DNA from: Jiangella anatolica
Lineage (GTDB): Bacteria; Actinomycetota; Actinomycetes; Jiangellales; Jiangellaceae
Assembly (NCBI RefSeq): GCF_003236295.1
Contig: NZ_POTW01000024.1
Span: forward strand, 1-64,000
DNA length: 64,000 bases
Direction of reading: 5' to 3'
Position numbers and translations under genes: made by a program
Part shown: positions 1 to 64,000 of the stretch, piece after piece
Layout: each line of letters begins with the position of its first letter
How positions within the stretch are numbered: the stretch's first letter is position 1
The notes under the pieces: generated by a model
Seen by the model: only the letters and a program-made list of their open reading frames with translations
What the model was told of the DNA's origin: nothing
Database searches by the model: none

Positions 1-1395
1 GTCATGGACGAGCGGGTCGACGACGCCCGGGCCGAGCGCGACGCCGCCCGCGACGAGCTGGCCGCCGCGGCCGAGGAGGATGCGCCCTCGTCCGGGCTCG
101 GCGGGCTGGAGGACCTGTTCGGCGAGGACGGGCTGGAAGGGCTGCTCGGCGACCTCGGCGGAGACCTCGGGCTGGGCGACGTCGACCCGATCCTGTACGA
201 GTGCCTCGGCGCGGGCGGGCTGGGCCTGGGCGGCTCGGACTCGATCCCGGACGCCGACGTCGAGACGCAGGTCGCGGCGATCGCTCAGCTGGTCGAGGAG
301 GAGCGCGGGCTGCCCGCCGGCGACGACGTCGACATCGAGTTCGTCAGCCTCGACGAGGTGCAGCGGCGCGCCGTCGAGCTGACCGAGGCAGAGCTGGACC
401 CCGAGCGGGCCGCCGTAGACAGCCGGCTGCTGGCCGCGCTGGGCGCCGTCGAGCCCGGCACCGACCTCGTGCAGAGCCAGCTCGACGCGCTCGACGCCGG
501 GGTCGGCGGCTTCTACGACCCGGAGACGCGGCAGCTGGTCATCGGGTCGGAGGAGATGGACGGCATGGGCACGTTCATCACCGCGCACGAGCTCGTGCAC
601 GCGCAGGCCGACGCCGCGCTCGGGCTGCCGGACCAGGAGGCGATCGCGGCCGAGTCGGGCTCCGACGCCGCCTACGCCGCGCTGAACGCGATCGAGGGCG
701 ACGCGTCGCTGTACAGCCAGCAGTTCATCGCGCAGCACCTGCCGCTGGACGAGCTGCTGGCGCTGCAGTCGGCGTCGGGACAGACGTCGGCCGACCTCGA
801 CGCGCTGCCGCACTTCGTCGCCCGGCAGCTGGAGTTCCCCTACGTCGAGGGTCTGACGTTCACCTGCGACGTCTTCCTCGACGGCGGCTGGGACGCGGTC
901 GACGCCACCTACGACGACGTGCCCACGACGACGGCGCAGATCCTGTTCCCGGACCGCTACCGGGCCGGCGAGGCCGCCGTCGACGTCCGCGACCCGGCCG
1001 GCCCCGGCGATGGCTGGGAGGAGCTGCGGACGGACACGTTCGGCGCCGCCGACCTGCTGTTCCTGCTGGAGGCGCCGGGTGACGACGAGTCGCTGGCGCG
1101 GTCCGAGCCGAAGGACCTGACCGCGGCGTGGGCGGGCGGGGAGGTCACCGTCTGGGGCGAGGGCGACCGGACCGCGGTGGCGCTCGTGCTGGCCGACCGC
1201 GGCGACGCCGCGCCGCTGTGCGAGACCGTCGCCGACTTCTACGCGGCCGCGTTCCAGGACGCCGACGTCACCGAGGAGGGCGGCCGGACCGTCTTCACCG
1301 GCCCCGGCCAGTCGGCGGTCGTGTCCTGCTCCGGCGCCGAGGTCGCCCTTGGCATCGGCCCCGACGCCGCCACCGCCGCGGCCGCCGTCAGCTGA
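1..1395 (+). CDS. Putative secreted HExxH metallopeptidase-like protein, 5' partial
   Basis: The reading frame is open from the first base, so the N-terminus probably lies upstream; the first in-window ATG is at position 4. The visible part starts with a charged, coiled-coil-like stretch, then an acidic Gly/Leu-rich linker, then a globular region with the zinc-protease motif HELVH within FITAHELVHAQ (about residue 196). This looks like the central helix of a zincin. A missing upstream signal peptide or lipobox would fit the low-complexity linker, but that is inference. The C-terminal third (about 330-463) has no motif I recognise. The actual substrate and activity are unknown, and it may be a catalytically inactive zincin-fold protein. 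The next gene is convergent. Confidence 0.6.
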   Translation, partial: VMDERVDDARAERDAARDELAAAAEEDAPSSGLGGLEDLFGEDGLEGLLGDLGGDLGLGDVDPILYECLGAGGLGLGGSDSIPDADVETQVAAIAQLVEEERGLPAGDDVDIEFVSLDEVQRRAVELTEAELDPERAAVDSRLLAALGAVEPGTDLVQSQLDALDAGVGGFYDPETRQLVIGSEEMDGMGTFITAHELVHAQADAALGLPDQEAIAAESGSDAAYAALNAIEGDASLYSQQFIAQHLPLDELLALQSASGQTSADLDALPHFVARQLEFPYVEGLTFTCDVFLDGGWDAVDATYDDVPTTTAQILFPDRYRAGEAAVDVRDPAGPGDGWEELRTDTFGAADLLFLLEAPGDDESLARSEPKDLTAAWAGGEVTVWGEGDRTAVALVLADRGDAAPLCETVADFYAAAFQDADVTEEGGRTVFTGPGQSAVVSCSGAEVALGIGPDAATAAAAVS

Positions 1396-1629
1396 CCCGC
1401 CGTCAGGCGGTGTGGCTCTGCTGCTTCCGTGGGTCGCCGGTCACGCTGGGACGCTGCGACGGCCGATGCCCGCGAAACCGCCGGACACACACCTGCGCGA
1501 GCCAGGAGCCGCCGGTGTGGCGTGCATACGCCGGTTCCGCCGACTCGACTGGCCCCTGGCGTCGCCCCGCCACGAGAGCAGAGTCCACCCACGGAGGCAT
1601 CAGAAGAGCCGGAAATGAGCGAGGGGTCG

Positions 1630-2721
1630 TCAGGCTGTGAGGCGCTTCACGGCGGCGTCGACGCGCTCGTCGGTCGCCGTGAGGGCGATGCGGACGTGCG
1701 AGCCGCCGGCGGGGCCGTAGAAGTCGCCCGGCGCGGCGAGGATGCCGAGGTCGGCCAGCCGGCCGACGGTGTCCCAGCAGGGCTCGTCGCGGGTCGCCCA
1801 CAGATAGAGGCCGGCGGTCGAGTGGTCGATGCGGTACCCGCCCTCGACCAGCGCCGCCCGCAGCGCGTCGCGACGGCGGGCGTACCGGGCCCGCTGCTCC
1901 TCGACGTGCTCGTCGTCGTCGAGCGCGGCCACCATGGCGGCCTGCACCGGCGCCGGGACCATCAGCCCGGCATGTTTGCGCACCTCGAGCACCCGCCGGA
2001 CCAGCGCCGGATCGCCGGCCATGAACCCGGCACGGTAGCCGGCCAGGTTGGACCGCTTCGACAGCGAGTGCACCGCCAGCAGCCCGTCGAGCGAGCCGCC
2101 GTTCACGGCCGGGTCGAGGATCGAGACCGGCCGCTCATCCCAGCCCAGCTCCAGGTAGCACTCGTCGGACGCCACGATGGCGCCGCGCTCGCGCGCCCAG
2201 TCGACGACCTTCGCCAGGTGTGCGGCCGGCAGCACCCGCCCGTGCGGGTTGGCCGGCGAGTTCAGCCAGATCAGGCCGACCCGGCGCGGTCCGAGCGCGG
2301 TGACCGAGTCGCTGGCGACCGGCTCCGCGCCGGCCAGCCGGGCGCCGATGTCGTACGTCGGGTAGGCCAGCTCCGGGAACACGACGGTGTCGCCGGCGCC
2401 CAGGCCGAGCAGCGTCGGCAGCCAGGCCACCAGCTCCTTCGAGCCGATGGCCGGGATGACGGCGTCGGTGTCCAGGCCCGGCGCGCCGGCCCGGCGGCCG
2501 AGCCATTGCACGGCGGCCTCACGCAGCGCCGGCGTGCCGACCGTCGTCGGATAGCCCGGTGCGTCCGCCGCCGCGGCGAGCGCGCGGCGGACCACCTCGG
2601 GCGTCGGGTCGACGGGTGTGCCGACGGAGAGGTCGACGATGCCGTCGGGGTGTGCCGCCGCCCGCTCGGCGTACGGGACGAGGGCGTCCCAGGGAAAGTC
2701 GGGCAGCTGCACCCTGCTCAA
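1630..2721 (-). CDS. dapC: Succinyldiaminopimelate transaminase
   Basis: PLP-dependent class I/II aminotransferase that makes N-succinyl-LL-diaminopimelate from the 2-amino-6-oxopimelate intermediate and glutamate, in the lysine and peptidoglycan DAP pathway. The body shows the fold-type I signature: DLSVGTPVD near the N-terminus, the NSPANPHG loop, SDECYLELGW, and the Schiff-base lysine in SLSKRSNLAGYRAGF (about Lys222). I chose the TTG at 2721, which overlaps the ferredoxin stop (ATTGA) and gives 363 aa, the normal length; a GTG at 2712 is the alternative. The open frame extends further upstream but only as a shadow of fdxA. The fdxA-dapC order is common in actinobacteria and implies translational coupling. 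Confidence 0.9.
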   Translation of the reverse strand: MSRVQLPDFPWDALVPYAERAAAHPDGIVDLSVGTPVDPTPEVVRRALAAAADAPGYPTTVGTPALREAAVQWLGRRAGAPGLDTDAVIPAIGSKELVAWLPTLLGLGAGDTVVFPELAYPTYDIGARLAGAEPVASDSVTALGPRRVGLIWLNSPANPHGRVLPAAHLAKVVDWARERGAIVASDECYLELGWDERPVSILDPAVNGGSLDGLLAVHSLSKRSNLAGYRAGFMAGDPALVRRVLEVRKHAGLMVPAPVQAAMVAALDDDEHVEEQRARYARRRDALRAALVEGGYRIDHSTAGLYLWATRDEPCWDTVGRLADLGILAAPGDFYGPAGGSHVRIALTATDERVDAAVKRLTA

Positions 2722-3047
2722 TGCCCCTCGTGCTCCTGCGGGGGCAGCGCAGCGACGACGGCGTGGTCCTTGTCGATGGCGCCGAGCTTCGCGGCGCCGC
2801 CGGGCGAGCCGAGGTCGTCGAAGAACTCCGCGTTGGCCTGCGTGTAGTCCTTCCACTCGCCGGGGACGTCATCCTCGTAGAAGATCGCCTCGACGGGGCA
2901 GACCGGCTCGCACGCACCGCAGTCGACGCACTCATCCGGGTGGATGTAGAGCATCCGCTCGCCCTCGTAGATGCAGTCGACCGGACACTCCTCGACGCAG
3001 GCGAGGTCCTTGAGGTCGACGCAAGGCTGCGCGATGACGTACGTCAC
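2718..3047 (-). CDS. fdxA: 7Fe-type ferredoxin
   Basis: Small cytoplasmic electron carrier of 109 aa. It has two cluster motifs: the degenerate CVEECPVDCIYEG set near the N-terminus, which holds a [3Fe-4S] centre, and the complete CVDCGACEPVCP set, which holds a [4Fe-4S] centre. The tail is acidic, as in Mycobacterium and Streptomyces FdxA. It starts with GTG at 3047, preceded by a strong AGGAGG ribosome site about nine bases upstream. The stop codon overlaps the start of dapC, so the two are co-transcribed. The redox partner cannot be read from the context. Confidence 0.95.
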   Translation of the reverse strand: MTYVIAQPCVDLKDLACVEECPVDCIYEGERMLYIHPDECVDCGACEPVCPVEAIFYEDDVPGEWKDYTQANAEFFDDLGSPGGAAKLGAIDKDHAVVAALPPQEHEGH

Positions 3048-3156
3048 GGCGGTGTCCTCCTATCGCAAGCCCATCCGGTGGACCGGTGCGGCTACTCAGT
3101 CGTGCTCAGCCCTAGTATCGCGTTGCCCGCATCCCATCGTGCACCAAGGTCAGCCT

Positions 3157-4137
3157 ATGAGACAGCCCAGCACGAATCAGGACCCGTCCGCCCTGGTCGG
3201 GCGGCGTGTCGTGGTCCGGTACCGGCTGCACGACGAGGAGTTCGGGGCCACTGACGTGCTCGGCGTGCTGGTGTCGTGGGCCGGTGGCGAGCTGCGGATC
3301 CGGCCGTCGAGGGGCGGCGACGTGGTGAACGTCACGGCGGACGACGTCATCGCCGTCAAGGCCGTGCCGGAGCTGACGGTGACCCGGCGCGACGTCCGCG
3401 ACCTGGAGGCGGCCGCGCTGCACGGCTGGCGGGCGCTGGAGTCCTCGTGGGTGGATGGCTGGCTGCTCCGGGCCGCCGGCGGGTTCACCGGGCGGGCGAA
3501 CTCCTGCCTGCCGCTGGACGACCCAGGGCGGCCGCTGCCGGACGCCGTCGCGCTGGTCGAGGACTGGTACCGGTCGCGGGGGCTGGTTCCGGCGTTCCAG
3601 GTGCCGGAGCCGCTGGGCCGGGCGCTCGGACCGGTGCTGGACGCGCGCGGCTGGCCGGCGCCGGAGGACCGGACGTTCGTCATGGTCGCGCCACTGTCGG
3701 TCGTCCGTGGTGTTGAGCGCCCCGGGCTGCCGCCGGTCCGCGTCGACGACCGGCCCGACGACGACTGGCTGGCCGGCTACCACTACCGGGGCGGCGAGCT
3801 GCCCGCGCACGCCGTCTCCGTGCTCGTCAACGCCGAGACCGTCGGGTTCGCGTCAGTGGACGACGACGGCGTGCGGGTGGCGATCGCGCGCGGTGCCGTC
3901 AGCTCCGCGCCCAGCGGACGGCGCTGGCTGGGCGTGACGGCGGTCGAGGTCACGCCGTCGGCCCGTCGTCGCGGGCTGGGCGGGCACATCGTCACGGGGC
4001 TGGCGGCGTGGGCGGAGCGGCACGGCGCCACCGACGTGTACCTGCAGGTCGCCGAGCCGAACGAGCCGGCCCGGGCGACCTACCGCAAGGCCGGCTTCGC
4101 CGAGCACCACGCGTACCACTACCGCCGGCTGCGCTGA
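3157..4137 (+). CDS. GNAT-family N-acetyltransferase
   Basis: Protein of 326 aa, divergent from fdxA. Residues 1-70 form a small beta-rich domain (ALVGRRVVVRYRL onwards) typical of the two-domain acetyltransferases found beside fdxA in actinobacteria. The C-terminal third carries the GNAT acetyl-CoA motif A, VTPSARRRGLGGHIV (about residues 266-280), followed by the usual NEPARATYRKAGF motif B. I took the ATG at 3157; the frame is open further upstream, but that stretch overlaps fdxA and its promoter. The acceptor substrate is unknown. The fixed neighbourhood with dapC and fdxA is known from other actinobacteria, but its meaning is not. Confidence 0.85.
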   Translation: MRQPSTNQDPSALVGRRVVVRYRLHDEEFGATDVLGVLVSWAGGELRIRPSRGGDVVNVTADDVIAVKAVPELTVTRRDVRDLEAAALHGWRALESSWVDGWLLRAAGGFTGRANSCLPLDDPGRPLPDAVALVEDWYRSRGLVPAFQVPEPLGRALGPVLDARGWPAPEDRTFVMVAPLSVVRGVERPGLPPVRVDDRPDDDWLAGYHYRGGELPAHAVSVLVNAETVGFASVDDDGVRVAIARGAVSSAPSGRRWLGVTAVEVTPSARRRGLGGHIVTGLAAWAERHGATDVYLQVAEPNEPARATYRKAGFAEHHAYHYRRLR

Positions 4138-4144
4138 GCCGCCG

Positions 4145-7100
4145 TCAGTCCTCTCCGTCGCTCTCGCCCTCGCCCGCACCCGGATCCGGACCGCAGATGA
4201 CCCGGTGGTTCGGGTTGTAGGTCCACGGGTCCGCCTCGTCCTTGACCATGGTGCCGTCGAGCGTGAACACCTGCCGGTACGACGTGATGCTGAAGCCCTG
4301 GCTGCCGCCCTGCGCAGCGCAGTTGTCCGACGTGTCGTAGATGGTCTGCGGCGAGGTGAAGTTGGAGCGCTCGGAGACCGACGTCTCGACCGTGTAGTAC
4401 TTCGTGCTCCAGATCTTCACGTTGAGCGTGCCCTGGTTGCCCGGCGAGCTCCGCGAGAACGTCGTGTCGACGACGACGCCGTACGGGGTGTCGTTCTTGA
4501 ACCGCATGTCCTTCGAGCCCCACGCGACCGTGGCCTCCTGGCCGATCGGGTAGCGGTCGAAGTAGATCGAGTGCGGCCAGTGCTCGACGTCCTCCAGGCC
4601 GGCCAGGAAGGCCGCGTGGAACGTCGTCGTCGCGACCTGGGAGACGCCGCCGCCGAGGGACTCCTCCAGCCGGCCGCCGTCGATGATGGTGCCGGTCGTG
4701 AAGCCGTTGGCCTCGGTCCGCTCGCCGACGATGCCGTTGAGGCTGAACTCCTCGCCCGGCAGCAGCAGCGTGTTGTCGATGCGCGCCGCCGCGGTGCCGA
4801 TGTTGACGTTGCGGTACTCGGCGTGCGGGAACCGGGTGGTGAACTCGGCGACGATCTCGGTGACGCCCAGCTCCTCGGCCGCGGCCGTCGACAGCTCCGG
4901 GTCGACCTCGCTCAGTTCGACCGTCGCCGTGCGCGCGTCGCCCTCGGCCGTCAGCACCGGCAGCAGGGCCGCGCTGAGCGTCTCCGGTGCGATGCCCTGG
5001 CCGCGCTCGGCCGGGACGACGACCGGCGCGCCGCCCTCGATCGTGATGGTGGCGTCGCGGCCCTCCTGGCCGACCTCGGCGAGCAGGTCGCGGGCGACCT
5101 CGGTCAGCTTGGCGCCGTCGAGGGCGGGCTGCAGCGTGCCGGCGTCGTCGGGCGCCATCGTCAGGGCCTGCCCGACGAGGTCCGGCGGCAGCTCGACGCT
5201 CTCCTCCCCCGCGACGACGGTCACCGGCGCGGACATCGCCGGCTGGGCGAACTCCGCGACGGCGCGCTGCACCTCCTCGGCGCTGACCGCAGGCTGCACC
5301 TCGTCGACGGCCAGCTCGATGTCGCCGATCGGCAGCGTCGACTCGGCGCCGAAGAACGCGTCCTCGAGCCGCTCGATGGTCGTGTCGAGGTTGACCGTGC
5401 GACCCGGCTGCGGGTCGCTGGTCACGACGGTGCCGGCGTCGAAGGCGACCGCGCCGTTCACCGGCTCGACGTCGGCCTGGGCGGCGATCTCGGTCAGCGC
5501 CGTCTCCAGCGCCGCCCGGTCGATCGCCGGCACCGGCGTCGTCTCGCCCCCGCCGAACAGCGCCTTGACCAGCGAGATCGGATTCGCGCTGCCTCCCGGC
5601 ACCGCGTCCACCGTCGCCGGGACGTCGACCGTCATCCCGGCCGCCGACGGCACCACCTCGTAGGTCGTCTCGCCGTCGCCGAGGGTCAGATGGAAGGGCT
5701 GGTCGACGAGCGCCGGCAGCTGGGCGGCGAGCGTCTCCTCGGCCTCCTCCGGCGTCATCCCGCCGACGTCGATGCCGGCGACGGTCGCGTTGCGGGCCAG
5801 CGAGCCGCCGGCGACCGCGTACGCGACGCCGTAGCCGATCCCCAGCACGACGACCACGCCGGCGACGATCAGGGCCGCCAGCCGGACCTTGCTCCGGCCG
5901 CCGGCGGCCTCGCCGCTGTCCTCGTCGTCGCCGCCGCCGTTCTGGCCGCCGCCGTTGCCGCCGCGCGACTCGAGCAGGGCGGCCGCGGTCGCGGCCTGAC
6001 CGAAGGAGCGCTGCTGCTGCCGGCGGGCGGCCCGGCCGGGCGCGGCCTCGCCGCCCGGTGTCTCAGGAGCCTCGTCGGCCGCGGCGAGGACCGCCGGCGG
6101 GATGGGCGCCCCGGGCAGCGTCGGCGCGTCGGCGCCGCCGAGGGCCTGGGTCTGGTCCTGGGGCTCGCGGCCGGGGACGGTGTAGATGCCTGCGGCGCGC
6201 ACGCCCGGCTCCCGCGGCGTCGCGGGCTCGGTGGGTGTGTCCGGCTCGGCAGAAGTGTCCTGTTCAGTGGCCCCGGCTGCATCGGCCGAGGTGTCCGGCC
6301 CGCCGGCGGTCGCCTGCTCGCCGGACGTGGCCGCCGCGGCGCTCTTCGCCGAGTCGGCCGGCGTGGCCTGCTCGGTGGACGTGGCGGACGCGGCCTGCTC
6401 GTCAGCGCTCGTCGACTCGACGGTCGTCGCCGACGCCGTGGGCGCGGCCGGTTCCGCCGGGCCCTCGTGTTCAGTGGACGGCGCTGCGGCGGCCACTGCC
6501 GGCGACGTCGCCTGGCCGGCCGTGGTGTCGCTCACGCTCGAGTCCGAAGCCTCGGTCTCCACGGCTCGCGGCTCCGTCGTCTCGGGCTGGGGCGCAGTCG
6601 TCTCGGACTGTTGGGCCGCGGTGCCGGGCTCGGCGCCGCCGTTGGCCGCGGCGGCGGGCTGGGCGGCGTCGCCGCCGGACTCTTCGGCTCGTGCCCGAGC
6701 TTCCCTTGCATCGCGCACGACTCGTGGCTCCTCGTAGTGCTGTCCGTTCCCCACGGCACCCGGCGGCACGGAGGCCTGACCGGGTGCGGGCCGCTGGGCG
6801 GCTCGCGCCTGCGCGGCGGTCGGGACCGGCCCGGACAGGCGTGGGTCGACCGGCGGCTGTCCGACGCGGTCGCGGTCCTTGACGTTCGATCGGCCCGGCG
6901 CCGGACGCTGCGCCGGCGATCCGTTGCCGGCGGCGGCCGGCCGCTCCTGGCCATCGCCGCGGTCCTGGCTGTCGCGGCCGGCGGCGGCCGGCTCGGACTG
7001 CTCGGCCGCCCGGGCCCGGGCCGCCTGCGCCCCGGTGAACGCCTGCGCCGTCGCGGCGAACCGCGACTCGTCGGCCGCGGGACGGTTGGCGGCGCGCTGG

Positions 7101-7939
7101 TCCGGCTGGACCGGCGGCAGCATCGACGGCTGCGGCGTCGCCGCACCCAGGGGCGCCGAGGTCGGGCGCTGGCGGGTCGGCAGCGGCTGCGGGCCACGGC
7201 CGCCATCGGTGGACGGAGTCGGCTCGGCAGCGCGCCGGTCCTCGGAACGGCCGTCAGCCGCGTCCGTGCGACGCGCCTCGGCCGGCCCGGCCGACAGCGC
7301 GGACTGGCCGGACGCCGAGCGGCTCGGCCGCGGCTCCGCGCCACCACGCCGGGCGTCGTCCGGCCCCGGACGGCTCGTGGCGGCGGCGCCGTCCTGCACC
7401 CGGCCACGCGGCTCGCGCGCCCCCTGCGCCTCGGCACCACCACGCTGGGCACCGTCCGGCCCCGGACGACTCACTGCGGCGGCGCCGTCCTGCACCCGGC
7501 CACGCGGCTCGCGCGCCCCCTGCGCCTCGGCACCACCACGCTGGGCACCGTCCGGCCCCGGACGACTCACTGCAGCGGCGCCGCCCTGCACCTGACCACG
7601 CGGCTCGAACATACCCCGCACCTCGGCCGGCCGGGTCGGCTGCGTGTCGGGACCGCCCGCCGTCCGGGCGGCGTTCGCTTCGGCCGCCGCTCGGGCCTTG
7701 GCCGCCCGCTTCTGCGCGAGCACTGCCGCCGACGCGGCGATGGTGGTGCGCCGCTCCGGCGCGCCGGAGCCGGCGCCGGCACCCGCGGATGTGCCGTGCG
7801 TCTCACCGTCAGGGCGTGCGGATGCGTCTCCGCCCGGCCCGGTAGGGTCTGCGGCAGACGTCACCGCCGGGCCGCCGGTGGACCGGTCGGACTCGGCGCC
7901 GGCAACGGCATCGCCGCCACCAGGTGGATTGTCGGTCAC
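4145..7939 (-). CDS. Very large VanW/YoaR-like cell-wall protein with disordered cytoplasmic N-terminus
   Basis: 1264-aa protein. Residues 1-680 are low-complexity Ala/Pro/Gly/Gln/Thr/Glu-rich sequence with internal repeats and look disordered. A single membrane segment follows at about 686-708 (LAALIVAGVVVVLGIGYGV). The outside part (about 715-1020) contains repeated peptidoglycan-binding-4-like modules, and a VanW domain lies at about 1040-1170 with the hallmark GGGVSQVATTTFHAAFLAG. The topology is therefore N-in, with the VanW domain at the wall. VanW proteins are linked to peptidoglycan, but their biochemical role is unsettled. Start is GTG at 7939. It is the last gene after mshB and the DUF6113-like gene, separated from the latter by 63 bases that may carry its own promoter. 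Confidence 0.88.
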   Translation of the reverse strand: MTDNPPGGGDAVAGAESDRSTGGPAVTSAADPTGPGGDASARPDGETHGTSAGAGAGSGAPERRTTIAASAAVLAQKRAAKARAAAEANAARTAGGPDTQPTRPAEVRGMFEPRGQVQGGAAAVSRPGPDGAQRGGAEAQGAREPRGRVQDGAAAVSRPGPDGAQRGGAEAQGAREPRGRVQDGAAATSRPGPDDARRGGAEPRPSRSASGQSALSAGPAEARRTDAADGRSEDRRAAEPTPSTDGGRGPQPLPTRQRPTSAPLGAATPQPSMLPPVQPDQRAANRPAADESRFAATAQAFTGAQAARARAAEQSEPAAAGRDSQDRGDGQERPAAAGNGSPAQRPAPGRSNVKDRDRVGQPPVDPRLSGPVPTAAQARAAQRPAPGQASVPPGAVGNGQHYEEPRVVRDAREARARAEESGGDAAQPAAAANGGAEPGTAAQQSETTAPQPETTEPRAVETEASDSSVSDTTAGQATSPAVAAAAPSTEHEGPAEPAAPTASATTVESTSADEQAASATSTEQATPADSAKSAAAATSGEQATAGGPDTSADAAGATEQDTSAEPDTPTEPATPREPGVRAAGIYTVPGREPQDQTQALGGADAPTLPGAPIPPAVLAAADEAPETPGGEAAPGRAARRQQQRSFGQAATAAALLESRGGNGGGQNGGGDDEDSGEAAGGRSKVRLAALIVAGVVVVLGIGYGVAYAVAGGSLARNATVAGIDVGGMTPEEAEETLAAQLPALVDQPFHLTLGDGETTYEVVPSAAGMTVDVPATVDAVPGGSANPISLVKALFGGGETTPVPAIDRAALETALTEIAAQADVEPVNGAVAFDAGTVVTSDPQPGRTVNLDTTIERLEDAFFGAESTLPIGDIELAVDEVQPAVSAEEVQRAVAEFAQPAMSAPVTVVAGEESVELPPDLVGQALTMAPDDAGTLQPALDGAKLTEVARDLLAEVGQEGRDATITIEGGAPVVVPAERGQGIAPETLSAALLPVLTAEGDARTATVELSEVDPELSTAAAEELGVTEIVAEFTTRFPHAEYRNVNIGTAAARIDNTLLLPGEEFSLNGIVGERTEANGFTTGTIIDGGRLEESLGGGVSQVATTTFHAAFLAGLEDVEHWPHSIYFDRYPIGQEATVAWGSKDMRFKNDTPYGVVVDTTFSRSSPGNQGTLNVKIWSTKYYTVETSVSERSNFTSPQTIYDTSDNCAAQGGSQGFSITSYRQVFTLDGTMVKDEADPWTYNPNHRVICGPDPGAGEGESDGED
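7338..7607. repeat. 96-bp in-frame tandem repeat inside the VanW-type gene
   Basis: Two almost identical 96-bp units lie at 7385-7480 and 7481-7576, differing at very few positions. A diverged half-unit lies upstream (7338-7384) and a third partial copy runs 7577-7607. On the coding strand each unit is 32 codons with core SRPGPDGAQRGGAEAQGA followed by REPRGRVQDGAAA. The near identity indicates recent slippage or unequal crossover in the disordered segment. Confidence 0.9.
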
Positions 7940-8002
7940 GCTGGAGCACCTATCGATGGAATATGCGCAATTCGTCAGTAGTCAGGTCGTGCCCAGCGCA
8001 TC

Positions 8003-8425
8003 TTACGTCACTCGTCGAGTCGATCTCGCCTCGGCGCCAAGGCCCAACGCGACCGCCTGCGCCACCGTTCCGCCGAAGAGAAACACCAGGCCGGCCTCGT
8101 CGGCCATGATGACGCGATCCTCGCCCGGCGGCTCCATGCCCAGCCACAGCACCGGAGCCAGCCAGAGCGCCGAAACCACCGCGAGCCCGGCCCGGCTGCG
8201 CGCGCACGCCCGCGCCAGGATCGCCAGCGCGACGGCGCCGCCGACCGCGAGCAGGATCCCCGCCGGGTTGGCCCAGCGGTGCACGAACGCACCCGACACC
8301 CCGACGGCGACCGCGACCACCCCGAGCAGGGCGACGCCGACGGCCGAGAGCACCCGGACCCGCCGCGACGGACCCGGCGCGGGCGCCGGGCGCACCGACG
8401 GCGCCGCTCCGGGTGCGACGGTCAC
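8003..8425 (-). CDS. Small integral membrane protein (DUF6113-like)
   Basis: 140-aa protein with about four hydrophobic helices (for example [20 protein letters not shown] and [16 protein letters not shown]). It starts at a GTG (8425) that overlaps the mshB stop codon in a GTGA arrangement. A small membrane protein of the DUF6113 type directly after mshB is a recurrent actinobacterial arrangement, and that position supports the call. No enzymatic motif is visible. The tight coupling suggests a role connected with mycothiol or with the envelope, but that is inference. Confidence 0.75.
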
Positions 8426-9345
8426 GGCTCGACGCCGGCGAAGAGGTCGGTCTCGTAGCCGGTGGCGGGGTCGGCCGGGCCCCGACGGCCGTGCGCCAGC
8501 CGGAAGTACTCCTGCGCCCAGATCGGCTGCCCGACGTTGTCCGACAGCGTGAAGTACGGCCAGTGCACGTCGATCTGCGTCGCGTGCGCCCGCATCGCCG
8601 CCATCTTCGCGTCGAGGAAGTCCGTACCGTCGACGACGGCGTCGACGTCGGCCAGGCCGACCACGTAGCCGAAGTCGTCGGCCGAGGCGATCTCCTCGAA
8701 GCCGGACCCGCCCCGCTCGCGCAGCGCCGTCAGCGCCTCCTGCAGCACCTCGCGGGGCGTGGCCGTCCAGTACACCTTGGCGATGTCCCAGGCAGGCCCG
8801 AGGTCGGGCCGGTAGGAGCGGACGGCGGCGAGGTCGCGCGCGTAGGTGGCCACCCGGTGCGCCTGGATGTGGTCCGGATGCCCGTACCCGCCGTGCTCGT
8901 CGTAGGTCACCAGCACCTGCGGCCGGATCTCGCGCATGACGGCGACCAGTTCGTCGGCCGCCTCGCGCAGGTCGGCGGCCCAGAACGCGCGCGGGTCGAG
9001 CTGGTCCGGCGCGACCGCGCGGCGCCCGTCGCTGCCCCACACCATGCCGGAGTCGCGGTACCGGCCCGGACGACCCAGGAACCGGTGGTCGGCGACCTTC
9101 AGCTGCGCCATCGCGGCGGCCAGCTCGCCGGCCCGGTGCGGGCCCAGCGCGTCGTCGTGCTCGGGCGCGAGGTGCGCCAGCTCGGGCACCAGGATCTCGC
9201 CCTGCTCGCCCTGTGTGCAGGTGACGAGCGTGACGTGGGCGCCCTCGGCCGCGTACCGGGCCATGGTGGCGCCGGTGCCGATGGACTCGTCGTCGGGGTG
9301 GGCGTGGACCAGCAGCAGCCGGCGGTCGGGAAGGTCGACGGGCAT
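8422..9345 (-). CDS. mshB: N-acetyl-1-D-myo-inositol-2-amino-2-deoxy-alpha-D-glucopyranoside deacetylase (mycothiol synthesis)
   Basis: Zinc deacetylase of the LmbE/PIG-L fold that removes acetate from GlcNAc-inositol, the second step of mycothiol synthesis. The metal motif [12 protein letters not shown] sits at residues 14-25, and the second part, [15 protein letters not shown], supplies the remaining histidine ligand (about residues 145-160). The length of 307 aa is normal. Start is the ATG at 9345. The gene marks the organism as a mycothiol-producing actinobacterium. It is divergent from the GAF regulator, with about 120 bases between the two starts, and its stop overlaps the next gene. 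Confidence 0.95.
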
Positions 9346-9464
9346 GCACCCCAGCCTATGCAGCGGCGCCGACAGGGTAGCGATCGCCGGGGTTCGGCCG
9401 TCGGGCGGTGCGAGGACGGCCTACTCTAGGCGTGTCCGCGGACCACCTCCCCAGGAGGAGTGAC

Positions 9465-10751
9465 GTGCCCAGCCTCTCGCTCGCGCTCCCGAACGGCGTC
9501 GACCCGGTCAGCCGCTGGCGCAACACGGCCCGGGCCCACGAGAGCTTCCTGCGGTCCGAGCTCCGATCCGAAGCGGACGGCCCCGGCGAGGTGCGGCCGG
9601 TCGTCCTGGAGTCCTGGCGGCGCTCGGCCGCCCTGCACGTCGATCCGGACCGCCGCGACTCGCCGGTCACACTGGTCGACGACGCGCTCGCCGAGGCCCG
9701 CGCGACCCACCCGCTGCGGCACGCCATGCCGGTCGTGCGCCGGCTGCTGGTCGACGACGCCGCCGACGCGGGCGTGCTGGTCATCGTCGGCGACGCCCGC
9801 GGCCGCATCCTGTGGGCCGAGGGCGACGACGACCTGCGCCGACGAGCCGAGCGGCTGCACCTGCAGGCCGGCGCGGACTGGTGCGAGGACGCCATGGGCA
9901 CCAACGCCATCGGGACGGCGCTGGCCGTCGGCGACACCGTTCAGGTCTTCGGCAGCGAGCACTACGCCCGCAGCGTCCAGCCGTGGAGCTGCACCGCGGC
10001 ACCCATCCGCGACCCGCTGACCGGCCACACCATCGGCGTGCTGGACATCACCGGCGGCGCCTCGGTGGTGGCGCCGCAGTCGGCGTTCCTGGTCCGGTCC
10101 GCCGTCGCGGCGGTCGAGGCGGAGCTGCGGCTGCTCGGCAGCACCGTCGCCGTGCCCGGCAGTCGTCTGGAGGTGCTGGGCCGCCCCCGCGGGCTGCTGG
10201 TGCACCAGGGCCGCAGCCTCGAGCTGAGCCTGCGCCACACCGAGCTGCTGCTCCTGCTCGCCGAGCATCCTGACGGACTGCCCGCCAGCGAGCTCGCCTG
10301 GCAGCTGTACGAGCACGACGCCGCCGAGGTCACCGTCCGGGCCGAGATGTCCCGGCTGCGCAAGGCCGTCCCCGACCTGCTCTCACCGGCCGGCCAGTAC
10401 CGGCTGCGGGCGGAGCTTCGCACCGACGCGATGGACGTCGCGGACCTGCTCGGCCGCGGCGATCACCGCGCCGCGGTGGAGCTGTACCGGGGCGACCTGC
10501 TGCCACGCTCGGCCGCGCCCGGCGTTGTCGCGCTGCGCTATCGGCTGCACGGCTGGCTGCGCAACGTGCTGCTGCAGTCCGGCGACGGCGAGGCCTTGCG
10601 GCGCTACGCCCTGTCGCCCTCCGGCCGCGACGACGCGCAGATCTGGCGGGCCTGCCTGGACGGGCTCGCGCCGGGCTCCCCGGAGAAGGCCGAGGCCGCC
10701 GCCGTCCTGGCCAGCTTGGACGGCGAGCTAGGGCTTGCCACAGACGTCTAA
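9465..10751 (+). CDS. GAF-domain transcriptional regulator with C-terminal winged helix
   Basis: 428-aa cytoplasmic regulator. The N-terminal two thirds resembles the sensory part of AcoR-type regulators: VVLESWRRSAALHVDP, then a GAF domain with GADWCEDAMGTNAIGTAL and the GVLDITGG end motif (about residues 180-200). There is no AAA+ sigma-54 module. Instead the C-terminus has an OmpR-like winged helix (LRHTELLLLLAEHPDG to TVRAEMSRLRKAVP), as in a group of actinobacterial GAF regulators often linked to aldehyde or alcohol metabolism. The GTG start at 9465 has an AGGAGGAG site six bases upstream. Its target in this window is not evident. Confidence 0.82.
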   Translation: MPSLSLALPNGVDPVSRWRNTARAHESFLRSELRSEADGPGEVRPVVLESWRRSAALHVDPDRRDSPVTLVDDALAEARATHPLRHAMPVVRRLLVDDAADAGVLVIVGDARGRILWAEGDDDLRRRAERLHLQAGADWCEDAMGTNAIGTALAVGDTVQVFGSEHYARSVQPWSCTAAPIRDPLTGHTIGVLDITGGASVVAPQSAFLVRSAVAAVEAELRLLGSTVAVPGSRLEVLGRPRGLLVHQGRSLELSLRHTELLLLLAEHPDGLPASELAWQLYEHDAAEVTVRAEMSRLRKAVPDLLSPAGQYRLRAELRTDAMDVADLLGRGDHRAAVELYRGDLLPRSAAPGVVALRYRLHGWLRNVLLQSGDGEALRRYALSPSGRDDAQIWRACLDGLAPGSPEKAEAAAVLASLDGELGLATDV

Positions 10752-10752
10752 G

Positions 10753-10883
10753 AGTTCGACTGGGCGGGCGCCCATGGACCAGCCGGGCTCGTTGTCTACA
10801 CGGCAAGAAAGTTCGACCGGGCGGGCGCCCATGGACCAGCCGGGCTCGTTGTCTACACGGCAAGAAAGTTCGACCGGGCGGGC
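10753..10883. repeat. 57-bp tandem repeat (two full units plus a partial third)
   Basis: Units start at 10753, 10810 and 10867, exactly 57 bases apart, each beginning AGTTCGACYGGGCGGGCG. The first two units are nearly identical over their whole length; the third breaks off after 17 bases. The array begins two bases after the stop of the GAF regulator gene. I see no coding function for it. Confidence 0.92.
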
Positions 10884-10920
10884 GATGGGCGGGCTGGGTT
10901 TATGGGCGGCCCGCCCGGTC
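10872..10920. terminator. Bidirectional terminator hairpin between convergent genes
   Basis: Perfect 12-bp inverted repeat GACCGGGCGGGC / GCCCGCCCGGTC at 10872-10883 and 10909-10920 with a 25-base loop, lying between the convergent GAF regulator and the dppF-like gene. There is no U-tract, as is usual for GC-rich actinobacterial terminators. The left arm is the start of the third 57-bp repeat unit. Confidence 0.65.
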
Positions 10921-10986
10921 GTGAGACGAGGGTAGGCGACGACACGTTGCAGTCGCGTTGCGACCGCATTCGCCCTGGTCAGTCCC

Positions 10987-12015
10987 CTAGTGGTGGACGA
11001 CGACGTCCTCGCGGACGGCGGCGTAGTGGCAGGCGGACTCGTGGTCGCTGCCGGGCCGGATCGTCAGCGCCGGGTCCTCTTGAGCGCATTTGTCCGTCGC
11101 CTTCCAGCAGCGGGTCCGGAACCGGCAGCCGCTGGGCGGGTTGGCCGGGCTGGGCACGTCGCCGCTGAGGATGATCTGCTGGCGCTGGCCACGCACCGAC
11201 GGGTCCGGCACCGGCACCGCGGACAGCAGCGCCTGTGTGTACGGGTGCGTCGGCTTCTCGTAGATCTGCGTGTCGCTGCCGGTCTCGACGATACGGCCGA
11301 GATACATGACGGCGACCCGGTCGGCGATGTGCCGGACAACGGAGAGGTCGTGGGCGATGAAGATGTACGACAGCCCGAACTCGTCCTGCAGCTTCTCCAG
11401 CAGGTTGATGACCTGCGCCTGCACCGACACGTCGAGCGCGGAGACCGGCTCGTCGCAGATGATGATCTCCGGCCGCAGCGCCAGCCCGCGGGCGATGCCG
11501 ATGCGCTGGCGCTGGCCGCCGGAGAACTGGTGCGGGTACCGGTTGATGTGCTCGGGGTTGAGGCCGACGACGTCGAGCAGCTCCTGGACCCGCTTGCGCC
11601 GCTGGCCGCGCGGCGCGACCTCGGGGTGGATGTCGAACGGCTCGCCGACGATGTCGCCGACGGTCATCCGCGGGTTCAGCGACGAGTACGGGTCCTGGAA
11701 CACGATCTGGATGTTCCGGCGCAGCTCGCGCAGCGCCCGGCCCTGCAGGTCGTAGATGTTCTGGCCGTGGAAGTACGTCTGGCCGCTGGTCGGCTCCTCC
11801 AGCCGCATGAGCAGCTTGGCCAGCGTCGACTTGCCGCTGCCGGACTCGCCGACGATGCCGAGGGTCTCGCCCTTGTGCAGCTGCAGCGAGACGCCGTCGA
11901 CGGCCTGTACGGCGCCCACCTGGCGCTTGATGACGACGCCGGTGGTCAGCGGGAAGTGCTTGACCAGGTTGTCGACCTCGAGGACGACCTCACTGCTGGG
12001 CGGGTTCGATGTCAC
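10987..12015 (-). CDS. Peptide/nickel-type ABC transporter ATPase (DppF-like)
   Basis: 342-aa ATP-hydrolysing subunit of a dipeptide/oligopeptide importer. Walker [10 protein letters not shown] is at residues 56-64, with signature [12 protein letters not shown], Walker [14 protein letters not shown] and switch histidine FIAHDLSVV. The C-terminal oligopeptide-transporter tail has [10 protein letters not shown] and further cysteines, a tail that in some family members binds a cluster. The [14 protein letters not shown] segment is typical of the F rather than the D subunit. It is the last gene of the operon and overlaps the preceding ATPase gene by 26 bases. Exact substrate is not predictable. 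Confidence 0.92.
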
Positions 12016-13039
12016 CCTCGAGCACCTCCTGTGCGAAATGGCACGCGCTGAACCGGCCGGGCACGACCTCCTGCAGTGCCGGCCGCTGTTCCTTGCAGAT
12101 GTCGCGCGCGTAGGGGCAGCGGGGCCGGAACTCGCAGCCGGCCGGGATGTTGGTGAGGTTCGGCGGCAGCCCCTTGATCGCCGAGAGCTCCTGGCCCTTG
12201 AGGTCGACCCGCGGGATCGACTCGAGCAGCCCCTTGGTGTACGGGTGGGCGGGCGTGGCGTAGATGTCGTGCACCGGCGCCTGCTCCATGATGCGCCCGG
12301 AGTACATGACCTCGATCTTGTCCGCGACGTCGGCGACGACGCCGAGGTCGTGGGTGATGAGGATCAGGCCCATGTTCCGCTCGCGCTGCAGGTCGGCCAG
12401 CAGCTGCATGATCTGCGCCTGGACGGTGACGTCGAGCGCGGTGGTGGGCTCGTCGGCGATGAGCACGTCGGGGTCGAGGGCGATCGCCATCGCGATCATG
12501 ATCCGCTGGCGCATGCCGCCGGAGAACTGGTGCGGATAGTCACCGGCCCGCTCGCGGGCGGCCGGGATCTGCACCCGCTCCATCAGCTCGACGGCGCGGG
12601 CGCGGGCGTCCTTCTTCGACAGGCCCTCGTGGACGCGGAACATCTCGGCGATCTGCCAGCCGACCGGGAACACCGGGTTCAGCGCGGACAGCGCGTCCTG
12701 GAAGATCATCGAGATGCTGCGGCCGCGGTAGGCGCGTCGCTCGTCGTCGGGCAGCGTCAGCAGGTCCTGGCCGCGGAAGCGCACCTTGCCGCCGGTGACG
12801 AACCCGGGCGGGCTGTCGAGGATGCCCATGATGGCCTGGGCGGTGACGCTCTTGCCGGAGCCGGACTCACCCAGCACGGCCAGCGTCTCACCCTCGTGCA
12901 GCGTGTACGACACGCCGTTGACGGCCTTCGCGACGCCGTCGCGGGTGCGGAACTCCACCCGGAGGTCCTCGACCTCCAGCAGCGGGGTGGTTCCGGCCTG
13001 GTCCGCGCGCGGCGCGATGCCGGCTTGCGTGGTCGCCAC
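11990..13039 (-). CDS. Peptide/nickel-type ABC transporter ATPase (DppD-like)
   Basis: 349-aa ATPase with Walker [10 protein letters not shown], signature [13 protein letters not shown], Walker [15 protein letters not shown] and [11 protein letters not shown]. The C-terminal peptide-transporter extension carries [12 protein letters not shown] chose the GTG at 13039 because AGGAGGAGG sits just upstream (13044-13052); an earlier in-frame TTG at 13066 overlaps the permease stop and lacks such a site. It forms the nucleotide-binding pair with the DppF-like protein and probably also serves the neighbouring binding-protein/permease cassette, which lacks ATPases. Confidence 0.92.
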
Positions 13040-13062
13040 TCGACCTCCTCCTGTGGTGTTGC

Positions 13063-13989
13063 TCAACGCAGCTTCGGATCGAGCGCATCGCGGATGGCAT
13101 CACCGAGCATGATGAAGGCCAGCACACACAACGACAGCGCTGACGCCGGGAACAACAGCATATGCGGCGACGTGCGGACGTAGTCCTGCGCCCGGCTGAT
13201 GGCCAGGCCCCACGAGACCACCGGCGGCTGCAGCCCGACGCCGAGGAACGACAGCGTCGCCTCGGCGGCGATGTACCCGCCGATGGCGATCGTCGCGACG
13301 ACGATGACCGGCGCGATCGCGTTCGGCACCACGTGCTTGAGGATCATCCGGGTGCCGCCGGCGCCGAGCGCGCGCGCCGCCTGGACGTAGTCGGCCGAGC
13401 GCACCTGCAGCACCGACGAGCGCATGATGCGCATGATCTGCGGCCAGCCCAGCGCGGCCAGTGCCAGCACGACCTTCGAGATCGTGACCAGCTCCGGTGT
13501 CTCCGCGTCGCCGGGGAACGAGACCAGCACGATCAGCGCGCCGAGCAGCAGCGGGATGCCGAAGAAGATGTCGCCGAGCCGGGACACGACGGTGTCGGTG
13601 GTCTTGCCGTAGAAGCCGGCGATGGTGCCGGTGATGCCGCCGATGATCAGCACGCCGATCGCCGTCAGCACACCCACCATGATCGAGGCCCTGGCGCCGT
13701 AGATGGTCTGCGTGTAGACGTCGCAGCCGTTGTTGTCGTAGCCGAACCAGGCCGCGCCGCTGGGGCCCTGGCGGGTCAGCCCGAGGTCGCAGTCGGTCGG
13801 GCTCAGCGAGGTGAACAGGCTCGGTGCGATGGCGATGGTCACGAACAACAGGAACAGCACGCCCGAGATGATGAACGTCGGCTTGCGGATCAGGTCGTGC
13901 CACGCGTCGCGGCCCAGCGTCCGGACGGCGGTCTCGGTCGTCTCGGGCGCTTCGGCCGCGGCGACGACGGGAGGTATGGGGTCAGCCAT
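13063..13989 (-). CDS. Peptide ABC transporter permease (DppC-like)
   Basis: 308-aa inner-membrane permease with a cytoplasmic N-terminus, one membrane helix (FIISGVLFLLFVTIAIA), an extracellular loop, and the BPD_transp_1 core with the EAA-type loop YVQAARALGAGGTRMILKH. The end LGDAIRDALDPKLR is typical of DppC/OppC. It overlaps the upstream permease gene by eight bases, so the two are translationally coupled, and pairs with it as the transmembrane heterodimer. Confidence 0.92.
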   Translation of the reverse strand: MADPIPPVVAAAEAPETTETAVRTLGRDAWHDLIRKPTFIISGVLFLLFVTIAIAPSLFTSLSPTDCDLGLTRQGPSGAAWFGYDNNGCDVYTQTIYGARASIMVGVLTAIGVLIIGGITGTIAGFYGKTTDTVVSRLGDIFFGIPLLLGALIVLVSFPGDAETPELVTISKVVLALAALGWPQIMRIMRSSVLQVRSADYVQAARALGAGGTRMILKHVVPNAIAPVIVVATIAIGGYIAAEATLSFLGVGLQPPVVSWGLAISRAQDYVRTSPHMLLFPASALSLCVLAFIMLGDAIRDALDPKLR

Positions 13990-14908
13990 GACTGATCCTC
14001 GGGTCGAGCCAGCCGTAGATGAGATCGACCAGCAGGTTCACCAGCAGGAAGACGAGGACGAGCACGGTCACCGCGCCGGTGACCATGACACCGTCCCTGG
14101 TGGTGATGGAACGGAAGATGAGGTTCCCCACGCCGGGGACGTTGAAGATTCCCTCGGTGACGATGGCGCCACCGAGCAGCGCGCCGAAGTCGGCGCCGAT
14201 GAACGTGATGACCGGGATCAGCGAGTTGCGCATCGTGTGGATGCCGATGACGCGGCGCTGCGGCAGGCCCTTCGCGACGGCCGTGCGGACGTAGTCGGCC
14301 CGGCGGTTCTCCGCGAGGCTGGTCCGCGTCAGCCGGGCGACGTAGGCCAGTGAGAGTGAGGCGAGCACGAACCCCGGCAGGATCAGGTTGTACAGGCTCG
14401 CGTCACCGCCCACCGTGGCCGGGAAGATCCCCCACCGCATGCCGAGGAACAGCTGCAGCACCGATCCGATGACGAACACCGGGATCGAGACGACGACCAG
14501 AGTGGAGACCAGCACAAGGTTGTCGATGAAGCTGCCGCGCCGCAGTCCGGCGAGGATGCCGGCGCCGATGCCGATGAGGATCTCGAAGGCGATCGCGACC
14601 AGGGCCAGCTTCACCGTCGTCGGGTAGGCCCGCAGCAGCTCCTCGCCGACCGAGAGGCCCTGGAACGTCTCGCCGAAGTCGCCGTGCAGCAGGCTCCACA
14701 GGTACTTGGCGTAGGCGATCAGCCAGAAGTCGTCCAGGTTGTACTTGTCCGTCATCTCCGCGACGTACGCGGGCGGACACGGCCTGGCACCGCAGCGGCC
14801 GGCGAACGGATCGCCCGGCAGGAACCAGACCAGGGTGTAGATGATGAGCGTCGTGCCGATGATCACCGGGATCATCTGGAGCAGGCGGCGCGCGACGTAC
14901 CGGCCCAT
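13982..14908 (-). CDS. Peptide ABC transporter permease (DppB-like)
   Basis: 308-aa permease beginning MGRYVARRLLQMIPVIIGTT, the usual DppB/OppB first helix. It contains an external segment with two cysteines (AGRCGARPCPPAYV) and the EAA loop DYVRTAVAKGLPQRRVIGIH. It ends YGWLDPRISHG, the common family end. It follows its binding-protein gene after 109 bases that contain a strong hairpin. It is a close paralogue of the permease at 18011-18931, down to the paired-cysteine loop. Confidence 0.92.
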   Translation of the reverse strand: MGRYVARRLLQMIPVIIGTTLIIYTLVWFLPGDPFAGRCGARPCPPAYVAEMTDKYNLDDFWLIAYAKYLWSLLHGDFGETFQGLSVGEELLRAYPTTVKLALVAIAFEILIGIGAGILAGLRRGSFIDNLVLVSTLVVVSIPVFVIGSVLQLFLGMRWGIFPATVGGDASLYNLILPGFVLASLSLAYVARLTRTSLAENRRADYVRTAVAKGLPQRRVIGIHTMRNSLIPVITFIGADFGALLGGAIVTEGIFNVPGVGNLIFRSITTRDGVMVTGAVTVLVLVFLLVNLLVDLIYGWLDPRISHG

Positions 14909-14946
14909 GGACCAACCTTTCCCGTCGGCAACGGTTTGCGCCAGCG

Positions 14947-14989
14947 TGCGGGGCGTCCATCTCGCCTCAGGCGAGATGGACGCCCCGCA
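14947..14989. terminator. 21-bp perfect hairpin between binding-protein gene and permease genes
   Basis: Inverted repeat with arms 14947-14967 and 14969-14989 around a single central base; the arm begins TGCGGGGCGTCCATCTCGCC. As RNA it is an 18-19-bp stem with a tiny loop. It lies 28 bases after the stop of the solute-binding protein gene and 38 bases before the permease start. It is probably a partial terminator or 3'-end stabiliser that lets the binding protein be made in excess. Confidence 0.75.
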
Positions 14990-15017
14990 ACCGACCGCTG
15001 CGACCCTAGATCGTCGG

Positions 15018-16706
15018 TTACTTCACCGAGATCGACAGCGGGTCGACGTAGCCCTTCCAGGTGAAGCCCGGCTCGTTGACGTTCTCCGACCAGCCGCGCT
15101 GGCCGTTGTCGTACCAGAGCGGGATGATCGCCATGTCGTCGGCGAGCAGCGTCTCGGCCTGGTTGTACAGCTCCAGCGCCTCCTCGCCCTCCAGGCCGGC
15201 GGCCTGGCGGATCAGCTCGTCGAACTCGGGGTTGTTGTAGCCACCGTCGTTGGCCGAGCCGTTCGCCGTGTAGAGCGGCGCCAGGAAGTTCTGGATCGAC
15301 GGGTAGTCGGCCACCCAGCCCGTGCGGAACGGGTTGGTGATCTCGTTGGCGTTGACCCGGCCGCGGAACGAGCCGAAGTCGGGGTCATAGTCGCCCTGGC
15401 ACTCGATGCCCAGCGTCTCGCGGATCGACGTGCAGGCCGCCTCGACCCACTCACGGTGACCGCCGTCGGAGTTGCTGGAGATCAGCAGCGGGCCCTGGAC
15501 GCCCGGCGACTGCGCGTACAGCTCCTGCGCGGCCTCGGGGTCGAAGTTGCACCACTCGCCGCAGGTGCCCTCGACGTAGCCGTCGTTGCCCGGCGGGACC
15601 CAGCTGTTGGCCGGGACGTAGTTGCCCGCGCCGTAGGCGGCCGCGATGACGGCCTCCCGGTCGATGGCCATCGAGATGGCCTTGCGCAGGTTGGGGTCGG
15701 CCCAGGCCTCGGTGTTCGTCAGCGGGAACGTGAGGCTGGTGAACCGGGTGGTCAGCGGCTCGGAGGCGGACCGGCCCTCGAGGTCGGTCATCCACACGTC
15801 GCCGGCCAGACCCACCGGCGGGATCTTGTCGAGGATGTCGAGCTGGTTCGACACGACGTCGGCGTAGGCGGCGTCGAGGTCGGCGTAGATGCGGTACTCG
15901 ATGTTCTCGACCTGCGGCTTCGGGTCGCCGGCGTAGTCGGCGTAGGCCCGCAGGTTGATCGACTGGTTCGGGACCTCTTCGACGAACTCGAACGGGCCGT
16001 TGCCGATCGGGTGCTCGATGAAGCCGGCCTGGTCGGTGAAGAAGCTCTCCGGCATCGGGTAGAACGCCGAGTAGCCGATGATCGTCTCGAACAGCGAGTT
16101 CGGCGAGCCGAGCGTCACCGTGAAGGTGGTGTCGTCGACGACCTCGAGGCCGCTCATCGTCTCGGCAGTCGCCGAGCCCGGGACGAACGCGCCCGCGTCG
16201 TCGGTCTGACCGGCGACCTCCTCGAATCCGGCGATGTTGGCGCCGTCGGGACCGAAGAAGTACTGGTTCAGCTGGGCGTTCTCGCCCGCGGCGCCGAAGT
16301 TCCAGGCGTCGACGAAGCTCTGCGCGGTGACCGGCGAGCCGTCGTGGAACGTCCAGCCGTCATTGATCGTGATGGTGAACTGGGTGAAGTCCTCGTTCGG
16401 CTCGATCGACTCGGCCACGGCCAGGCCGGGCTCGGCCGTGTCGGGGTCATACGAGACCAGGCCGGTCCACATGGCGTCGACGATGTTGCCGCCGCCGACC
16501 TCGTTGGTGGTGGTCGGGATCAGCGGGTTCTCCGGCTGCGTGCTGTTGATCGACACCGAGCCGGTGGGGCCGTCGCCGGAGCCACTGTCGCCGGTCGAGC
16601 CGCTGCCGCCGCCATCGCCGTCGTCGTCGCCGCCACACGCGGCGAGCACGAGCGCCAGGCCGACGGCGGCTGCGACCACGGCTCCTCTGCGAGCAGAGCC
16701 TCGCAT
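15018..16706 (-). CDS. Peptide/nickel-type solute-binding lipoprotein (family 5)
   Basis: 562-aa extracellular binding protein anchored as a lipoprotein: a signal peptide with lipobox LALVLAACGG (lipidated Cys24), then a Gly/Asp/Ser linker and the SBP_bac_5 fold. Family features include GWTFHDGSPVTAQSFVDAWN, RKAISMAIDREAVI and DMAIIPLWYDNG near the end. Start is ATG 16706 with GAGGAGG upstream. It delivers ligand to the permeases and ATPases downstream. It is paralogous to the binding protein at 19006-20652. The ligand (peptide, nickel complex or other) cannot be fixed by reading. Confidence 0.93.
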   Translation of the reverse strand: MRGSARRGAVVAAAVGLALVLAACGGDDDGDGGGSGSTGDSGSGDGPTGSVSINSTQPENPLIPTTTNEVGGGNIVDAMWTGLVSYDPDTAEPGLAVAESIEPNEDFTQFTITINDGWTFHDGSPVTAQSFVDAWNFGAAGENAQLNQYFFGPDGANIAGFEEVAGQTDDAGAFVPGSATAETMSGLEVVDDTTFTVTLGSPNSLFETIIGYSAFYPMPESFFTDQAGFIEHPIGNGPFEFVEEVPNQSINLRAYADYAGDPKPQVENIEYRIYADLDAAYADVVSNQLDILDKIPPVGLAGDVWMTDLEGRSASEPLTTRFTSLTFPLTNTEAWADPNLRKAISMAIDREAVIAAAYGAGNYVPANSWVPPGNDGYVEGTCGEWCNFDPEAAQELYAQSPGVQGPLLISSNSDGGHREWVEAACTSIRETLGIECQGDYDPDFGSFRGRVNANEITNPFRTGWVADYPSIQNFLAPLYTANGSANDGGYNNPEFDELIRQAAGLEGEEALELYNQAETLLADDMAIIPLWYDNGQRGWSENVNEPGFTWKGYVDPLSISVK

Positions 16707-17016
16707 GGAATCCTCCTCATTACGGGCCTGCGCCCGGTGGGTTCACGGGCGTGACCGATCGGTCTCGCCACAGTTCGTGCGGATCTGCGCACATCCGGGT
16801 AGGGGCGCGACCCTGATCCGCGCCCTCATTTCTAAACCCGCGCATCTCTGCGGGCAAGTCCGTCAGGACCGACGTCGTACAACGCAACCGGACTGTGACC
16901 ATACCGGCTGGTAGCTGTGATCCTGCCGCTGTACTGCGACGTTAGCTGCGGATTCTTCGGCGGAACCGGTCCGATCATGACGTGTTTGCGGAACTTCGGG
17001 TGGTCACGATCACACG
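16707..17016. other. 310-bp intergenic region upstream of the first binding-protein operon
   Basis: No gene seen. It holds the leader and promoter-like block of the binding-protein gene at 15018-16706 (16829-16861). At its other end is an 8-bp inverted repeat (TGACGTGT at 16978-16985 with ACACGTCA at 17012-17019) that spans the stop codon of the upstream permease gene and may be a weak terminator. Confidence 0.6.
16829..16861 (-). promoter_or_regulatory. Promoter-like block GGACTTGCCC-N17-TAGAAA
   Basis: Read on the minus strand, GGACTTGCCC (16861-16852) is followed after 17 bases by TAGAAA (16834-16829). The same two blocks with an 18-base spacer occur upstream of the paralogous binding-protein gene (20785-20752). 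TTGCCC would be a plausible -35; TAGAAA is a poor -10. Conservation between two diverged copies is the main argument. Confidence 0.45.
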
Positions 17017-18018
17017 TCAACGCAGCCTCGGGTCGAAGGCGTCGCGGACCGCGTCGCCGAGCATGATGAAGGCGAGCACCGTCACGGAGAGGAAGGCGCC
17101 GGGGAACAGCAGCATGTGCGGGGACTGACGGATGTAGGCGCGCGCCTCGCTGATCGCGATGCCCCACGAGATGACCGGCGGCCGCAGCCCGATGCCCAGA
17201 AACGACAGCGTCGCCTCCAAGACGACGAACACGCCGAGGATGATGGTGGAGTAGACGACGACCGGCGCGACGGCGTTGGGCAGGACGTGGCGCAGCAGGA
17301 CGCGCCGGCTGCCGGCGCCGAGCCCGCGTGCGGCCTGCACGTACTCGGCCTGCTTGACCTGGATCACCGTCGAGCGCATCAGCCGGGCCACCGTCGTCCA
17401 GCCGAGCACGCCCAGCGCCAGCACCACCTTGCCGATGGTCTGCCAGGCCGGCGTCTGCACCGTCGACGGGAACGTCGCCAGCACGATGATCGCGCCGAGC
17501 AGCATCGGCACGGCGAAGAACATGTCGGTGACGCGCGACAGCAGCGTGTCGAGCCAGCCGCCGTGGTACCCGGCGATCATGCCGATCACGCTGCCGACGA
17601 CCGCGATGCCGATGGTCGTCAGCACGCCGACCAGGATCGAGGCCCGCGCGCCGTAGACGGTGCGCGCGTACATGTCGCAGCCCTGGAGGTCGTAGCCGAA
17701 CCAGGCGCTCGCGCTCGGCGGCTGGCGGGAGAAGGCGAGGTCGCAGGCCTCCGGATCGGTGCTGGTGAACAGCCCGGGCGCCGCGGCCATCGCGACCAGC
17801 ACGACGATGATCGCGGCGGAGATCAGGAAGACCGGGCTGCGGCGCAGGTCGCGCCAGGCGTCGCCGGCCAGCGAGTGCGGGGTGGACGCCGCGTGCCCGC
17901 CGCCGCGCGGGCGGCCGCGCCTCGTCCGCCCCGGACGGACACCGCGTCCGGCCGCGCGCCGTCCGCCGGCGCGGGCCGGCGGCGGCACGACCTGGTCCGG
18001 GATCGTCGGCCTAGACAT
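17017..18018 (-). CDS. Peptide ABC transporter permease (DppC-like), second cassette
   Basis: 333-aa permease with an Arg/Gly/Pro-rich cytoplasmic N-terminus of about 50 residues, then the helix FLISAAIIVVLVAMAAAPGL, an external loop and the BPD_transp_1 core with EYVQAARGLGAGSRRVLLRH. It ends LGDAVRDAFDPRLR. It closely resembles the DppC at 13063-13989, supporting duplication of the cassette. Its start overlaps the upstream permease stop by eight bases. No ATPase gene follows; the next genes begin another cassette in the same direction. Confidence 0.92.
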   Translation of the reverse strand: MSRPTIPDQVVPPPARAGGRRAAGRGVRPGRTRRGRPRGGGHAASTPHSLAGDAWRDLRRSPVFLISAAIIVVLVAMAAAPGLFTSTDPEACDLAFSRQPPSASAWFGYDLQGCDMYARTVYGARASILVGVLTTIGIAVVGSVIGMIAGYHGGWLDTLLSRVTDMFFAVPMLLGAIIVLATFPSTVQTPAWQTIGKVVLALGVLGWTTVARLMRSTVIQVKQAEYVQAARGLGAGSRRVLLRHVLPNAVAPVVVYSTIILGVFVVLEATLSFLGIGLRPPVISWGIAISEARAYIRQSPHMLLFPGAFLSVTVLAFIMLGDAVRDAFDPRLR

Positions 18019-18931
18019 GGCGGATCCTCGGGTCGAGCACCGCGTACAGCAGGTCGACGACCAGGTTGACCAGCAGGAAGACCAGCACGAGCACGGTGAC
18101 GGCGGCGGTCACCGTCCCGCCCTCGTGCGCGTTGATGCCGCGGAAGATCATGTTGCCCACGCCCGGGATGTTGAAGATGCCCTCGACGACGACCGCGCCG
18201 CCGAGCAGCCCGCCGAAGTCGGCGCCGACGAACGTCACCACCGGGATCAGCGAGTTGCGCAGCGTGTGCACGCCGATCACCCGCTGCCGCGTCAGCCCCT
18301 TCGCGATCGCGGTGCGGACGTAGTCGGTGCGCAGGTTCTCCACCAGGTTGGCCCGGACCAGCCGCGCGACGAACGCCAGCGACAGGCTGCCCAGCACGAT
18401 CGCCGGCAGCACCAGCGAGAAGAGGCTGCCGTCCGACGTCACCGGGAACCAGCCGAGCCGCACGCCGAACATGATCTGCGCCAGCAGCCCGGTCACGAAC
18501 ACCGGGATCGACACCACGACCAGCGTGCTGACCAGCACCAGGTTGTCCAGGAAGCCGCCGCGGCGGATGCCGGCCAGCACGCCGGCGGCGATGCCGATGA
18601 CGACCTCCACCAGGATCGCCAGCGCCGTCAACTGCAGCGTCGTCGGGTAGCGCTGCAGCAGCTCGTCGGCGATGGACGCGCCCGTGAACGTCTGGCCGAA
18701 GTCGCCGGTGACCAGGTTGCCCATGTACTTCAAGTAGGCCAGCGGCAGCGGGTCGTCGAGGTTGTACTCGGCCGTCATCCGGTCGATGTAGCGCTGCGGG
18801 CACGGCCGGTCGCCGCACTTGGCCGCGAACGGGTCGCCCGGCAGCGCCCACACCAGCGCGTAGATGAGGAACGTGGTCCCGATGACCACGGGCACCATCT
18901 GTCCGAGGCGCTGGACGACGTACCGACCCAT
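18011..18931 (-). CDS. Peptide ABC transporter permease (DppB-like), second cassette
   Basis: 306-aa permease starting MGRYVVQRLGQMVPVVIGTT. It has the same external two-cysteine loop (AAKCGDRPCPQRYI) as the DppB at 13982-14908, the EAA loop DYVRTAIAKGLTRQRVIGVH, and the end YAVLDPRIRHV. It forms the transmembrane pair with the following DppC-like protein. It is separated from its binding-protein gene by 74 bases holding a hairpin. Confidence 0.92.
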   Translation of the reverse strand: MGRYVVQRLGQMVPVVIGTTFLIYALVWALPGDPFAAKCGDRPCPQRYIDRMTAEYNLDDPLPLAYLKYMGNLVTGDFGQTFTGASIADELLQRYPTTLQLTALAILVEVVIGIAAGVLAGIRRGGFLDNLVLVSTLVVVSIPVFVTGLLAQIMFGVRLGWFPVTSDGSLFSLVLPAIVLGSLSLAFVARLVRANLVENLRTDYVRTAIAKGLTRQRVIGVHTLRNSLIPVVTFVGADFGGLLGGAVVVEGIFNIPGVGNMIFRGINAHEGGTVTAAVTVLVLVFLLVNLVVDLLYAVLDPRIRHV

Positions 18932-18960
18932 GACCTTCCTTCAGCGGGGAGCAGCGCCGC

Positions 18961-18996
18961 GGGTGCGCGCCGCAGCAGACTGTACGGCGCGCACCC
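18961..18996. terminator. 12-bp hairpin between second binding-protein gene and its permeases
   Basis: Arms GGGTGCGCGCCG (18961-18972) and CGGCGCGCACCC (18985-18996) with a 12-base loop. It begins about ten bases after the stop codon of the binding-protein gene, the same layout as the hairpin in the first cassette although the sequence differs. Likely an attenuating or 3'-stabilising element. Confidence 0.65.
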
Positions 18997-19005
18997 CAGG
19001 AAGCG

Positions 19006-20652
19006 TCAGCCGGTGGTGGTGACGCTGAGCAGGTCGACGGTCTGGAACACGGTGATCCGGACGTTGTCCACGTGGGTGGAGTAGCCGGCGATGTTGACCC
19101 GGTGCCAGAGCGGGATGGCCGGCATGTCGGCAGCCAGCATCCGCTCCGCCTCGAGGTACCTCGCGATGCCCGGGACGCCCCCCAACGTGGCCGCCTCGTT
19201 GACCGCGTCGTCGAAGGCCTGGTTGTGGTAGTCGCCGTCGTTCGCCGACGCGCCCGTGGCGTAGAGCGGCACCAGGAAGTTCTCCAGCGACGGGTAGTCC
19301 ATCTGCCAGCCGGTGCGGAAGATGCCGCCCATCTCACGGTTGGTGATCAGGTCGCGGAACGTGGCGAGGTCGACCACCGGCGAGGGAACGCACTCGATCC
19401 CCAGCACGTCGGTGATGTTGTTGCAGACCGCGGTGACCCACCCGTTGTGGTCGGAGTCGCCGTTGAACGACAGCGCGATCGGGCCCTCGATCCCATCGGT
19501 CTGGGCGTACAGCGCCTGCGCCGCGGTCTCGTTGTAAGTGCAGAAGTCGCCACACGTGTCCGGGACGGCGCCGGGGACAACCTGCGGGATGGACCAGCTG
19601 GTCGCCGGGGTGCGTGCGCCGGAGAAGATCGTGTCGACGATGGTCTGCCGGTCGATCGCCATCGAGATGGCCTGCCGCAGCCGCGGGTCCTCGAACCGGT
19701 CGTCCACGCTGACGGGTGCGAACGTGATGGTCTCGGTGACACCGGTCGGACGGCGGATGTACCGGTCGCCGAGGTCGATCTGGTACGTGTTGCCGGCCAG
19801 CGCCGACGTCGGCAGCAGCGGCATGATGTCGAGCTGGTCGGCCTGCAGGTCGTTGTACGCGGCGTCGTCGTTCTCGTAGATGCGGTAGATCGCGCCGTCG
19901 ATGCTCGGCTGCACGTCGCCCGCGTAGTCGGGGTAGGCGGTCAGCCGCACGTCGATGTTCGGCTCCCACGACTCGAACTGGAACGGGCCGGTGCCGATCG
20001 GGTGCTGGCCGAACGCCTCGGGGTCGTCGAAGAACGCCTGCGGCAGGGGGGCGAACGCGGTGTAGCCCAGACGCAGCGAGAACTGCGACTCGGGCTGGCT
20101 GAGCGTGACGGTGAACGTCAGGTCGTCGACGACCTGCAGCCCGGACATCGTCTCGGCGGCCGCCGAGCCCTCGACGTACTCGCCCGACTCCGGATCGAAC
20201 TCGCCCTGGACGTCCGCGTAGCCCTGGATCGGCTCGAAGAAGTAGCTGTTCAGCGTCGCGTTGGAGCCCAGCGCCGCCCAGTTCCAGGCGTCGACGAAGC
20301 TGCTCGCGGTGACCGGGGAGCCGTCGTGGAAGGTCCAGCCCTCCTCGAGCGTGATGGTCCAGACCTGGCTGTCGTCGCTGCTGATGTCGGCCGCGATCTC
20401 GTTCGCCATGTCCCCGGTATCCGGGTCGTAGCTGATGAGGAACGAGAACACCTGGTCCAGGATGTCGCCACCGCAGACCTCGTTGGTGTTCGCCGGCACG
20501 AACGGGTTCTGCGGGTTGCAGCCGCGGACGGTGACGGTGTTGGCGCTCTCGCCGGCCGCGTCGCTGCTGTCGTCACCGCCGCCACAGGCGCCCAGTGCGA
20601 GCGCGAGCGCGACGGTTCCCAGCACCACCGACCTGCGTGGCGAGACTGGCAT
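19006..20652 (-). CDS. Peptide/nickel-type solute-binding lipoprotein, second cassette
   Basis: 548-aa SBP_bac_5 lipoprotein with signal peptide MPVSPRRSVVLGTVALALAL and lipobox Cys23. The start at 20652 is fixed by GGGGAGGAAA upstream; the frame is open a further 99 bases, but that part reads as leader. Family motifs include GWTFHDGSPVTASSFVDAWN and RQAISMAIDRQTIV. It is the paralogue of the protein at 15018-16706, with the same order of domains and permeases. It probably feeds the shared DppD/DppF ATPases encoded downstream. Confidence 0.92.
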   Translation of the reverse strand: MPVSPRRSVVLGTVALALALGACGGGDDSSDAAGESANTVTVRGCNPQNPFVPANTNEVCGGDILDQVFSFLISYDPDTGDMANEIAADISSDDSQVWTITLEEGWTFHDGSPVTASSFVDAWNWAALGSNATLNSYFFEPIQGYADVQGEFDPESGEYVEGSAAAETMSGLQVVDDLTFTVTLSQPESQFSLRLGYTAFAPLPQAFFDDPEAFGQHPIGTGPFQFESWEPNIDVRLTAYPDYAGDVQPSIDGAIYRIYENDDAAYNDLQADQLDIMPLLPTSALAGNTYQIDLGDRYIRRPTGVTETITFAPVSVDDRFEDPRLRQAISMAIDRQTIVDTIFSGARTPATSWSIPQVVPGAVPDTCGDFCTYNETAAQALYAQTDGIEGPIALSFNGDSDHNGWVTAVCNNITDVLGIECVPSPVVDLATFRDLITNREMGGIFRTGWQMDYPSLENFLVPLYATGASANDGDYHNQAFDDAVNEAATLGGVPGIARYLEAERMLAADMPAIPLWHRVNIAGYSTHVDNVRITVFQTVDLLSVTTTG

Positions 20653-20751
20653 GGCGTTTCCTCCCCGAACTCCCGAGGCGAGGCTGCGGAGTGCCCGATG
20701 CCAGCGCCACTCGGCCGTTTTGGCCGATTTGGGCACAAACGTGCCCGTCAC

Positions 20752-20785
20752 TTTCTATGTGCCGACCTCGTCCCGGGGCAAGTCC
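20752..20785 (-). promoter_or_regulatory. Promoter-like block GGACTTGCCC-N18-TAGAAA
   Basis: On the minus strand GGACTTGCCC (20785-20776), 18 bases, then TAGAAA (20757-20752), matching the block upstream of the paralogous binding-protein gene. It would leave a leader of roughly 90-100 bases. A small hairpin GGGCAC-AAAC-GTGCCC (20731-20746) lies just downstream, near the expected start of the RNA. Confidence 0.45.
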
Positions 20786-20880
20786 TGCCGTTGGCCGATC
20801 TCATACTCGCAACAAGAACGTGACCTCTCCCGCGACCGGTGACATCATCGCTCACCTGCGCCGACGACGCCAGGAGCGGG

Positions 20881-22743
20881 CTACTGGGCGTGCTTGCGAC
20901 GGGCCGCCGCCCGGCCACGTGTGGCGGCGTCGAGGACGACCTTGCGCAGCCGGACCGCCTTCGGCGTGACCTCGACGCACTCGTCGTCACGGCAGAACTC
21001 CAGCGCCTGCTCCAGCGACAGCTTGCGCGGCGGGATCAGCCGCTCCAGCTCGTCGGCCGTGGAGGAGCGGACGTTGGTGAGCTTCTTCTCCTTGGTGATG
21101 TTGACGTCCATGTCGTCGGAGCGGGAGTTCTCGCCGACGATCATGCCCTCGTACACCTCGGTCGTCGGCTCGACGAACAGCGTGCCGCGTTCCTGCAGGT
21201 TGAACATGGCGTACGAGGTGGCGACGCCGGAGCGGTCGGCGACCAGCGAGCCGGTCGGGCGGGTGCGCAGGTCGCCGGCCCACGACTCGTAGCTCTCGAA
21301 CACGTGGTGGGCGAGGCCGGTGCCGCGCGTCTCGGTGAGGAAATCGGTGCGGAACCCGATCAGGCCGCGGGCCGGCACGACGAACTCCATGCGGATCCAG
21401 CCGGTGCCGTGGTTGGTCATCTGCTCCATGCGGCCCTTGCGGACCGCCAGCAGCTGGGTGACGGCGCCGAGGTACTCCTCCGGGCAGTCGACGGTGAGCC
21501 GCTCGAACGGCTCCTGCACCTTGCCGTCGACCTCGCGGGTCACGACCTGCGGCTTGCCGACGGTGAGCTCGTAGCCCTCGCGGCGCATCGTCTCGACGAG
21601 GACGGCGAGGGCCAGCTCGCCGCGGCCCTGAACCTCCCAGGCGTCCGGCCGCTCCGTCGGCAGCACCCGCAGCGAGACGTTGCCGATCAGCTCGGACTCC
21701 AGCCGGTCCTTGACCAGCCGCGCCGTCACCTTCGATCCCCCGGACCGGCCGGACAGCGGCGACGTGTTCGCGCCGATCGTCATCGACAGCGCCGGCTCGT
21801 CGACGGTGATCAGCGGCAGCGGCCGCGGGTCGTCGACGTCGGCCAGCGTCTCGCCGATGGTGATCTCGGGGATGCCGGCGACGGCGATGATGTCGCCCGG
21901 GCCGGCCTTCTCGGCGGGGACCCGCTCCAGCGCCTCGGTCATCAGCAGCTCGGTGACCTTGACCCGCTCGATGCTGCCGTCCTTGCGGCACCACGCCACC
22001 TGGGAGCCCTTGGCGATCTCGCCCTCGCGGACCCGGCACAGCGCCAGCCGGCCCAGGAACGGCGACGCGTCGAGGTTCGTGACGTGCGCCTGCAGCGGCG
22101 CGCCGTCGGTGTACGTCGGCGCCGGGATCGTCTCGAGGATGGTGGTGACCAGCGCGCTCAGGTCGTCGGCCGCCGGCATCTCGCCGTCGGCCGGCCGCTC
22201 CAGCGCCGCCTTGCCGTCGCGGGCGCAGGCGTAGACGATCGGGAAGTCCAGCGCGCTCTGGTCGCTGGAGTCGTCGAGCAGGTCCAGGAACAGCTCGTAC
22301 GTCTCGTCGACGACCTCGGCGATGCGCGCGTCGGGCCGGTCGGTCTTGTTCACCACGACGACGATCGGCAGCCGGTTGTGCAGCGCCTTGCGCAGCACGA
22401 ACCGCGTCTGCGGCAGCGGCCCCTCGCTGGCGTCGACCAGCAGCACCACCCCGTCGACCATCGACAGGCCGCGCTCCACCTCACCGCCGAAGTCGGCGTG
22501 CCCCGGCGTGTCGATGATGTTGATGGTGGTGTCGCGCCAGCGGACGGCGGTGTTCTTGGCGAGGATCGTGATGCCCTTCTCCCGCTCCAGATCACCGGAG
22601 TCCATCACGCGGTCGGCGACGTCCTGGTTGGCCCGGAACACCCCGGACTGCCACAACAGCGCATCGACGAGAGTGGTCTTGCCATGGTCGACATGGGCGA
22701 CGATCGCGACGTTCCGAAGGTCGTCGCGGCTGCGCACGGACAT
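20881..22743 (-). CDS. typA: Ribosome-associated translational GTPase BipA/TypA
   Basis: 620-aa GTPase of the EF-G-like family that acts on the ribosome under stress and in 50S assembly. G1 motif AHVDHGKTT is at residues 16-24, the switch segment is [17 protein letters not shown]3 is DTPGHADF, G4 is NKTD, and the C-terminal BipA-specific domain contains [19 protein letters not shown] chose ATG 22743, which gives normal length; the frame is open to 22812, but the extra residues do not match the family. It is a single gene, with binding-protein genes behind it and an AbiEi-like gene before it. Confidence 0.94.
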
Positions 22744-22919
22744 GCGGAGAACCCGTTCTGGATGGGGGAGATGACAGCCCATCCTACGGCGTACGAGCCC
22801 GCCGCCCCGCATCGCGCCTCATCGCCGGCGCATGACGCCCGGTCCGGACCGAACGATGTGGCATCGGTGCTCCCCCGGGCACCGGGAACTCACATCGATC
22901 CCGCAGTGACGGCACATCG

Positions 22920-23843
22920 TCACCCCGCGTGACTGCGCCTACTCGACTGGAGTGCGGCCTCGATCTGAGCCAGCACCGTCCGCGCTTCGTGCCGCAGCCG
23001 CCAGGGCGAGACGGGCACGACGGTCCAGCCGAGAGCGGCGTACCGGGCCCGACGCCGTTCGGTCCGCTCCGGCCCATCACCGAGCCGGTGCCACTCCGAC
23101 GAGTCGACCTCGACCACAACGCGTGCATCGCGCCAGTGCGCGTCGGGAATCAGTTGACCCGCGGTCTCCTCCGGCAACGGACGGTTCCACAGGGGCTCGT
23201 CGAGCACGAGCGAGGTCCGAACGAGGTCTCGCAACTCACACTCCGGCGCCGACCGGCATCCCACCTCCACGTCTCCCAGCGCCAACCGGACCAGCGCGGA
23301 CCCAGGCCATCTCGCGTCGCCGACGGCGCCAGCCAACTGCTCGCGGGTGGTCAGGCCGGACTGGACGGCCTCGCAGAGCAGTGCACGTACCGCTCGCAGT
23401 GAGAGCATGCCTCGGCAGGTGTCCACGACGGCTCGCGCCGGCGGCGCCACCGGAATGCCGTCGATCCGCCTGGGCGTCGGCAGGGCTGACGTGCGCCGAT
23501 ATTGGGCAAACGCCAATCCGCCCGGTTGCCGGGCCGCTGGCACCAGGCAGACCAGCGCGGCCTCGGCCGGTACGTAGCGCAGCCCGTAGGCACGACAGGC
23601 GTGGCCGCCACTGATCATCGCCGCGGCGCCGCCGCGCAGGAGGGCTGCTCGCACCCGATGCCGAGGGGTCAGCCGGCCGGTGAACGTCGCGTAGATGCCC
23701 GTGGCCAGTCGCTGCCAGTGGCCGCCAGGACCGAGTGCGTGCCGGATGGCGGCCGCCGACATACCGCAGCCGATGGCCTGACGCCGGGTCACGATCGCGT
23801 CCTGGATCGCCGCCACGCGCGCCAGTTCGTCTGGGATGTTCAC
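22920..23843 (-). CDS. AbiEi-like / DUF559-domain protein
   Basis: 307-aa protein. The N-terminal third looks like the winged-helix start of AbiEi-type antitoxin regulators (VTRRQAIGCGMSAAAIRHAL, then GGHWQRLATGIYATF). The C-terminal third looks like the Vsr-type endonuclease fold of DUF559: PDAHWRDARVVVEVD, SSEWH, then RRRARYAALGWTVVPVSPWRL. This architecture is frequent in actinobacterial genomes, usually without an adjacent toxin, and none is visible here. The GTG start at 23843 is tentative since the ribosome site is weak. Its function is unknown; the nuclease-like residues may or may not be active. Confidence 0.75.
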   Translation of the reverse strand: MNIPDELARVAAIQDAIVTRRQAIGCGMSAAAIRHALGPGGHWQRLATGIYATFTGRLTPRHRVRAALLRGGAAAMISGGHACRAYGLRYVPAEAALVCLVPAARQPGGLAFAQYRRTSALPTPRRIDGIPVAPPARAVVDTCRGMLSLRAVRALLCEAVQSGLTTREQLAGAVGDARWPGSALVRLALGDVEVGCRSAPECELRDLVRTSLVLDEPLWNRPLPEETAGQLIPDAHWRDARVVVEVDSSEWHRLGDGPERTERRRARYAALGWTVVPVSPWRLRHEARTVLAQIEAALQSSRRSHAG

Positions 23844-24018
23844 GCCTTCATCGTCCGCCCGCCACGTTGAGCACACCGCCGCGAGACCGGCGAATGTGGA
23901 CAACCCCGCACAGCGGCCCGGCCTGTGGACATGCGAACGGTGTGGCACCGGTGCCGGGACGATGTGAGGTCGCTGTCGCTGGCGGGACAGTGAACTCACA
24001 GCGTTCGGGCGAGTGGGC

Positions 24019-25065
24019 TCAGACGACGCGGGTGTCGATCTCGGCGAAGTGGCAGGCGACGGGGTGACCGACGCCGGTGTCGATGAGGGGCGGCTCCTTG
24101 GCGGCGCAGATGTCCTGGGCCTTCCAGCAGCGGGTCCGGAACCGGCAGCCGCTGGGTGGGTCGAGCGGGCTGGGCACGTCGCCGGCGAGGATGATGCGCT
24201 CGCGGCGGCGCTCCTCGACCGGGTCGGCGGTCGGGGCGGCGGAGAGCAGCGCCTGAGTGTACGGGTGCGCCGGGCTGTCGTAGACCTGGTCGCGGGTGCC
24301 GGTCTCGACCACCTTGCCGAGGTACATGACGGCGACGCGGTCGGAGATGTGCCGGACGACCGAGAGGTCGTGTGCGATGAAGATGTAGGCCAGGCCCAGC
24401 TCGTCCTGGATGTCCTCGAGCAGGTTGACGACGCCGGCCTGAACGGACACGTCGAGCGCGGACACCGGCTCGTCGAGCACCAGCAGCCGTGGCTGCAGCG
24501 CCAGCGCCCGGGCGATGCCGATGCGCTGCCGCTGGCCGCCGGAGAACTCGTGCGGGTAGCGGTTGCCGTGCTCGGGGTTGAGGCCGACGAGCTCCAGCAG
24601 CTCCGCGACGCGCTTCTTGCCACCGCCGCGCCACTTGCCGTGCACCTTGAGCGGCTCGGCGATGATGTCGTTGACCGGCATCTTCGGGTTCAGCGAGGCG
24701 TAGGGGTCCTGGAAGACGATCTGCAGGTCGCGGCGGACCTCGTTCATCCCGCGCGCGTCCAGCCCGGTCAGCTCCTTGCCCTGGAACACGACCGAGCCGG
24801 ACGTGGGCTTGTGCAGCTGCAGGATGGCCCGGCCGGTGGTCGACTTGCCGCAGCCGGACTCCCCCACGACGCCGAGGGTCTCGCGCGCGTCGACGTGCAG
24901 CGAGACGCCGGTGACGGCCTGGACGTGGCCGACGACGCGGCGCAGCAGGCCGCCGCCGTAGACCGGGAAGTGCATGACGAGGTCGGTGACGTCGAGCAGG
25001 TGCTGGCCGCCGCCGGCCTCGGACGCCGCCTGGGGCGACGTGTCGGTCGAGGTCGCCATGGTCAC
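24019..25065 (-). CDS. Peptide/nickel-type ABC transporter ATPase (DppF-like), third system
   Basis: 348-aa ATPase with Walker [10 protein letters not shown], signature [16 protein letters not shown], Walker [14 protein letters not shown] and [11 protein letters not shown], plus the C-terminal extension [16 protein letters not shown]. The start codon GTG at 25065 overlaps the stop of the preceding ATPase (GTGA); an ATG two codons later is an alternative. It is the last gene of the third peptide-transporter operon and pairs with the ATPase at 25062-26222. Confidence 0.93.
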
Positions 25066-26222
25066 ACCGCCTCGCTCTCAGTGCGGAAGTACACCGTCGG
25101 GTCGTCGACGTCGGCGAGCTTGTCCCAATGGTGGCACGCCGCGACGTGGCCCAGCTCGTCGGTGGCCGCCAGCGGCGGCTCCGACTCGTGGCAGACGTCG
25201 GTGGCCAGCGGGCAGCGCGGCGAGAACGGGCACCCCTGCGGCAGGTTGATCAGCGACGGCGGCGTGCCGACGATCGGCCGCAGCCGGGAGCCACCGCCGC
25301 CGCCTTCGAGCGACGGGATCGAGCCCAGCAGGCCGGCGGTGTACGGCATCCGCGGGTGGTAGAAGATCCGGTCGGTCTCGGCGATCTCGACCGGCTTGCC
25401 CGCGTACATGACGAGCACCCGGTGCGCCATCCCGGCCACCACGCCGAGGTCGTGCGTGATCAGCACGATGGCCGCGTTGACCTCGTCCTTCACCTGGACC
25501 AGCGTCTCGAGGATCTGCGCCTGGACGGTGACGTCGAGGGCCGTGGTCGGCTCGTCGGCGATGATGACGTCGGGGTTGTTGATGACCGCCATCGCGATCA
25601 TCGCGCGCTGCCGCATGCCGCCGGAGAACTCGTGCGGATAGTTGTCCAGCCGCTTCTTCGGCTGCGGGATGCCGACCAGCGCCAGCATCTCCTCGGCCCG
25701 GGCCAGCGCCTTCTTCCGCGGCATGATCTCGTGCGAGAGGACCGCCTCGGCCAGCTGGTCGCCGATCGAGTACACCGGGTTCAGCGCGGTCATCGGGTCC
25801 TGGAAGATCATCGCGATCTTCTTGCCCCGTAGCGCCCGCTGCTGCTTCGCCGACTTCTTGAGCAGGTCGTCGCCGCGGTAGAGGATCTTGCCGGAGATGC
25901 GGGCGGACTTGGGCAGCAGCCCCATGACCGCCATCGACGACACCGACTTGCCCGAGCCGGACTCGCCGACGATGCCCAGCACCTCGCGCTCGTGCACGGC
26001 GTACGAGACGCCGCGCACGGCCCGGACCAGGCCGTCGTCGGTGGGGAACGAGACGGTGAGGTCCTCGACGCGCAGGACCTCCTTCTCACCGGGGCCGGCG
26101 GTCTCCTCGAGCTTGGTCGCGACGTGCACCTCGGCGGCGGACTCGATGATCTCCGGCTGGTTGACGCCGCCGGCGGCGGGGTCGGGCAGTGGCGCCCCGA
26201 CGGGCAGGCTGGGATCGGTCAT
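25062..26222 (-). CDS. Peptide/nickel-type ABC transporter ATPase (DppD-like), third system
   Basis: 386-aa ATPase with an N-terminal extension of about 45 residues before the domain. Walker A is GESGSGKSV, the signature [13 protein letters not shown], Walker [15 protein letters not shown] and the H-loop [11 protein letters not shown]. The C-terminal extension contains [11 protein letters not shown]. Its ATG shares one base with the stop codon of the permease before it (TGATG). It belongs to a complete five-gene operon. Confidence 0.93.
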
Positions 26223-27217
26223 CAGTCACGCACCCGGTTCTGTCGAGGGTCGAAGGCGTCGCGCAGGCCGTCGCCGATGAAGTTCACCGACAACGCGATC
26301 GCGATGATGAAGACGCCGGGGAACCAGAACAGCCACGGTCTGGTGGAGAACGCGGTCTGGTAGGTGCTGATCAGCTTGCCCAGCGAGGTGTCCGGGTCCT
26401 GCACGCCGAAGCCCAGGAACGACAGCGCCGCCTCCAGCAGGATCGCCGCGGCCACGGCCAGCGTCGCGGCCACGATGATGACGCCCACGATGTTCGGCAG
26501 CATGTGCTTGACGATGATCCGCCGGGCCGACGTGCCGGCGGCGCGAGCCGCCTCGACGAACTCCTTCTCGCGCAGCGACAGGAACTCGCCGCGGACCAGG
26601 CGGGCCAGGCCGGTCCAGGTGACCAGCCCGATCACCAGGCCCAGCACGACGATGCCGGAGCTGCCGTAGCGGCGGCCGAGGACGGCCGCGACGACCAGCA
26701 GCGGGATCGTGATCATGACGTCGGTGAAGCGCATCAGCACCGCCTCGACCCGGCCGCGGAAGTAGCCGGCGGTCGCGCCGATCATGGTGCCGATGACCGT
26801 GCCGACGAGGCCGACGATGAACGCGATCGTGAGCGACTGCTGGACGCCGCGCATCGTCAACGCGAAGTAGTCCTTGCCGACGTTGTCCTGCCCGAACGGG
26901 TGCTCGCCCAGGTGCATGCCGTCGCCGCCGAGCCAGGTCGGGATGACGCTCAGGGTGGGCCGGCCGCGGTTCTCGACGGTGGCGATGGAGAAGTAGTCCT
27001 TGTCCCACCAGCCCGGGACGCTGGCGAAGCCGATCGAGCTGAACGCCAGCACGACGATCAGCAGCAACGTGATCAGGCCGGCCATGGCGGCGCGATGCCG
27101 GAAGAACCGGCGCCGGACCATCTGGGCCTGGGTGCGGGCGACGACGTTCATGCCCTGCGCGTCGCCGGCCACCGCCGCGGCGGCCGGGATGGAGCCTGGG
27201 GTCGTGGGGTCGCTCAT
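26222..27217 (-). CDS. Peptide ABC transporter permease (DppC/OppC-like), third system
   Basis: 331-aa permease with a cytoplasmic N-terminus, the first helix AGLITLLLIVVLAFSSIGF, an extracellular domain of about 70 residues, then the BPD_transp_1 core with EFVEAARAAGTSARRIIVKH. It ends IGDGLRDAFDPRQNRVRD. GAGGAGG precedes its ATG. It is separated by 13 bases from the upstream permease gene and partners that unusually long protein. Confidence 0.93.
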   Translation of the reverse strand: MSDPTTPGSIPAAAAVAGDAQGMNVVARTQAQMVRRRFFRHRAAMAGLITLLLIVVLAFSSIGFASVPGWWDKDYFSIATVENRGRPTLSVIPTWLGGDGMHLGEHPFGQDNVGKDYFALTMRGVQQSLTIAFIVGLVGTVIGTMIGATAGYFRGRVEAVLMRFTDVMITIPLLVVAAVLGRRYGSSGIVVLGLVIGLVTWTGLARLVRGEFLSLREKEFVEAARAAGTSARRIIVKHMLPNIVGVIIVAATLAVAAAILLEAALSFLGFGVQDPDTSLGKLISTYQTAFSTRPWLFWFPGVFIIAIALSVNFIGDGLRDAFDPRQNRVRD

Positions 27218-27230
27218 CGTCTGGTCCTCC

Positions 27231-28763
27231 TCACGACAACCGGATGCGCGGATCGAGGAACGCGTAGCCGATGTCCGCCAGCATGTTGAACACGACGACC
27301 GCCGTGCCCGCGATGAGGAAGAAGCCCATCACCGGGTTCGGGTCGACTCGCGCGAGCGAAGTGACGAACAACGTGCCCAGGCCGGTCCAGCCGAAGACTC
27401 TCTCGGTGATGACCGCGCCGCTGAGTACCCCGGCGAAGTCGAACGCCATCAGCGTGGTGATCGGGATCATCGCGTTGCGGAACGCGTGCTTGACGACGAC
27501 ACCGCGCTCGGCCAGACCCTTGGATCGAGCGGTGCGCACGTAGTCCTGGTTCAGCACCTCGAGCATGCTCGAGCGGGTGTACCGGGTGTAGGTGGCGAAC
27601 GAGATCAGCACGATCGCGATGGTGGGCAGCAGCAGATGGGTGGCGCGGTCCAGCCCCTCCTCCCAGAACGTGCCCTGGAAGTTCGGGGTGCGCGCGCCGA
27701 TGGTGGCGATGACGCGGCCGCCGACCCGGTCGGAGTAGCTGTCCCAGGCGCCGAGCAGCCGGTCGACGAAGAGCAGCCCGCCGGTGCCGAGGCCGGTGAG
27801 GACGGCGGCCTGGATCGCCTGCCGGCGCTGCAGCCCGCCCAGGCCGTAGCCGAGGCCCATGCCGACGGCGACCGTCACCAGAGCGAGCAGCACGATGGTC
27901 AGGCCGCTGGGGTCGTCGAGCACGGAGTCCAACGCGAAGTGGCAGACGATGCCGATGCCGGCCGCGGCCAGCGCGGCATAGAGCACGTTGCGGTAGGTGA
28001 ACCCGGCCACCACGGCCGTGGTGAGGAACGCCAGCCCGACGGCGGTGACGGTGATGACGACGATGCCGAGGCCGGGGTCGGCGAACCACTGGGTCTCCGA
28101 CAGCAGCCACAGCGCGCCGGCCGAGGCGACGAACGCCGCGGCGAACGTCGTCACGCGTCTGGTCCGGTCGCCGGCGATGACGATCATCCAGAACAGCCCG
28201 CTGATGGTCCCGAGGACCACGGCCACCCCGATGGGGATCGTTGGATCGGCGAGCCAGTCGTTGAACCGGATCGCGCCGTACTCCTTGAGCAGCACCGCCA
28301 CCCAGAAGATCGGCAGCGAGAAGAAGAGGAAGGCGCTGAACGTGACGGTGTAGTCCAGCCCGCTGTACTGCCGCAGGGCGGTGACGATGCCGACCGTGAT
28401 GCCCAGCACCATCGCCAACACGGTGGCGGCGATGACCAGCTGCAGCGTCTGCGAGAACGCGACGCTGAGCAGGGCGGTGACGTCCTGGCCCTGGATGCTC
28501 TGGCCGAGGTCGCACTCGAGGGCGAACGGCACCAGGCAGCCGGCAGCGCCCCTGAGCCAGATGAAGTAGCGCAGCGGCGCCGGGGTGTCCAGGTTGAGCA
28601 GCCGGATCCGGGCCTCGATCTGCGCCTCGCGGTTCGGCGCCCGTGACTCCTGCAGGTCCTGCAGCGGATTGCCCGAGTTCGCAACCAGCAGGTACATCAC
28701 GAACGTCGCCGCCAGCAGGATGAAGAACGAGATGATCACCCTGCGCACAATGAAGACCAGCAT
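27231..28763 (-). CDS. DppB/OppB-like permease with enlarged central membrane region
   Basis: 510-aa permease, against about 310-330 aa for ordinary DppB. The N-terminus (IISFFILLAATFVMYLLVAN) and C-terminus (EAA loop DYVRTARSKGLAERGVVVKH, end YAFLDPRIRLS) are normal. Between about residues 180 and 340 there are several extra hydrophobic segments, for example IPIGVAVVLGTISGLFWMIV and LTIVLLALVTVAVGMGLGYG, that interrupt the BPD_transp_1 domain. The frame is intact and the codon use matches the neighbours, so this is a real insertion. It is the first permease gene of the third peptide operon. Confidence 0.9.
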   Translation of the reverse strand: MLVFIVRRVIISFFILLAATFVMYLLVANSGNPLQDLQESRAPNREAQIEARIRLLNLDTPAPLRYFIWLRGAAGCLVPFALECDLGQSIQGQDVTALLSVAFSQTLQLVIAATVLAMVLGITVGIVTALRQYSGLDYTVTFSAFLFFSLPIFWVAVLLKEYGAIRFNDWLADPTIPIGVAVVLGTISGLFWMIVIAGDRTRRVTTFAAAFVASAGALWLLSETQWFADPGLGIVVITVTAVGLAFLTTAVVAGFTYRNVLYAALAAAGIGIVCHFALDSVLDDPSGLTIVLLALVTVAVGMGLGYGLGGLQRRQAIQAAVLTGLGTGGLLFVDRLLGAWDSYSDRVGGRVIATIGARTPNFQGTFWEEGLDRATHLLLPTIAIVLISFATYTRYTRSSMLEVLNQDYVRTARSKGLAERGVVVKHAFRNAMIPITTLMAFDFAGVLSGAVITERVFGWTGLGTLFVTSLARVDPNPVMGFFLIAGTAVVVFNMLADIGYAFLDPRIRLS

Positions 28764-28861
28764 GGCTACACCAGCCCGTCGACAGTCATCAGTTCAAGCC
28801 ACCCTCGTCAGGTTCCGCGCCGCGGGCCGGTCCGGGTGGGACGGAAACCTCGGCGCAAGGC

Positions 28862-28934
28862 TCGGGCCAGGAGCGATGAGCCCCTGGCCCGAACCATCGG
28901 GCCGGTCCGGCCGGGTTCACCCGGCCGGACCGGC
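28862..28934. terminator. Two consecutive hairpins after the third binding-protein gene
   Basis: Hairpin A has arms TCGGGCCAGG (28862-28871) and CCTGGCCCGA (28883-28892). Hairpin B has arms GCCGGTCCGGCCGGG (28901-28915) and its exact complement at 28920-28934 with a TTCA loop. On the transcribed minus strand B comes first, six bases after the binding-protein stop codon, and A follows. The permease start is about 100 bases further on. Confidence 0.75.
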
Positions 28935-28939
28935 AACGG

Positions 28940-30697
28940 TCAGGACGTGCGCGACCACTCTTCCATGTTGAACGACACCTGCGTCTGAGCGGCGTTCAGC
29001 TGGACCCCCTCGATGGCGGGGTTGTGCGCGGTGACGCCCGGGTGCGCGTAGAGCGGGATGCTGAACAGGTCGGCCCACAGCTGGGTCTCGATCTCGGTCA
29101 GCAGCTCGACCTGGCGCTCCGGTTCGACCGTGACGATCAGCTCGGTCCACGCGGCGTCGACATCGGCGTTGGAGTAGCCGTACGGGTTCTGGCCCTCGTT
29201 GGTGCGGTAGAGCGAGGCGCCGGAGGTCATGACACCGGAGCCGGCCCACGCGAACAGCGCGACCTCGTAGCTGGTCACGTCGACGATGCCGGCGCCGAGG
29301 TCCTGGGTCGGGGTGTCGACGATGTTGAAGCCGGCCTGGTCGCACGAGGCCTTGATCGCCGCGACCGTGTCAGCGCGCCGCGGGTTCGGGTCCGACCGCA
29401 GGATGCGGATCGTCGTGCCGGTGGCGCCGGCCGCCTCGACCAGAGCCGCGGCGCCGTCGATGTCGGGCTCGTCGTACTCGCCGCCGTAGGCCTCGCCGAC
29501 GACCTGGTCGTACTCCGGGTCCCACGGGAAGAACTCACGCAGGTTCATCACGACGGCCTCGGGGTTGGCCGGGGCGATCAGGTTGTCCACGATCTGCTGC
29601 CGCGGCACGCACATGGCGAAGGCCTGACGCAGGTTCGGGTCGGAGAAGACCGCGCCCTCCGTCTGGTTGAAGTCCAGGTGCTCCCACGTCATCGCGTCAC
29701 CCTTGATGACGGTGACCTGGTCGCCCAGGGCGTCCAGCGAGGCGACGAGGTCCACGCTCACCTGCGGGTCGATGATGTCGACCTCACCGTTGGCCAGCGC
29801 CTGGACCTGCTGGTCCTGGGCGATGAACCGGATGACGATGGTGTCGGTGGCCGGCGGGTCGCCGTAGTAGTTCTCGTTGGCGACCAGCGTCAGCGACTGA
29901 CCGGCCTCCCAGCTGTCGATCAGGTACGGGCCCGACGACGGGATGACGGCCTGGTCGAGCAGCGCGCCCGGCTCCATGTCCCAGCCGCTGTTCCAGAACT
30001 CCGCGACCGGGGCCAGCGCCGCCATGTCGTCGTTCTGGATGGCCGTGACCAGGTCCTCCGGCGTCATGCCGGCCTGCTCGGCGGCGACGTGCGCGGGCAG
30101 GTAGCCGCTGGTGACGACCTCCCAGTCGGCGAACGGCTCGGAGTAGACGAAGTCGAACTCCTTGTCACCCGGCTCGCACTCCGGCTTGGCCACCAGGTCG
30201 TAGCCCGTGGTACCCGGGACGGCGAACAGCGGGATCGGCTGACCGTCCTCGCCGACCTCCTCGGTGACGTAGGCGCCGGACTGGGTCGCCCACTCGAGCA
30301 GGGCGTCGTCGCAGTCGATCGGCTCACCGTCGGACCACGTGGCGTTCTCGGCGAACGTGTAGTGGACGGTCAGCGGGTCCTCGGACGTCACCTCGTAGGT
30401 GCCGAAGTTCTCGTTGCGGACGATCTCGCCCTGAGGGCCGAAGTCCCACCAGCCGTCGATGACACCGTTCATCACGAAGGTGTTCCACGTGCCGTTGCCG
30501 GTCTCGGAGTTCAGGTTGTAAGAGGTGAACTCGGCGTCGGACGCGACGGTGATGGGGCCGCCCGACGAGCCGCCGGCCGGGGACTCGGTGTCGCCGCTCC
30601 CGGAGCCGTTGTCGTCGTCGCCGCCACATGCAGAGAGCGCCAGCGCCCCTGCCGTGAGGACGGCGAAGAACGCCATACCTCTGCGCTTGCTGGTCAA
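28940..30697 (-). CDS. Peptide/nickel-type solute-binding lipoprotein, third system
   Basis: 585-aa SBP_bac_5 lipoprotein with signal peptide and lipobox ALALSACGG (Cys24). The start is a TTG at 30697 supported by GAGGAG about seven bases upstream; an in-frame ATG lies seven codons later. Mature-domain features include YTFAENATWSDGEPIDCDDA and LRQAFAMCVPRQQIVDNL. It heads a complete operon with its own two permeases and two ATPases. It is clearly diverged from the two other binding proteins in the window and probably has a different ligand. Confidence 0.93.
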   Translation of the reverse strand: MTSKRRGMAFFAVLTAGALALSACGGDDDNGSGSGDTESPAGGSSGGPITVASDAEFTSYNLNSETGNGTWNTFVMNGVIDGWWDFGPQGEIVRNENFGTYEVTSEDPLTVHYTFAENATWSDGEPIDCDDALLEWATQSGAYVTEEVGEDGQPIPLFAVPGTTGYDLVAKPECEPGDKEFDFVYSEPFADWEVVTSGYLPAHVAAEQAGMTPEDLVTAIQNDDMAALAPVAEFWNSGWDMEPGALLDQAVIPSSGPYLIDSWEAGQSLTLVANENYYGDPPATDTIVIRFIAQDQQVQALANGEVDIIDPQVSVDLVASLDALGDQVTVIKGDAMTWEHLDFNQTEGAVFSDPNLRQAFAMCVPRQQIVDNLIAPANPEAVVMNLREFFPWDPEYDQVVGEAYGGEYDEPDIDGAAALVEAAGATGTTIRILRSDPNPRRADTVAAIKASCDQAGFNIVDTPTQDLGAGIVDVTSYEVALFAWAGSGVMTSGASLYRTNEGQNPYGYSNADVDAAWTELIVTVEPERQVELLTEIETQLWADLFSIPLYAHPGVTAHNPAIEGVQLNAAQTQVSFNMEEWSRTS

Positions 30698-30880
30698 GGC
30701 TGACTCCTCGTGTGTCGGATCGCAAGGATCGCAGAATTGAGAGTGTGGCTAAGACCATCACCGCTACTGACGTACACACAAGGTGGCAGGGCGCGCTGTT
30801 ACTGACCTGAAACCCAACTAGGGCGGCAGGCTACGAAATCACAACGGATCGGACACGAACCTTCCCGGAAATTCTCCTGT

Positions 30881-32106
30881 TCAATCGGGATCCGACAGGA
30901 CAACAAGCGTGCGGCGCACCAGCAATGCCGCGGCGGCGATTCCGATTCCACCGACGATGAATGGCAGCCGCAGATCGATGGCGCCGAGCAGGCCGCCGGC
31001 GAGCATGCCGACCGGCATCAGCCCCCAGCCGAACGTGCGCCAGGCGCCGTGCACCCGGCCGAGCAGCCGGCTCGGCACCAGCTCCTGACGCACGGTGACG
31101 CTGACGACGTTCCAGGCGGCGACGCCGGCGCCGACGGTGACCATGGCGGCGGCCGCCGCGACCGGGTGCGGCACGAACCCGCACAGCGCGTAGGACAGGC
31201 CGGTGACCAGCACCGAGGCCAGCATCACCCGGCCGCGCCCCCATCGCCGGATCAGCCGGGGCACGATCAGCGCGCCGAGCACGGCGCCGGCCGCGGCGGC
31301 CATCGCGAACACGCCGAACAGGGCCGCGGACAGGCCCAACCGCTCCAGGACATAGAGGACGAACACCGCCTGCGCCAGTGCGTTGAACAGCGCCAGCACG
31401 CAGGAGACGACCCACAGCGGCCGCAGCACCGGATGGCCGAGCAGGAACCGGATCCCGTCGGCCAGCGACCGGCGGGTGGCGGGCGGCTCGGCGTCGTCGA
31501 CGCCGCGCGGCGCCCGGGCGGCGGTGAGCGGCAGCGTCAGGACGAGCACGGCGGCCAGCAGGTAGCCGGCGGTGAGCGGCACGAACGGCATCGCCGCGGC
31601 GACCGCGAACAACACCCGCCCAGCGGCGCGGCGACGAAGTTCTGCGCGACGACCTCGGTGGCCTGGAACCGGCTGTTGGCCCGCACCAGCCGGTCCCGGC
31701 CGGCCACCGCAGGCACCATCGCCTGCAGCGACCCGTCGGACAAGGTCTCGAACGCGCCGAACAGGAACACGGCCGCGATCAGCACCGCGATGGCCAGGCG
31801 GTCGGTCGCGACCAGCAGGCACACGACGGCGGCGAGGACGGCCCGCACGCCGCAGGCGAGCGCGGCCACCCGGCGCCGGTCGAACCGGTCGACCAGGCCA
31901 CCGGCCGGCAGGCCGAGCAGCAGCCACGGGAGGAACTGTGCGACGCCGACCAGAGAGATGAGGACGGGGTCGCGGGTCAGTGTGGCGGCGAGCAGCGGTG
32001 CCGCGGTCGCGGCGAAGCCGTCGGCGAGGTTGCTGCCGACGGCCGCGCCCCACAGCCGGGCGAACGCCGGGCCCAGGCCGCGCGCCGACGGCGCCGCGAC
32101 CGTCAC
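30881..32106 (-). pseudogene. Frameshifted MFS transporter
   Basis: The coding sequence starts at a GTG (32106) overlapping the ArsR-type stop (GTGA) and encodes a normal MFS N-terminal half: NLADGFAATAAPLLAATLTR, then the loop motif GLPAGGLVDRFDRRR. Near 31616-31624 the frame breaks. The reading goes NFVAAPLGG then nonsense, while the other frame resumes LFAVAAAMPFVPLTAGYL and continues to DPD-stop at 30881. Adding one G to the GGGCGGG run restores a 408-aa protein. It is either a genuine one-base deletion or a homopolymer sequencing error. Intact, it would be a 12-helix drug-type exporter under the ArsR regulator. Confidence 0.85.
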
Positions 32107-32693
32107 GGCACGTCCTCGGCGGCCACCGGGAACGTGTGCAGCTGCACCTCGACGATCCGGGTGCCGGCCTCGGGATCGGCGTCGCGGTCGCGGACCCGCT
32201 CGCGCCAGGCATCGAGGACGGCGGTCAGCTCGGCGCCGAGCTCGGCCAGCTCGCCGGCCCGCAGCCGCAGGTGCGCCGTCGTGTCGACGCTGGCCCGGCC
32301 CCACTCGCGCGGGACGTGCAGGTAGCCGGCGGCGAGCCAGTGCTCCAGCCGGGCCGACTGCGTCCGGTGCAGTTCGCCGACGACGAGCCGGGCGGCCTCG
32401 CCGCTGCCGCCGTCGGTCAGCTCGTAGCCGTCGAGCTGGGCGCCGCCGGGATAGGCCCGCCAGTACCGCTCCCGGCCGGCGCCGCGGAACGGGTCCTCCT
32501 CGACGAAGCCGTGCTTGGCCAGCTGGCGCAGGTGGTAGCTGGTCGACCCGGTGCTCTCGCCGAACCGGCCGGCCAGCATGGTCGCCGTCGCCGGGCCGTA
32601 CGTCACCAGCGCGTCGTAGAGCTGGACGCGCAGCGGATGCGCGAGACCCCGCAGGGTGGTCGCGTCGATGTTGCGCCGGGGCGGGTCGGCCAT
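32103..32693 (-). CDS. ArsR-type winged-helix transcriptional regulator
   Basis: 196-aa regulator. Residues 8-75 form an HTH_20/ArsR winged helix: IDATTLRGLAHPLRVQLYDA, then GESTGSTSYHLRQLAKHGFV, the recognition helix. The rest is helical and lacks cysteine metal sites, so it is not a classic metal sensor. I took ATG 32693; a short extension upstream is possible. The stop codon overlaps the start of the MFS gene, so the pair is a regulator-exporter unit and the regulator most likely controls that exporter and itself. Confidence 0.88.
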   Translation of the reverse strand: MADPPRRNIDATTLRGLAHPLRVQLYDALVTYGPATATMLAGRFGESTGSTSYHLRQLAKHGFVEEDPFRGAGRERYWRAYPGGAQLDGYELTDGGSGEAARLVVGELHRTQSARLEHWLAAGYLHVPREWGRASVDTTAHLRLRAGELAELGAELTAVLDAWRERVRDRDADPEAGTRIVEVQLHTFPVAAEDVP

Positions 32694-32720
32694 ACCGGAA
32701 CGGTACGGCTTACCAACAAC

Positions 32721-32742
32721 TCTTTGCAACCATGTCTTTGCA
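32721..32742. promoter_or_regulatory. Direct repeat TCTTTGCA upstream of the ArsR-type gene
   Basis: TCTTTGCA occurs at 32721-32728 and again at 32735-32742, 14 bases apart, just upstream of the regulator start. It is an AT-richer patch than its surroundings. It is a candidate operator or promoter segment for the ArsR-MFS pair; this is inference from position only. Confidence 0.35.
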
Positions 32743-32892
32743 TAGGTGCGCGAATTTCACAACATGATCGTCTTGAAAATCAAGGGAACGGCTGTGTGAT
32801 GTTCATCCCATCGAAGGCAACCCCTGGATTCGTCGCCGCACCCGTGCCAGGCTGCGCCCTATCGCGACCGCCGACGCTCGCGGGAGGCAGTG

Positions 32893-33180
32893 ATGGGAGT
32901 GTCCGAGAGCCGGGCCGCAGTGGCCGAGGCCGTGTCCGCGCTCGACGCGGCGGTGGCCACCCTGCGCCTCCATTACGGCGACACCCTGGGCGTCCGGCGG
33001 CTGGTCAGCGACGTGGCCCGGCTCGGCGACGACCTCGCCGAACTCGGCGATCCCCAGCCAGGCCATCGGCCGCATCCGGTCCGGCAGCTGGAGATCGTGC
33101 CCGACGAGCCGTACGACCCGAGCATGTGGGCCGGCGCCGAGGACGAGGGCCTGGGCGCACCTGACCGGCGCGCCCCATAA
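32893..33180 (+). CDS. Small hypothetical protein
   Basis: 95-aa protein from ATG 32893 (an overlapping GTG is at 32890), with GGAGG six bases upstream. The N-terminal half is a helical Ala/Val/Leu-rich segment (AVAEAVSALDAAVATLRLHY). The C-terminal half is Pro/Asp-rich with QLEIVPDEPYDPSMWAGAED. No recognised domain. It is 66 bases upstream of the succinate dehydrogenase genes in the same direction and may be co-transcribed. Codon use matches the neighbourhood, so it is probably real. Confidence 0.6.
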   Translation: MGVSESRAAVAEAVSALDAAVATLRLHYGDTLGVRRLVSDVARLGDDLAELGDPQPGHRPHPVRQLEIVPDEPYDPSMWAGAEDEGLGAPDRRAP

Positions 33181-33246
33181 TCCGGGCTCCTGAGCCTCAG
33201 CTTCCCGTCCCCGTCCCCCGTTCTCTGAAAAGAGCACTCAGAAGAC

Positions 33247-34044
33247 ATGGCCGCCCCTACCGGAATCAAGTCTCCGACCCGGGCCCGCATCGCCGCCCGC
33301 ACCCTGCGCACCGACCGATGGTGGCTCTACCCCACGTTCACCGCGCTGGTGCTGCTCGCCTTCGTGGTCTACGCGACCTACCGGGCCTTCGTCGGTGAGT
33401 ACTACTTCGCCGAGCCCTACCTGACGCCGTTCTACTCGCCGTGCGTCACCACCGAGTGCGTCGACGGCTCCCGCCACCTGGGCACCTGGGTCGGCGACTG
33501 GTGGCCGTTCTCGCCGGCCGTGCTGATCCTCGTCATCCCGCTGAGCCTGCGGCTGACCTGCTACTACTACCGCAAGGCCTACTACCGCTCGATCTGGATG
33601 TCGCCGCCGGCCTGCGCCGTGGGCGAGCCGCACCGCCGCTACACCGGCGAGACCCGGTTCCCGCTGATCCTGCAGAACATCCACCGCTACGCGCTGTACC
33701 TCGCGCTGGCGTACAACGTGCTGCTCACCTACGACGCGGTGATGGCGTTCAAGTCGCCCGAGGGCGAGTGGGGCCACATGGGCCTGGGCACGCTGATCCT
33801 CGTGGTCAACGCCGTGCTGCTGGCCCTGTACAGCCTGTCGTGCCATTCCTGCCGGCACATCATCGGCGGCCGGCTGCGCAACTTCTCCAAGCACCCGGTG
33901 CGGTACCGCCTGTGGGGCGGGGTGTCGGTGCTCAACGGCCGGCACGCGCAGCTCGCGTGGGCGTCCCTCGTCTGGGTCGCGTTCACCGACTTCTACATCT
34001 GGATGGTCGCGTCCGGCACCTGGTCCGACCCGCGGTTCTTCTGA
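33247..34044 (+). CDS. Succinate dehydrogenase membrane-anchor subunit (Sdh1-type)
   Basis: 265-aa integral membrane protein with about five hydrophobic helices (for example PTFTALVLLAFVVYATYRAF and ALYLALAYNVLLTYDAVMAF) and several histidines in or near helices (NIHRYAL, SCRHIIGG) that could ligate heme. It matches the Rv0249c type of anchor found in actinobacterial Sdh1 complexes rather than small SdhC/SdhD pairs. It docks the catalytic subunits to the membrane and passes electrons to menaquinone. It is the first gene of the sdh set, 16 bases before the flavoprotein gene. Confidence 0.85.
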   Translation: MAAPTGIKSPTRARIAARTLRTDRWWLYPTFTALVLLAFVVYATYRAFVGEYYFAEPYLTPFYSPCVTTECVDGSRHLGTWVGDWWPFSPAVLILVIPLSLRLTCYYYRKAYYRSIWMSPPACAVGEPHRRYTGETRFPLILQNIHRYALYLALAYNVLLTYDAVMAFKSPEGEWGHMGLGTLILVVNAVLLALYSLSCHSCRHIIGGRLRNFSKHPVRYRLWGGVSVLNGRHAQLAWASLVWVAFTDFYIWMVASGTWSDPRFF

Positions 34045-34060
34045 GGAGCAGAGCTACACC

Positions 34061-35848
34061 ATGGCTGATATCGAACGCCACAGCTTCGACGTGCTCGTGG
34101 TCGGCGCCGGCGGCGCGGGGCTGCGCGCGGCCATCGCGGCGCACGACGCAGGCGCCAAGGTCGGCATCGTCTGCAAGTCGCTGCTGGGCAAGGCGCACAC
34201 CGTCATGGCCGAGGGCGGCATCGCCGCCGCGATGGCGAACGTGTGGAAAGAGGACAACTGGAAGGTGCACTTCCGCGACACCATGCGTGGCGGGAAGATG
34301 CTCAACCACTGGCGGATGGCGCAGCTGCACGCGCAGGAGGCGCCGGACCGGGTCCGCGAGCTGGAGGAGTGGGGCGCGCTGTTCGACCGCACGCCCGACG
34401 GCCTGATCTCCCAGCGCGACTTCGGCGGCCACCGCTACGCCCGGCTGGCCCACGTCGGCGACCGCACCGGCCTGGAGCTGATCCGCACGCTGCAGCAGCG
34501 CGCCGTCGCCCTGGGCATCGAGGTCTTCATGGAGGCCACGATCACGCGGCTGCTCAAGGACGGCGACCGCATCGCCGGCGCCTTCGGCTACTGGCGCGAG
34601 TCGGGCCGGTTCGTCGCGTTCGAGGCGCCGTCGGTCGTGCTGGCCACGGGCGGCATCGGCAAGTCCTACAAGGTGACGTCGAACTCGTGGGAGTACACCG
34701 GCGACGGGCACGCGCTCGCGCTGGAGGCCGGTGCCAGCCTCGTCAACATGGAGTTCGTCCAGTTCCACCCGACCGGCATGGTCTGGCCGCCGTCGGTGAA
34801 GGGGATCCTGGTCACCGAGTCGGTCCGCGGCGACGGCGGCGTGCTGCGCAACAGCGAGGGCCGCCGGTTCATGTTCGACTACATCCCCGAGTTCTTCAAG
34901 GCCGAGACGGCGGACTCCGAGGAGGAGGCCGACCGCTGGTACGAGGACAAGACGAACAACCGCCGGCCACCGGAGCTGCTGCCCCGCGACGAGGTCGCCC
35001 GGGCCATCAACGCCGAGGTCAAGGCCGGCCGCGGGTCACCGCACGGCGGCGTGTTCCTCGACATCGCCTCGCGCCGCACGCCCGAGTACATCCGCCGGCG
35101 GCTGCCGTCGATGTATCACCAGTTCAAGGAGCTGGCCGACGTCGACATCACGGCCGAGCCGATGGAGGTCGGCCCGACCTGCCACTACGTCATGGGCGGC
35201 GTGGCCGTCGACCCGGACACGGGCGAGTCGGCCGTCCAGGGCCTCTACGCCGCGGGCGAGGTGGCCGGCGGCATGCACGGCGCCAACCGGCTGGGCGGCA
35301 ACTCGCTGTCGGACCTGCTGGTCTTCGGCCGGCGGACGGGGCTCAACGCGGCCTACGCGGCGGCCCGGCTCAAGCAGCGGCCGGCGATCTCCGAGGACGA
35401 CGTGCGCGCGGCGTCGGAGCACGCGCTGGCGCCGTTCGGCATCGAGGGCGGCGAGAACCCGTACACCGTCCAGCACGACCTGCAAGAGGTCATGCACAAC
35501 CTGGTCGGCATCATCCGGACCGCCGGCGAGATGGAGCAGGCGCTGACGGACCTGGCGTCGCTGCGCGAGCGGATCACCCGGCTCAGCGTCGAGGGACACC
35601 GTCAGTACAACCCGGGCTGGCACCTGGCGCTGGACCTGCGCAACATGCTGCGGGTCTCCGAATGCATCGCGCGTGCGGCGCTGGAACGAACGGAGAGCCG
35701 CGGCGGGCACACCCGCGACGACTTCCCCGCCACCGACGACTCCTGGGGCAAGATCAACCTGCACTGCCGCCTGGACGGCGAGGCCGTCGGCGTCACACAC
35801 GAGCCGCTGCCTCAGATGCCCGACGACCTGCGCGAGCTGTTCAACTAG
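34061..35848 (+). CDS. sdhA: Succinate dehydrogenase flavoprotein subunit
   Basis: 595-aa catalytic subunit that oxidises succinate to fumarate with covalently bound FAD. The dinucleotide motif VVGAGGAGLRAAIAA is near the N-terminus, followed by KAHTVMAEGGIAAAM (the histidine is the likely FAD attachment), VLATGGIGKSY, FVQFHPTGM, TESVRGDGGVLRN, CHYVMGGVAVD and HGANRLGGNSLSDLLVFGRR. The start ATG has GAGGAG upstream. The sequence is closest in style to Rv0248c/SCO0923-type SdhA, but somewhat shorter. The C-terminus is ELFN, followed after 12 bases by the iron-sulfur gene. Confidence 0.95.
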   Translation: MADIERHSFDVLVVGAGGAGLRAAIAAHDAGAKVGIVCKSLLGKAHTVMAEGGIAAAMANVWKEDNWKVHFRDTMRGGKMLNHWRMAQLHAQEAPDRVRELEEWGALFDRTPDGLISQRDFGGHRYARLAHVGDRTGLELIRTLQQRAVALGIEVFMEATITRLLKDGDRIAGAFGYWRESGRFVAFEAPSVVLATGGIGKSYKVTSNSWEYTGDGHALALEAGASLVNMEFVQFHPTGMVWPPSVKGILVTESVRGDGGVLRNSEGRRFMFDYIPEFFKAETADSEEEADRWYEDKTNNRRPPELLPRDEVARAINAEVKAGRGSPHGGVFLDIASRRTPEYIRRRLPSMYHQFKELADVDITAEPMEVGPTCHYVMGGVAVDPDTGESAVQGLYAAGEVAGGMHGANRLGGNSLSDLLVFGRRTGLNAAYAAARLKQRPAISEDDVRAASEHALAPFGIEGGENPYTVQHDLQEVMHNLVGIIRTAGEMEQALTDLASLRERITRLSVEGHRQYNPGWHLALDLRNMLRVSECIARAALERTESRGGHTRDDFPATDDSWGKINLHCRLDGEAVGVTHEPLPQMPDDLRELFN

Positions 35849-35860
35849 GAGAGTGTGAAC

Positions 35861-36649
35861 GTGGGATACGACCTGAAGATGAAGGTGTGGCGTGGCGACG
35901 CCACCGGCGGGGACCTGGTGGACTACACCGTCCCCGTCGAGGAGGGCGAGGTGGTCCTCGACGCGCTGCACCGCATCCAGGCGACGCAGTCCGGCGACCT
36001 CGCGGTGCGGTGGAACTGCAAGGCCGGCAAGTGCGGCTCGTGCAGCACCGAGATCAACGGCAAGCCGCGGCTGGCCTGTATGACCCGGCTCTCGACCTTC
36101 GAGGAGGGCGAGACGGTGACGGTGACGCCGCTGCGCACGTTCCCGGTGGTCCGCGACCTCGTCACCGACGTCTCGTACAACTACCGGGTGGCCGAGACGG
36201 TGCCGGCGTTCGCGCCGGAGCCGCGGCCGGCCGACGGCCAGTACCGCATGCAGCAGGTGGACGTCGAGCGCGGCCAGGAGTTCCGCAAGTGCATCGAGTG
36301 CTTCCTGTGCCAGGACGTCTGTCACGTCATCCGTGACCACGAGGAGAACAAGCAGTCCTTCTCCGGCCCGCGGTTCTTCCTGCGCTACGCCGAGCTCGAG
36401 ATGCACCCGCTGGACACCAACGACCGGCGTGCGCTGGCCCGCGAGCAGGCCGGCATCGGCCTGTGCAACATCACCAAGTGCTGCACGGACGTGTGCCCGG
36501 AGGGCATCCACATCACCGACAACGCGATCATCCCGATGAAGGAGCGCGTGGTCGACCGATCCTTCGACCCGGTCACCTGGCTGGGCCGGAAGATCTTCCG
36601 CCGCGACCAGCTGCCGGAGGCGCAGGTCCCCCAGGCGCGAGCAGAATGA
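35861..36649 (+). CDS. sdhB: Succinate dehydrogenase iron-sulfur subunit
   Basis: 262-aa electron-transfer subunit. The N-terminal plant-type ferredoxin domain carries the [2Fe-2S] ligands in CKAGKCGSCSTEING plus the later C in PRLACM. The C-terminal domain has the CIECFLCQDVCHV [4Fe-4S] and CNITKCCTDVCPEGI [3Fe-4S]-type sets. I chose GTG 35861, nine bases after AGGAG, because the resulting start MGYDLKMKVW lines up with Sdh1-type homologues; GTG 35855 is the alternative. It passes electrons from SdhA to the membrane subunit. Confidence 0.94.
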   Translation: MGYDLKMKVWRGDATGGDLVDYTVPVEEGEVVLDALHRIQATQSGDLAVRWNCKAGKCGSCSTEINGKPRLACMTRLSTFEEGETVTVTPLRTFPVVRDLVTDVSYNYRVAETVPAFAPEPRPADGQYRMQQVDVERGQEFRKCIECFLCQDVCHVIRDHEENKQSFSGPRFFLRYAELEMHPLDTNDRRALAREQAGIGLCNITKCCTDVCPEGIHITDNAIIPMKERVVDRSFDPVTWLGRKIFRRDQLPEAQVPQARAE

Positions 36650-36653
36650 CAGC

Positions 36654-36950
36654 ATGACCCGGCTCGACGAGGACGGCGTCCGGGCGGCCCTGGCGGGGCT
36701 GCCCGGATGGTCCGGCGACACGTCCGCCATCAGCCGTGACGTCGAGGCGCCGGACTTCCTCACCGGGATCCGGATCGTCGACGACGTCGCGGCCGCGGCC
36801 GAGGCGGCCGACCACCATCCCGACATCGACATCCGCTGGCGGACTCTGACGTTCACGCTGTCGACCCACTCCGAGGGCGGTGTCACGTCCAAGGACGTCG
36901 ACCTGGCGGCGGCCATCGACGCCATCGCCGAGCGGCATGGCGCGCGATAG
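36654..36950 (+). CDS. Pterin-4a-carbinolamine dehydratase
   Basis: 98-aa protein with the family signature ADHHPDIDIRWRTLTFTLST followed by GGVTSKDVDLAAAID, containing the catalytic histidine pair. It dehydrates 4a-hydroxytetrahydropterin for aromatic amino-acid hydroxylases. No hydroxylase gene is in the window. It starts four bases after sdhB, so it is probably co-transcribed, and precedes the acetamidase gene by nine bases. Many actinobacteria carry such stand-alone PCD-like proteins with unclear roles. Confidence 0.88.
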   Translation: MTRLDEDGVRAALAGLPGWSGDTSAISRDVEAPDFLTGIRIVDDVAAAAEAADHHPDIDIRWRTLTFTLSTHSEGGVTSKDVDLAAAIDAIAERHGAR

Positions 36951-36959
36951 CGTCCGCAC

Positions 36960-37961
36960 ATGGACGTCATCGAGTACACGCCCAGCCGCGAGCAGTACGC
37001 CTACACCTTCGGTGGCGCCGCTCCGGCGCTGCGCGTCGCACCGGGGACCGCGCTGCGCCTGTGGTCCGACGACGCGTTCGGCGGCGTCCTGCGCTCGGTC
37101 GACGACCTCTCCAGCGCCAAGGTCGACCTGCGCTTCGTCAACCCGCAGACCGGGCCGTTCTGGGTCGAGGGCGCCGAGCCCGGCGACACGCTGGTGCTGC
37201 ACCTGGCCGCGCTGGAGCCGGCGCGTGACTGGGGCGCGTCCGCGGCCATCCCGTTCTTCGGCGGCATGACCAGCACCGACCGCGTCGTCACGCTGCAGGA
37301 CGCGCTGCCGGACACCACCTGGATCTACGAGCTGGATCGCGACCGCAACACCGTCGCGTTCGCGGCCCGGCACAGCGACCACCGCATCGAGCTGCCGGTC
37401 GAGCCGATGCTCGGCACCGTCGGGGTGGCGCCGGCCGGCGGCGAGGTGCGCTCGTCGCTGGTGCCGGACCGGTTCGGCGGCAATATGGACACGCCGCAGA
37501 TGCGGGCCGGCACGACGGTCTTCCTCGGCGTGAACGTCGAGGGCGCCCTGTTCTCCGTCGGCGACGGCCACTACCGCCAGGGCGAGGGCGAGGCCTGCGG
37601 CACCGCCGTCGAGGGCGCGATGACCACCACGCTCATCGTCGACCTGGTCAAGGGCGGCGCGCCGGGCTGGCCGCGGCTGGAGGACGACGCGCACTGGATG
37701 ACGGTCGGGTCCAGCCGACCGCTGGAGGACGCCTGGCGCATCGGCAACGCCGAGCTGGTGCACTGGGTCGCCGAGCTGTACGGCCTGCACCCGATGGACG
37801 CCTACCAGCTGTGCTCGCAGCTCGCGCAGGCCCCGATCGCGAACGTCGTCGACGCCAACTACAGCGTCGTGGTCAAGGCGGCGAAGGCGCTGCTGCCGGC
37901 CGCCGACGCGTTCGGCGGCATCCACGCCGACCTGCGCGCCCGCGCCGCAACTCTCCTCTGA
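36960..37961 (+). CDS. Acetamidase/formamidase family amidohydrolase
   Basis: 333-aa cytoplasmic enzyme of the FmdA_AmdA family, which hydrolyses short-chain amides such as formamide or acetamide to ammonia and the acid. Recognisable segments are FWVEGAEPGDTLVLHL, PMLGTVGVAPAGGEV, RFGGNMDTPQMRAGTTVFL and the conserved GVNVEGALFSVGDGHYRQGE. Length is normal for the family. It lies in a compact run with PCD, an SDR enzyme and a small protein, hinting at a catabolic unit for an amide-bearing compound; that link is inference. Confidence 0.9.
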   Translation: MDVIEYTPSREQYAYTFGGAAPALRVAPGTALRLWSDDAFGGVLRSVDDLSSAKVDLRFVNPQTGPFWVEGAEPGDTLVLHLAALEPARDWGASAAIPFFGGMTSTDRVVTLQDALPDTTWIYELDRDRNTVAFAARHSDHRIELPVEPMLGTVGVAPAGGEVRSSLVPDRFGGNMDTPQMRAGTTVFLGVNVEGALFSVGDGHYRQGEGEACGTAVEGAMTTTLIVDLVKGGAPGWPRLEDDAHWMTVGSSRPLEDAWRIGNAELVHWVAELYGLHPMDAYQLCSQLAQAPIANVVDANYSVVVKAAKALLPAADAFGGIHADLRARAATLL

Positions 37962-37974
37962 CGAAAGGCCAGCC

Positions 37975-38733
37975 ATGGACCTGCAGCTCAGCGGCACCCG
38001 CGTCCTCCTCACCGGCGGCACCCGCGGCATCGGCCGGGCGATCGTCGAGGCGTTCCTCGACGAGGGCGCCAGAGTCGGCTTCTGCGCCCGCGACGCCGAC
38101 GCGGTGCGCGCGACGCAGGAGGCGCTGGCCAGCCGCGGCGACGTCACCGGCTCGGCGGTCGACGTCGGCGACGGTGCTGCGCTCGCGGCCTGGGTGGAGG
38201 AGTCGGCGGCGGTGCTGGGCGGGCTCGACACCGTCGTCGCCAGCGTCAGCGCGCTGGCCATCCCGGACACCGAGGAGAACTGGCTGCAGAGCCTGAACGT
38301 CGACCTCATGCACACGGTCCGGCTGGTGCGCGCCGCCCTGCCGCACCTGGAGCGCTCGTCGGCGCCGTCGATCATCGCGATCTCCAGCGTGTCCGGGCGG
38401 GAGTCGGACTTCGCCTCCGGTCCGTACGGGACGGCGAAGACTGCCATCATCGGCTACGTCAGCGGGCTGGCCATGCAGCTGGCGGAGAAGGGCATCCGGG
38501 CCAACGTCGTGTCGCCGGGGAACACCTACTTCGAGGGCGGCGTCTGGGCGTCGATCGAGACCGGCGACCCGGAGCTGTTCCGGACGGCGGTCGGCCTCAA
38601 CCCGACCGGCCACATGGGCACGCCGCAGGAGGTGGCCGCGCCGGTGGTGTTCCTCGCCAGCCCGGTGGCCAGCCGGATCAGCGGCGCCAACCTCGTCGTG
38701 GACGGCGCGCTGACCCGCGGCATCCAGGTCTAG
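37975..38733 (+). CDS. SDR-family NAD(P)-dependent oxidoreductase
   Basis: 252-aa Rossmann-fold dehydrogenase/reductase. It has the TGGTRGIGRAI cofactor motif at residues 13-23, catalytic serine in IAISSVSGRE and the YxxxK pair in YGTAKTAIIGY, then NVVSPGNTYFEGG and the end SGANLVVDGALTRGIQV. The fingerprint is complete, so it should be active. The substrate is unknown. AAAGG lies upstream of the ATG, 13 bases after the acetamidase stop. Confidence 0.9.
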   Translation: MDLQLSGTRVLLTGGTRGIGRAIVEAFLDEGARVGFCARDADAVRATQEALASRGDVTGSAVDVGDGAALAAWVEESAAVLGGLDTVVASVSALAIPDTEENWLQSLNVDLMHTVRLVRAALPHLERSSAPSIIAISSVSGRESDFASGPYGTAKTAIIGYVSGLAMQLAEKGIRANVVSPGNTYFEGGVWASIETGDPELFRTAVGLNPTGHMGTPQEVAAPVVFLASPVASRISGANLVVDGALTRGIQV

Positions 38734-38744
38734 GCCGTGGTGCC

Positions 38745-39080
38745 GTGCCCGACCGACCTGAGATCGTCTGCATCTGCGGCTCGGCCCGGTTCGTGGACGA
38801 GCTGCGTGCGGCGAACCGTGAGCTGACCTTCGCAGGTGTCATCGTCGTCGCGCCCGGCGAAGCAGACGAGTCGATCACCGACGAGCAGAAGGCCGCTCTG
38901 GACGCCCTCCACCTGCGCAAGATCGACCTGGCCGACCGGGTTCTGGTCGTCAACCCCGGCGGGTACATCGGCGAGTCCACGAGCAGGGAGATCGCGTATG
39001 CACAGGCCACCGGCAAGCCGATCTCGTTCACCGATCCGGTCAGTGCCTCGCCGGCACCCTCCACAGGGTCCAGTCCTTGA
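38745..39080 (+). CDS. Small Rossmann-like protein (nucleoside deoxyribosyltransferase/DUF4406-like)
   Basis: 111-aa protein from GTG 38745, 11 bases after the SDR gene. The start VCICGSARFVDELRAANREL, then VIVVAPGEADESI, IDLADRVLVVNPGGYIGEST and REIAYAQATGKPI, follows the pattern of nucleoside 2-deoxyribosyltransferase-like and DUF4406 proteins, which bind nucleotides or sugar-nucleotides. The catalytic role here is unproven. The final dozen residues are Ser/Pro-rich and probably unstructured. Confidence 0.7.
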   Translation: MPDRPEIVCICGSARFVDELRAANRELTFAGVIVVAPGEADESITDEQKAALDALHLRKIDLADRVLVVNPGGYIGESTSREIAYAQATGKPISFTDPVSASPAPSTGSSP

Positions 39081-39420
39081 GGAACACGGCCTGGATGAGT
39101 GAGGCCATTTGGTCTTCGGTCCTCTTGGTGCGCGTTCTTCGGCCATCCGTCAGAGGGGCCGCGGGTGTGGCGAGGGCGGGACGCTCGGCAGCGCCGACCT
39201 CGTCCTGGTGAGAGGCACCTCACGCGCGTCAGAACCGTTCGAGACCGGCTCGAAGCGGTGACATGGACCCCGGCGCGGGTGAGGTGCACCCGCGCCGTGT
39301 GAGCAACCCCCGGGCGCGGGCACGGTGCGGCATCGCTGCAGGCCGGGCGACACCGGTGAGCGCACGCCCGCGCTCCCCCGCCCGCACCCGCGACCAACGC
39401 CGAGAGTCGGCTCACTCGGC
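39081..39420. other. 340-bp intergenic region between convergent genes
   Basis: No gene is supported on either strand; the open frames here lack a family match and a ribosome site. The region contains an 11-bp hairpin (39271-39297) annotated separately. Nothing else stands out. Confidence 0.6.
39271..39297. terminator. Hairpin between convergent operons
   Basis: Perfect arms CGGCGCGGGTG (39271-39281) and CACCCGCGCCG (39287-39297) with loop AGGTG, in the spacer between the small Rossmann-like gene and the deoR-type gene. Likely bidirectional terminator; no U-tract. Confidence 0.55.
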
Positions 39421-40254
39421 CTAGTCCTCGTCGGCGACCAGGACCTTCACGTCGGCCTCCTCCAACGCCCGGGCCAGCCCGGGCGACGGCGGGGCGTCGG
39501 TGATGAGGTAGTCCGCCCGGGCCAGCTCGGCCACCCGGGCGAACAGCCGGCGGTCGAACTTGGAGGAGTCGGCGAGCACCGCGACCGACGAGGCGCGGTC
39601 CATCATCTCGGCCATCATCGTGGCCTCGCCGAGGTTGCTGGTGGTGTACCCGCTGGCGGCGTCGACCGCGCCGACGGCGATGAGCGCGAGGTCGCACTGG
39701 ATCTGCAGGTCGTCGCCGGGCGACATCCGCTGGAAGCTGACCGGCCCGACGGTGGCCTGCGCGCTGAACCGGACCTGGCCGCCGAACACGTAGAGGTCGC
39801 GGACGACGTCGGGGGCGATCTCGGCCGGTAGCCGCAGGCTGTTCGTCGCGATCGTGAGGTCGCGCTGGTCGCGCAGGTGTCGCACGACCGCGAGCGTGGT
39901 GGTGCCGGCGTTGACGATGATCGCCGCGCCGTCGGTCACCAGCCCCGCGGCCAGCGCGCCGATCTGCTCCTTCGCCGACGCCTGCATGCGCATCCGCACG
40001 TCCAGGCCGGTGTCGGGCCGGGGGACGGCGGACAGCCCGACCGCTCCGCCGTGCGTGCGGATCAGCACGCCCTCAGAGTCGAGCTGGTCCAGGTCGCGCC
40101 GGATGGTGTCGAGGGAGACGTCGAAACGCTCGGCCAGCTGCGCGACCGTGACCTGCCCGACCTCGCTGACGTATGAGGCCAGTGCGGCCTTCCGTCCGGC
40201 GGGGAGTCGGCGGGGCTGGCCGGTCGCGTCGCCAGCGGGTGTCTGCGCGGCCAT
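39421..40254 (-). CDS. DeoR-family sugar-operon repressor
   Basis: 277-aa regulator. The N-terminal DeoR helix-turn-helix is TVAQLAERFDVSLDTIRRDL (about residues 36-55) after RKAALASYVSEVG. The C-terminal DeoRC domain binds a sugar phosphate, with VIVNAGTTTLAVVRHL and DLALIAVGAVDAASGYT. It is divergent from the sugar ABC/aldolase/kinase operon and most likely represses it, releasing on a phosphorylated sugar intermediate, as is typical of the family. The region between the two starts holds a promoter and a four-fold repeat. Confidence 0.92.
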   Translation of the reverse strand: MAAQTPAGDATGQPRRLPAGRKAALASYVSEVGQVTVAQLAERFDVSLDTIRRDLDQLDSEGVLIRTHGGAVGLSAVPRPDTGLDVRMRMQASAKEQIGALAAGLVTDGAAIIVNAGTTTLAVVRHLRDQRDLTIATNSLRLPAEIAPDVVRDLYVFGGQVRFSAQATVGPVSFQRMSPGDDLQIQCDLALIAVGAVDAASGYTTSNLGEATMMAEMMDRASSVAVLADSSKFDRRLFARVAELARADYLITDAPPSPGLARALEEADVKVLVADED

Positions 40255-40300
40255 GCCAGATTTCTAGCACAGAACCGCAGAACGCGCGAGATCGGCGGCC

Positions 40301-40329
40301 TTGACGTGCGACTCTCTCCAGACTATGGT
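40301..40329 (+). promoter_or_regulatory. Sigma-70-type promoter of the sugar operon
   Basis: TTGACG (40301-40306), 17-base spacer, TATGGT (40324-40329), a close match to the housekeeping consensus. The transcription start would fall near 40336, giving a leader of about 65 bases before the binding-protein ATG at 40400, which has AAGGAGAG upstream. Confidence 0.7.
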
Positions 40330-40340
40330 CCCCAGCACCA

Positions 40341-40380
40341 GCATAAAGCTGCACTAAGTCGCACTATCTCGCATAGAGAA
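40341..40380. promoter_or_regulatory. Four-fold decamer repeat, candidate DeoR operator
   Basis: Four consecutive 10-base units, GCATAAAGCT GCACTAAGTC, then GCACTATCTC GCATAGAGAA, each starting GCAYWA. They lie just downstream of the predicted transcription start. Phased direct repeats at about one helical turn are typical binding sites of oligomeric DeoR-family repressors. The divergent deoR-type gene begins 86 bases away. Confidence 0.7.
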
Positions 40381-40399
40381 CTCGAAGGAGAGTGACGAG

Positions 40400-41683
40400 A
40401 TGAGCAACGGCGCCCTCACGAGACGACGGATCTTCGCCGTCCTCGGCGCGTCGGCCCTCGCGCTGACCGCCGCGTGCGGTGGTGGCGACTCCGGCGACGA
40501 CTCCGCCGGCGGCGAGGTCACGCTGGAGTTCAGCCAGTGGTGGGAGCCGGAGCTTCCCGACGGCTCGCTGCGCGCGCTGATGGACCGGTTCGAGGAGGAG
40601 AACCCCGGCATCCGGGTCGAGCTGCTCAGCGGGCCGTACGCGTCGACGAAGGAGCAGGTCGTCGCCGGCGCCGCCGCGGGCACCATGTCCGACGTCGTCG
40701 GCCTGGACGGCGCGTGGGTGAGCGACTTCGTCGACCAGGGCTCGATCGCCAGCCTGACCGGCCTGATGGACGACGCCGGGTACGACGACAGCGCGCTGGC
40801 CTCGCAGGTCCAGCTCGAGGGCGAGACCTACATGATCCCGGTCGTGAACTTCGTCTACCCGCTGTTCACCAACGACGACCTGCTCGCCCAGGCCGGCATC
40901 ACCGCGCCGCCCACGAACCGCACCGAGTTCGAGGCGGCGGCGACCGCGCTGTCCGGCCTCGGCGAGAACGTCAGCGGCTGGGCGCTGCCGCTGTCGCTGG
41001 AGACGCCGAACGGTGTCCAGAACGACGTCATGTCGTGGGTCTGGGCCTCCGGCGGCAGCATGCTCGCCGACGGGCAGCCCGACGTCACCAACGACGAGGT
41101 CCGCAGCGCCGTCGAGTACGTGAAGGCGCTGTGGGACGACGGCGCCATCGCGCCGGGCTCGTTCACGATGAAGGAGCAGGACAAGGTCGAGGAGTTCACC
41201 AACGGCCGCGTCGGCATGGTGATCAGCTCGCTCGCGCACGTCAACACGATCCGCGAGGCGAACCCGGACCTGAACTTCAGCATCTCCGCGATCCCGGCCG
41301 AGGACTCCTACAGCGGCGAGCGCGGCATCCCCTACGCCTCCTGGGGCATCGGCGTCGCCGAGAACAGCGAGCACAAGGAGGAGGCCTGGAAGCTCATCGA
41401 CTTCCTGCTCTCCGAGGACGTCAACGCCGAGCTGTCGACGCTGGCCAACGCGTTCCCCGGCAACACCGCCTCGGTGCCGGACTTCGTCGAGGGCGACGAG
41501 CTTTTCGGCGCCGCGTTCGAGATCTACCAGAGCGGCTACCCGGCCAACGAGTTCACCGGCCTGCCGGTCGCCGAGGAGCTGATGCGGATGTTCAGCGAGG
41601 AGCTGCAGCGGGCTCTGGACGGCGAGCAGTCCGTCGACGACGCGCTGGAGACCGCACAGGACCGCTGGCTCGAGGAGTTCTGA
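40400..41683 (+). CDS. Sugar ABC transporter solute-binding lipoprotein (family 1)
   Basis: 427-aa extracellular carbohydrate-binding protein with an arginine-rich signal peptide, lipobox ALTAACGG (Cys26) and the SBP_bac_1 fold: LEFSQWWEPELPDG, then RFEEENPGIRVELLSGPY and GRVGMVISSLAHVN. It is the first gene of the DeoR-controlled operon. The permease gene follows after three bases, without the hairpin seen in the peptide systems. Ligand unknown; a hexose, hexitol or oligosaccharide would fit the downstream aldolase and kinase. Confidence 0.92.
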   Translation: MSNGALTRRRIFAVLGASALALTAACGGGDSGDDSAGGEVTLEFSQWWEPELPDGSLRALMDRFEEENPGIRVELLSGPYASTKEQVVAGAAAGTMSDVVGLDGAWVSDFVDQGSIASLTGLMDDAGYDDSALASQVQLEGETYMIPVVNFVYPLFTNDDLLAQAGITAPPTNRTEFEAAATALSGLGENVSGWALPLSLETPNGVQNDVMSWVWASGGSMLADGQPDVTNDEVRSAVEYVKALWDDGAIAPGSFTMKEQDKVEEFTNGRVGMVISSLAHVNTIREANPDLNFSISAIPAEDSYSGERGIPYASWGIGVAENSEHKEEAWKLIDFLLSEDVNAELSTLANAFPGNTASVPDFVEGDELFGAAFEIYQSGYPANEFTGLPVAEELMRMFSEELQRALDGEQSVDDALETAQDRWLEEF

Positions 41684-41686
41684 CCG

Positions 41687-42637
41687 TTGTCCCAGCTGAC
41701 CCTTCGACCGGCCGAAGCCGGCGACGGCGGGCCCCAGGCCCGGCGTCCCGGCCCGCGGCCCGGGCGCCTGCGGCGATCGCTGACGCCGTACCTGTACCTG
41801 CTGCCGACCGTGCTGCTGCTGGTCGCGCTGATGGTGCTGCCGATCGTCATGGTCGTCGGCTACTCGGTGATGGACAACGTCATCACCACCAGGAGCTCCG
41901 AGTCGGTCGGGCTGGACAACTACGTCGAGGTCGTCACCGACCCGGTGTTCCACACGGCGATCCGCAACACGCTGTACTTCACCGTCGTCAGCGTGCTCGC
42001 CCACCTCGTGCTGGGGCTGGCCTTCGCCCTGCTGCTGAACAGCGCGTTCGTGGGACGCTGGGCCAAGGCGATCTTCCGGGCGATCTACGTGCTGCCGTGG
42101 CTGTTCACCATCGCCGTCGTGGCGGTGCTGTGGCGGCTGCTGCTCAACCCGAACGGCGTCGTCAACTACCTGCTCGACGTCACCGGGTTCATCGACGGCA
42201 ACGTCGAGTGGCTGGCCGATCCGGACACCGCGCTGCACGCGGTCACGTTCATCAACATCTGGTGCGGCTATCCGTTCTTCATGATCAGCCTGCTGGCCGG
42301 GTTGCAAGGCATTCCGAAGGACCTCTACGAGGCGGCCCGGGTGGACGGCGCCAGCGCGTTCCGGCAGTTCTGGCACGTCACCATCCCGCAGCTGAAGCCG
42401 ATCATCATCAGCATGGCCCTGCTGGACTTCATCTGGACGACGCAGCAGTTCGCGCTGATCTGGATGACCACCGGCGGCGGGCCGATCAACGTCACCGAGA
42501 TGCTCAGCACGTTCACCTACAAGCTGGCGTTCAGCAAGTACGAGTTCTCGATGGCCTCCACCAGTGCGGTGATCATTCTCGCGCTGTCGATGGTGCTCGC
42601 CTTCTTCTACGTCAGGCATCAGAAGGTGCGTGATTGA
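41687..42637 (+). CDS. Sugar ABC transporter permease (MalF-like)
   Basis: 316-aa membrane permease with six helices and the EAA loop LYEAARVDGASAFRQFWHVTIP. The N-terminal cytoplasmic tail is Arg/Pro-rich. The TTG start at 41687 is supported by GAGGAG eight bases upstream, inside the end of the binding-protein gene. It forms the membrane channel with the following MalG-like subunit. No ATPase gene is in the operon, so a shared MsiK-type ATPase encoded elsewhere is expected. Confidence 0.92.
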   Translation: MSQLTLRPAEAGDGGPQARRPGPRPGRLRRSLTPYLYLLPTVLLLVALMVLPIVMVVGYSVMDNVITTRSSESVGLDNYVEVVTDPVFHTAIRNTLYFTVVSVLAHLVLGLAFALLLNSAFVGRWAKAIFRAIYVLPWLFTIAVVAVLWRLLLNPNGVVNYLLDVTGFIDGNVEWLADPDTALHAVTFINIWCGYPFFMISLLAGLQGIPKDLYEAARVDGASAFRQFWHVTIPQLKPIIISMALLDFIWTTQQFALIWMTTGGGPINVTEMLSTFTYKLAFSKYEFSMASTSAVIILALSMVLAFFYVRHQKVRD

Positions 42638-42638
42638 C

Positions 42639-43484
42639 ATGGATCTGCCCAACGTCCGCCGCCGCGGCCTCAAGCGGACCGGTGTCTATGCCGGTCTGAC
42701 GCTCGGCGCGATGTTCGCCGGGCTGCCGGTGCTCTGGATGGCGCTGAGCTCGTTCAAGTCCAACAGCGAGATCTTCGAGTACCCGCCGCGGATCATCACC
42801 GACAACTTCTCCTTCGACGCCTACACGACGATCCTCACCGACCCGGCCAAGCTGCGGTTCTTCCTCAACAGCTACGTCATCGGGCTGTCGGTGGTGGCGC
42901 TGACGCTGGTGGTGGCGATCTTCGCCGCGTACGCGTTCAGCCGGTACGACTTCCCGCTCAAGCGGGTGCTGAACGTCGTCGTGATCAGCGTGCAGGCGGT
43001 CCCGCCGATCACCCTGCTGATCCCCTATTTCGGGCTGATGGTGACGCTCGGTCTCTACAACACCTATCCGGGGCTGATCCTCACCTATCTGGTGTTCACG
43101 CTGCCCTACGCGATCATCATGATGACCGGCTATTTCAACACGCTGCCCAAGGAGCTGGACGAGGCCGTCAAGGTCGACGGCGCCGGTCCGCTCACCGCGT
43201 TGTGGCGCATTCTGGTGCCGATCTCGGTGCCCGGCCTGGTGTCCGTCGGGCTCTACACGTTCATGATCGCGTGGAACGAGTTCCTGTTCGCGCTGACGCT
43301 CACCCGCACCGAGGACATGCGCACCGTCCCGATCGGCATCCAGCTGCTGATGGGCCAGCACTCGTACGAATGGAACGAGATGATGGCGATGAGCGTGCTG
43401 GGCTGCGTCCCCATTCTCGTGCTCTTCCTCTTCTTCCAGCGGTTCTTCATCGGAGGTATGAGTGCCGGCGCCGTGAAGATCTGA
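42639..43484 (+). CDS. Sugar ABC transporter permease (MalG-like)
   Basis: 281-aa permease of the carbohydrate type: FAGLPVLWMALSSFKSN at the first helix, EAA loop ELDEAVKVDGAGPLTALWRI and IAWNEFLFALTLTRTEDMRT. The C-terminus is GGMSAGAVKI, the usual MalG/AraQ-like end. I chose the ATG at 42639, just after the upstream stop; a GTG at 42630 that overlaps the previous gene is the alternative. Confidence 0.91.
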   Translation: MDLPNVRRRGLKRTGVYAGLTLGAMFAGLPVLWMALSSFKSNSEIFEYPPRIITDNFSFDAYTTILTDPAKLRFFLNSYVIGLSVVALTLVVAIFAAYAFSRYDFPLKRVLNVVVISVQAVPPITLLIPYFGLMVTLGLYNTYPGLILTYLVFTLPYAIIMMTGYFNTLPKELDEAVKVDGAGPLTALWRILVPISVPGLVSVGLYTFMIAWNEFLFALTLTRTEDMRTVPIGIQLLMGQHSYEWNEMMAMSVLGCVPILVLFLFFQRFFIGGMSAGAVKI

Positions 43485-43538
43485 CCCGCATTCCCGACGA
43501 GAACGCACCCCACCGAAATTGCTGAGGAGACCTGGAAC

Positions 43539-44399
43539 ATGCTGGTGAATGGCCGCGACCTGCTCGCCGTCGCGCACGACAACGACTTCGCCGTCCCCGC
43601 ATTCAACATCAGCGACTACGCGATGCTGAACGGAATCGTCGACATCAGCGAGGAGAAGCAGGCGCCGCTCATCGTCGCCATCCACCCCGACGAGCTGCGC
43701 CACACCGGCGACGACGTCATGGCGTCGGTGATCGCCCGGGCGCACCGTGCCAGCGTGCCGGTCGCGATCCACTTCGACCACGGCACGACGTACGAGCAGA
43801 TCCTGCTCGCGATCCGGACCGGGTTCACCTCCATCATGATCGACGGCTCGATGCTGCCGTTCGCCGAGAACGTCGCGCTGACCAGGCGGGCCACCGAGGC
43901 CGCGCACGCGCTGGGCATCTCCGTCGAGGGCGAGCTGGGGACGATCGGCAAGACCGACGCCGAGGCCGAGGACGGCACCGACGCCATCATCTACACCGTC
44001 CCCGACGACGCCGTCACGTTCGTCGCCGAGACCGGCGTCGACTCGCTGGCGGTCGCGATCGGCACCTCGCACGGCATCTACCCGTCCTGGATGAAGCCCG
44101 AGCTGAAGCTCGACCTGCTGCAGGACATCGCCGCGAAGGTCGACGTGCCGCTGGTGCTGCACGGCGGCTCCGGCAACCCCGACGACGAGATCGCCCGGTC
44201 GGTGAAGCTCGGCATCAACAAGATCAACATCTCGTCCGACATCAAGGTCGCCTACCACGACAAGCTGCGCGAGGTGCTCGCGGATACGTCGCTGCGGGAG
44301 CCGAACACGATCCAGCCGCCGGCGATCGCCGCGATGAAGGTCACCGCGGCGCAGAAGATCGACCTGTTCGACGCCGCCGGCAAGGCCGCGCTGTACTGA
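43539..44399 (+). CDS. Class II (zinc) ketose-bisphosphate aldolase, GatY/KbaY/Fba-like
   Basis: 286-aa cytoplasmic aldolase that cleaves a ketose-1,6-bisphosphate to glycerone phosphate and an aldehyde phosphate. Zinc-site and phosphate motifs are present: IHFDHGTTYEQI, SIMIDGSMLPFAENV, EGELGTIG, VAIGTSHGIYP, LVLHGGSGNPDDEI and INKINISSDIK. The size fits tagatose- or fructose-bisphosphate aldolases. It is flanked by the sugar permeases and an ADP-dependent-type sugar kinase, which would make the bisphosphate. GAGGAG is upstream of the ATG. Confidence 0.92.
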   Translation: MLVNGRDLLAVAHDNDFAVPAFNISDYAMLNGIVDISEEKQAPLIVAIHPDELRHTGDDVMASVIARAHRASVPVAIHFDHGTTYEQILLAIRTGFTSIMIDGSMLPFAENVALTRRATEAAHALGISVEGELGTIGKTDAEAEDGTDAIIYTVPDDAVTFVAETGVDSLAVAIGTSHGIYPSWMKPELKLDLLQDIAAKVDVPLVLHGGSGNPDDEIARSVKLGINKINISSDIKVAYHDKLREVLADTSLREPNTIQPPAIAAMKVTAAQKIDLFDAAGKAALY

Positions 44400-44412
44400 G
44401 GGCCGTCCCCAC

Positions 44413-45639
44413 ATGACCGAACGTCTGGTGCTGGGCCTGGGCGGTACCGTCGACTACGAGATCGCCTGGGACGTCGCGACCCTCGAACGGCTGGTCGCCG
44501 AGCACGGCATCCGCGCGGCCGAGCTGTCGACGTCGGTCCCGATCGTCAGCGAGCGGTCGCTGCTGGTGACGCTGCTGGCGTTCGTCCGCGACGGCCTGGG
44601 CGGCGAGCGGTTCGTCGCCTCGTCGGAGATCGTCGCGGGTCTGGCGGCACAGTTCGACACCCGGGTCACGCTGGGCGGGACCTGCGTGCGGGCGGCGCTC
44701 GGGCTGGCCGCGGCCGGCGTCGGCAGCACGGTGCACCTGGTCAGCATCGACGACCACGTGCGCCGGCTGCTGCCGCCGTCGGTCTCGTACCTCTGCAGCG
44801 CCGACGCCGACTCGCTGGACCCGCACCTGATCGTCCAGTACCCGGCCGGCGCCCGGATCCGGTCCGGCGACATCGACCTCACCGCCCCGCACGCGAACCG
44901 GCTCATCTACGTGCACGATCCGCCGAACCGGGAGCTGCGGCTGCACCCGGGCCTGGGCGACGCGCTGGCCGCGGCGGACGTGTTCCTGGTGTCCGGGCTG
45001 AACTCCATCCAGTCACCTGCCGTGCTGGCCGAGCGGCTGGACTCGCTGCGGGCGGCGGTCGCGCGGCTGCCGGAGGGTGCGCTGACGTTCTACGAGGACG
45101 CCGGCTACCACGTGCCGGAGATCGCGGCGGCCGCGCGGGCCGGCGTGCTGGAACTGGCCGACGTGTACTCGATGAACGAGGACGAGCTGGGCGAGCGGCT
45201 CGGGGCCGCTCCCGATCTGCTGGATCCGCCGGCGGTGGTGGCGGCGTTGCGGGCCCTGGTGGAACTGGTGCCGGCGCCCGTCGTCGTGGTGCACACGAAG
45301 TACTGGTCGGTGGCGCTGGGCTCTGCGGCGGGCCGGCTCGAGGCGGGCCGGCTCGAGGCGGGCCGGTTCGAGGCGGCGCTGCGCGGTGGGATCGCGCTGG
45401 CCAGCGCCCGTTACCTGAGCGGCGACGGGCTGACGGCGGACGCCGTCGACGCGGTGGCGTCGCTGCCGGTACACGCGGGCGGCTCCGCGGTGGTGACGGC
45501 CGTGTCGACGGCGTTCGGTGCGGGTGGGGTGGGGGTGGCGGCGTACGTGCTGGACACGGCGACGCCGACCAGCATCGGCCTCGGCGACACGTTCGTCGGG
45601 GGCTTCCTCGCCGCCGTCAGCGGTGCCGGAGGACGCTGA
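44413..45639 (+). CDS. ADP-dependent phosphofructokinase/glucokinase family protein
   Basis: 408-aa ribokinase-fold sugar kinase of the ADP-GK/ADP-PFK family. Support: start LGLGGTVDYEIAWD, the Mg-binding NxxE-type segment DVYSMNEDELGERL, the HTKYWSVALG strand and the catalytic SIGLGDTFVGG with the aspartate base. In the usual HxE position it has FYED, so the glutamate is kept and the histidine is not. It follows the aldolase by 13 bases, so it should phosphorylate the sugar (phosphate) before cleavage. The 3' end overlaps the convergent methyltransferase gene by 23 bases. The phosphoryl donor (ADP or ATP) cannot be proven by reading. Confidence 0.82.
   Translation: MTERLVLGLGGTVDYEIAWDVATLERLVAEHGIRAAELSTSVPIVSERSLLVTLLAFVRDGLGGERFVASSEIVAGLAAQFDTRVTLGGTCVRAALGLAAAGVGSTVHLVSIDDHVRRLLPPSVSYLCSADADSLDPHLIVQYPAGARIRSGDIDLTAPHANRLIYVHDPPNRELRLHPGLGDALAAADVFLVSGLNSIQSPAVLAERLDSLRAAVARLPEGALTFYEDAGYHVPEIAAAARAGVLELADVYSMNEDELGERLGAAPDLLDPPAVVAALRALVELVPAPVVVVHTKYWSVALGSAAGRLEAGRLEAGRFEAALRGGIALASARYLSGDGLTADAVDAVASLPVHAGGSAVVTAVSTAFGAGGVGVAAYVLDTATPTSIGLGDTFVGGFLAAVSGAGGR
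45328..45372. repeat. Three in-frame 15-bp repeats in the kinase gene
   Basis: GCGGGCCGGCTCGAG occurs twice exactly (45328-45342, 45343-45357) and once with one change (45358-45372). It encodes AGRLE-AGRLE-AGRFE in a loop after the HTKYWSVALG strand. It looks like a recent slippage expansion that the fold tolerates. Confidence 0.85.
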
Positions 45640-46201
45640 CGGCGAAGTCGGCGTCGTCGTGCCAGGCGCGCAGGTCCCAGGTGGCGAACCGGTGCTCCAG
45701 TCGTAGCCCGGCGTCCTCGGCGTAGCGGTCGAAGTCGGCCAGCGCCAGATGCCGGTTCACGTGGAAGCCGACGATCACGAAGCCGTCCGGCACGACGTGC
45801 CCGCCCCCCCGCCGCAGTACGTCGGTCTCCGTGCCCGGCGCGACGAACACCATGACGTTCCCCGCCATGACCGCCGCGTCGAACGTCTCGCCGAGATCGA
45901 GCTCGGACAGGTCGCCGACGAGGTAGCGCGGGCCCGGATAGTCCGTCCGCGCCGCCTCGATCAGCGCCGGGTCGACGTCGACGCCGACGACGGTGTGGCC
46001 GCGCTCGTGCAGCGCGCCGGCGATACGGCCGGTGCCACAGCCGGCGTCGAGGACCCGAGCGCCGCGCGGCAGCATCGCGTCGACCAACCGCGCCTCACCG
46101 GTGAGGTCGGCGCCGTCAGCCGCGAGCTTGCGGAACCGCTCGATGTACCACTGCGAGTGGCCCTCTTTGGTCTCGGACAACCAGCGCGTCGGCTTCGCCA
46201 C
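45617..46201 (-). CDS. Class I SAM-dependent methyltransferase
   Basis: 194-aa enzyme with SAM motif I ARVLDAGCGTGRIAGAL (about residues 48-64), acidic motif II in VVGVDVDPALIEAA, GDLSELDLGETFDAAVM and the post-core strand FVIVGFHVNRHL. The N-terminus HSQWYIERFRKLA is common in small ubiE-like methyltransferases. The substrate is unknown. It starts with GTG 12 bases after the sialidase-like gene and may be the last gene of that operon. Its end runs 23 bases into the convergent kinase gene. Confidence 0.85.
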   Translation of the reverse strand: MAKPTRWLSETKEGHSQWYIERFRKLAADGADLTGEARLVDAMLPRGARVLDAGCGTGRIAGALHERGHTVVGVDVDPALIEAARTDYPGPRYLVGDLSELDLGETFDAAVMAGNVMVFVAPGTETDVLRRGGGHVVPDGFVIVGFHVNRHLALADFDRYAEDAGLRLEHRFATWDLRAWHDDADFAVSVLRHR

Positions 46202-46213
46202 CCTGCCATCACA

Positions 46214-47839
46214 TCACGCGAGCACCAGCCCGACGAGGTCGGGCGCGAACCGCACCCCCGTCGAGTCGACGTGCTTGTCGACGACGGTGAAGCGGACGGT
46301 GTGCCGGCCGCGGGCCAGCTCCACCCGGCCGACCAGCTCGGTCCGGAACGAGCGCACCGACACCGTCGACGTGTCGATGGGTCCGCCCAGCCGCGAGCCG
46401 TCCACGTCGATGACGACCACGCCGCCGTTGGCCAGGTGCCGGAACCGCGCGTAGAGGTCGTACCGGCCGCCGCGGGTGATCTCGATCGCCGCCTCGAGGT
46501 ACTGGCCGTAGTCGGTGGCGCGCACCTCGACGACGGCGCCGCCGCTGGCCATGGCGTCCGCCGCCGGGACCACGGTGACGCCGGGTGTCGCGGTCAGCGG
46601 CACGTCCTCGACCTCGAACGACAGCCGGGTCGCCGGGCCGCGGCGGCCGGTGTCGGCGCCCGACGTCAGCCAGGCGAGGTCGAACGTCGCGAACACGATG
46701 TCGCGGGAGAAGCTGGTGGTGACGCCAGGAACGTGCTCGCGTCCGTACAGGACGCCGATCCGCCCGTCCGGCAGCGCCACCGTGTCCGAGTACGACGCCG
46801 GCCCCTCGGTCAGGACCCGGCTGTACGGCCAGCTCATCCCCTCGTCGTAGGAGATCGAGACGGTCATGTTCCGCCGCGTCGGCGAGTCGGTGCGCGAGAA
46901 CACCAGCCGGCTGTCCTCCCGCTCGCCGAGCCCCGTCAGCCGGGCGATGCCGGTGTCGATCGCGTTGACCGGCCGCGCCGCGGCGTCCAGCACCGGCGGC
47001 GACCAGGTGGCGCCGCGGTCGGTGCTCACCGACGTGATCCGCGGATGCGTGCCGCCCGACGCATACCGGCCGAGCACCACCAGCGTGCTGTCCGGCCGCT
47101 CGATCAGCCGGGCCTCGTTCAGCGGGTACGCGCCGTCCAGCGGGACGCCGCCACCGGCCTGCCAGGTGGCGCCGCCGTCGTCGCTGTGGATGACGGTGAC
47201 GCCGTAGCGCCGCTCGGCGACCGGGAAAGCGATCGCGCGACGGTGCCAGACCTGCACCATCAGCCGGCCGTCGGACAGCTGCAGGCCGTGGCCGGGGCCG
47301 GGCATGTGCAGCGTCTGCCCGTTCGGGTCGCCGTCGAACAGCTGCGTGAGCTCCTGCGGCGACGACCACGTCTCGCCGTCGTCGTCGCTGGTCACGACGT
47401 ACAACCGGGAGCTGTCCGGCGAGCCGCCGGTGTTGCCGGCGTCGCGGAAGCACTCCGCGTGGAACAGGAAGATCCGCCCCGTCGACCGGTCGACCAGCGG
47501 CGTCGGGTTGACGAAGGACTGCACGCCGTCGGAGCGGCGCACGTAGCGCAGCGGCTCCCAGGTGCGGCCGCCGTCGCGGCTGCGGCGCACGGCGAGGTGG
47601 TGCGGGTCGGCGTCGTGCGGGGTGAGGCGGGCCTCGGCGAAGGCCAGCACCGAGCCGGCCACCGTCGTCGTCAGGCCGAAGACGTGGAAGACGGCCAGGC
47701 CGTCGTCGCCGGCGCGGAACACCAGCGACTCCTCGAACTCGCCCTCGGCGGCGCCGGTGGCGGCGAACGACGGCGTGGCCGAGGCGAGCACGCCGGCGGC
47801 GGCGGTGCCGAGGACGAGGGTGCGACGGCTGAGTTCCAC
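46214..47839 (-). CDS. Tat-exported sialidase-family protein with C-terminal binding-like domain
   Basis: 541-aa exported protein. The twin-arginine signal LSRRTLVLGTAAAGVLASA is at residues 3-21. The catalytic-type six-blade propeller carries five Asp boxes: SRDGGRTW, SDDDGETW, SDDGGATW, STDRGATW and SYDEGMSW. From about residue 400 a beta-rich module (GGRYDLYARFRHLANGG to HTVRFTVVDKHVDS) resembles carbohydrate-binding or golvesin-like domains. It may cleave sialic acids or a related glycoside; true sialidase activity needs the arginine triad, which I cannot verify. GTG start with AAGGAG upstream. It follows the NanA/DapA-like gene, which fits acid-sugar release and cleavage. Confidence 0.85.
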   Translation of the reverse strand: MELSRRTLVLGTAAAGVLASATPSFAATGAAEGEFEESLVFRAGDDGLAVFHVFGLTTTVAGSVLAFAEARLTPHDADPHHLAVRRSRDGGRTWEPLRYVRRSDGVQSFVNPTPLVDRSTGRIFLFHAECFRDAGNTGGSPDSSRLYVVTSDDDGETWSSPQELTQLFDGDPNGQTLHMPGPGHGLQLSDGRLMVQVWHRRAIAFPVAERRYGVTVIHSDDGGATWQAGGGVPLDGAYPLNEARLIERPDSTLVVLGRYASGGTHPRITSVSTDRGATWSPPVLDAAARPVNAIDTGIARLTGLGEREDSRLVFSRTDSPTRRNMTVSISYDEGMSWPYSRVLTEGPASYSDTVALPDGRIGVLYGREHVPGVTTSFSRDIVFATFDLAWLTSGADTGRRGPATRLSFEVEDVPLTATPGVTVVPAADAMASGGAVVEVRATDYGQYLEAAIEITRGGRYDLYARFRHLANGGVVVIDVDGSRLGGPIDTSTVSVRSFRTELVGRVELARGRHTVRFTVVDKHVDSTGVRFAPDLVGLVLA

Positions 47840-47853
47840 GAGATCTCCTTCGA

Positions 47854-48768
47854 TCAGCGGGCGGTGACCAGGTGCGCGTCGAGCGGGCGGAGCAGGTCCA
47901 GCAGGCCGGCCCGCTCGTCCGGCGTCGCCGGCACGAACGGGGCGGCGACGTGCGGAGGGCAGAGGCCGCGGGCGGCGAGGACGGCCTTGACGGCGGGCAC
48001 GCCGCGGCGGACGGTGTGCAGCGCGAGCACGCGATCGGCGATCTCCTGGGCCGCGTCGGCGTCGGACGTCCGGCCGGACCGGAACGCGTCGTACAGCTCG
48101 GCGCAGAGCACCGGCGCCAGGTTGGCGATGCCCGGCACGATGCCGTCGGCGCCCGCCTCGAGCCCGGCGACCAGCTGCGTCTCCGAGCCCTGGCTGACGC
48201 CGACGTCCGGGCGCCGGCGGGCCGCGGCGACGATCCGGCCGAACAGGGCGAGGTCGCCGGAGCTGTCCTTGATGCCCACGACGTGCGGCATCGCCAGCAC
48301 CTCGTCGAGCACCGCGGGCGTCATCGGCACGCTGTAGCTCGGCACGTTGTACGCGACCACCGGCACGCCGAGCCCGGCGAAGGCGGCGAAATGCGCAACC
48401 ACCTCGTCGTCGCGGTGCCGGAAGTAGATCGGCGGGCTGACGACGACGGCGTCCGGCTCGGCCAGGCGGACGGCGTCGGCCCGCTGCAGCGCCTCGGCGG
48501 TGCCGGCGGCCGTGACGTTGACCAGCACCGGCCCGTCGCCGGTCCGCTCCCGCCAGTGCGCCGCGACGCCGGCCGCGAACTCCGTCATCGACGCCTGGGT
48601 CAGCAGCGGGCCCTCCCCGTTGCTGCCGAACAGCATGAGGCTGCGCGCGCCGGCCGCGGCCAGCGCGTCCAGCAGGTCGTACGCCGCCGCGGCGGACGGC
48701 TCGCCCGGCGCGCTCATCGGCGTCACCAGCGGGACCATCACCCCGCTGAGGAGGTCTCGGCCGTTCAT
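47854..48768 (-). CDS. Dihydrodipicolinate synthase/N-acetylneuraminate lyase family protein
   Basis: 304-aa (beta/alpha)8 class I aldolase. It has LFGSNGEGPLLTQ in the place of the GTTGE loop, catalytic tyrosine in VVAYNVPSYSVP and the Schiff-base lysine in VVGIKDSSGDLALF. The family includes DapA, NanA and sugar-acid aldolases. The setting between a sialidase-like gene and an oxidoreductase favours a catabolic sugar-acid lyase over lysine synthesis, by inference. ATG 48768 lies one base after the upstream stop (TGACATG), so translation is coupled. Confidence 0.9.
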   Translation of the reverse strand: MNGRDLLSGVMVPLVTPMSAPGEPSAAAAYDLLDALAAAGARSLMLFGSNGEGPLLTQASMTEFAAGVAAHWRERTGDGPVLVNVTAAGTAEALQRADAVRLAEPDAVVVSPPIYFRHRDDEVVAHFAAFAGLGVPVVAYNVPSYSVPMTPAVLDEVLAMPHVVGIKDSSGDLALFGRIVAAARRRPDVGVSQGSETQLVAGLEAGADGIVPGIANLAPVLCAELYDAFRSGRTSDADAAQEIADRVLALHTVRRGVPAVKAVLAARGLCPPHVAAPFVPATPDERAGLLDLLRPLDAHLVTAR

Positions 48769-48769
48769 G

Positions 48770-50383
48770 TCAGTACCCCTTGATCTCCGGCCAGGCCAGC
48801 TCGACGCCGTCGGCGGCCAGCTCGTCCTGGAAGGCGCCCAGCAGGGCGCCGGACTCGTGCACCTGGCCCGGCTCCAGCCCGCCGGCCAGGCAGTGCGCCG
48901 CCAGCGCGCCGGCGACCTCGCCGACGTTCCACTCGACGGGGTGCAGCCGGTAGCAGCCGTTGGTGATGTGCGTCGTGCCGATGTTCTTGCCGGCCGGCAG
49001 CAGGTTGCGCACCCGCTGCGGCAGCAGCGCGCCGAGCGGGATCTGGAACGGCGAGCTGGCGACGTCGATATAGGTGTCGCCGCCGGTCGACGGGTGCAGG
49101 TCGATGCGGTACATCCCGATGCCGACGGAGTCCGGGTACGCGACCGCGCCGGCCGAGCCGCGGACCGCCAGCGACAGGTCCTGCTCGACCACCGTGCGGC
49201 GGGCCCTGATGCGGCGCGACTCGCGGATGTACGGCGCCTTCGCCAGCCCGTCGGCCGTGCCCATGACGTCGCCGCGCAGCCGTAGCCCCCGCCAGCCGGT
49301 GCCGCCGTCGGGCCGCGGCGCCTCGGTCTGCAGCCAGTACAGCATCGACATGGACAGCTCGCGGGCGCCGGCGAGGTGCTTGTCGCGCTCCTCGTCGCTG
49401 ACGCCGATCAGCGACCCGGGCACGTAGTCGATCATCGGCCAGTTGACGACGGTGACGTCGCTCTCGGCGAACCCGGGCCGGAACACCGACCGGGCGACGA
49501 TGCGGCGGAAGGCCCACAGCTCGCGGTCGCCGGGGTCCTTGGACTGGTCGGCGACGACCGGGCCGGTGTCGCCGTTGGGCACGAAGGCGCGCTCGAACGG
49601 CTCGAGTGTGCGCGGGTCCGGCGCACGCAGGCTGATCAGCGGGTTCGGCCACTTCGGCGGCTGGTACTCGCGCCAGGCGGCGTACCCGGCCGGCCGGTCG
49701 ATCGTGTGGTCCTCGCCGGCGCGGTGGTCGACGGCGAACACCCAGGAGAACGCCTGCAGGTTGTCCGGCTGCGCCTGGTCCGGCGCGCTCGGCTCGCCGG
49801 TGTCGTGCCGCGACTCGAACCCGGTGACGTGCTCGGTGCCGGTGAGCGGCAGCAGGTCGCCCAACTCGGTCGCGTCCAGGAGGTAGGGGGCACGGACCTC
49901 CAGCCTGGTGCCGTCGGGGCCCTCGACCACGACGGCGGTGACGCGGTCGCCGTCGACGCTCGCGGCCACCGGGCGGTGCCGGTACAGGACGCGCAGCCGG
50001 CCGGCCGCGATCCACGGCGCCACCATCGCCTCCAGCACGGCGGCGCCGACCCGCGGCTCATGGCACAGCCGGCTGACCTTCCCCTGGCCGGGGTTGAGGT
50101 CGCGTGCGTCGCGGGCCCAGCCGGCCAGCGGGTACCAGGCGCGGTAGTAGGCGCGGATGTTCTCGCGCAGCTCGCGGTAGCTGCGGGTGCTGCCGAACTG
50201 CTCGATCCACGCGTGCTCGTCCGGCGGGACGCCCTGGCTGGTCAGCTGGCCGCCGATCCAGTCGGTCTCCTCGGTGAGCAGGACGGACCTGCCTCGTCGC
50301 AGTGCCGCGAGGGCCGCTGCGACGCCGCCGAGCCCGCCGCCCACCACGAGGATGTCGGCCGTCCTCGCCGTCTCGCTGCTCAC
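48770..50383 (-). CDS. FAD-dependent oxidoreductase
   Basis: 537-aa flavoprotein of the PF12831 type. The N-terminal dinucleotide motif VVGGGLGGVAAALAAL is followed by SVLLTEETDWIGGQLTSQGV, a typical signature of this family. Later segments include PYLLDATELGDLLPLTG and the C-terminal flavin loop PAGKNIGTTHITNGCYRLHP. Such proteins occur in glycan and sugar-acid loci, but substrates are mostly unknown. The GTG at 50383 overlaps the stop of the glycosidase gene (GTGA) and has AGAGGGA upstream. The open frame extends further upstream only as a shadow. Confidence 0.88.
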   Translation of the reverse strand: MSSETARTADILVVGGGLGGVAAALAALRRGRSVLLTEETDWIGGQLTSQGVPPDEHAWIEQFGSTRSYRELRENIRAYYRAWYPLAGWARDARDLNPGQGKVSRLCHEPRVGAAVLEAMVAPWIAAGRLRVLYRHRPVAASVDGDRVTAVVVEGPDGTRLEVRAPYLLDATELGDLLPLTGTEHVTGFESRHDTGEPSAPDQAQPDNLQAFSWVFAVDHRAGEDHTIDRPAGYAAWREYQPPKWPNPLISLRAPDPRTLEPFERAFVPNGDTGPVVADQSKDPGDRELWAFRRIVARSVFRPGFAESDVTVVNWPMIDYVPGSLIGVSDEERDKHLAGARELSMSMLYWLQTEAPRPDGGTGWRGLRLRGDVMGTADGLAKAPYIRESRRIRARRTVVEQDLSLAVRGSAGAVAYPDSVGIGMYRIDLHPSTGGDTYIDVASSPFQIPLGALLPQRVRNLLPAGKNIGTTHITNGCYRLHPVEWNVGEVAGALAAHCLAGGLEPGQVHESGALLGAFQDELAADGVELAWPEIKGY

Positions 50384-52350
50384 GCGTGGGATCCCTCTCT
50401 GACGAACTGGACATGCCGGGTGTCGCCGTCGACGGTGACGGCTTGCGGCCCGCCCTCGATGTCGGTGATGCGCGCGTCGCCGGTGCCGGTGACGGTGGCG
50501 CTGACCTCGTCCGGCGTGCGCCGGTACGCGCTCACGACGACGCCCGGCGCCGCGTCGATCAGGACGGCGCCGTCGAGCGTCACGACCAGCCGGTCGCCCG
50601 CGCGCACCGTCAGCCGGCCGTCGCCGAGCGGCAGGCCGGCCAGCTCGGCCGGCTCGCCGGGATGGGCGAACCGCCAGCCGTCCGGCCGGGCCTCGGCCAG
50701 CTCGCCGAACGCGAGGTGCGCCAGCAGCCCGCCCCACGCCATCAGCCCGTCCGACCGCTGCTGGAATCCGGTGAGGTCCTCACCGTCGAAGGCCGGGTAG
50801 TTCTCCCGGACCGCGCTGTGCGCCTCCCACTCGGTGAGGAACAGCTCCAGCAGCGCCGTGCTGACGGCGCGGCTGTGGTCACGCAGGTCGTAGCGGCGCA
50901 GCCCCTGGACCGCGAGGTAGGCCATCGGCGCCCAGATCCGGCCACGCCAGTAGGTGGCGGCGAAGCCGGGGTCGTTCCGCGCGACGCTGGGCAGCGGCCG
51001 GTCGCCGCCGAGCACGCCGGGCTGGAGCAGGACGTCCGCGACGTGCCGTGCCGTGGCCGGGTCGGGGAAGCCGCCGAGCAGCGGGTAGAGCAGCGTCGGC
51101 GAGACGTGCGGGTCGTGGCTGCCGTCCGCGCGCAGGTTCCGGTAGCCCTGCGCGGCCTCGTCCCAGAACAGCGCCGCGGCCCGCGCACGAGTGCGCTCGG
51201 CCGCTGCGGTGAGCCGGGCCGCCGTAGCGGCGTCGCCGAGCAGCTCGGCCATCATGGCCAGGGCCTCGGCGTCGGCAATGTGTAGCGCGTTCAGGCCGGC
51301 GTCGGCGAGGTCCATCGTGTGCGTCGCCGGGTCGTACGCGGCCTCGTCGTACATCGGCGAGTCGTCCAGCCCGGACTCCCGCTTCGCGCGGTCCAGCGTC
51401 GCCGACTCCGGGTCGCCCTCGATCGGGTCCGAGCCCCACGCCAGCAAGCCGTGCGGCCCGACGCGATGCGCCGGCCACCAGTCGTGCCAGGCCAGCAGCG
51501 CGTCGAAGGTCTCCTCCAGCAGCGCCCGGTCGCGGGTCCGGTCGGAGAGCCCGCCGGACAGGTACGCCGACAGCACCGTCAGCGCGCCGACCGGCGGCTG
51601 CGACCGGTCCCAGGTGGTGCCGCGCTCGTCGCTGACCCGGTTCGGGATCATCCCGGCCGCGTCGGCGAACGGCAGGATCTGGCCGAGGATGCCGCGCGCG
51701 TAGTCGCGGTCGACGAGGCTCGCGACCAGCCCGGTGAAGAACGTGTCCCACGCGTGCAGCGCCCAGCTGCCGTAGAAGCCCTGCCGCTCGGCGGAGACGA
51801 AGTCGCGCGACGTCGGGGTGAGGACGCGGCCCAGGTCCGGCGCGTGGATGGTGTTCCAGGTGACGGCGCGGGTCAGCGCGTCGGCGGCGTCGCGGTACCG
51901 GCCTCCGGACCTCGGGCGGACGGCGTCGGCGGCGGCCCGGCGCCGCTCGATCACTTCGCCGACATCGTGCACCGTCGCGGCCGAGTTGCGCGGGGCGATG
52001 AGGAGGTCGTCGCCGGCACGGTCCAGCCGCCAGCCGTCCTTCCCCGGCCAGTCGACGACGACCGTGCCCGCGGACGCGCCCCGGACGTACAGCTCGTCGC
52101 CCGGCCCGCCGGCCATCGTCAGCCGCAGCTCGACCCCGTCCGCCTCGACCGTGACCTCGGCGAACGAGCCGTCGACGGTGTGGTGGCCGAGCCGGACCAG
52201 GCCGCGCCGCCAGGTGAACCCGTCGAACACCGGCCGGCCGGCGGCGTCCAGGAGACCGAACCGGACCGCGAGCCCGGACGGCAGGTGCGTCATGCCGGTG
52301 TGGGTGCGGACGTCCCAGGTGCTCCAGCCGCGTGGTGCGGGGGCCGTCAT
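50380..52350 (-). CDS. MGH1-like glycoside hydrolase (GH63-type (alpha/alpha)6 barrel)
   Basis: 656-aa protein without a signal peptide. Residues 1-150 form a beta-sandwich N-domain. The (alpha/alpha)6 catalytic domain follows with FYGSWALHAWDTFFTGLVAS, GMIPNRVSDERGTTWDRSQP and YWRGRIWAPMAYLAVQGLRR, the order seen in GH63 and mannosylglycerate-hydrolase-like enzymes. A small C-terminal beta domain ends it. It probably hydrolyses an imported oligosaccharide or glycoside in the cytoplasm. It is the first gene of the five-gene operon, with GGAGGGAG before the ATG. Confidence 0.85.
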   Translation of the reverse strand: MTAPAPRGWSTWDVRTHTGMTHLPSGLAVRFGLLDAAGRPVFDGFTWRRGLVRLGHHTVDGSFAEVTVEADGVELRLTMAGGPGDELYVRGASAGTVVVDWPGKDGWRLDRAGDDLLIAPRNSAATVHDVGEVIERRRAAADAVRPRSGGRYRDAADALTRAVTWNTIHAPDLGRVLTPTSRDFVSAERQGFYGSWALHAWDTFFTGLVASLVDRDYARGILGQILPFADAAGMIPNRVSDERGTTWDRSQPPVGALTVLSAYLSGGLSDRTRDRALLEETFDALLAWHDWWPAHRVGPHGLLAWGSDPIEGDPESATLDRAKRESGLDDSPMYDEAAYDPATHTMDLADAGLNALHIADAEALAMMAELLGDAATAARLTAAAERTRARAAALFWDEAAQGYRNLRADGSHDPHVSPTLLYPLLGGFPDPATARHVADVLLQPGVLGGDRPLPSVARNDPGFAATYWRGRIWAPMAYLAVQGLRRYDLRDHSRAVSTALLELFLTEWEAHSAVRENYPAFDGEDLTGFQQRSDGLMAWGGLLAHLAFGELAEARPDGWRFAHPGEPAELAGLPLGDGRLTVRAGDRLVVTLDGAVLIDAAPGVVVSAYRRTPDEVSATVTGTGDARITDIEGGPQAVTVDGDTRHVQFVREGSHA

Positions 52351-52377
52351 GCGCTCGCCGATCTCCCTCCGCGGGCA

Positions 52378-52391
52378 CTAATACGTATTAG
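52378..52391. promoter_or_regulatory. Perfect 14-bp palindrome CTAATACGTATTAG, candidate operator
   Basis: Even palindrome with a central CpG in a locally AT-rich patch between the glycosidase start and its promoter, just downstream of the predicted transcription start. The size and central CG resemble LacI- or GntR-family operators. No gene of either family is in the window; the nearby regulator is AraC-type. Confidence 0.75.
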
Positions 52392-52404
52392 GACAACGGA
52401 CTCG

Positions 52405-52434
52405 ACTGTAACGGCGGCGTTTCCGGCTCGTCAA
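52405..52434 (-). promoter_or_regulatory. Sigma-70-type promoter of the glycan operon
   Basis: On the minus strand, TTGACG (52434-52429), 18-base spacer, TACAGT (52410-52405). Transcription would start near 52398, placing the palindrome at about +7 to +20 and leaving a leader of some 48 bases before the ATG at 52350. Confidence 0.7.
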
Positions 52435-52548
52435 GGGATGACAGGATTCGCCATCATGCTGCACAGTGACGCCATGGCCGCCCGGGGTGCGCCGCGAGCA
52501 GGATGCGAGACGTCGGCCTATTCGCACCGAACCGCCTGGAGACCCGTC

Positions 52549-53418
52549 ATGACCGTCGCGCCCATCGCACCGCCGTCGACCCTGGAGAGCCGCTACGAGC
52601 AGGATGGATTCGTCATCCTGAAGGACGTGCTCAGCCGCGCCGAGCTCGACGCGCTGCTGGCCGAGACCGCGCGGATCTGCCGTGGCGAGCTCGGCGCGAT
52701 CGAGGGGGCGGTCGCGTCGTCGCCGGACGAGAGCGACGACGAGGTGATCCGCCGGTTCCTCTGCGTCCACTATCCGCACAAGCTGTCGTCGCTGATGCTG
52801 GACACGATGCGCCATCCCGCGATCGTCGACGGCCTGACCCGGGTCATCGGGCCGAACGTCAAGGCGATGCAGTCGATGCTGTTCGTCAAGGCCGAGGGGA
52901 AGCCGGGCCAGGCCTGGCACCAGGACGAGATGTTCATCCCGACCCGGGACCGCTCGCTCACCGCCGCGTGGATCGCACTCGACGACGCGACCGTCGAGAA
53001 CGGCTGCCTCTGGGTGCTGCCCGGCTCGCACCGCGGCGGCGTCATCTACCCCAACCGCGAGCACGAGGACCCGCGCTACGACTGCACCGTCGAGTCCTAC
53101 GACTTCCCCTGGACCGACGACGACGCGGTGCCGGTCGAGCTGAGCGCCGGATCGGTGCTGCTGTTCAACGGGTACCTGCTGCACAAGTCGCTGCCGAACA
53201 CCGGGAAGCACGGCTACCGGCGCGCGCTGGCCAACCACTACATGAGCGCGGAGTCGCTGCTGCCGTGGGCGCCGCCGCACGAAGGGCAGACCATGGCGCA
53301 GGCCGACTTCCGCGACGTCGTGCTGGTGGCCGGCCGCGACCCGTACGCCTACAAGGGGATCGAGCAGCTGCGCACGCCGCGGATCCGGCCGGATCGCGAC
53401 GGTGGCTGTGACCGCTGA
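52549..53418 (+). CDS. Phytanoyl-CoA dioxygenase (PhyH) family Fe(II)/2-oxoglutarate enzyme
   Basis: 289-aa double-stranded beta-helix oxygenase. The metal triad is readable: His124 and Asp126 in AWHQDEMF and distal His212 in GYLLHKSLPNT, with the 2-oxoglutarate arginine in YRRALANHY. It starts YEQDGFVILKDVLSRAELD, typical of PhyH proteins. Bacterial members hydroxylate diverse small molecules, including sugars and amino acids. It is divergent from the glycan operon, and its 3' end overlaps the AraC gene by 17 bases, so the two are coupled. Confidence 0.9.
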   Translation: MTVAPIAPPSTLESRYEQDGFVILKDVLSRAELDALLAETARICRGELGAIEGAVASSPDESDDEVIRRFLCVHYPHKLSSLMLDTMRHPAIVDGLTRVIGPNVKAMQSMLFVKAEGKPGQAWHQDEMFIPTRDRSLTAAWIALDDATVENGCLWVLPGSHRGGVIYPNREHEDPRYDCTVESYDFPWTDDDAVPVELSAGSVLLFNGYLLHKSLPNTGKHGYRRALANHYMSAESLLPWAPPHEGQTMAQADFRDVVLVAGRDPYAYKGIEQLRTPRIRPDRDGGCDR

Positions 53419-54304
53419 GGTCGCTGTGGCGGGGTTCGGGGTGGGGCTGGCGCCCCGCCTCGGCCCCGCCGTCGCGGACTACCCGCCGGGCTCGACGTTC
53501 GGCCCGCGCGACGCCCGCACGTACGAGTTCGTCTGGCTGCTGTCCGGCAGCGCGACCTGGCGCTGGGACGACCTGCAGGTACCGCTGACACCGGGGACGT
53601 TGCTGCTGGTCCGGCCGGGGATGCGCGACGCGTTCCGCTGGGATCCGCGGCGGCCGACCCGGCACGCGTACGTGCACTTCACGCTGGCCGGGCCCCCGTT
53701 CGACGATGCGGCGTGGCCGGTCGTGCGGGAGCTGGGCGGCCGGCCGGACCCGATGGGCGCGCTGTGCCAGTACCTGCTCTGGCTCGGCGCCGCGTGCCCG
53801 CCCGGCTGGCACGACCGGGCGGCCGAGACGCTGCGGCTGCTGGTGCTGACGTTCCTCGCGCCGCCTGCCGAGCCGGCCGGCTCGGGCGCCGGCGACGGAG
53901 GGCTGCCGGCGCCGGTGGTCGCCGCGATGTCCGCCGTACGGACCGCATGGGCCGACGGTGTCGCCCGGCCGGTTCCGCTGGAGCGGCTGGCCGCGGCCGC
54001 CGGCGTGTCCGTCTCGACGCTGTGCCGGGCGTTCCGGCGCCGCTTCGGGGTCGGGCCGGTCGCCGCGCTGGAGCGGCTCCGGCTGGCCCGGTCCGAGCCG
54101 CTGCTGTGGATGAGCAACCTGTCGCTGCAGGCCATCGCGGTGCAGTGCGGGTTCGCCGACGCCTACCACTTCTCCCGCCGGTTCCGCGCCGTCTACGGCG
54201 TCGCGCCGAGCGCGTTCCGGGCCACCGCGCCGCAGGCCGCTCCCCCGTCGCCGCTGGCCGCGTCGGGGCTGGCCGCGCTGGAGCAGCTGACCCCGGCGCC
54301 GTGA
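53402..54304 (+). CDS. AraC-family transcriptional regulator
   Basis: 300-aa regulator with an N-terminal cupin-like ligand domain (TYEFVWLLSGSATWRWDDLQ, then PGTLLLVRPGMRDAFRWDP) and a C-terminal double helix-turn-helix: LERLAAAAGVSVSTLCRAF and LSLQAIAVQCGFADAYHFSR followed by RFRAVYGVAPSAFR. It usually activates in response to a sugar. The GTG at 53402 lies inside the end of the dioxygenase gene; a second GTG two codons later is possible. It plausibly controls this locus. Confidence 0.9.
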   Translation: MAVTAEVAVAGFGVGLAPRLGPAVADYPPGSTFGPRDARTYEFVWLLSGSATWRWDDLQVPLTPGTLLLVRPGMRDAFRWDPRRPTRHAYVHFTLAGPPFDDAAWPVVRELGGRPDPMGALCQYLLWLGAACPPGWHDRAAETLRLLVLTFLAPPAEPAGSGAGDGGLPAPVVAAMSAVRTAWADGVARPVPLERLAAAAGVSVSTLCRAFRRRFGVGPVAALERLRLARSEPLLWMSNLSLQAIAVQCGFADAYHFSRRFRAVYGVAPSAFRATAPQAAPPSPLAASGLAALEQLTPAP

Positions 54305-54305
54305 G

Positions 54306-54530
54306 CTATCCCTGCACCTGCTCGGCCTCGTAGCGCGGCTTGATCTCCTCGTTGAGGTAGGCGCCCATGCTGTCGGCCCGCATCATCGCCTCGACGTCCA
54401 GCGGGTCGACGTCGAGGTAGCGGTAGACGGCGCCGGACTCGAACTCGACCTCGAGCGTCCACGTCTGCGGGTCGTAGCCGACGGAGCGCAGCGCGGACGA
54501 CGACACCGGCCAGCGTCTGATCCTGCCCAT
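54306..54530 (-). CDS. KTSC-domain small protein
   Basis: 74-aa protein from ATG 54530. The sequence VSSSALRSVGYDPQTWTLEV, ESGAVYRYLDVDPLDVEAMM and ADSMGAYLNEEIKPRY follows the KTSC domain pattern, in which an invariant Ser-x-Gly-x-(Y/F)-x-N segment precedes the terminal RY. KTSC proteins may bind RNA but are poorly characterised. Its stop lies two bases from that of the convergent AraC gene, and it is divergent from the ABC exporter pair. Confidence 0.82.
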   Translation of the reverse strand: MGRIRRWPVSSSALRSVGYDPQTWTLEVEFESGAVYRYLDVDPLDVEAMMRADSMGAYLNEEIKPRYEAEQVQG

Positions 54531-54600
54531 CGACTCGATCGTGTCGCCACGCGTCGGCAGGGTCAATAGTCGCGCCGAAATCGCGTTGCCGCCGGGGTGT

Positions 54601-56325
54601 ATGGCGACTAGGGTCTCGAATCTTGTGCGGCGCTTTCCCGAACCGGACCCCGGTGTCCCCAGCCGCCTCACTCCGGGCCGCTACCTGCTCTGGCTGGCCC
54701 GCGTCCAGTTCGGCGTCGTCCTGCTCGGCGCGTTCTACGGCTGCCTCTGGCCGACCGCGCAGGCGCTGATCCCGTACGCCGTCGGCCGGGCCATCGACGA
54801 CGGTCTGACCGGGCGCGACCGCGGCGACCTGCTGCTGTGGGGCGGCGTCGTGCTGGCCCTCGGCGTCGCCCAGGCCGCCGCCGGCATCCTGCAGGACCGG
54901 TGCGCACTGACCAACGCTCTGGGAGCGCGGTACAGGACGTTGCAGCTGGTCACGCGGCAGGCGGCGCGGCTCGGCGCGACGCTGCCGCGGAAGACGTCGG
55001 CCGGCGAGGTGCTCAGCGTGGGCGTCGCCGACGTCACCGCGATCGGGCGGGCGCTGGACCTCAGCTCGCGCACCATCGGCGCGGTCGCGTCCATCGTCGT
55101 GGTGGCGGCGATCATGCTGGCGACGTCGTGGCGGCTGGGGCTGGTCGTGCTGGCCGGGGTGCCGCTGATCGTGTGGGCGACGGCGCTGCTGCTACGGCCG
55201 CTGCACGACCGGCAGACCCGGCTGCGGGTCCAGCAGGCGGAGCTGACCGCCCAGGCCGTCGACATCGTCGGCGGGCTGCGGGTGCTGCGCGGGATCGGCG
55301 GCGAGTCGCTGTTCGGGCGGCGCTACGACGACGAGTCGCAGCGGGTCCGGCACGCCGGGGTGCACGTCGCCCGCGCCGAGGCGGCGCTCGAGGTGGCCCG
55401 GATGCTGCTGCCCGGCCTGCTGGTCGCGGCGATCGTGTTCCTCGGCGCGCGGCAGGTGCTCTCCGGCGAGCTGACCGGCGGCCAGCTGGTCGCGTTCTAC
55501 GGGTTCGCGGTGTTCCTGGCCACGCCGGTGCGGCGGATCGTCGTGGGCGCGGGCGCGATCATGAAGGCGCTCGTCGCGGCCCGGCGCGTGGTGACGCTGC
55601 TGGCGCTGTCGCCGTCGATCGGGCCGGGCGGTGGGTCGGCGGCGCTGGCGGGCGGTGTGCTGGTGGATCCGGTGTCCGGGCTGCTCGTCGAGGAGGGACG
55701 GTTCACGGCGGTCGTGTGCGCGGCGCCGGGTGACGCGGCCGCGCTGGCGGACCGGCTGGGCCGGTACGTGGAGTCGTCGGTGACGTACGGCGGGCTGCCG
55801 CTGGCGTCGGTCGACGTCGACGAGGTGCGGCGGCGGATCCTGGTGTCCGGCAACGACGCGCGGCTGTTCGCAGGTCTGCTGCGGACGGAGCTCTGCGTGG
55901 ATCGGGAGGCCGACGATGCGGAGCTGCTGGCCGCGGTGGACGTCGCGTCGGCGGCGGACGTGCTGGAGGCGCTGCCGGACGGGCTGGACACCGTCGTGGC
56001 CTCGGGTGGGAAGGAGTTCTCCGGCGGCCAGCTGCAGCGGTTGCGACTGGCCCGGGCCGTGCTGACCTCGCCCGACGTTCTCGTGCTGGTCGAGCCCACC
56101 AGCGCCGTCGACGCGCACACCGAGGCCCGGATCGCCGCCCGGCTGGCCGCGGCGCGGGCCGGCCGGACCACGGTCGTGTTCGCGACCAGCCCGATCCTGC
56201 TGGACCACGCCGACTCCGTCGTCCTCGTCGACGCCGGCGCCGTCGTCGCGACCGGGACGCACGCGTCGCTGCTGGCCGATCCGCGGTACCGGGCGCTGGT
56301 CGCGCGTGAGGAGGGCCCGGCATGA
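54601..56325 (+). CDS. ABC exporter half-transporter with degenerate Walker motifs
   Basis: 574-aa fused membrane-ATPase protein: six helices (VQFGVVLLGAFYGCLWPTAQ onwards) and an ATPase domain from about residue 355. The Walker A region reads VVCAAPGDAAALADRL, with no GKST lysine. Walker B reads LVLVEPTSAVD, with Val for the Mg-binding Asp. The switch histidine is replaced in FATSPILLDHAD. The signature is good, FSGGQLQRLRLARAV. It should be catalytically silent by itself but supply the signature to its partner. The ATG at 54601 is tentative because the ribosome site is weak. Its stop overlaps the next gene by four bases. Confidence 0.87.
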   Translation: MATRVSNLVRRFPEPDPGVPSRLTPGRYLLWLARVQFGVVLLGAFYGCLWPTAQALIPYAVGRAIDDGLTGRDRGDLLLWGGVVLALGVAQAAAGILQDRCALTNALGARYRTLQLVTRQAARLGATLPRKTSAGEVLSVGVADVTAIGRALDLSSRTIGAVASIVVVAAIMLATSWRLGLVVLAGVPLIVWATALLLRPLHDRQTRLRVQQAELTAQAVDIVGGLRVLRGIGGESLFGRRYDDESQRVRHAGVHVARAEAALEVARMLLPGLLVAAIVFLGARQVLSGELTGGQLVAFYGFAVFLATPVRRIVVGAGAIMKALVAARRVVTLLALSPSIGPGGGSAALAGGVLVDPVSGLLVEEGRFTAVVCAAPGDAAALADRLGRYVESSVTYGGLPLASVDVDEVRRRILVSGNDARLFAGLLRTELCVDREADDAELLAAVDVASAADVLEALPDGLDTVVASGGKEFSGGQLQRLRLARAVLTSPDVLVLVEPTSAVDAHTEARIAARLAAARAGRTTVVFATSPILLDHADSVVLVDAGAVVATGTHASLLADPRYRALVAREEGPA

Positions 56326-58088
56326 GCGGGACGCCGGGCGCGTCGGCCGCGGGCCTGCCGGTCGCGTCGGCGCGGGAGGTCCGGCGGCACGCACGCCGGC
56401 TGGCGCTGCGGGAGCGCCGGTCCGTCGCCGCCGCCGTCGGGCTCCACGCGCTCGCCGCCGCGTCCGGGCTGGCCGGCCCGTGGCTGCTCGGCCGGCTGGT
56501 CGAGGACGTCACCGCCGGCGTCGACGACGTCACCCGGATCACGCTGCTGATCTCGCTGTTCGTCGTGGCGCAGGCCGTGCTGAGCGCGCTGGCGATGTTC
56601 GTGTCGGCGCGGCTCGGCGAGAAGGTGCTGGCCCAGCTGCGCGAGGAGTTCGTCCACGGCGTGCTGGCACTGCCGCTCGGCGCCGTCGAGGAGGCCGGCG
56701 CCGGCGACCTCATCACCCGCACCACGCGCGACGTCGACCTGCTGGCCCGCGCGGTGCGCTACGCGATCCCGGAAACGCTGATCAGCGTCGTCACGATCGT
56801 GCTGACGCTCGGCGGGCTGGTGCTGCTCGGGCCGCTGCTGGCGCTGCCGGCGCTGGTCGGGGTGCCGATCCTGTGGGCCGTCACCCGCTGGTACCTGCGT
56901 CGCGCCCGGGCCGCCTACCTGCGGGAGAACGCGTCCTACTCGCAGCTCGCCGAGGGTCTGGCCGAGACCGTCGACGGCGCGCGGACGGTCGAGGCGTTCC
57001 GGCTCGGCTCCCGGCGATCGGCGCGGATGGACCGCGACATCGTGACGTCGTACGCGGCGGAGCGGGCGACGCTGCGGCTGCGCACGGTGTATCTGCCGAC
57101 GATCGACGTGGCGTTCGTGCTGCCGGTGGTCGCGACGCTGGTCGTCGGCGGGCTGCTGCACCTCGACGGCGTCGTGTCGCTGGCCGCGGTGACGGCGGCG
57201 ACGCTGTACACGCAGCAACTGCTCGCGCCGGTGGACACGCTGCTGTTCTGGCTCAACGAGCTGCAGATCGGCGGGGCGGCGATGGCACGGTTGCGGGGAG
57301 TACGGCGCGATCCGGCCTACCCCGAGGGTGAGTGGGCAGCGCCGGCCACCGATACCGTAAATGAAGAAATGATCGAGGTCCGCGGGGTGAGCCATGCCTA
57401 CCGGCCCGGCCACGACGTCCTCCATGACGTCTCCCTCACCATCGCCCCCGGCGAGCGCCTCGCCGTCGTCGGCCCGTCCGGCGCCGGCAAGTCCACCCTC
57501 GGCAAGCTGCTCGCCGGCGTCCACACCCCGCGCGCCGGCACGATCACCGTCGGCGGCGTCCCCGTCTCGTCCCTGCCGCTCGACCGGCTGCGCACCGAGG
57601 TCGCCCTCGTCACCCAGGAGCACCACGTCTTCCGCGGCACGCTGCGCGACAACGTCGTCCTCGCGCGGCCGTCGGCCTCCGACGCGTCGGTCGAGGCCGC
57701 GCTGCGCGCCGTCGACGCCTGGGACTGGGCGTCGACGCTGGGCCTGTCCGCTGCCGTGGGGTCCGGCGGCGCCGAGCTGTCACCGGCGCAGGCGCAGCAG
57801 CTCGCGCTGGCCCGGCTGGTGCTGGCCGACCCGCACACGCTGGTCCTCGACGAGGCGACGTCGCTGCTCGACCCGCGCGCGGCCCGGCACCTGGAGCGGT
57901 CCCTGGCCGCGGTCCTCGCCGGGCGGACGGTGATCGCGATCGCGCACCGCCTGCACACCGCCCACGACGCGGACCGGATCGCCGTCATGGAGGACGGCCG
58001 GATCGTCGAGCTCGGCACGCACGACGAGCTCGTCGCGGCCGGTGGTTCCTACGCCGCGCTGTGGCGGTCGTGGCACGGCGGGGGTTAG
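56322..58088 (+). CDS. ABC exporter half-transporter, catalytic partner
   Basis: 588-aa fused membrane-ATPase protein with an intact Walker A VGPSGAGKSTLGKLL (about 384-398), Q-loop VALVTQEHHVFRGTLRDNVV, Walker B TLVLDEATSLLD with the catalytic Glu, and switch histidine VIAIAHRLHTAHD. Its signature is LSPAQAQQLALARLVL, a degenerate LSGGQ. With the upstream subunit it forms a heterodimeric exporter with one complete ATP site. The start overlaps the previous stop (ATGA). The last codon overlaps the convergent DinB gene. Cargo unknown. Confidence 0.92.
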   Translation: MSGTPGASAAGLPVASAREVRRHARRLALRERRSVAAAVGLHALAAASGLAGPWLLGRLVEDVTAGVDDVTRITLLISLFVVAQAVLSALAMFVSARLGEKVLAQLREEFVHGVLALPLGAVEEAGAGDLITRTTRDVDLLARAVRYAIPETLISVVTIVLTLGGLVLLGPLLALPALVGVPILWAVTRWYLRRARAAYLRENASYSQLAEGLAETVDGARTVEAFRLGSRRSARMDRDIVTSYAAERATLRLRTVYLPTIDVAFVLPVVATLVVGGLLHLDGVVSLAAVTAATLYTQQLLAPVDTLLFWLNELQIGGAAMARLRGVRRDPAYPEGEWAAPATDTVNEEMIEVRGVSHAYRPGHDVLHDVSLTIAPGERLAVVGPSGAGKSTLGKLLAGVHTPRAGTITVGGVPVSSLPLDRLRTEVALVTQEHHVFRGTLRDNVVLARPSASDASVEAALRAVDAWDWASTLGLSAAVGSGGAELSPAQAQQLALARLVLADPHTLVLDEATSLLDPRAARHLERSLAAVLAGRTVIAIAHRLHTAHDADRIAVMEDGRIVELGTHDELVAAGGSYAALWRSWHGGG

Positions 58089-58660
58089 AACTCCTCGGCG
58101 GTGCGCTTGAGCTTCTCGACGTAGTCGGCCCACCCCTGCGCGTCCTGGTCGGGGAGGTTGCTCACGTCCTTGCGCAGGCCGATCTCGCCGTCGATCGTCT
58201 CGCGGACGATGTCGGCGTGACCCGCGTGCCGGGCGGTCTCGGCGATCATGTGCACGAGGATCCAGTGCAGCGTGACCGGGTTGCGGTCCTCGGGCCACCA
58301 CGGCACCGTTCCGGTGTCGTCCAGCGCGAGCGCGTCGATCGTCGCGTCGGAGTGCGCGATCGTGCGCCGGTAGAAGTCCGTCACCCACTCGATCGTCTGG
58401 TCCGGCGTCGCCCAGAAGTCGGCGTTCGGCTCGGCGTCGTCGTCCAGCCACGGCATCGGGTCGGGGGCCGGCCGGCCGAAGACCTCGCCGAAGTAGCCGG
58501 CCTCCATGCTCGCGACGTGCTTGACCAGCCCGAGCAGGTTGGTCCCGGTCGGCGTCATCGGCCAGCGGGCATCGCGCTCGCTGAGGCCGTCGAGCTTCCA
58601 CAGCAGCGCGTCGCGCTGGGCCTGCAGGTAACGCTTGAGGGTGCTCTTCTCGTCCGGCAT
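58085..58660 (-). CDS. DinB/DUF664-family putative metal-dependent thiol transferase
   Basis: 191-aa four-helix-bundle protein. Metal-ligand histidines are visible in GLVKHVASMEAGYFG and LVHMIAETARHAGHADIVRE, the classical DinB three-histidine layout. The start STLKRYLQAQRDALLWKLDG and the early GTNLLGLVKH fit the DUF664 subgroup of actinobacteria, some of which act as mycothiol transferases. A mycothiol role agrees with mshB in the window but is not shown. Start ATG 58660; the stop codon overlaps the ABC exporter stop. Confidence 0.88.
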   Translation of the reverse strand: MPDEKSTLKRYLQAQRDALLWKLDGLSERDARWPMTPTGTNLLGLVKHVASMEAGYFGEVFGRPAPDPMPWLDDDAEPNADFWATPDQTIEWVTDFYRRTIAHSDATIDALALDDTGTVPWWPEDRNPVTLHWILVHMIAETARHAGHADIVRETIDGEIGLRKDVSNLPDQDAQGWADYVEKLKRTAEEF

Positions 58661-58670
58661 GCGGGCGAGG

Positions 58671-59078
58671 CTACCCGGCGGGCGGCACCGCCGCGACGGC
58701 CTCGATCTCGACCAGCGCGCCCGGCACCGCGAGGCCCGCGACGAACGCGCCGGTGATGGCCGGCGGGTTCGGCCGCTGACCCCAGACCTCGCCGAACGCG
58801 GCGAAGCCCTCCTGCAGCGACGCGCCCTCCTTGATCAGGATCGTCCATTTCACGACGTCCTCGGGCTTCGCGCCGGCGGCCTCGAGCACTGTCAGCAGGT
58901 TCGTGAGCGCCTGCCGGGTCTGGCTCGCGATGTCCGGCGCCACGACCTGCCCGCTCCCGTCGACGCCGTTCTGGCCGCCGATGAAGACCAGGTCCGCGCC
59001 GGCGGCGACCCGCACGGCCCAGCTGAACGCGGGGTTGGAGTGCATGGACTCGGGGTTGATGTGCGTGATGAGCGTCAT
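58671..59078 (-). CDS. RidA-family protein
   Basis: 135-aa protein of the YjgF/YER057c/UK114 fold, which forms trimers and hydrolyses reactive enamine/imine intermediates or related compounds. Recognisable segments are ADLVFIGGQNGVDGSGQV, QTRQALTNLLTVLEAAGA, VVKWTILIKEGASL and PGALVEIEAVAAVP. The classical active-site arginine position is not obvious to me, so this could be a non-deaminase subgroup member. I chose ATG 59078; the open frame runs further, but into the divergent CGNR gene. It is controlled from a 30-base divergent promoter region. Confidence 0.88.
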   Translation of the reverse strand: MTLITHINPESMHSNPAFSWAVRVAAGADLVFIGGQNGVDGSGQVVAPDIASQTRQALTNLLTVLEAAGAKPEDVVKWTILIKEGASLQEGFAAFGEVWGQRPNPPAITGAFVAGLAVPGALVEIEAVAAVPPAG

Positions 59079-59108
59079 AGGTTCACCGTAACCAGTTATA
59101 GTGGTTTC
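59079..59108. promoter_or_regulatory. Short divergent regulatory region of ridA-like and CGNR genes
   Basis: Only 30 bases separate the two divergent starts. They contain AACCAGTTATAGTGGTT (59090-59106), an interrupted inverted repeat with AACCA/TGGTT arms, directly before the CGNR start codon. At least one gene is likely leaderless or has its promoter inside the other gene. Candidate autoregulatory site. Confidence 0.45.
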
Positions 59109-59675
59109 ATGCAACGCCGTTCGGACCTCCCGCTCTCCGTCCGTGTGCGCTTCCTCACCGGCCGCGTCTCGCTCGACTTCAGCCACACCGGCGGCGAGGG
59201 CGAGTCCGCCCGCTGGGAGATCGTCCACTCCCCCGACGAACTCGCTCACTGGCTCTCCGTCATCCTGTCCGTCGACGGCCTGACCGCCGGGCCGGCCGAC
59301 CTGGCGGCGATGCGGCCGCTGCGGACGGCGATCACGGACGCGGCCCGGTCACTGGCGGCGGGTGGCTCCGTCCGCCCGTCTGACATCGAGGTCATCAACG
59401 CCGCGGCGGCGTCGCCTCCGCTGGTGCCCTCCCTGGGCGTGGTCGGCGCCGGGGTCGGCTGGGCCTCCCCGACGACGCCCGCCGCGCTGTCGACGATCGC
59501 CCGCGACGCGATCGACCTGTTCGCCGGTCCGCTGGCGTCGCGAATCCGCGTCTGCGCGTCGGAGACCTGCGGCCTTCTCCTCGTCGACACCTCCCGCCCC
59601 GGCAAGCGTCGCTGGTGCTCGATGCAGCGCTGCGGCAACCTCGCCAAGGTCCGCGGCTACCGTCAGCGCATGTGA
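59109..59675 (+). CDS. CGNR zinc-finger transcriptional regulator
   Basis: 188-aa protein with an N-terminal ABATE-like stress domain (GRVSLDFSHTGGEGE, then SPDELAHWLSVI) and the C-terminal zinc finger with ligands in RVCASETCGLLLVD and RWCSMQRCGNLAKVRGY, including the family-naming CGN motif. It is a putative DNA-binding regulator. It is divergent from the RidA-like gene, its most probable target. The ATG at 59109 leaves only a very short leader. Confidence 0.9.
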   Translation: MQRRSDLPLSVRVRFLTGRVSLDFSHTGGEGESARWEIVHSPDELAHWLSVILSVDGLTAGPADLAAMRPLRTAITDAARSLAAGGSVRPSDIEVINAAAASPPLVPSLGVVGAGVGWASPTTPAALSTIARDAIDLFAGPLASRIRVCASETCGLLLVDTSRPGKRRWCSMQRCGNLAKVRGYRQRM

Positions 59676-59963
59676 CGTGGTCCCTGCGGTCCCCGGCGGC
59701 AGATGGCGGTAAGCTGGAGCTGCCGGCGGAGGTGCTTCCACCACCAGTGATGCCGGCTGGCCGCGACGCAGTCCCACATCGGTGCTGCGCCGCGGTCTTT
59801 TCATTCACGAGTCATGACGCTGTACGCCTCAGTCGTTCCTCGCCGCCCGCACAGGTGATCTCGGCTAGGGACTCGGCACACAACGGGCACCGCAGCGAGA
59901 CCGCCGCCCCGCACACGCACGTCAATCCCCGGATCAAGCGATGGGTGCCCGTACGCTCACACC

Positions 59964-60311
59964 GTGCCGTCCCGCCGTCGAGCCGCGATCTACGCCCGTC
60001 GCCGGAAGCGCCGGATGGACAAGGTCGAGCACGACCTGACCGATGCCCAGTGGGCGACACTGGTCGCCGCGTGGGGCGGCTGCGCCTACTGCGGCGCCGC
60101 CGACGCGCACCTGCAGAAGGACTGCATGCTCCCCATCTCCCGCGGCGGCCGCTACACGCTGGCCAACGTGGTGCCGGCCTGCCGGTCCTGCAACGCCAGC
60201 AAGTGCAACGCCGAGGTCACCACCTGGATGCGCAGGAAGAAGCTGGACGAGCAGGCCTTCCTCGTCCGCCAGGCCGAGATCGCCCGCTCCGCCGGCAACC
60301 CGGTGCGCTGA
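59964..60311 (+). CDS. HNH-endonuclease-fold protein
   Basis: 115-aa protein, GTG start at 59964, with a very basic N-terminus (PSRRRAAIYARRRKRRMDKV). The HNH-like module has zinc cysteines CAYCG and CRSCN, and between them DCMLPISRGGRYTLANVVPA. The usual catalytic histidine of the DH pair is a cysteine here, while the later Asn is kept. Similar DC variants occur in small actinobacterial HNH proteins, so this is a subfamily trait; cleavage activity is uncertain. The downstream convergent gene begins its 3' end 20 bases away. Confidence 0.82.
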   Translation: MPSRRRAAIYARRRKRRMDKVEHDLTDAQWATLVAAWGGCAYCGAADAHLQKDCMLPISRGGRYTLANVVPACRSCNASKCNAEVTTWMRRKKLDEQAFLVRQAEIARSAGNPVR

Positions 60312-60330
60312 CCGCACGGCGACCCGCTAA

Positions 60331-60633
60331 TCAGGATCGCTGGCGCGTCGCGGGATCGTTGTCGTCCGACCGGAGCTCGGTCCAACTGCCGTCCGGCAGA
60401 AGCCGCCGCGCCTCCGAACGGAAGCGACTCCTATCAGTGGGCGCGCTGAAACGGAACGTCACCTCATGGTCGGCGACGGCCCAGTCCCGCTCGCCAGTTC
60501 CTCCCCACGCGATCTGCTTGAACCGCCCGGACTCGCATTGCTGGGTGAGCCCGCGCAGCATGTGGAGCACGGCGGGGTCATCGGTTCGCACCGTCACGCT
60601 GTAGCGACAAGCTTCGTAGTCGACGTCCGCCAT
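60331..60633 (-). CDS. Hypothetical small protein
   Basis: 100-aa protein from ATG 60633, preceded by GGAGG eight bases upstream. It reads ADVDYEACRYSVTVRTDDPA, then LRGLTQQCESGRFKQIAWGG and HEVTFRFSAPTDRSRFRSEA. It is predicted as a mixed alpha/beta protein, with no signal peptide and no domain I recognise. GC3 is slightly lower than in neighbouring genes. It lies downstream of ychF in the same direction, 58 bases away. The ribosome site makes it likely to be real. Confidence 0.6.
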   Translation of the reverse strand: MADVDYEACRYSVTVRTDDPAVLHMLRGLTQQCESGRFKQIAWGGTGERDWAVADHEVTFRFSAPTDRSRFRSEARRLLPDGSWTELRSDDNDPATRQRS

Positions 60634-60691
60634 CGAAAGTGCCTCCACGCTCTCCTGGGATCGCTGGTTCCCATGCCGGCCGGCACGCGGC

Positions 60692-61765
<1,074 letters not shown>

Positions 61766-61895
61766 AGGTGCCAAGGGTACGTGCCCCGGCCGCCGCACAC
61801 GAAGCGGATCTTGAACTGCGACGAAAGCCCTGTTCCGGACCGGTTCTCGCCGCGCCTCCCCGACTTTGTCGGAGGTCCCCGGCAAAGTAGCCCCC

Positions 61896-63374
61896 ATGAA
61901 CGTCTCCACCGTCCTCATCGCCCTCGTCGCCCTGTTGCTCGGCGGCGCGGTCGGCGCGCTGCTCGTCCGCGTCCGCACGGCCGGCGCCGCCGCGACGGTG
62001 GCCGCCGAGCGCGACGCCGCGCGGGCCGAGCTCGACTCCGTCCGGCGCGAGAAGGCCGACCTGCAGGCCGAGCGTGAGGTCGACCGCGAGCGCATGCTCG
62101 ACGCCCAGGCGGAGCAGACGCGGCTGGAGACCGAGCTGGCGCACGCCCGCAGCAGCGGCGAGGAGAAGCTGGCTCTGCTCCGCGCCGAGCAGGAGCGGCT
62201 GACGCAGGAGTTCCAGCGGCTGTCGGCCGACGCGCTGCGGCAGAACCGCGCCGACTTCCTCGAGCTGGCGACGGAGCAGTTCAAGGGCTCGGAGGAGCGG
62301 GTCAAGACCGAGCTGGAGCACCGCCGGCTGGCCGTCGAGGCGATGGTGAAGCCGCTGAACGACCAGCTCGAGAAGGTCACCACCCACGCTCACCAGCTCG
62401 AGAAGGCCCGGGCGACCGCCTACGGCGAGCTGCGCAACCAGCTCGAGACCATGGGCAAGAGCTCCGAGCAGCTGCGGCTGGAGACCCAGCAGCTCGTGAC
62501 GGCGCTGCGGGCGCCCCAGGTGCGCGGCCGCTGGGGCGAGCTGCAGCTGCGCCGGGTCGTCGAGGCCGCCGGCATGGTCGAGCACGTCGACTTCTCCGAG
62601 CAGGCCACCGCCGACACCAGCGACGGCAAGCTCCGCCCCGACCTCGTGGTCAGCCTGGCCGGCGGCAAGAAGGTCGTCGTCGACGCGAAGGTGGCGTTCA
62701 ACGGCTACCTCGAGGCCATGGAGGCCCGCGACGAGGCCACCCGCGACAAGCGGCTGGCGGCGCACGCCCGGCACCTCAAGACGCACATCGAGTCGCTGGC
62801 CGCCAAGCAGTACTGGGAGCAGTTCGCGCCGACGCCGGAGTTCGTCGTCATGTTCGTGCCGTCCGACGTGTTCCTCAACGCCGCGATGGAGCAGGACCCG
62901 ACGCTGTTCGAGCACGCCTTCGAGCGCAACGTCGTCATCGCGACGCCGTCGACGCTGGTCGCGCTGCTGCGCACGGTCGGATACACCTGGCGGCAGGAGG
63001 CGCTGGCGCAGAACGCGCAGGAGGTGCTGACACTCGGCCGCGAGCTGCACTCCCGGCTCGCCACGATGGGCGGCCACCTCGCCCGGCTCGGTCGTCAGCT
63101 CGACGGCGCGGTCAAGGCCTACAACGACGGGGTCAGCTCGCTGGAGAGCCGGGTGCTGGTGAGCGCCCGCAAGATGGCCGACCTCAAGGTGGTCGACGAG
63201 GAGCTGGAGGCGCCGCCGCAGGTCGAGCGGGCAGCCCGGCAGCTCCAGGCGCCGGAGATGGTCGACGACGCGCTGATCGCGCTGGAGGACATCCAGGTCG
63301 ACCCGCGGTTCGGCCTCGGCCCGGCGACCGGGAAGGGGTCGCGGTCGCGGCGGCGCAGCGGCACCGACGGCTGA
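61896..63374 (+). CDS. rmuC: DNA recombination protein RmuC
   Basis: 492-aa protein. It has an N-terminal membrane segment STVLIALVALLLGGAVGALL, then a long coiled coil (about residues 30-200), and the RmuC nuclease-like domain with GRWGELQLRRVVEAAGM, RPDLVVSLAGGKKVVVDAKV, EFVVMFVPSDVFLNAAM and VIATPSTLVALLRTVGYTW. It limits sequence inversions and illegitimate recombination. ATG 61896 was chosen, placing the hydrophobic segment at the start. Divergent from ychF, it ends before two hairpins. Confidence 0.93.
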   Translation: MNVSTVLIALVALLLGGAVGALLVRVRTAGAAATVAAERDAARAELDSVRREKADLQAEREVDRERMLDAQAEQTRLETELAHARSSGEEKLALLRAEQERLTQEFQRLSADALRQNRADFLELATEQFKGSEERVKTELEHRRLAVEAMVKPLNDQLEKVTTHAHQLEKARATAYGELRNQLETMGKSSEQLRLETQQLVTALRAPQVRGRWGELQLRRVVEAAGMVEHVDFSEQATADTSDGKLRPDLVVSLAGGKKVVVDAKVAFNGYLEAMEARDEATRDKRLAAHARHLKTHIESLAAKQYWEQFAPTPEFVVMFVPSDVFLNAAMEQDPTLFEHAFERNVVIATPSTLVALLRTVGYTWRQEALAQNAQEVLTLGRELHSRLATMGGHLARLGRQLDGAVKAYNDGVSSLESRVLVSARKMADLKVVDEELEAPPQVERAARQLQAPEMVDDALIALEDIQVDPRFGLGPATGKGSRSRRRSGTDG

Positions 63375-63379
63375 CGGCG

Positions 63380-63400
63380 GACCGGGCGGGCGGCCCGGTC
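63380..63400. terminator. Short hairpin directly after rmuC
   Basis: Arms GACCGGGC (63380-63387) and GCCCGGTC (63393-63400), loop GGGCG, six bases after the rmuC stop. Likely part of the rmuC terminator. Confidence 0.55.
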
Positions 63401-63477
63401 GCGGCGGCGCCCGCGTGTACGTGTGCCGGTGGCGTGCGCCGCGGCGCGGCCAGGACGGCGCCGCCGCTGAGCGGCGT

Positions 63478-63523
63478 CGGCGACGGTGAGGGTCCGGTGG
63501 GGCCGCGACCCTCACCGTCGCCG
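63478..63523. terminator. 17-bp hairpin between rmuC and the chitinase gene
   Basis: Perfect 17-bp arms CGGCGACGGTGAGGGTC (63478-63494) and its complement (63507-63523) with a 12-base loop, 11 bases from the end of the chitinase gene. Probably a bidirectional terminator for the two convergent genes. Confidence 0.75.
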
Positions 63524-63534
63524 GTCCTGGTGCG

Positions 63535-64000
63535 TCAACTGGTGCCGAGATAGGCGCCCAGGGCGTTGGCGAACTGGTAGCCGTTCGTCGCATCCCAGTT
63601 GACCGACCAGGTCATCGCCCCGCCGATCGGTCCCCACGGATCGGGCGGCACGAACCTGCCGCAGCGGGTCGCGGTCGCCAGGCAGTCCAGGGCGGCCGTG
63701 ACGTTCGACGGCGACTGGTGGCCGCCGCCCGCGGCTTGCGGCGTCGCCGGCAGGCCGAGCCCGACCTGATGCGGCGCCAGTCCGGCTTCGAGCTCGATGC
63801 AGGCGAGCGCGGTCAGGAAGTCGACCGTGCCCTGGGAGTAGACCTGCTGGTCGCAGCCCAGCATCGAGCCGGAGTTGTAGTACTGCATGTTGACGATGGT
63901 GAGGATGTCGCGGATCGCCAGCGCCAGCTTGTAGTACTCGAACGTCGGCGCCTGGAAGTCGATCGTCTGCGGCGCCATCGTGATGATCAGATCGGACCCG
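63535..64000 (-). CDS. GH18 chitinase, C-terminal part (cut by the window end)
   Basis: The reading frame is open to base 64000, so the N-terminus lies beyond the window; 155 residues are visible. The segment SDLIITMAPQTIDFQAPTFE is typical of bacterial GH18 chitinases, where the MAPQ strand follows the DxxDxDxE catalytic motif. The end GGAMTWSVNWDATNGYQFAN contains the conserved barrel-closing tryptophan. It hydrolyses chitin, normally as a secreted enzyme, with signal and binding domains expected upstream. The catalytic motif itself is outside the window. Confidence 0.88.
   Translation of the reverse strand, partial: GSDLIITMAPQTIDFQAPTFEYYKLALAIRDILTIVNMQYYNSGSMLGCDQQVYSQGTVDFLTALACIELEAGLAPHQVGLGLPATPQAAGGGHQSPSNVTAALDCLATATRCGRFVPPDPWGPIGGAMTWSVNWDATNGYQFANALGAYLGTS

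Follow-up and report, generated by a model that had tools for sequence, protein, structure and literature searches.

A candidate LacI-type operator without its local repressor gene in Jiangella anatolica, probably read in trans by a paralogous repressor

The window analysed here, i.e., the whole stretch of 64,000 nucleotides at positions 1 to 64,000 of contig NZ_POTW01000024.1 of Jiangella anatolica, carries on its minus strand an operon composed of genes for a glycoside hydrolase (GH), an FAD-dependent oxidoreductase, a protein of the DHDPS family, a BNR sialidase-like protein and probably also a methyltransferase-domain protein. The features to which we refer are the following:

39421-40254: DeoR-family gene, a second local regulator besides the AraC-type gene
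45617..46201, minus strand: methyltransferase-domain protein (PF13649), probable last gene of the operon
46214..47839, minus strand: BNR-repeat sialidase-like protein (PF13088)
47854..48768, minus strand: DHDPS/N-acetylneuraminate-lyase superfamily protein (PF00701)
48770..50383, minus strand: FAD-dependent oxidoreductase (PF12831), start codon GTG
50380..52350, minus strand: glycoside hydrolase, MGH1-like/GH63-type (PF22422, E 1.8e-38), first gene of the operon
52378..52391, no strand: candidate LacI-type operator CTAATACGTATTAG, a perfect 14-bp palindrome, counterpart of the operator at the orthologous promoter in 11/11 congeners
52405..52410, minus strand: -10 hexamer TACAGT; a TA...T hexamer lies 18 nt past TTGACG in 12/12 genomes
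52429..52434, minus strand: -35 hexamer TTGACG, present 43-46 nt ahead of the operator in 12/12 genomes
52549..53418, plus strand: divergent PhyH-family dioxygenase (PF05721)
53402..54304, plus strand: AraC-type regulator adjoining the PhyH gene (PF12833)

The initial annotation of this DNA had pointed to a perfect 14-bp palindrome after a TTGACG-N18-TACAGT promoter on the minus strand, and both elements lie where it placed them: TTGACG at 52434-52429 is followed by an 18-nt spacer, by TACAGT at 52410-52405 and by the palindrome CTAATACGTATTAG. This is the sole promoter-like site within 52300-52560 (shuffles: mean 0.0, sd 0.2). The palindrome is located downstream of it as proposed, at about +8 to +21 instead of +7 to +20 if transcription is assumed to start 7 nt past the -10 box, and 27 nt separate it from the ATG of the GH gene at 52350. 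Throughout the window it is the single match at up to three mismatches, where shuffled sequences lead one to expect 0.06 matches and gave at least one in 5 of 100 cases. It is an even palindrome with CG at its centre, the form expected of a LacI operator; the sites described below for the genus were found with a pattern already containing this central CG and hence do not test the centre independently.

As regards local regulators, the AraC-type gene was said to be the only one. It is present, and it occurs together with PhyH in 9/11 fetched congener cluster loci, but the DeoR-family gene lies in the window as well. A stretch at 52439-52480 containing GATGGCGAATC seems to go with the divergent PhyH gene and is possibly the site of the AraC-type protein; similar stretches (85-93%) are found in 8/11 congeners, and in one of them (G008) the stretch lies beside PhyH and not beside lacI.

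Conservation upstream of orthologous glycosidase genes had been named as a check on the palindrome, and it is borne out in a set of 12 genomes made up of the window genome and 11 congeners, among which G005 is Jiangella asiatica and G009 is Jiangella muralis. The orthologous cluster, with GH orthologues that are 79-87% identical, is preceded by the same kind of promoter and by the operator in 11/11 congeners. In all 12 genomes TTGACG is followed by the 18-nt spacer and a hexamer starting with TA and ending with T, and the distance from TTGACG to the operator amounts to 44-46 nt in the congeners and 43 nt in the window. The operator thus follows TTGACG-N18-TAnnnT in every genome, a position that would permit repression by binding. 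In the alignment of the 12 operators 10/14 columns are invariant while the flanks average 0.52-0.62 identity per column, with the eight central columns alike partly by construction because the sites were located by ATACGTAT.

What could not be seen from the window alone is that the relatives carry a local repressor gene at this place and that the window genome does not. In all 11 congeners the operator is followed by a LacI-family gene, here called LacI-A, and then by the GH, FAD oxidoreductase, DHDPS and BNR genes. Seven of the 11 have genes for a permease, a family-5-type binding protein and two ATPases between LacI-A and GH, recognised by means of the copies in G010. A product similar to the window methyltransferase-domain protein sits after the BNR gene in G010, G011 and G005. 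In the window, operator and GH gene are adjacent, with neither LacI-A nor the Dpp-type transporter between them. The window site is also the only perfect one: 0/11 LacI-A-proximal congener sites are perfect over 14 bp. In J. asiatica the match to DHDPS (L057, 12166-12414, reversed orientation) covers only residues 128-210, and the gene thus looks degraded there.

Among the LacI hits of the window assembly (7.0 Mb, 256 contigs; E <= 1e-40) no LacI-A orthologue was found. The five hits are 100, 68, 42, 41 and 36% identical to a second LacI-family protein, LacI-B, against which LacI-A genes score 60-63%. A LacI-A gene hidden in an assembly gap is unlikely, and the simplest reading of the sequences is a loss of lacI and transporter in the window lineage. 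The transporter genes between the LacI-A position and GH are missing in G005, G006, G007 and G011 as well as in the window. Genome G005 retains a 49-residue permease remnant, and in G011 the stretch that separates LacI-A from GH (L065, 8760-8945) consists of pieces of 40, 60 and 47 bases with 90-92% identity to separated parts of the transporter segment of G001, namely the beginning of the permease gene, its end and the GH-side end of the segment. Judging by these pieces, the G011 gap is a scar of transporter loss. The transporter of the LacI-A cluster is absent in 5/8 genomes that have a LacI-B locus and in 0/4 without one (Fisher P = 0.08, kinship ignored). Seven congeners have both LacI-A and LacI-B, and LacI-B is consequently not specific to the genome without LacI-A.

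The promoter allele of the window is discordant. Over the 35 nt from TTGACG (window 52400-52434, compared with L055-L065) it is identical at 31/35 positions to the distant G005, at 28/35 to G003 and G007 and at 25/35 to G008, but at only 17-18/35 to G009, G004 and G010, the neighbours of the window in a tree built from the FAD oxidoreductase gene alone (support 0.71). Recombination may have exchanged this promoter segment, perhaps along with the loss of lacI.

A scan of the genome for a second site near a LacI or GntR gene, as the initial annotation had recommended, leads directly to LacI-B. The core AATACGTATT occurs exactly at only two places in the assembly and at one more with one mismatch (reversed control 0); the 14-mer with two mismatches gives 2 matches versus 1 for its reversed control. 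The second exact site, CCAATACGTATTAA, differs from the window site at 2/14 positions and lies on contig C44, with 8 nt between its end and the ATG of LacI-B. LacI-B has the LacI and Peripla_BP Pfam domains, and for LacI-B as for one LacI-A (G011) PF00356, PF13377 and PF00532 all score above the cut-offs. Behind LacI-B follow two permease genes, a family-5 binding protein gene and an oligopeptide-type ATPase gene, together for a Dpp-type transporter, and a gene for an FAD oxidoreductase 73% identical to that of the window operon. LacI-B is the best candidate reader of the window site, being the only LacI gene of the assembly with a AATACGTATT site ahead at up to one mismatch. The third near-site of the assembly (C221:36827, AATACGTACT, one mismatch) is an imperfect palindrome close to where the coding sequence for a pyruvate phosphate dikinase begins and was set aside; we read it as a coding coincidence.

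Across the genus, TAATACGTATTA at up to one mismatch gave 36 sites distributed over 12/12 genomes, and the reversed pattern gave none. Directly before LacI genes there are 24 of them: 12 before LacI-A (11 genomes, with two in G002), 8 before LacI-B and 4 before other LacI genes (G004 C3, G006 C38, G007 C1 and G007 C8). The remainder comprises 8 sites before a large BNR protein, the window site, and 3 sites before other genes (G002 C249, G006 C25 and G007 C5); the genes behind the G002 C249 site include a glycosidase 35% identical to that of the window. The motif precedes LacI-B in 8/8 and LacI-A in 11/11 cases, from which autoregulation is predicted by sequence criterion. For the large BNR protein (loci L104-L111) the operator stands ahead in 8/8 genomes having a close orthologue, as the exact 14-mer in 4/8; its copy in G008 counts 1719 aa with BNR, laminin-G, golvesin-C, fn3 and DUF6351 tannase-like domains. 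A search of the window genome at E <= 1e-60 found no close orthologue of it.

The motif also extends beyond Jiangella. Of 393 genomes sampled across the class, 18 contain the exact 12-mer, versus 2 for the reversed control. Ten class-level sites lie outside the genus, 7 before a LacI gene, 1 before an orthologue of the BNR protein and 2 with nothing recognised, and the sites in G324 and G344 showed no match nearby to LacI-B or to any window protein used as query. The site had been described as LacI/GntR-like, and the LacI half of this description holds, with 24/36 genus and 7/10 class-level sites preceding LacI genes; an origin from a GntR-type system (FadR/HutC) was set aside since the linked regulators found are LacI-type. 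An FAD oxidoreductase relative stands behind LacI in 5/7 short class-level loci outside the genus.

In 8/10 named loci (L134-L143) a palindrome-like site with a TACGTA core is located 22-59 nt before the start of the matched LacI, i.e., in Actinophytocola xinjiangensis (where it reads CTGATACGTATTAA), a metagenomic actinomycete, Streptomyces sp. YIM 130001, Nonomuraea basaltis, Jiangella asiatica, Streptomyces sp. GESEQ-35, S. humi and Promicromonospora sp. AC04. The 14-mer of S. humi is identical to that of the window. The congener order of operator, LacI, GH, FAD oxidoreductase and DHDPS recurs in S. humi, N. basaltis and Streptomyces sp. GESEQ-35, and PhyH is divergent in each of these three loci. 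Among L134-L153, the loci examined out of 80, such a site was not found upstream at L134 and L141 (74 and 62% identical), L145, L147 and L149-L153. Nor was a TACGTA core found at four GH relatives from another genus of the family (G017, G019, G020 and G021; the match and up to 1.5 kb on each side), and the glycosidase-linked conservation thus stops at the genus there. In G021 the exact 12-mer stands ahead of the orthologue of the BNR protein.

The relation between repressor and site can be followed in the recognition helices. The helix of the window LacI-B equals that of LacI-A in 9/9 residues in 11/11 comparisons, versus 7/9 for a further paralogue, LacI-C. Over the DNA-binding domain and hinge LacI-B shares 46-49/59 residues with LacI-A and 42-44/59 with LacI-C, while its core is about 65-67% identical to that of LacI-C and only about 56-60% to that of LacI-A. 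Because the core is closer to LacI-C, the helix identity with LacI-A does not merely reflect overall kinship. LacI-A and LacI-B helices (SQATVSL or SQGTVSL) pair with ATACGTAT in mostly A/T flanks, whereas the LacI-C helix SQSTVSV pairs with GATACGTATC in 6/6 cases, its own operators being TCGATACGTATCGG (5) or TAGATACGTATCGG (1). As far as sequences tell, helix and operator change together between LacI-A/B and LacI-C. The helix does not fix the site by itself, since the C18 LacI of the window genome shares the LacI-A/B pattern and yet C18-type genes (L214-L218) have the perfect palindrome GTTATGCGCATAAC ahead in 5/5 genomes, despite a SQATVSLV helix; parts outside the helix matter as well. 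The helix pattern consequently failed as a unique marker of the reader, with two genes of the window genome matching it.

In our view the palindrome is very probably a LacI-family operator, its assignment to LacI being close to certain on comparative grounds, and the sister repressor LacI-B has probably taken it over. In the ancestral state the operator would have been positioned between the promoter and the local LacI-A gene. Sitting just past the transcription start, LacI-A would keep lacI and the operon genes after it repressed until released by a ligand. In the window lineage LacI-A and the Dpp-type transporter would have gone, leaving the operator directly ahead of the GH gene. LacI-B, with the same recognition helix and the same operator core, would most likely read the window site in trans, and the C44 operon and the window GH operon would form one regulon. 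We infer here that absence means loss, that control takes the form of repression, that LacI-B binds the site and that a ligand is shared; with only about 56-60% of the core in common, the ligands of LacI-A and LacI-B may differ. The remote repressor and regulon suggested by the initial annotation are thus supported by the second site and by the conserved promoter and operator, with LacI-B as the putative binding protein.

We consider it likely that the operator was orphaned by loss of the local LacI-A and that LacI-B, with a transporter still in its operon, at present reads it in trans. The main rival is that the palindrome is a relic: with LacI-A gone nothing would bind, the operon would be constitutive and the palindrome would not yet have decayed. 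LacI-A is indeed not found in the assembly, and the nearest congener differs at just 13% of the fourfold sites of the FAD oxidoreductase gene, by which we estimate that about one change at most is expected in 14 neutral bases on the branch. An unused 14-mer could thus have stayed intact, and the persistence of the operator says little about its use. The site is perfect, however, in contrast to all LacI-A-proximal congener sites, and the genome still encodes a paralogue whose helix is identical and whose own gene is preceded by the same operator core, for which reasons we regard a relic as rather unlikely.

The choice of LacI-B as reader also has to be weighed against other regulators. LacI-C (C180), whose gene precedes one of BNR type, shares 68% identity with LacI-B, and the C18 protein has the helix pattern of LacI-A/B, but both have conserved operators of their own that differ from the window site (6/6 and 5/5, respectively, as given above). 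The C18 LacI was set aside as reader on its operator GTTATGCGCATAAC, and it is very improbable that either of the two reads the window site. Use of the palindrome by the AraC-type neighbour or another local regulator is less probable still, to the point of being hardly credible. The AraC-type gene is only 1 kb away and accompanies PhyH in most congener loci; nevertheless, four congeners (G003, G005, G007 and G008) keep operator and lacI together with PhyH about 2.7-2.9 kb off, from which it follows that AraC is probably not the reader. The operator is likewise with lacI in G011, for which a search of the fetched 18 kb at E <= 1e-25 gave no PhyH and no AraC, and the same motif stands ahead of LacI genes at many other loci. 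AraC was set aside on this synteny.

It is an evenly balanced question whether regulator and transporter were shed because the paralogous locus supplied both, so that the orphan operator was captured and two once-separate regulons merged. Through the comparison an isolated palindrome becomes the mark of a candidate LacI regulon, present in several genera of actinomycetes, with operator, regulator and FAD oxidoreductase and in some also the glycosidase, DHDPS and BNR protein, and the motif can be used to find further members. The window offers a natural case of the fate of an operator once its local repressor gene vanishes from a genome that still encodes a paralogue reading DNA with the same helix. 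More generally, where a site has no regulator beside it, the regulator may be missing from that genome only, and a comparison with relatives shows this quickly.

The kind of system is already known, while a regulon with this motif was not found in print. The literature searched, which did not include RegPrecise-type databases and most subscription papers, yielded no description of the motif or regulon and no mention of the motif as a LacI site; a text match to TAATACGTATTA concerns haloarchaeal vectors, and the matches that combine ATACGTAT with LacI and Streptomyces seem to deal with other subjects. According to Ravcheev et al. (2014; PMC4052901), local LacI-family regulators are mostly autoregulated and have motifs mostly of 16-22 nt with a central CG, the palindrome being near the start codon. 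The system described here resembles them in its even palindrome with central CG, the predicted autoregulation of the LacI gene, the sugar-type genes downstream and the location of the site near the start codon. It differs in the length of the motif, 12-14 nt as far as followed, and in that the window site lacks a local regulator. In the same source, GntR and IdnR of E. coli are closest-paralogue LacI-family repressors, of which GntR can recognise IdnR sites. Paralogous repressors, homologous target genes and a shared recognition of sites, here deduced from helix and operator, are common to both cases; whereas in E. coli both paralogues are present and cross-recognition is experimental, in J. 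anatolica one of the two is absent from the assembly and cross-recognition is predicted.
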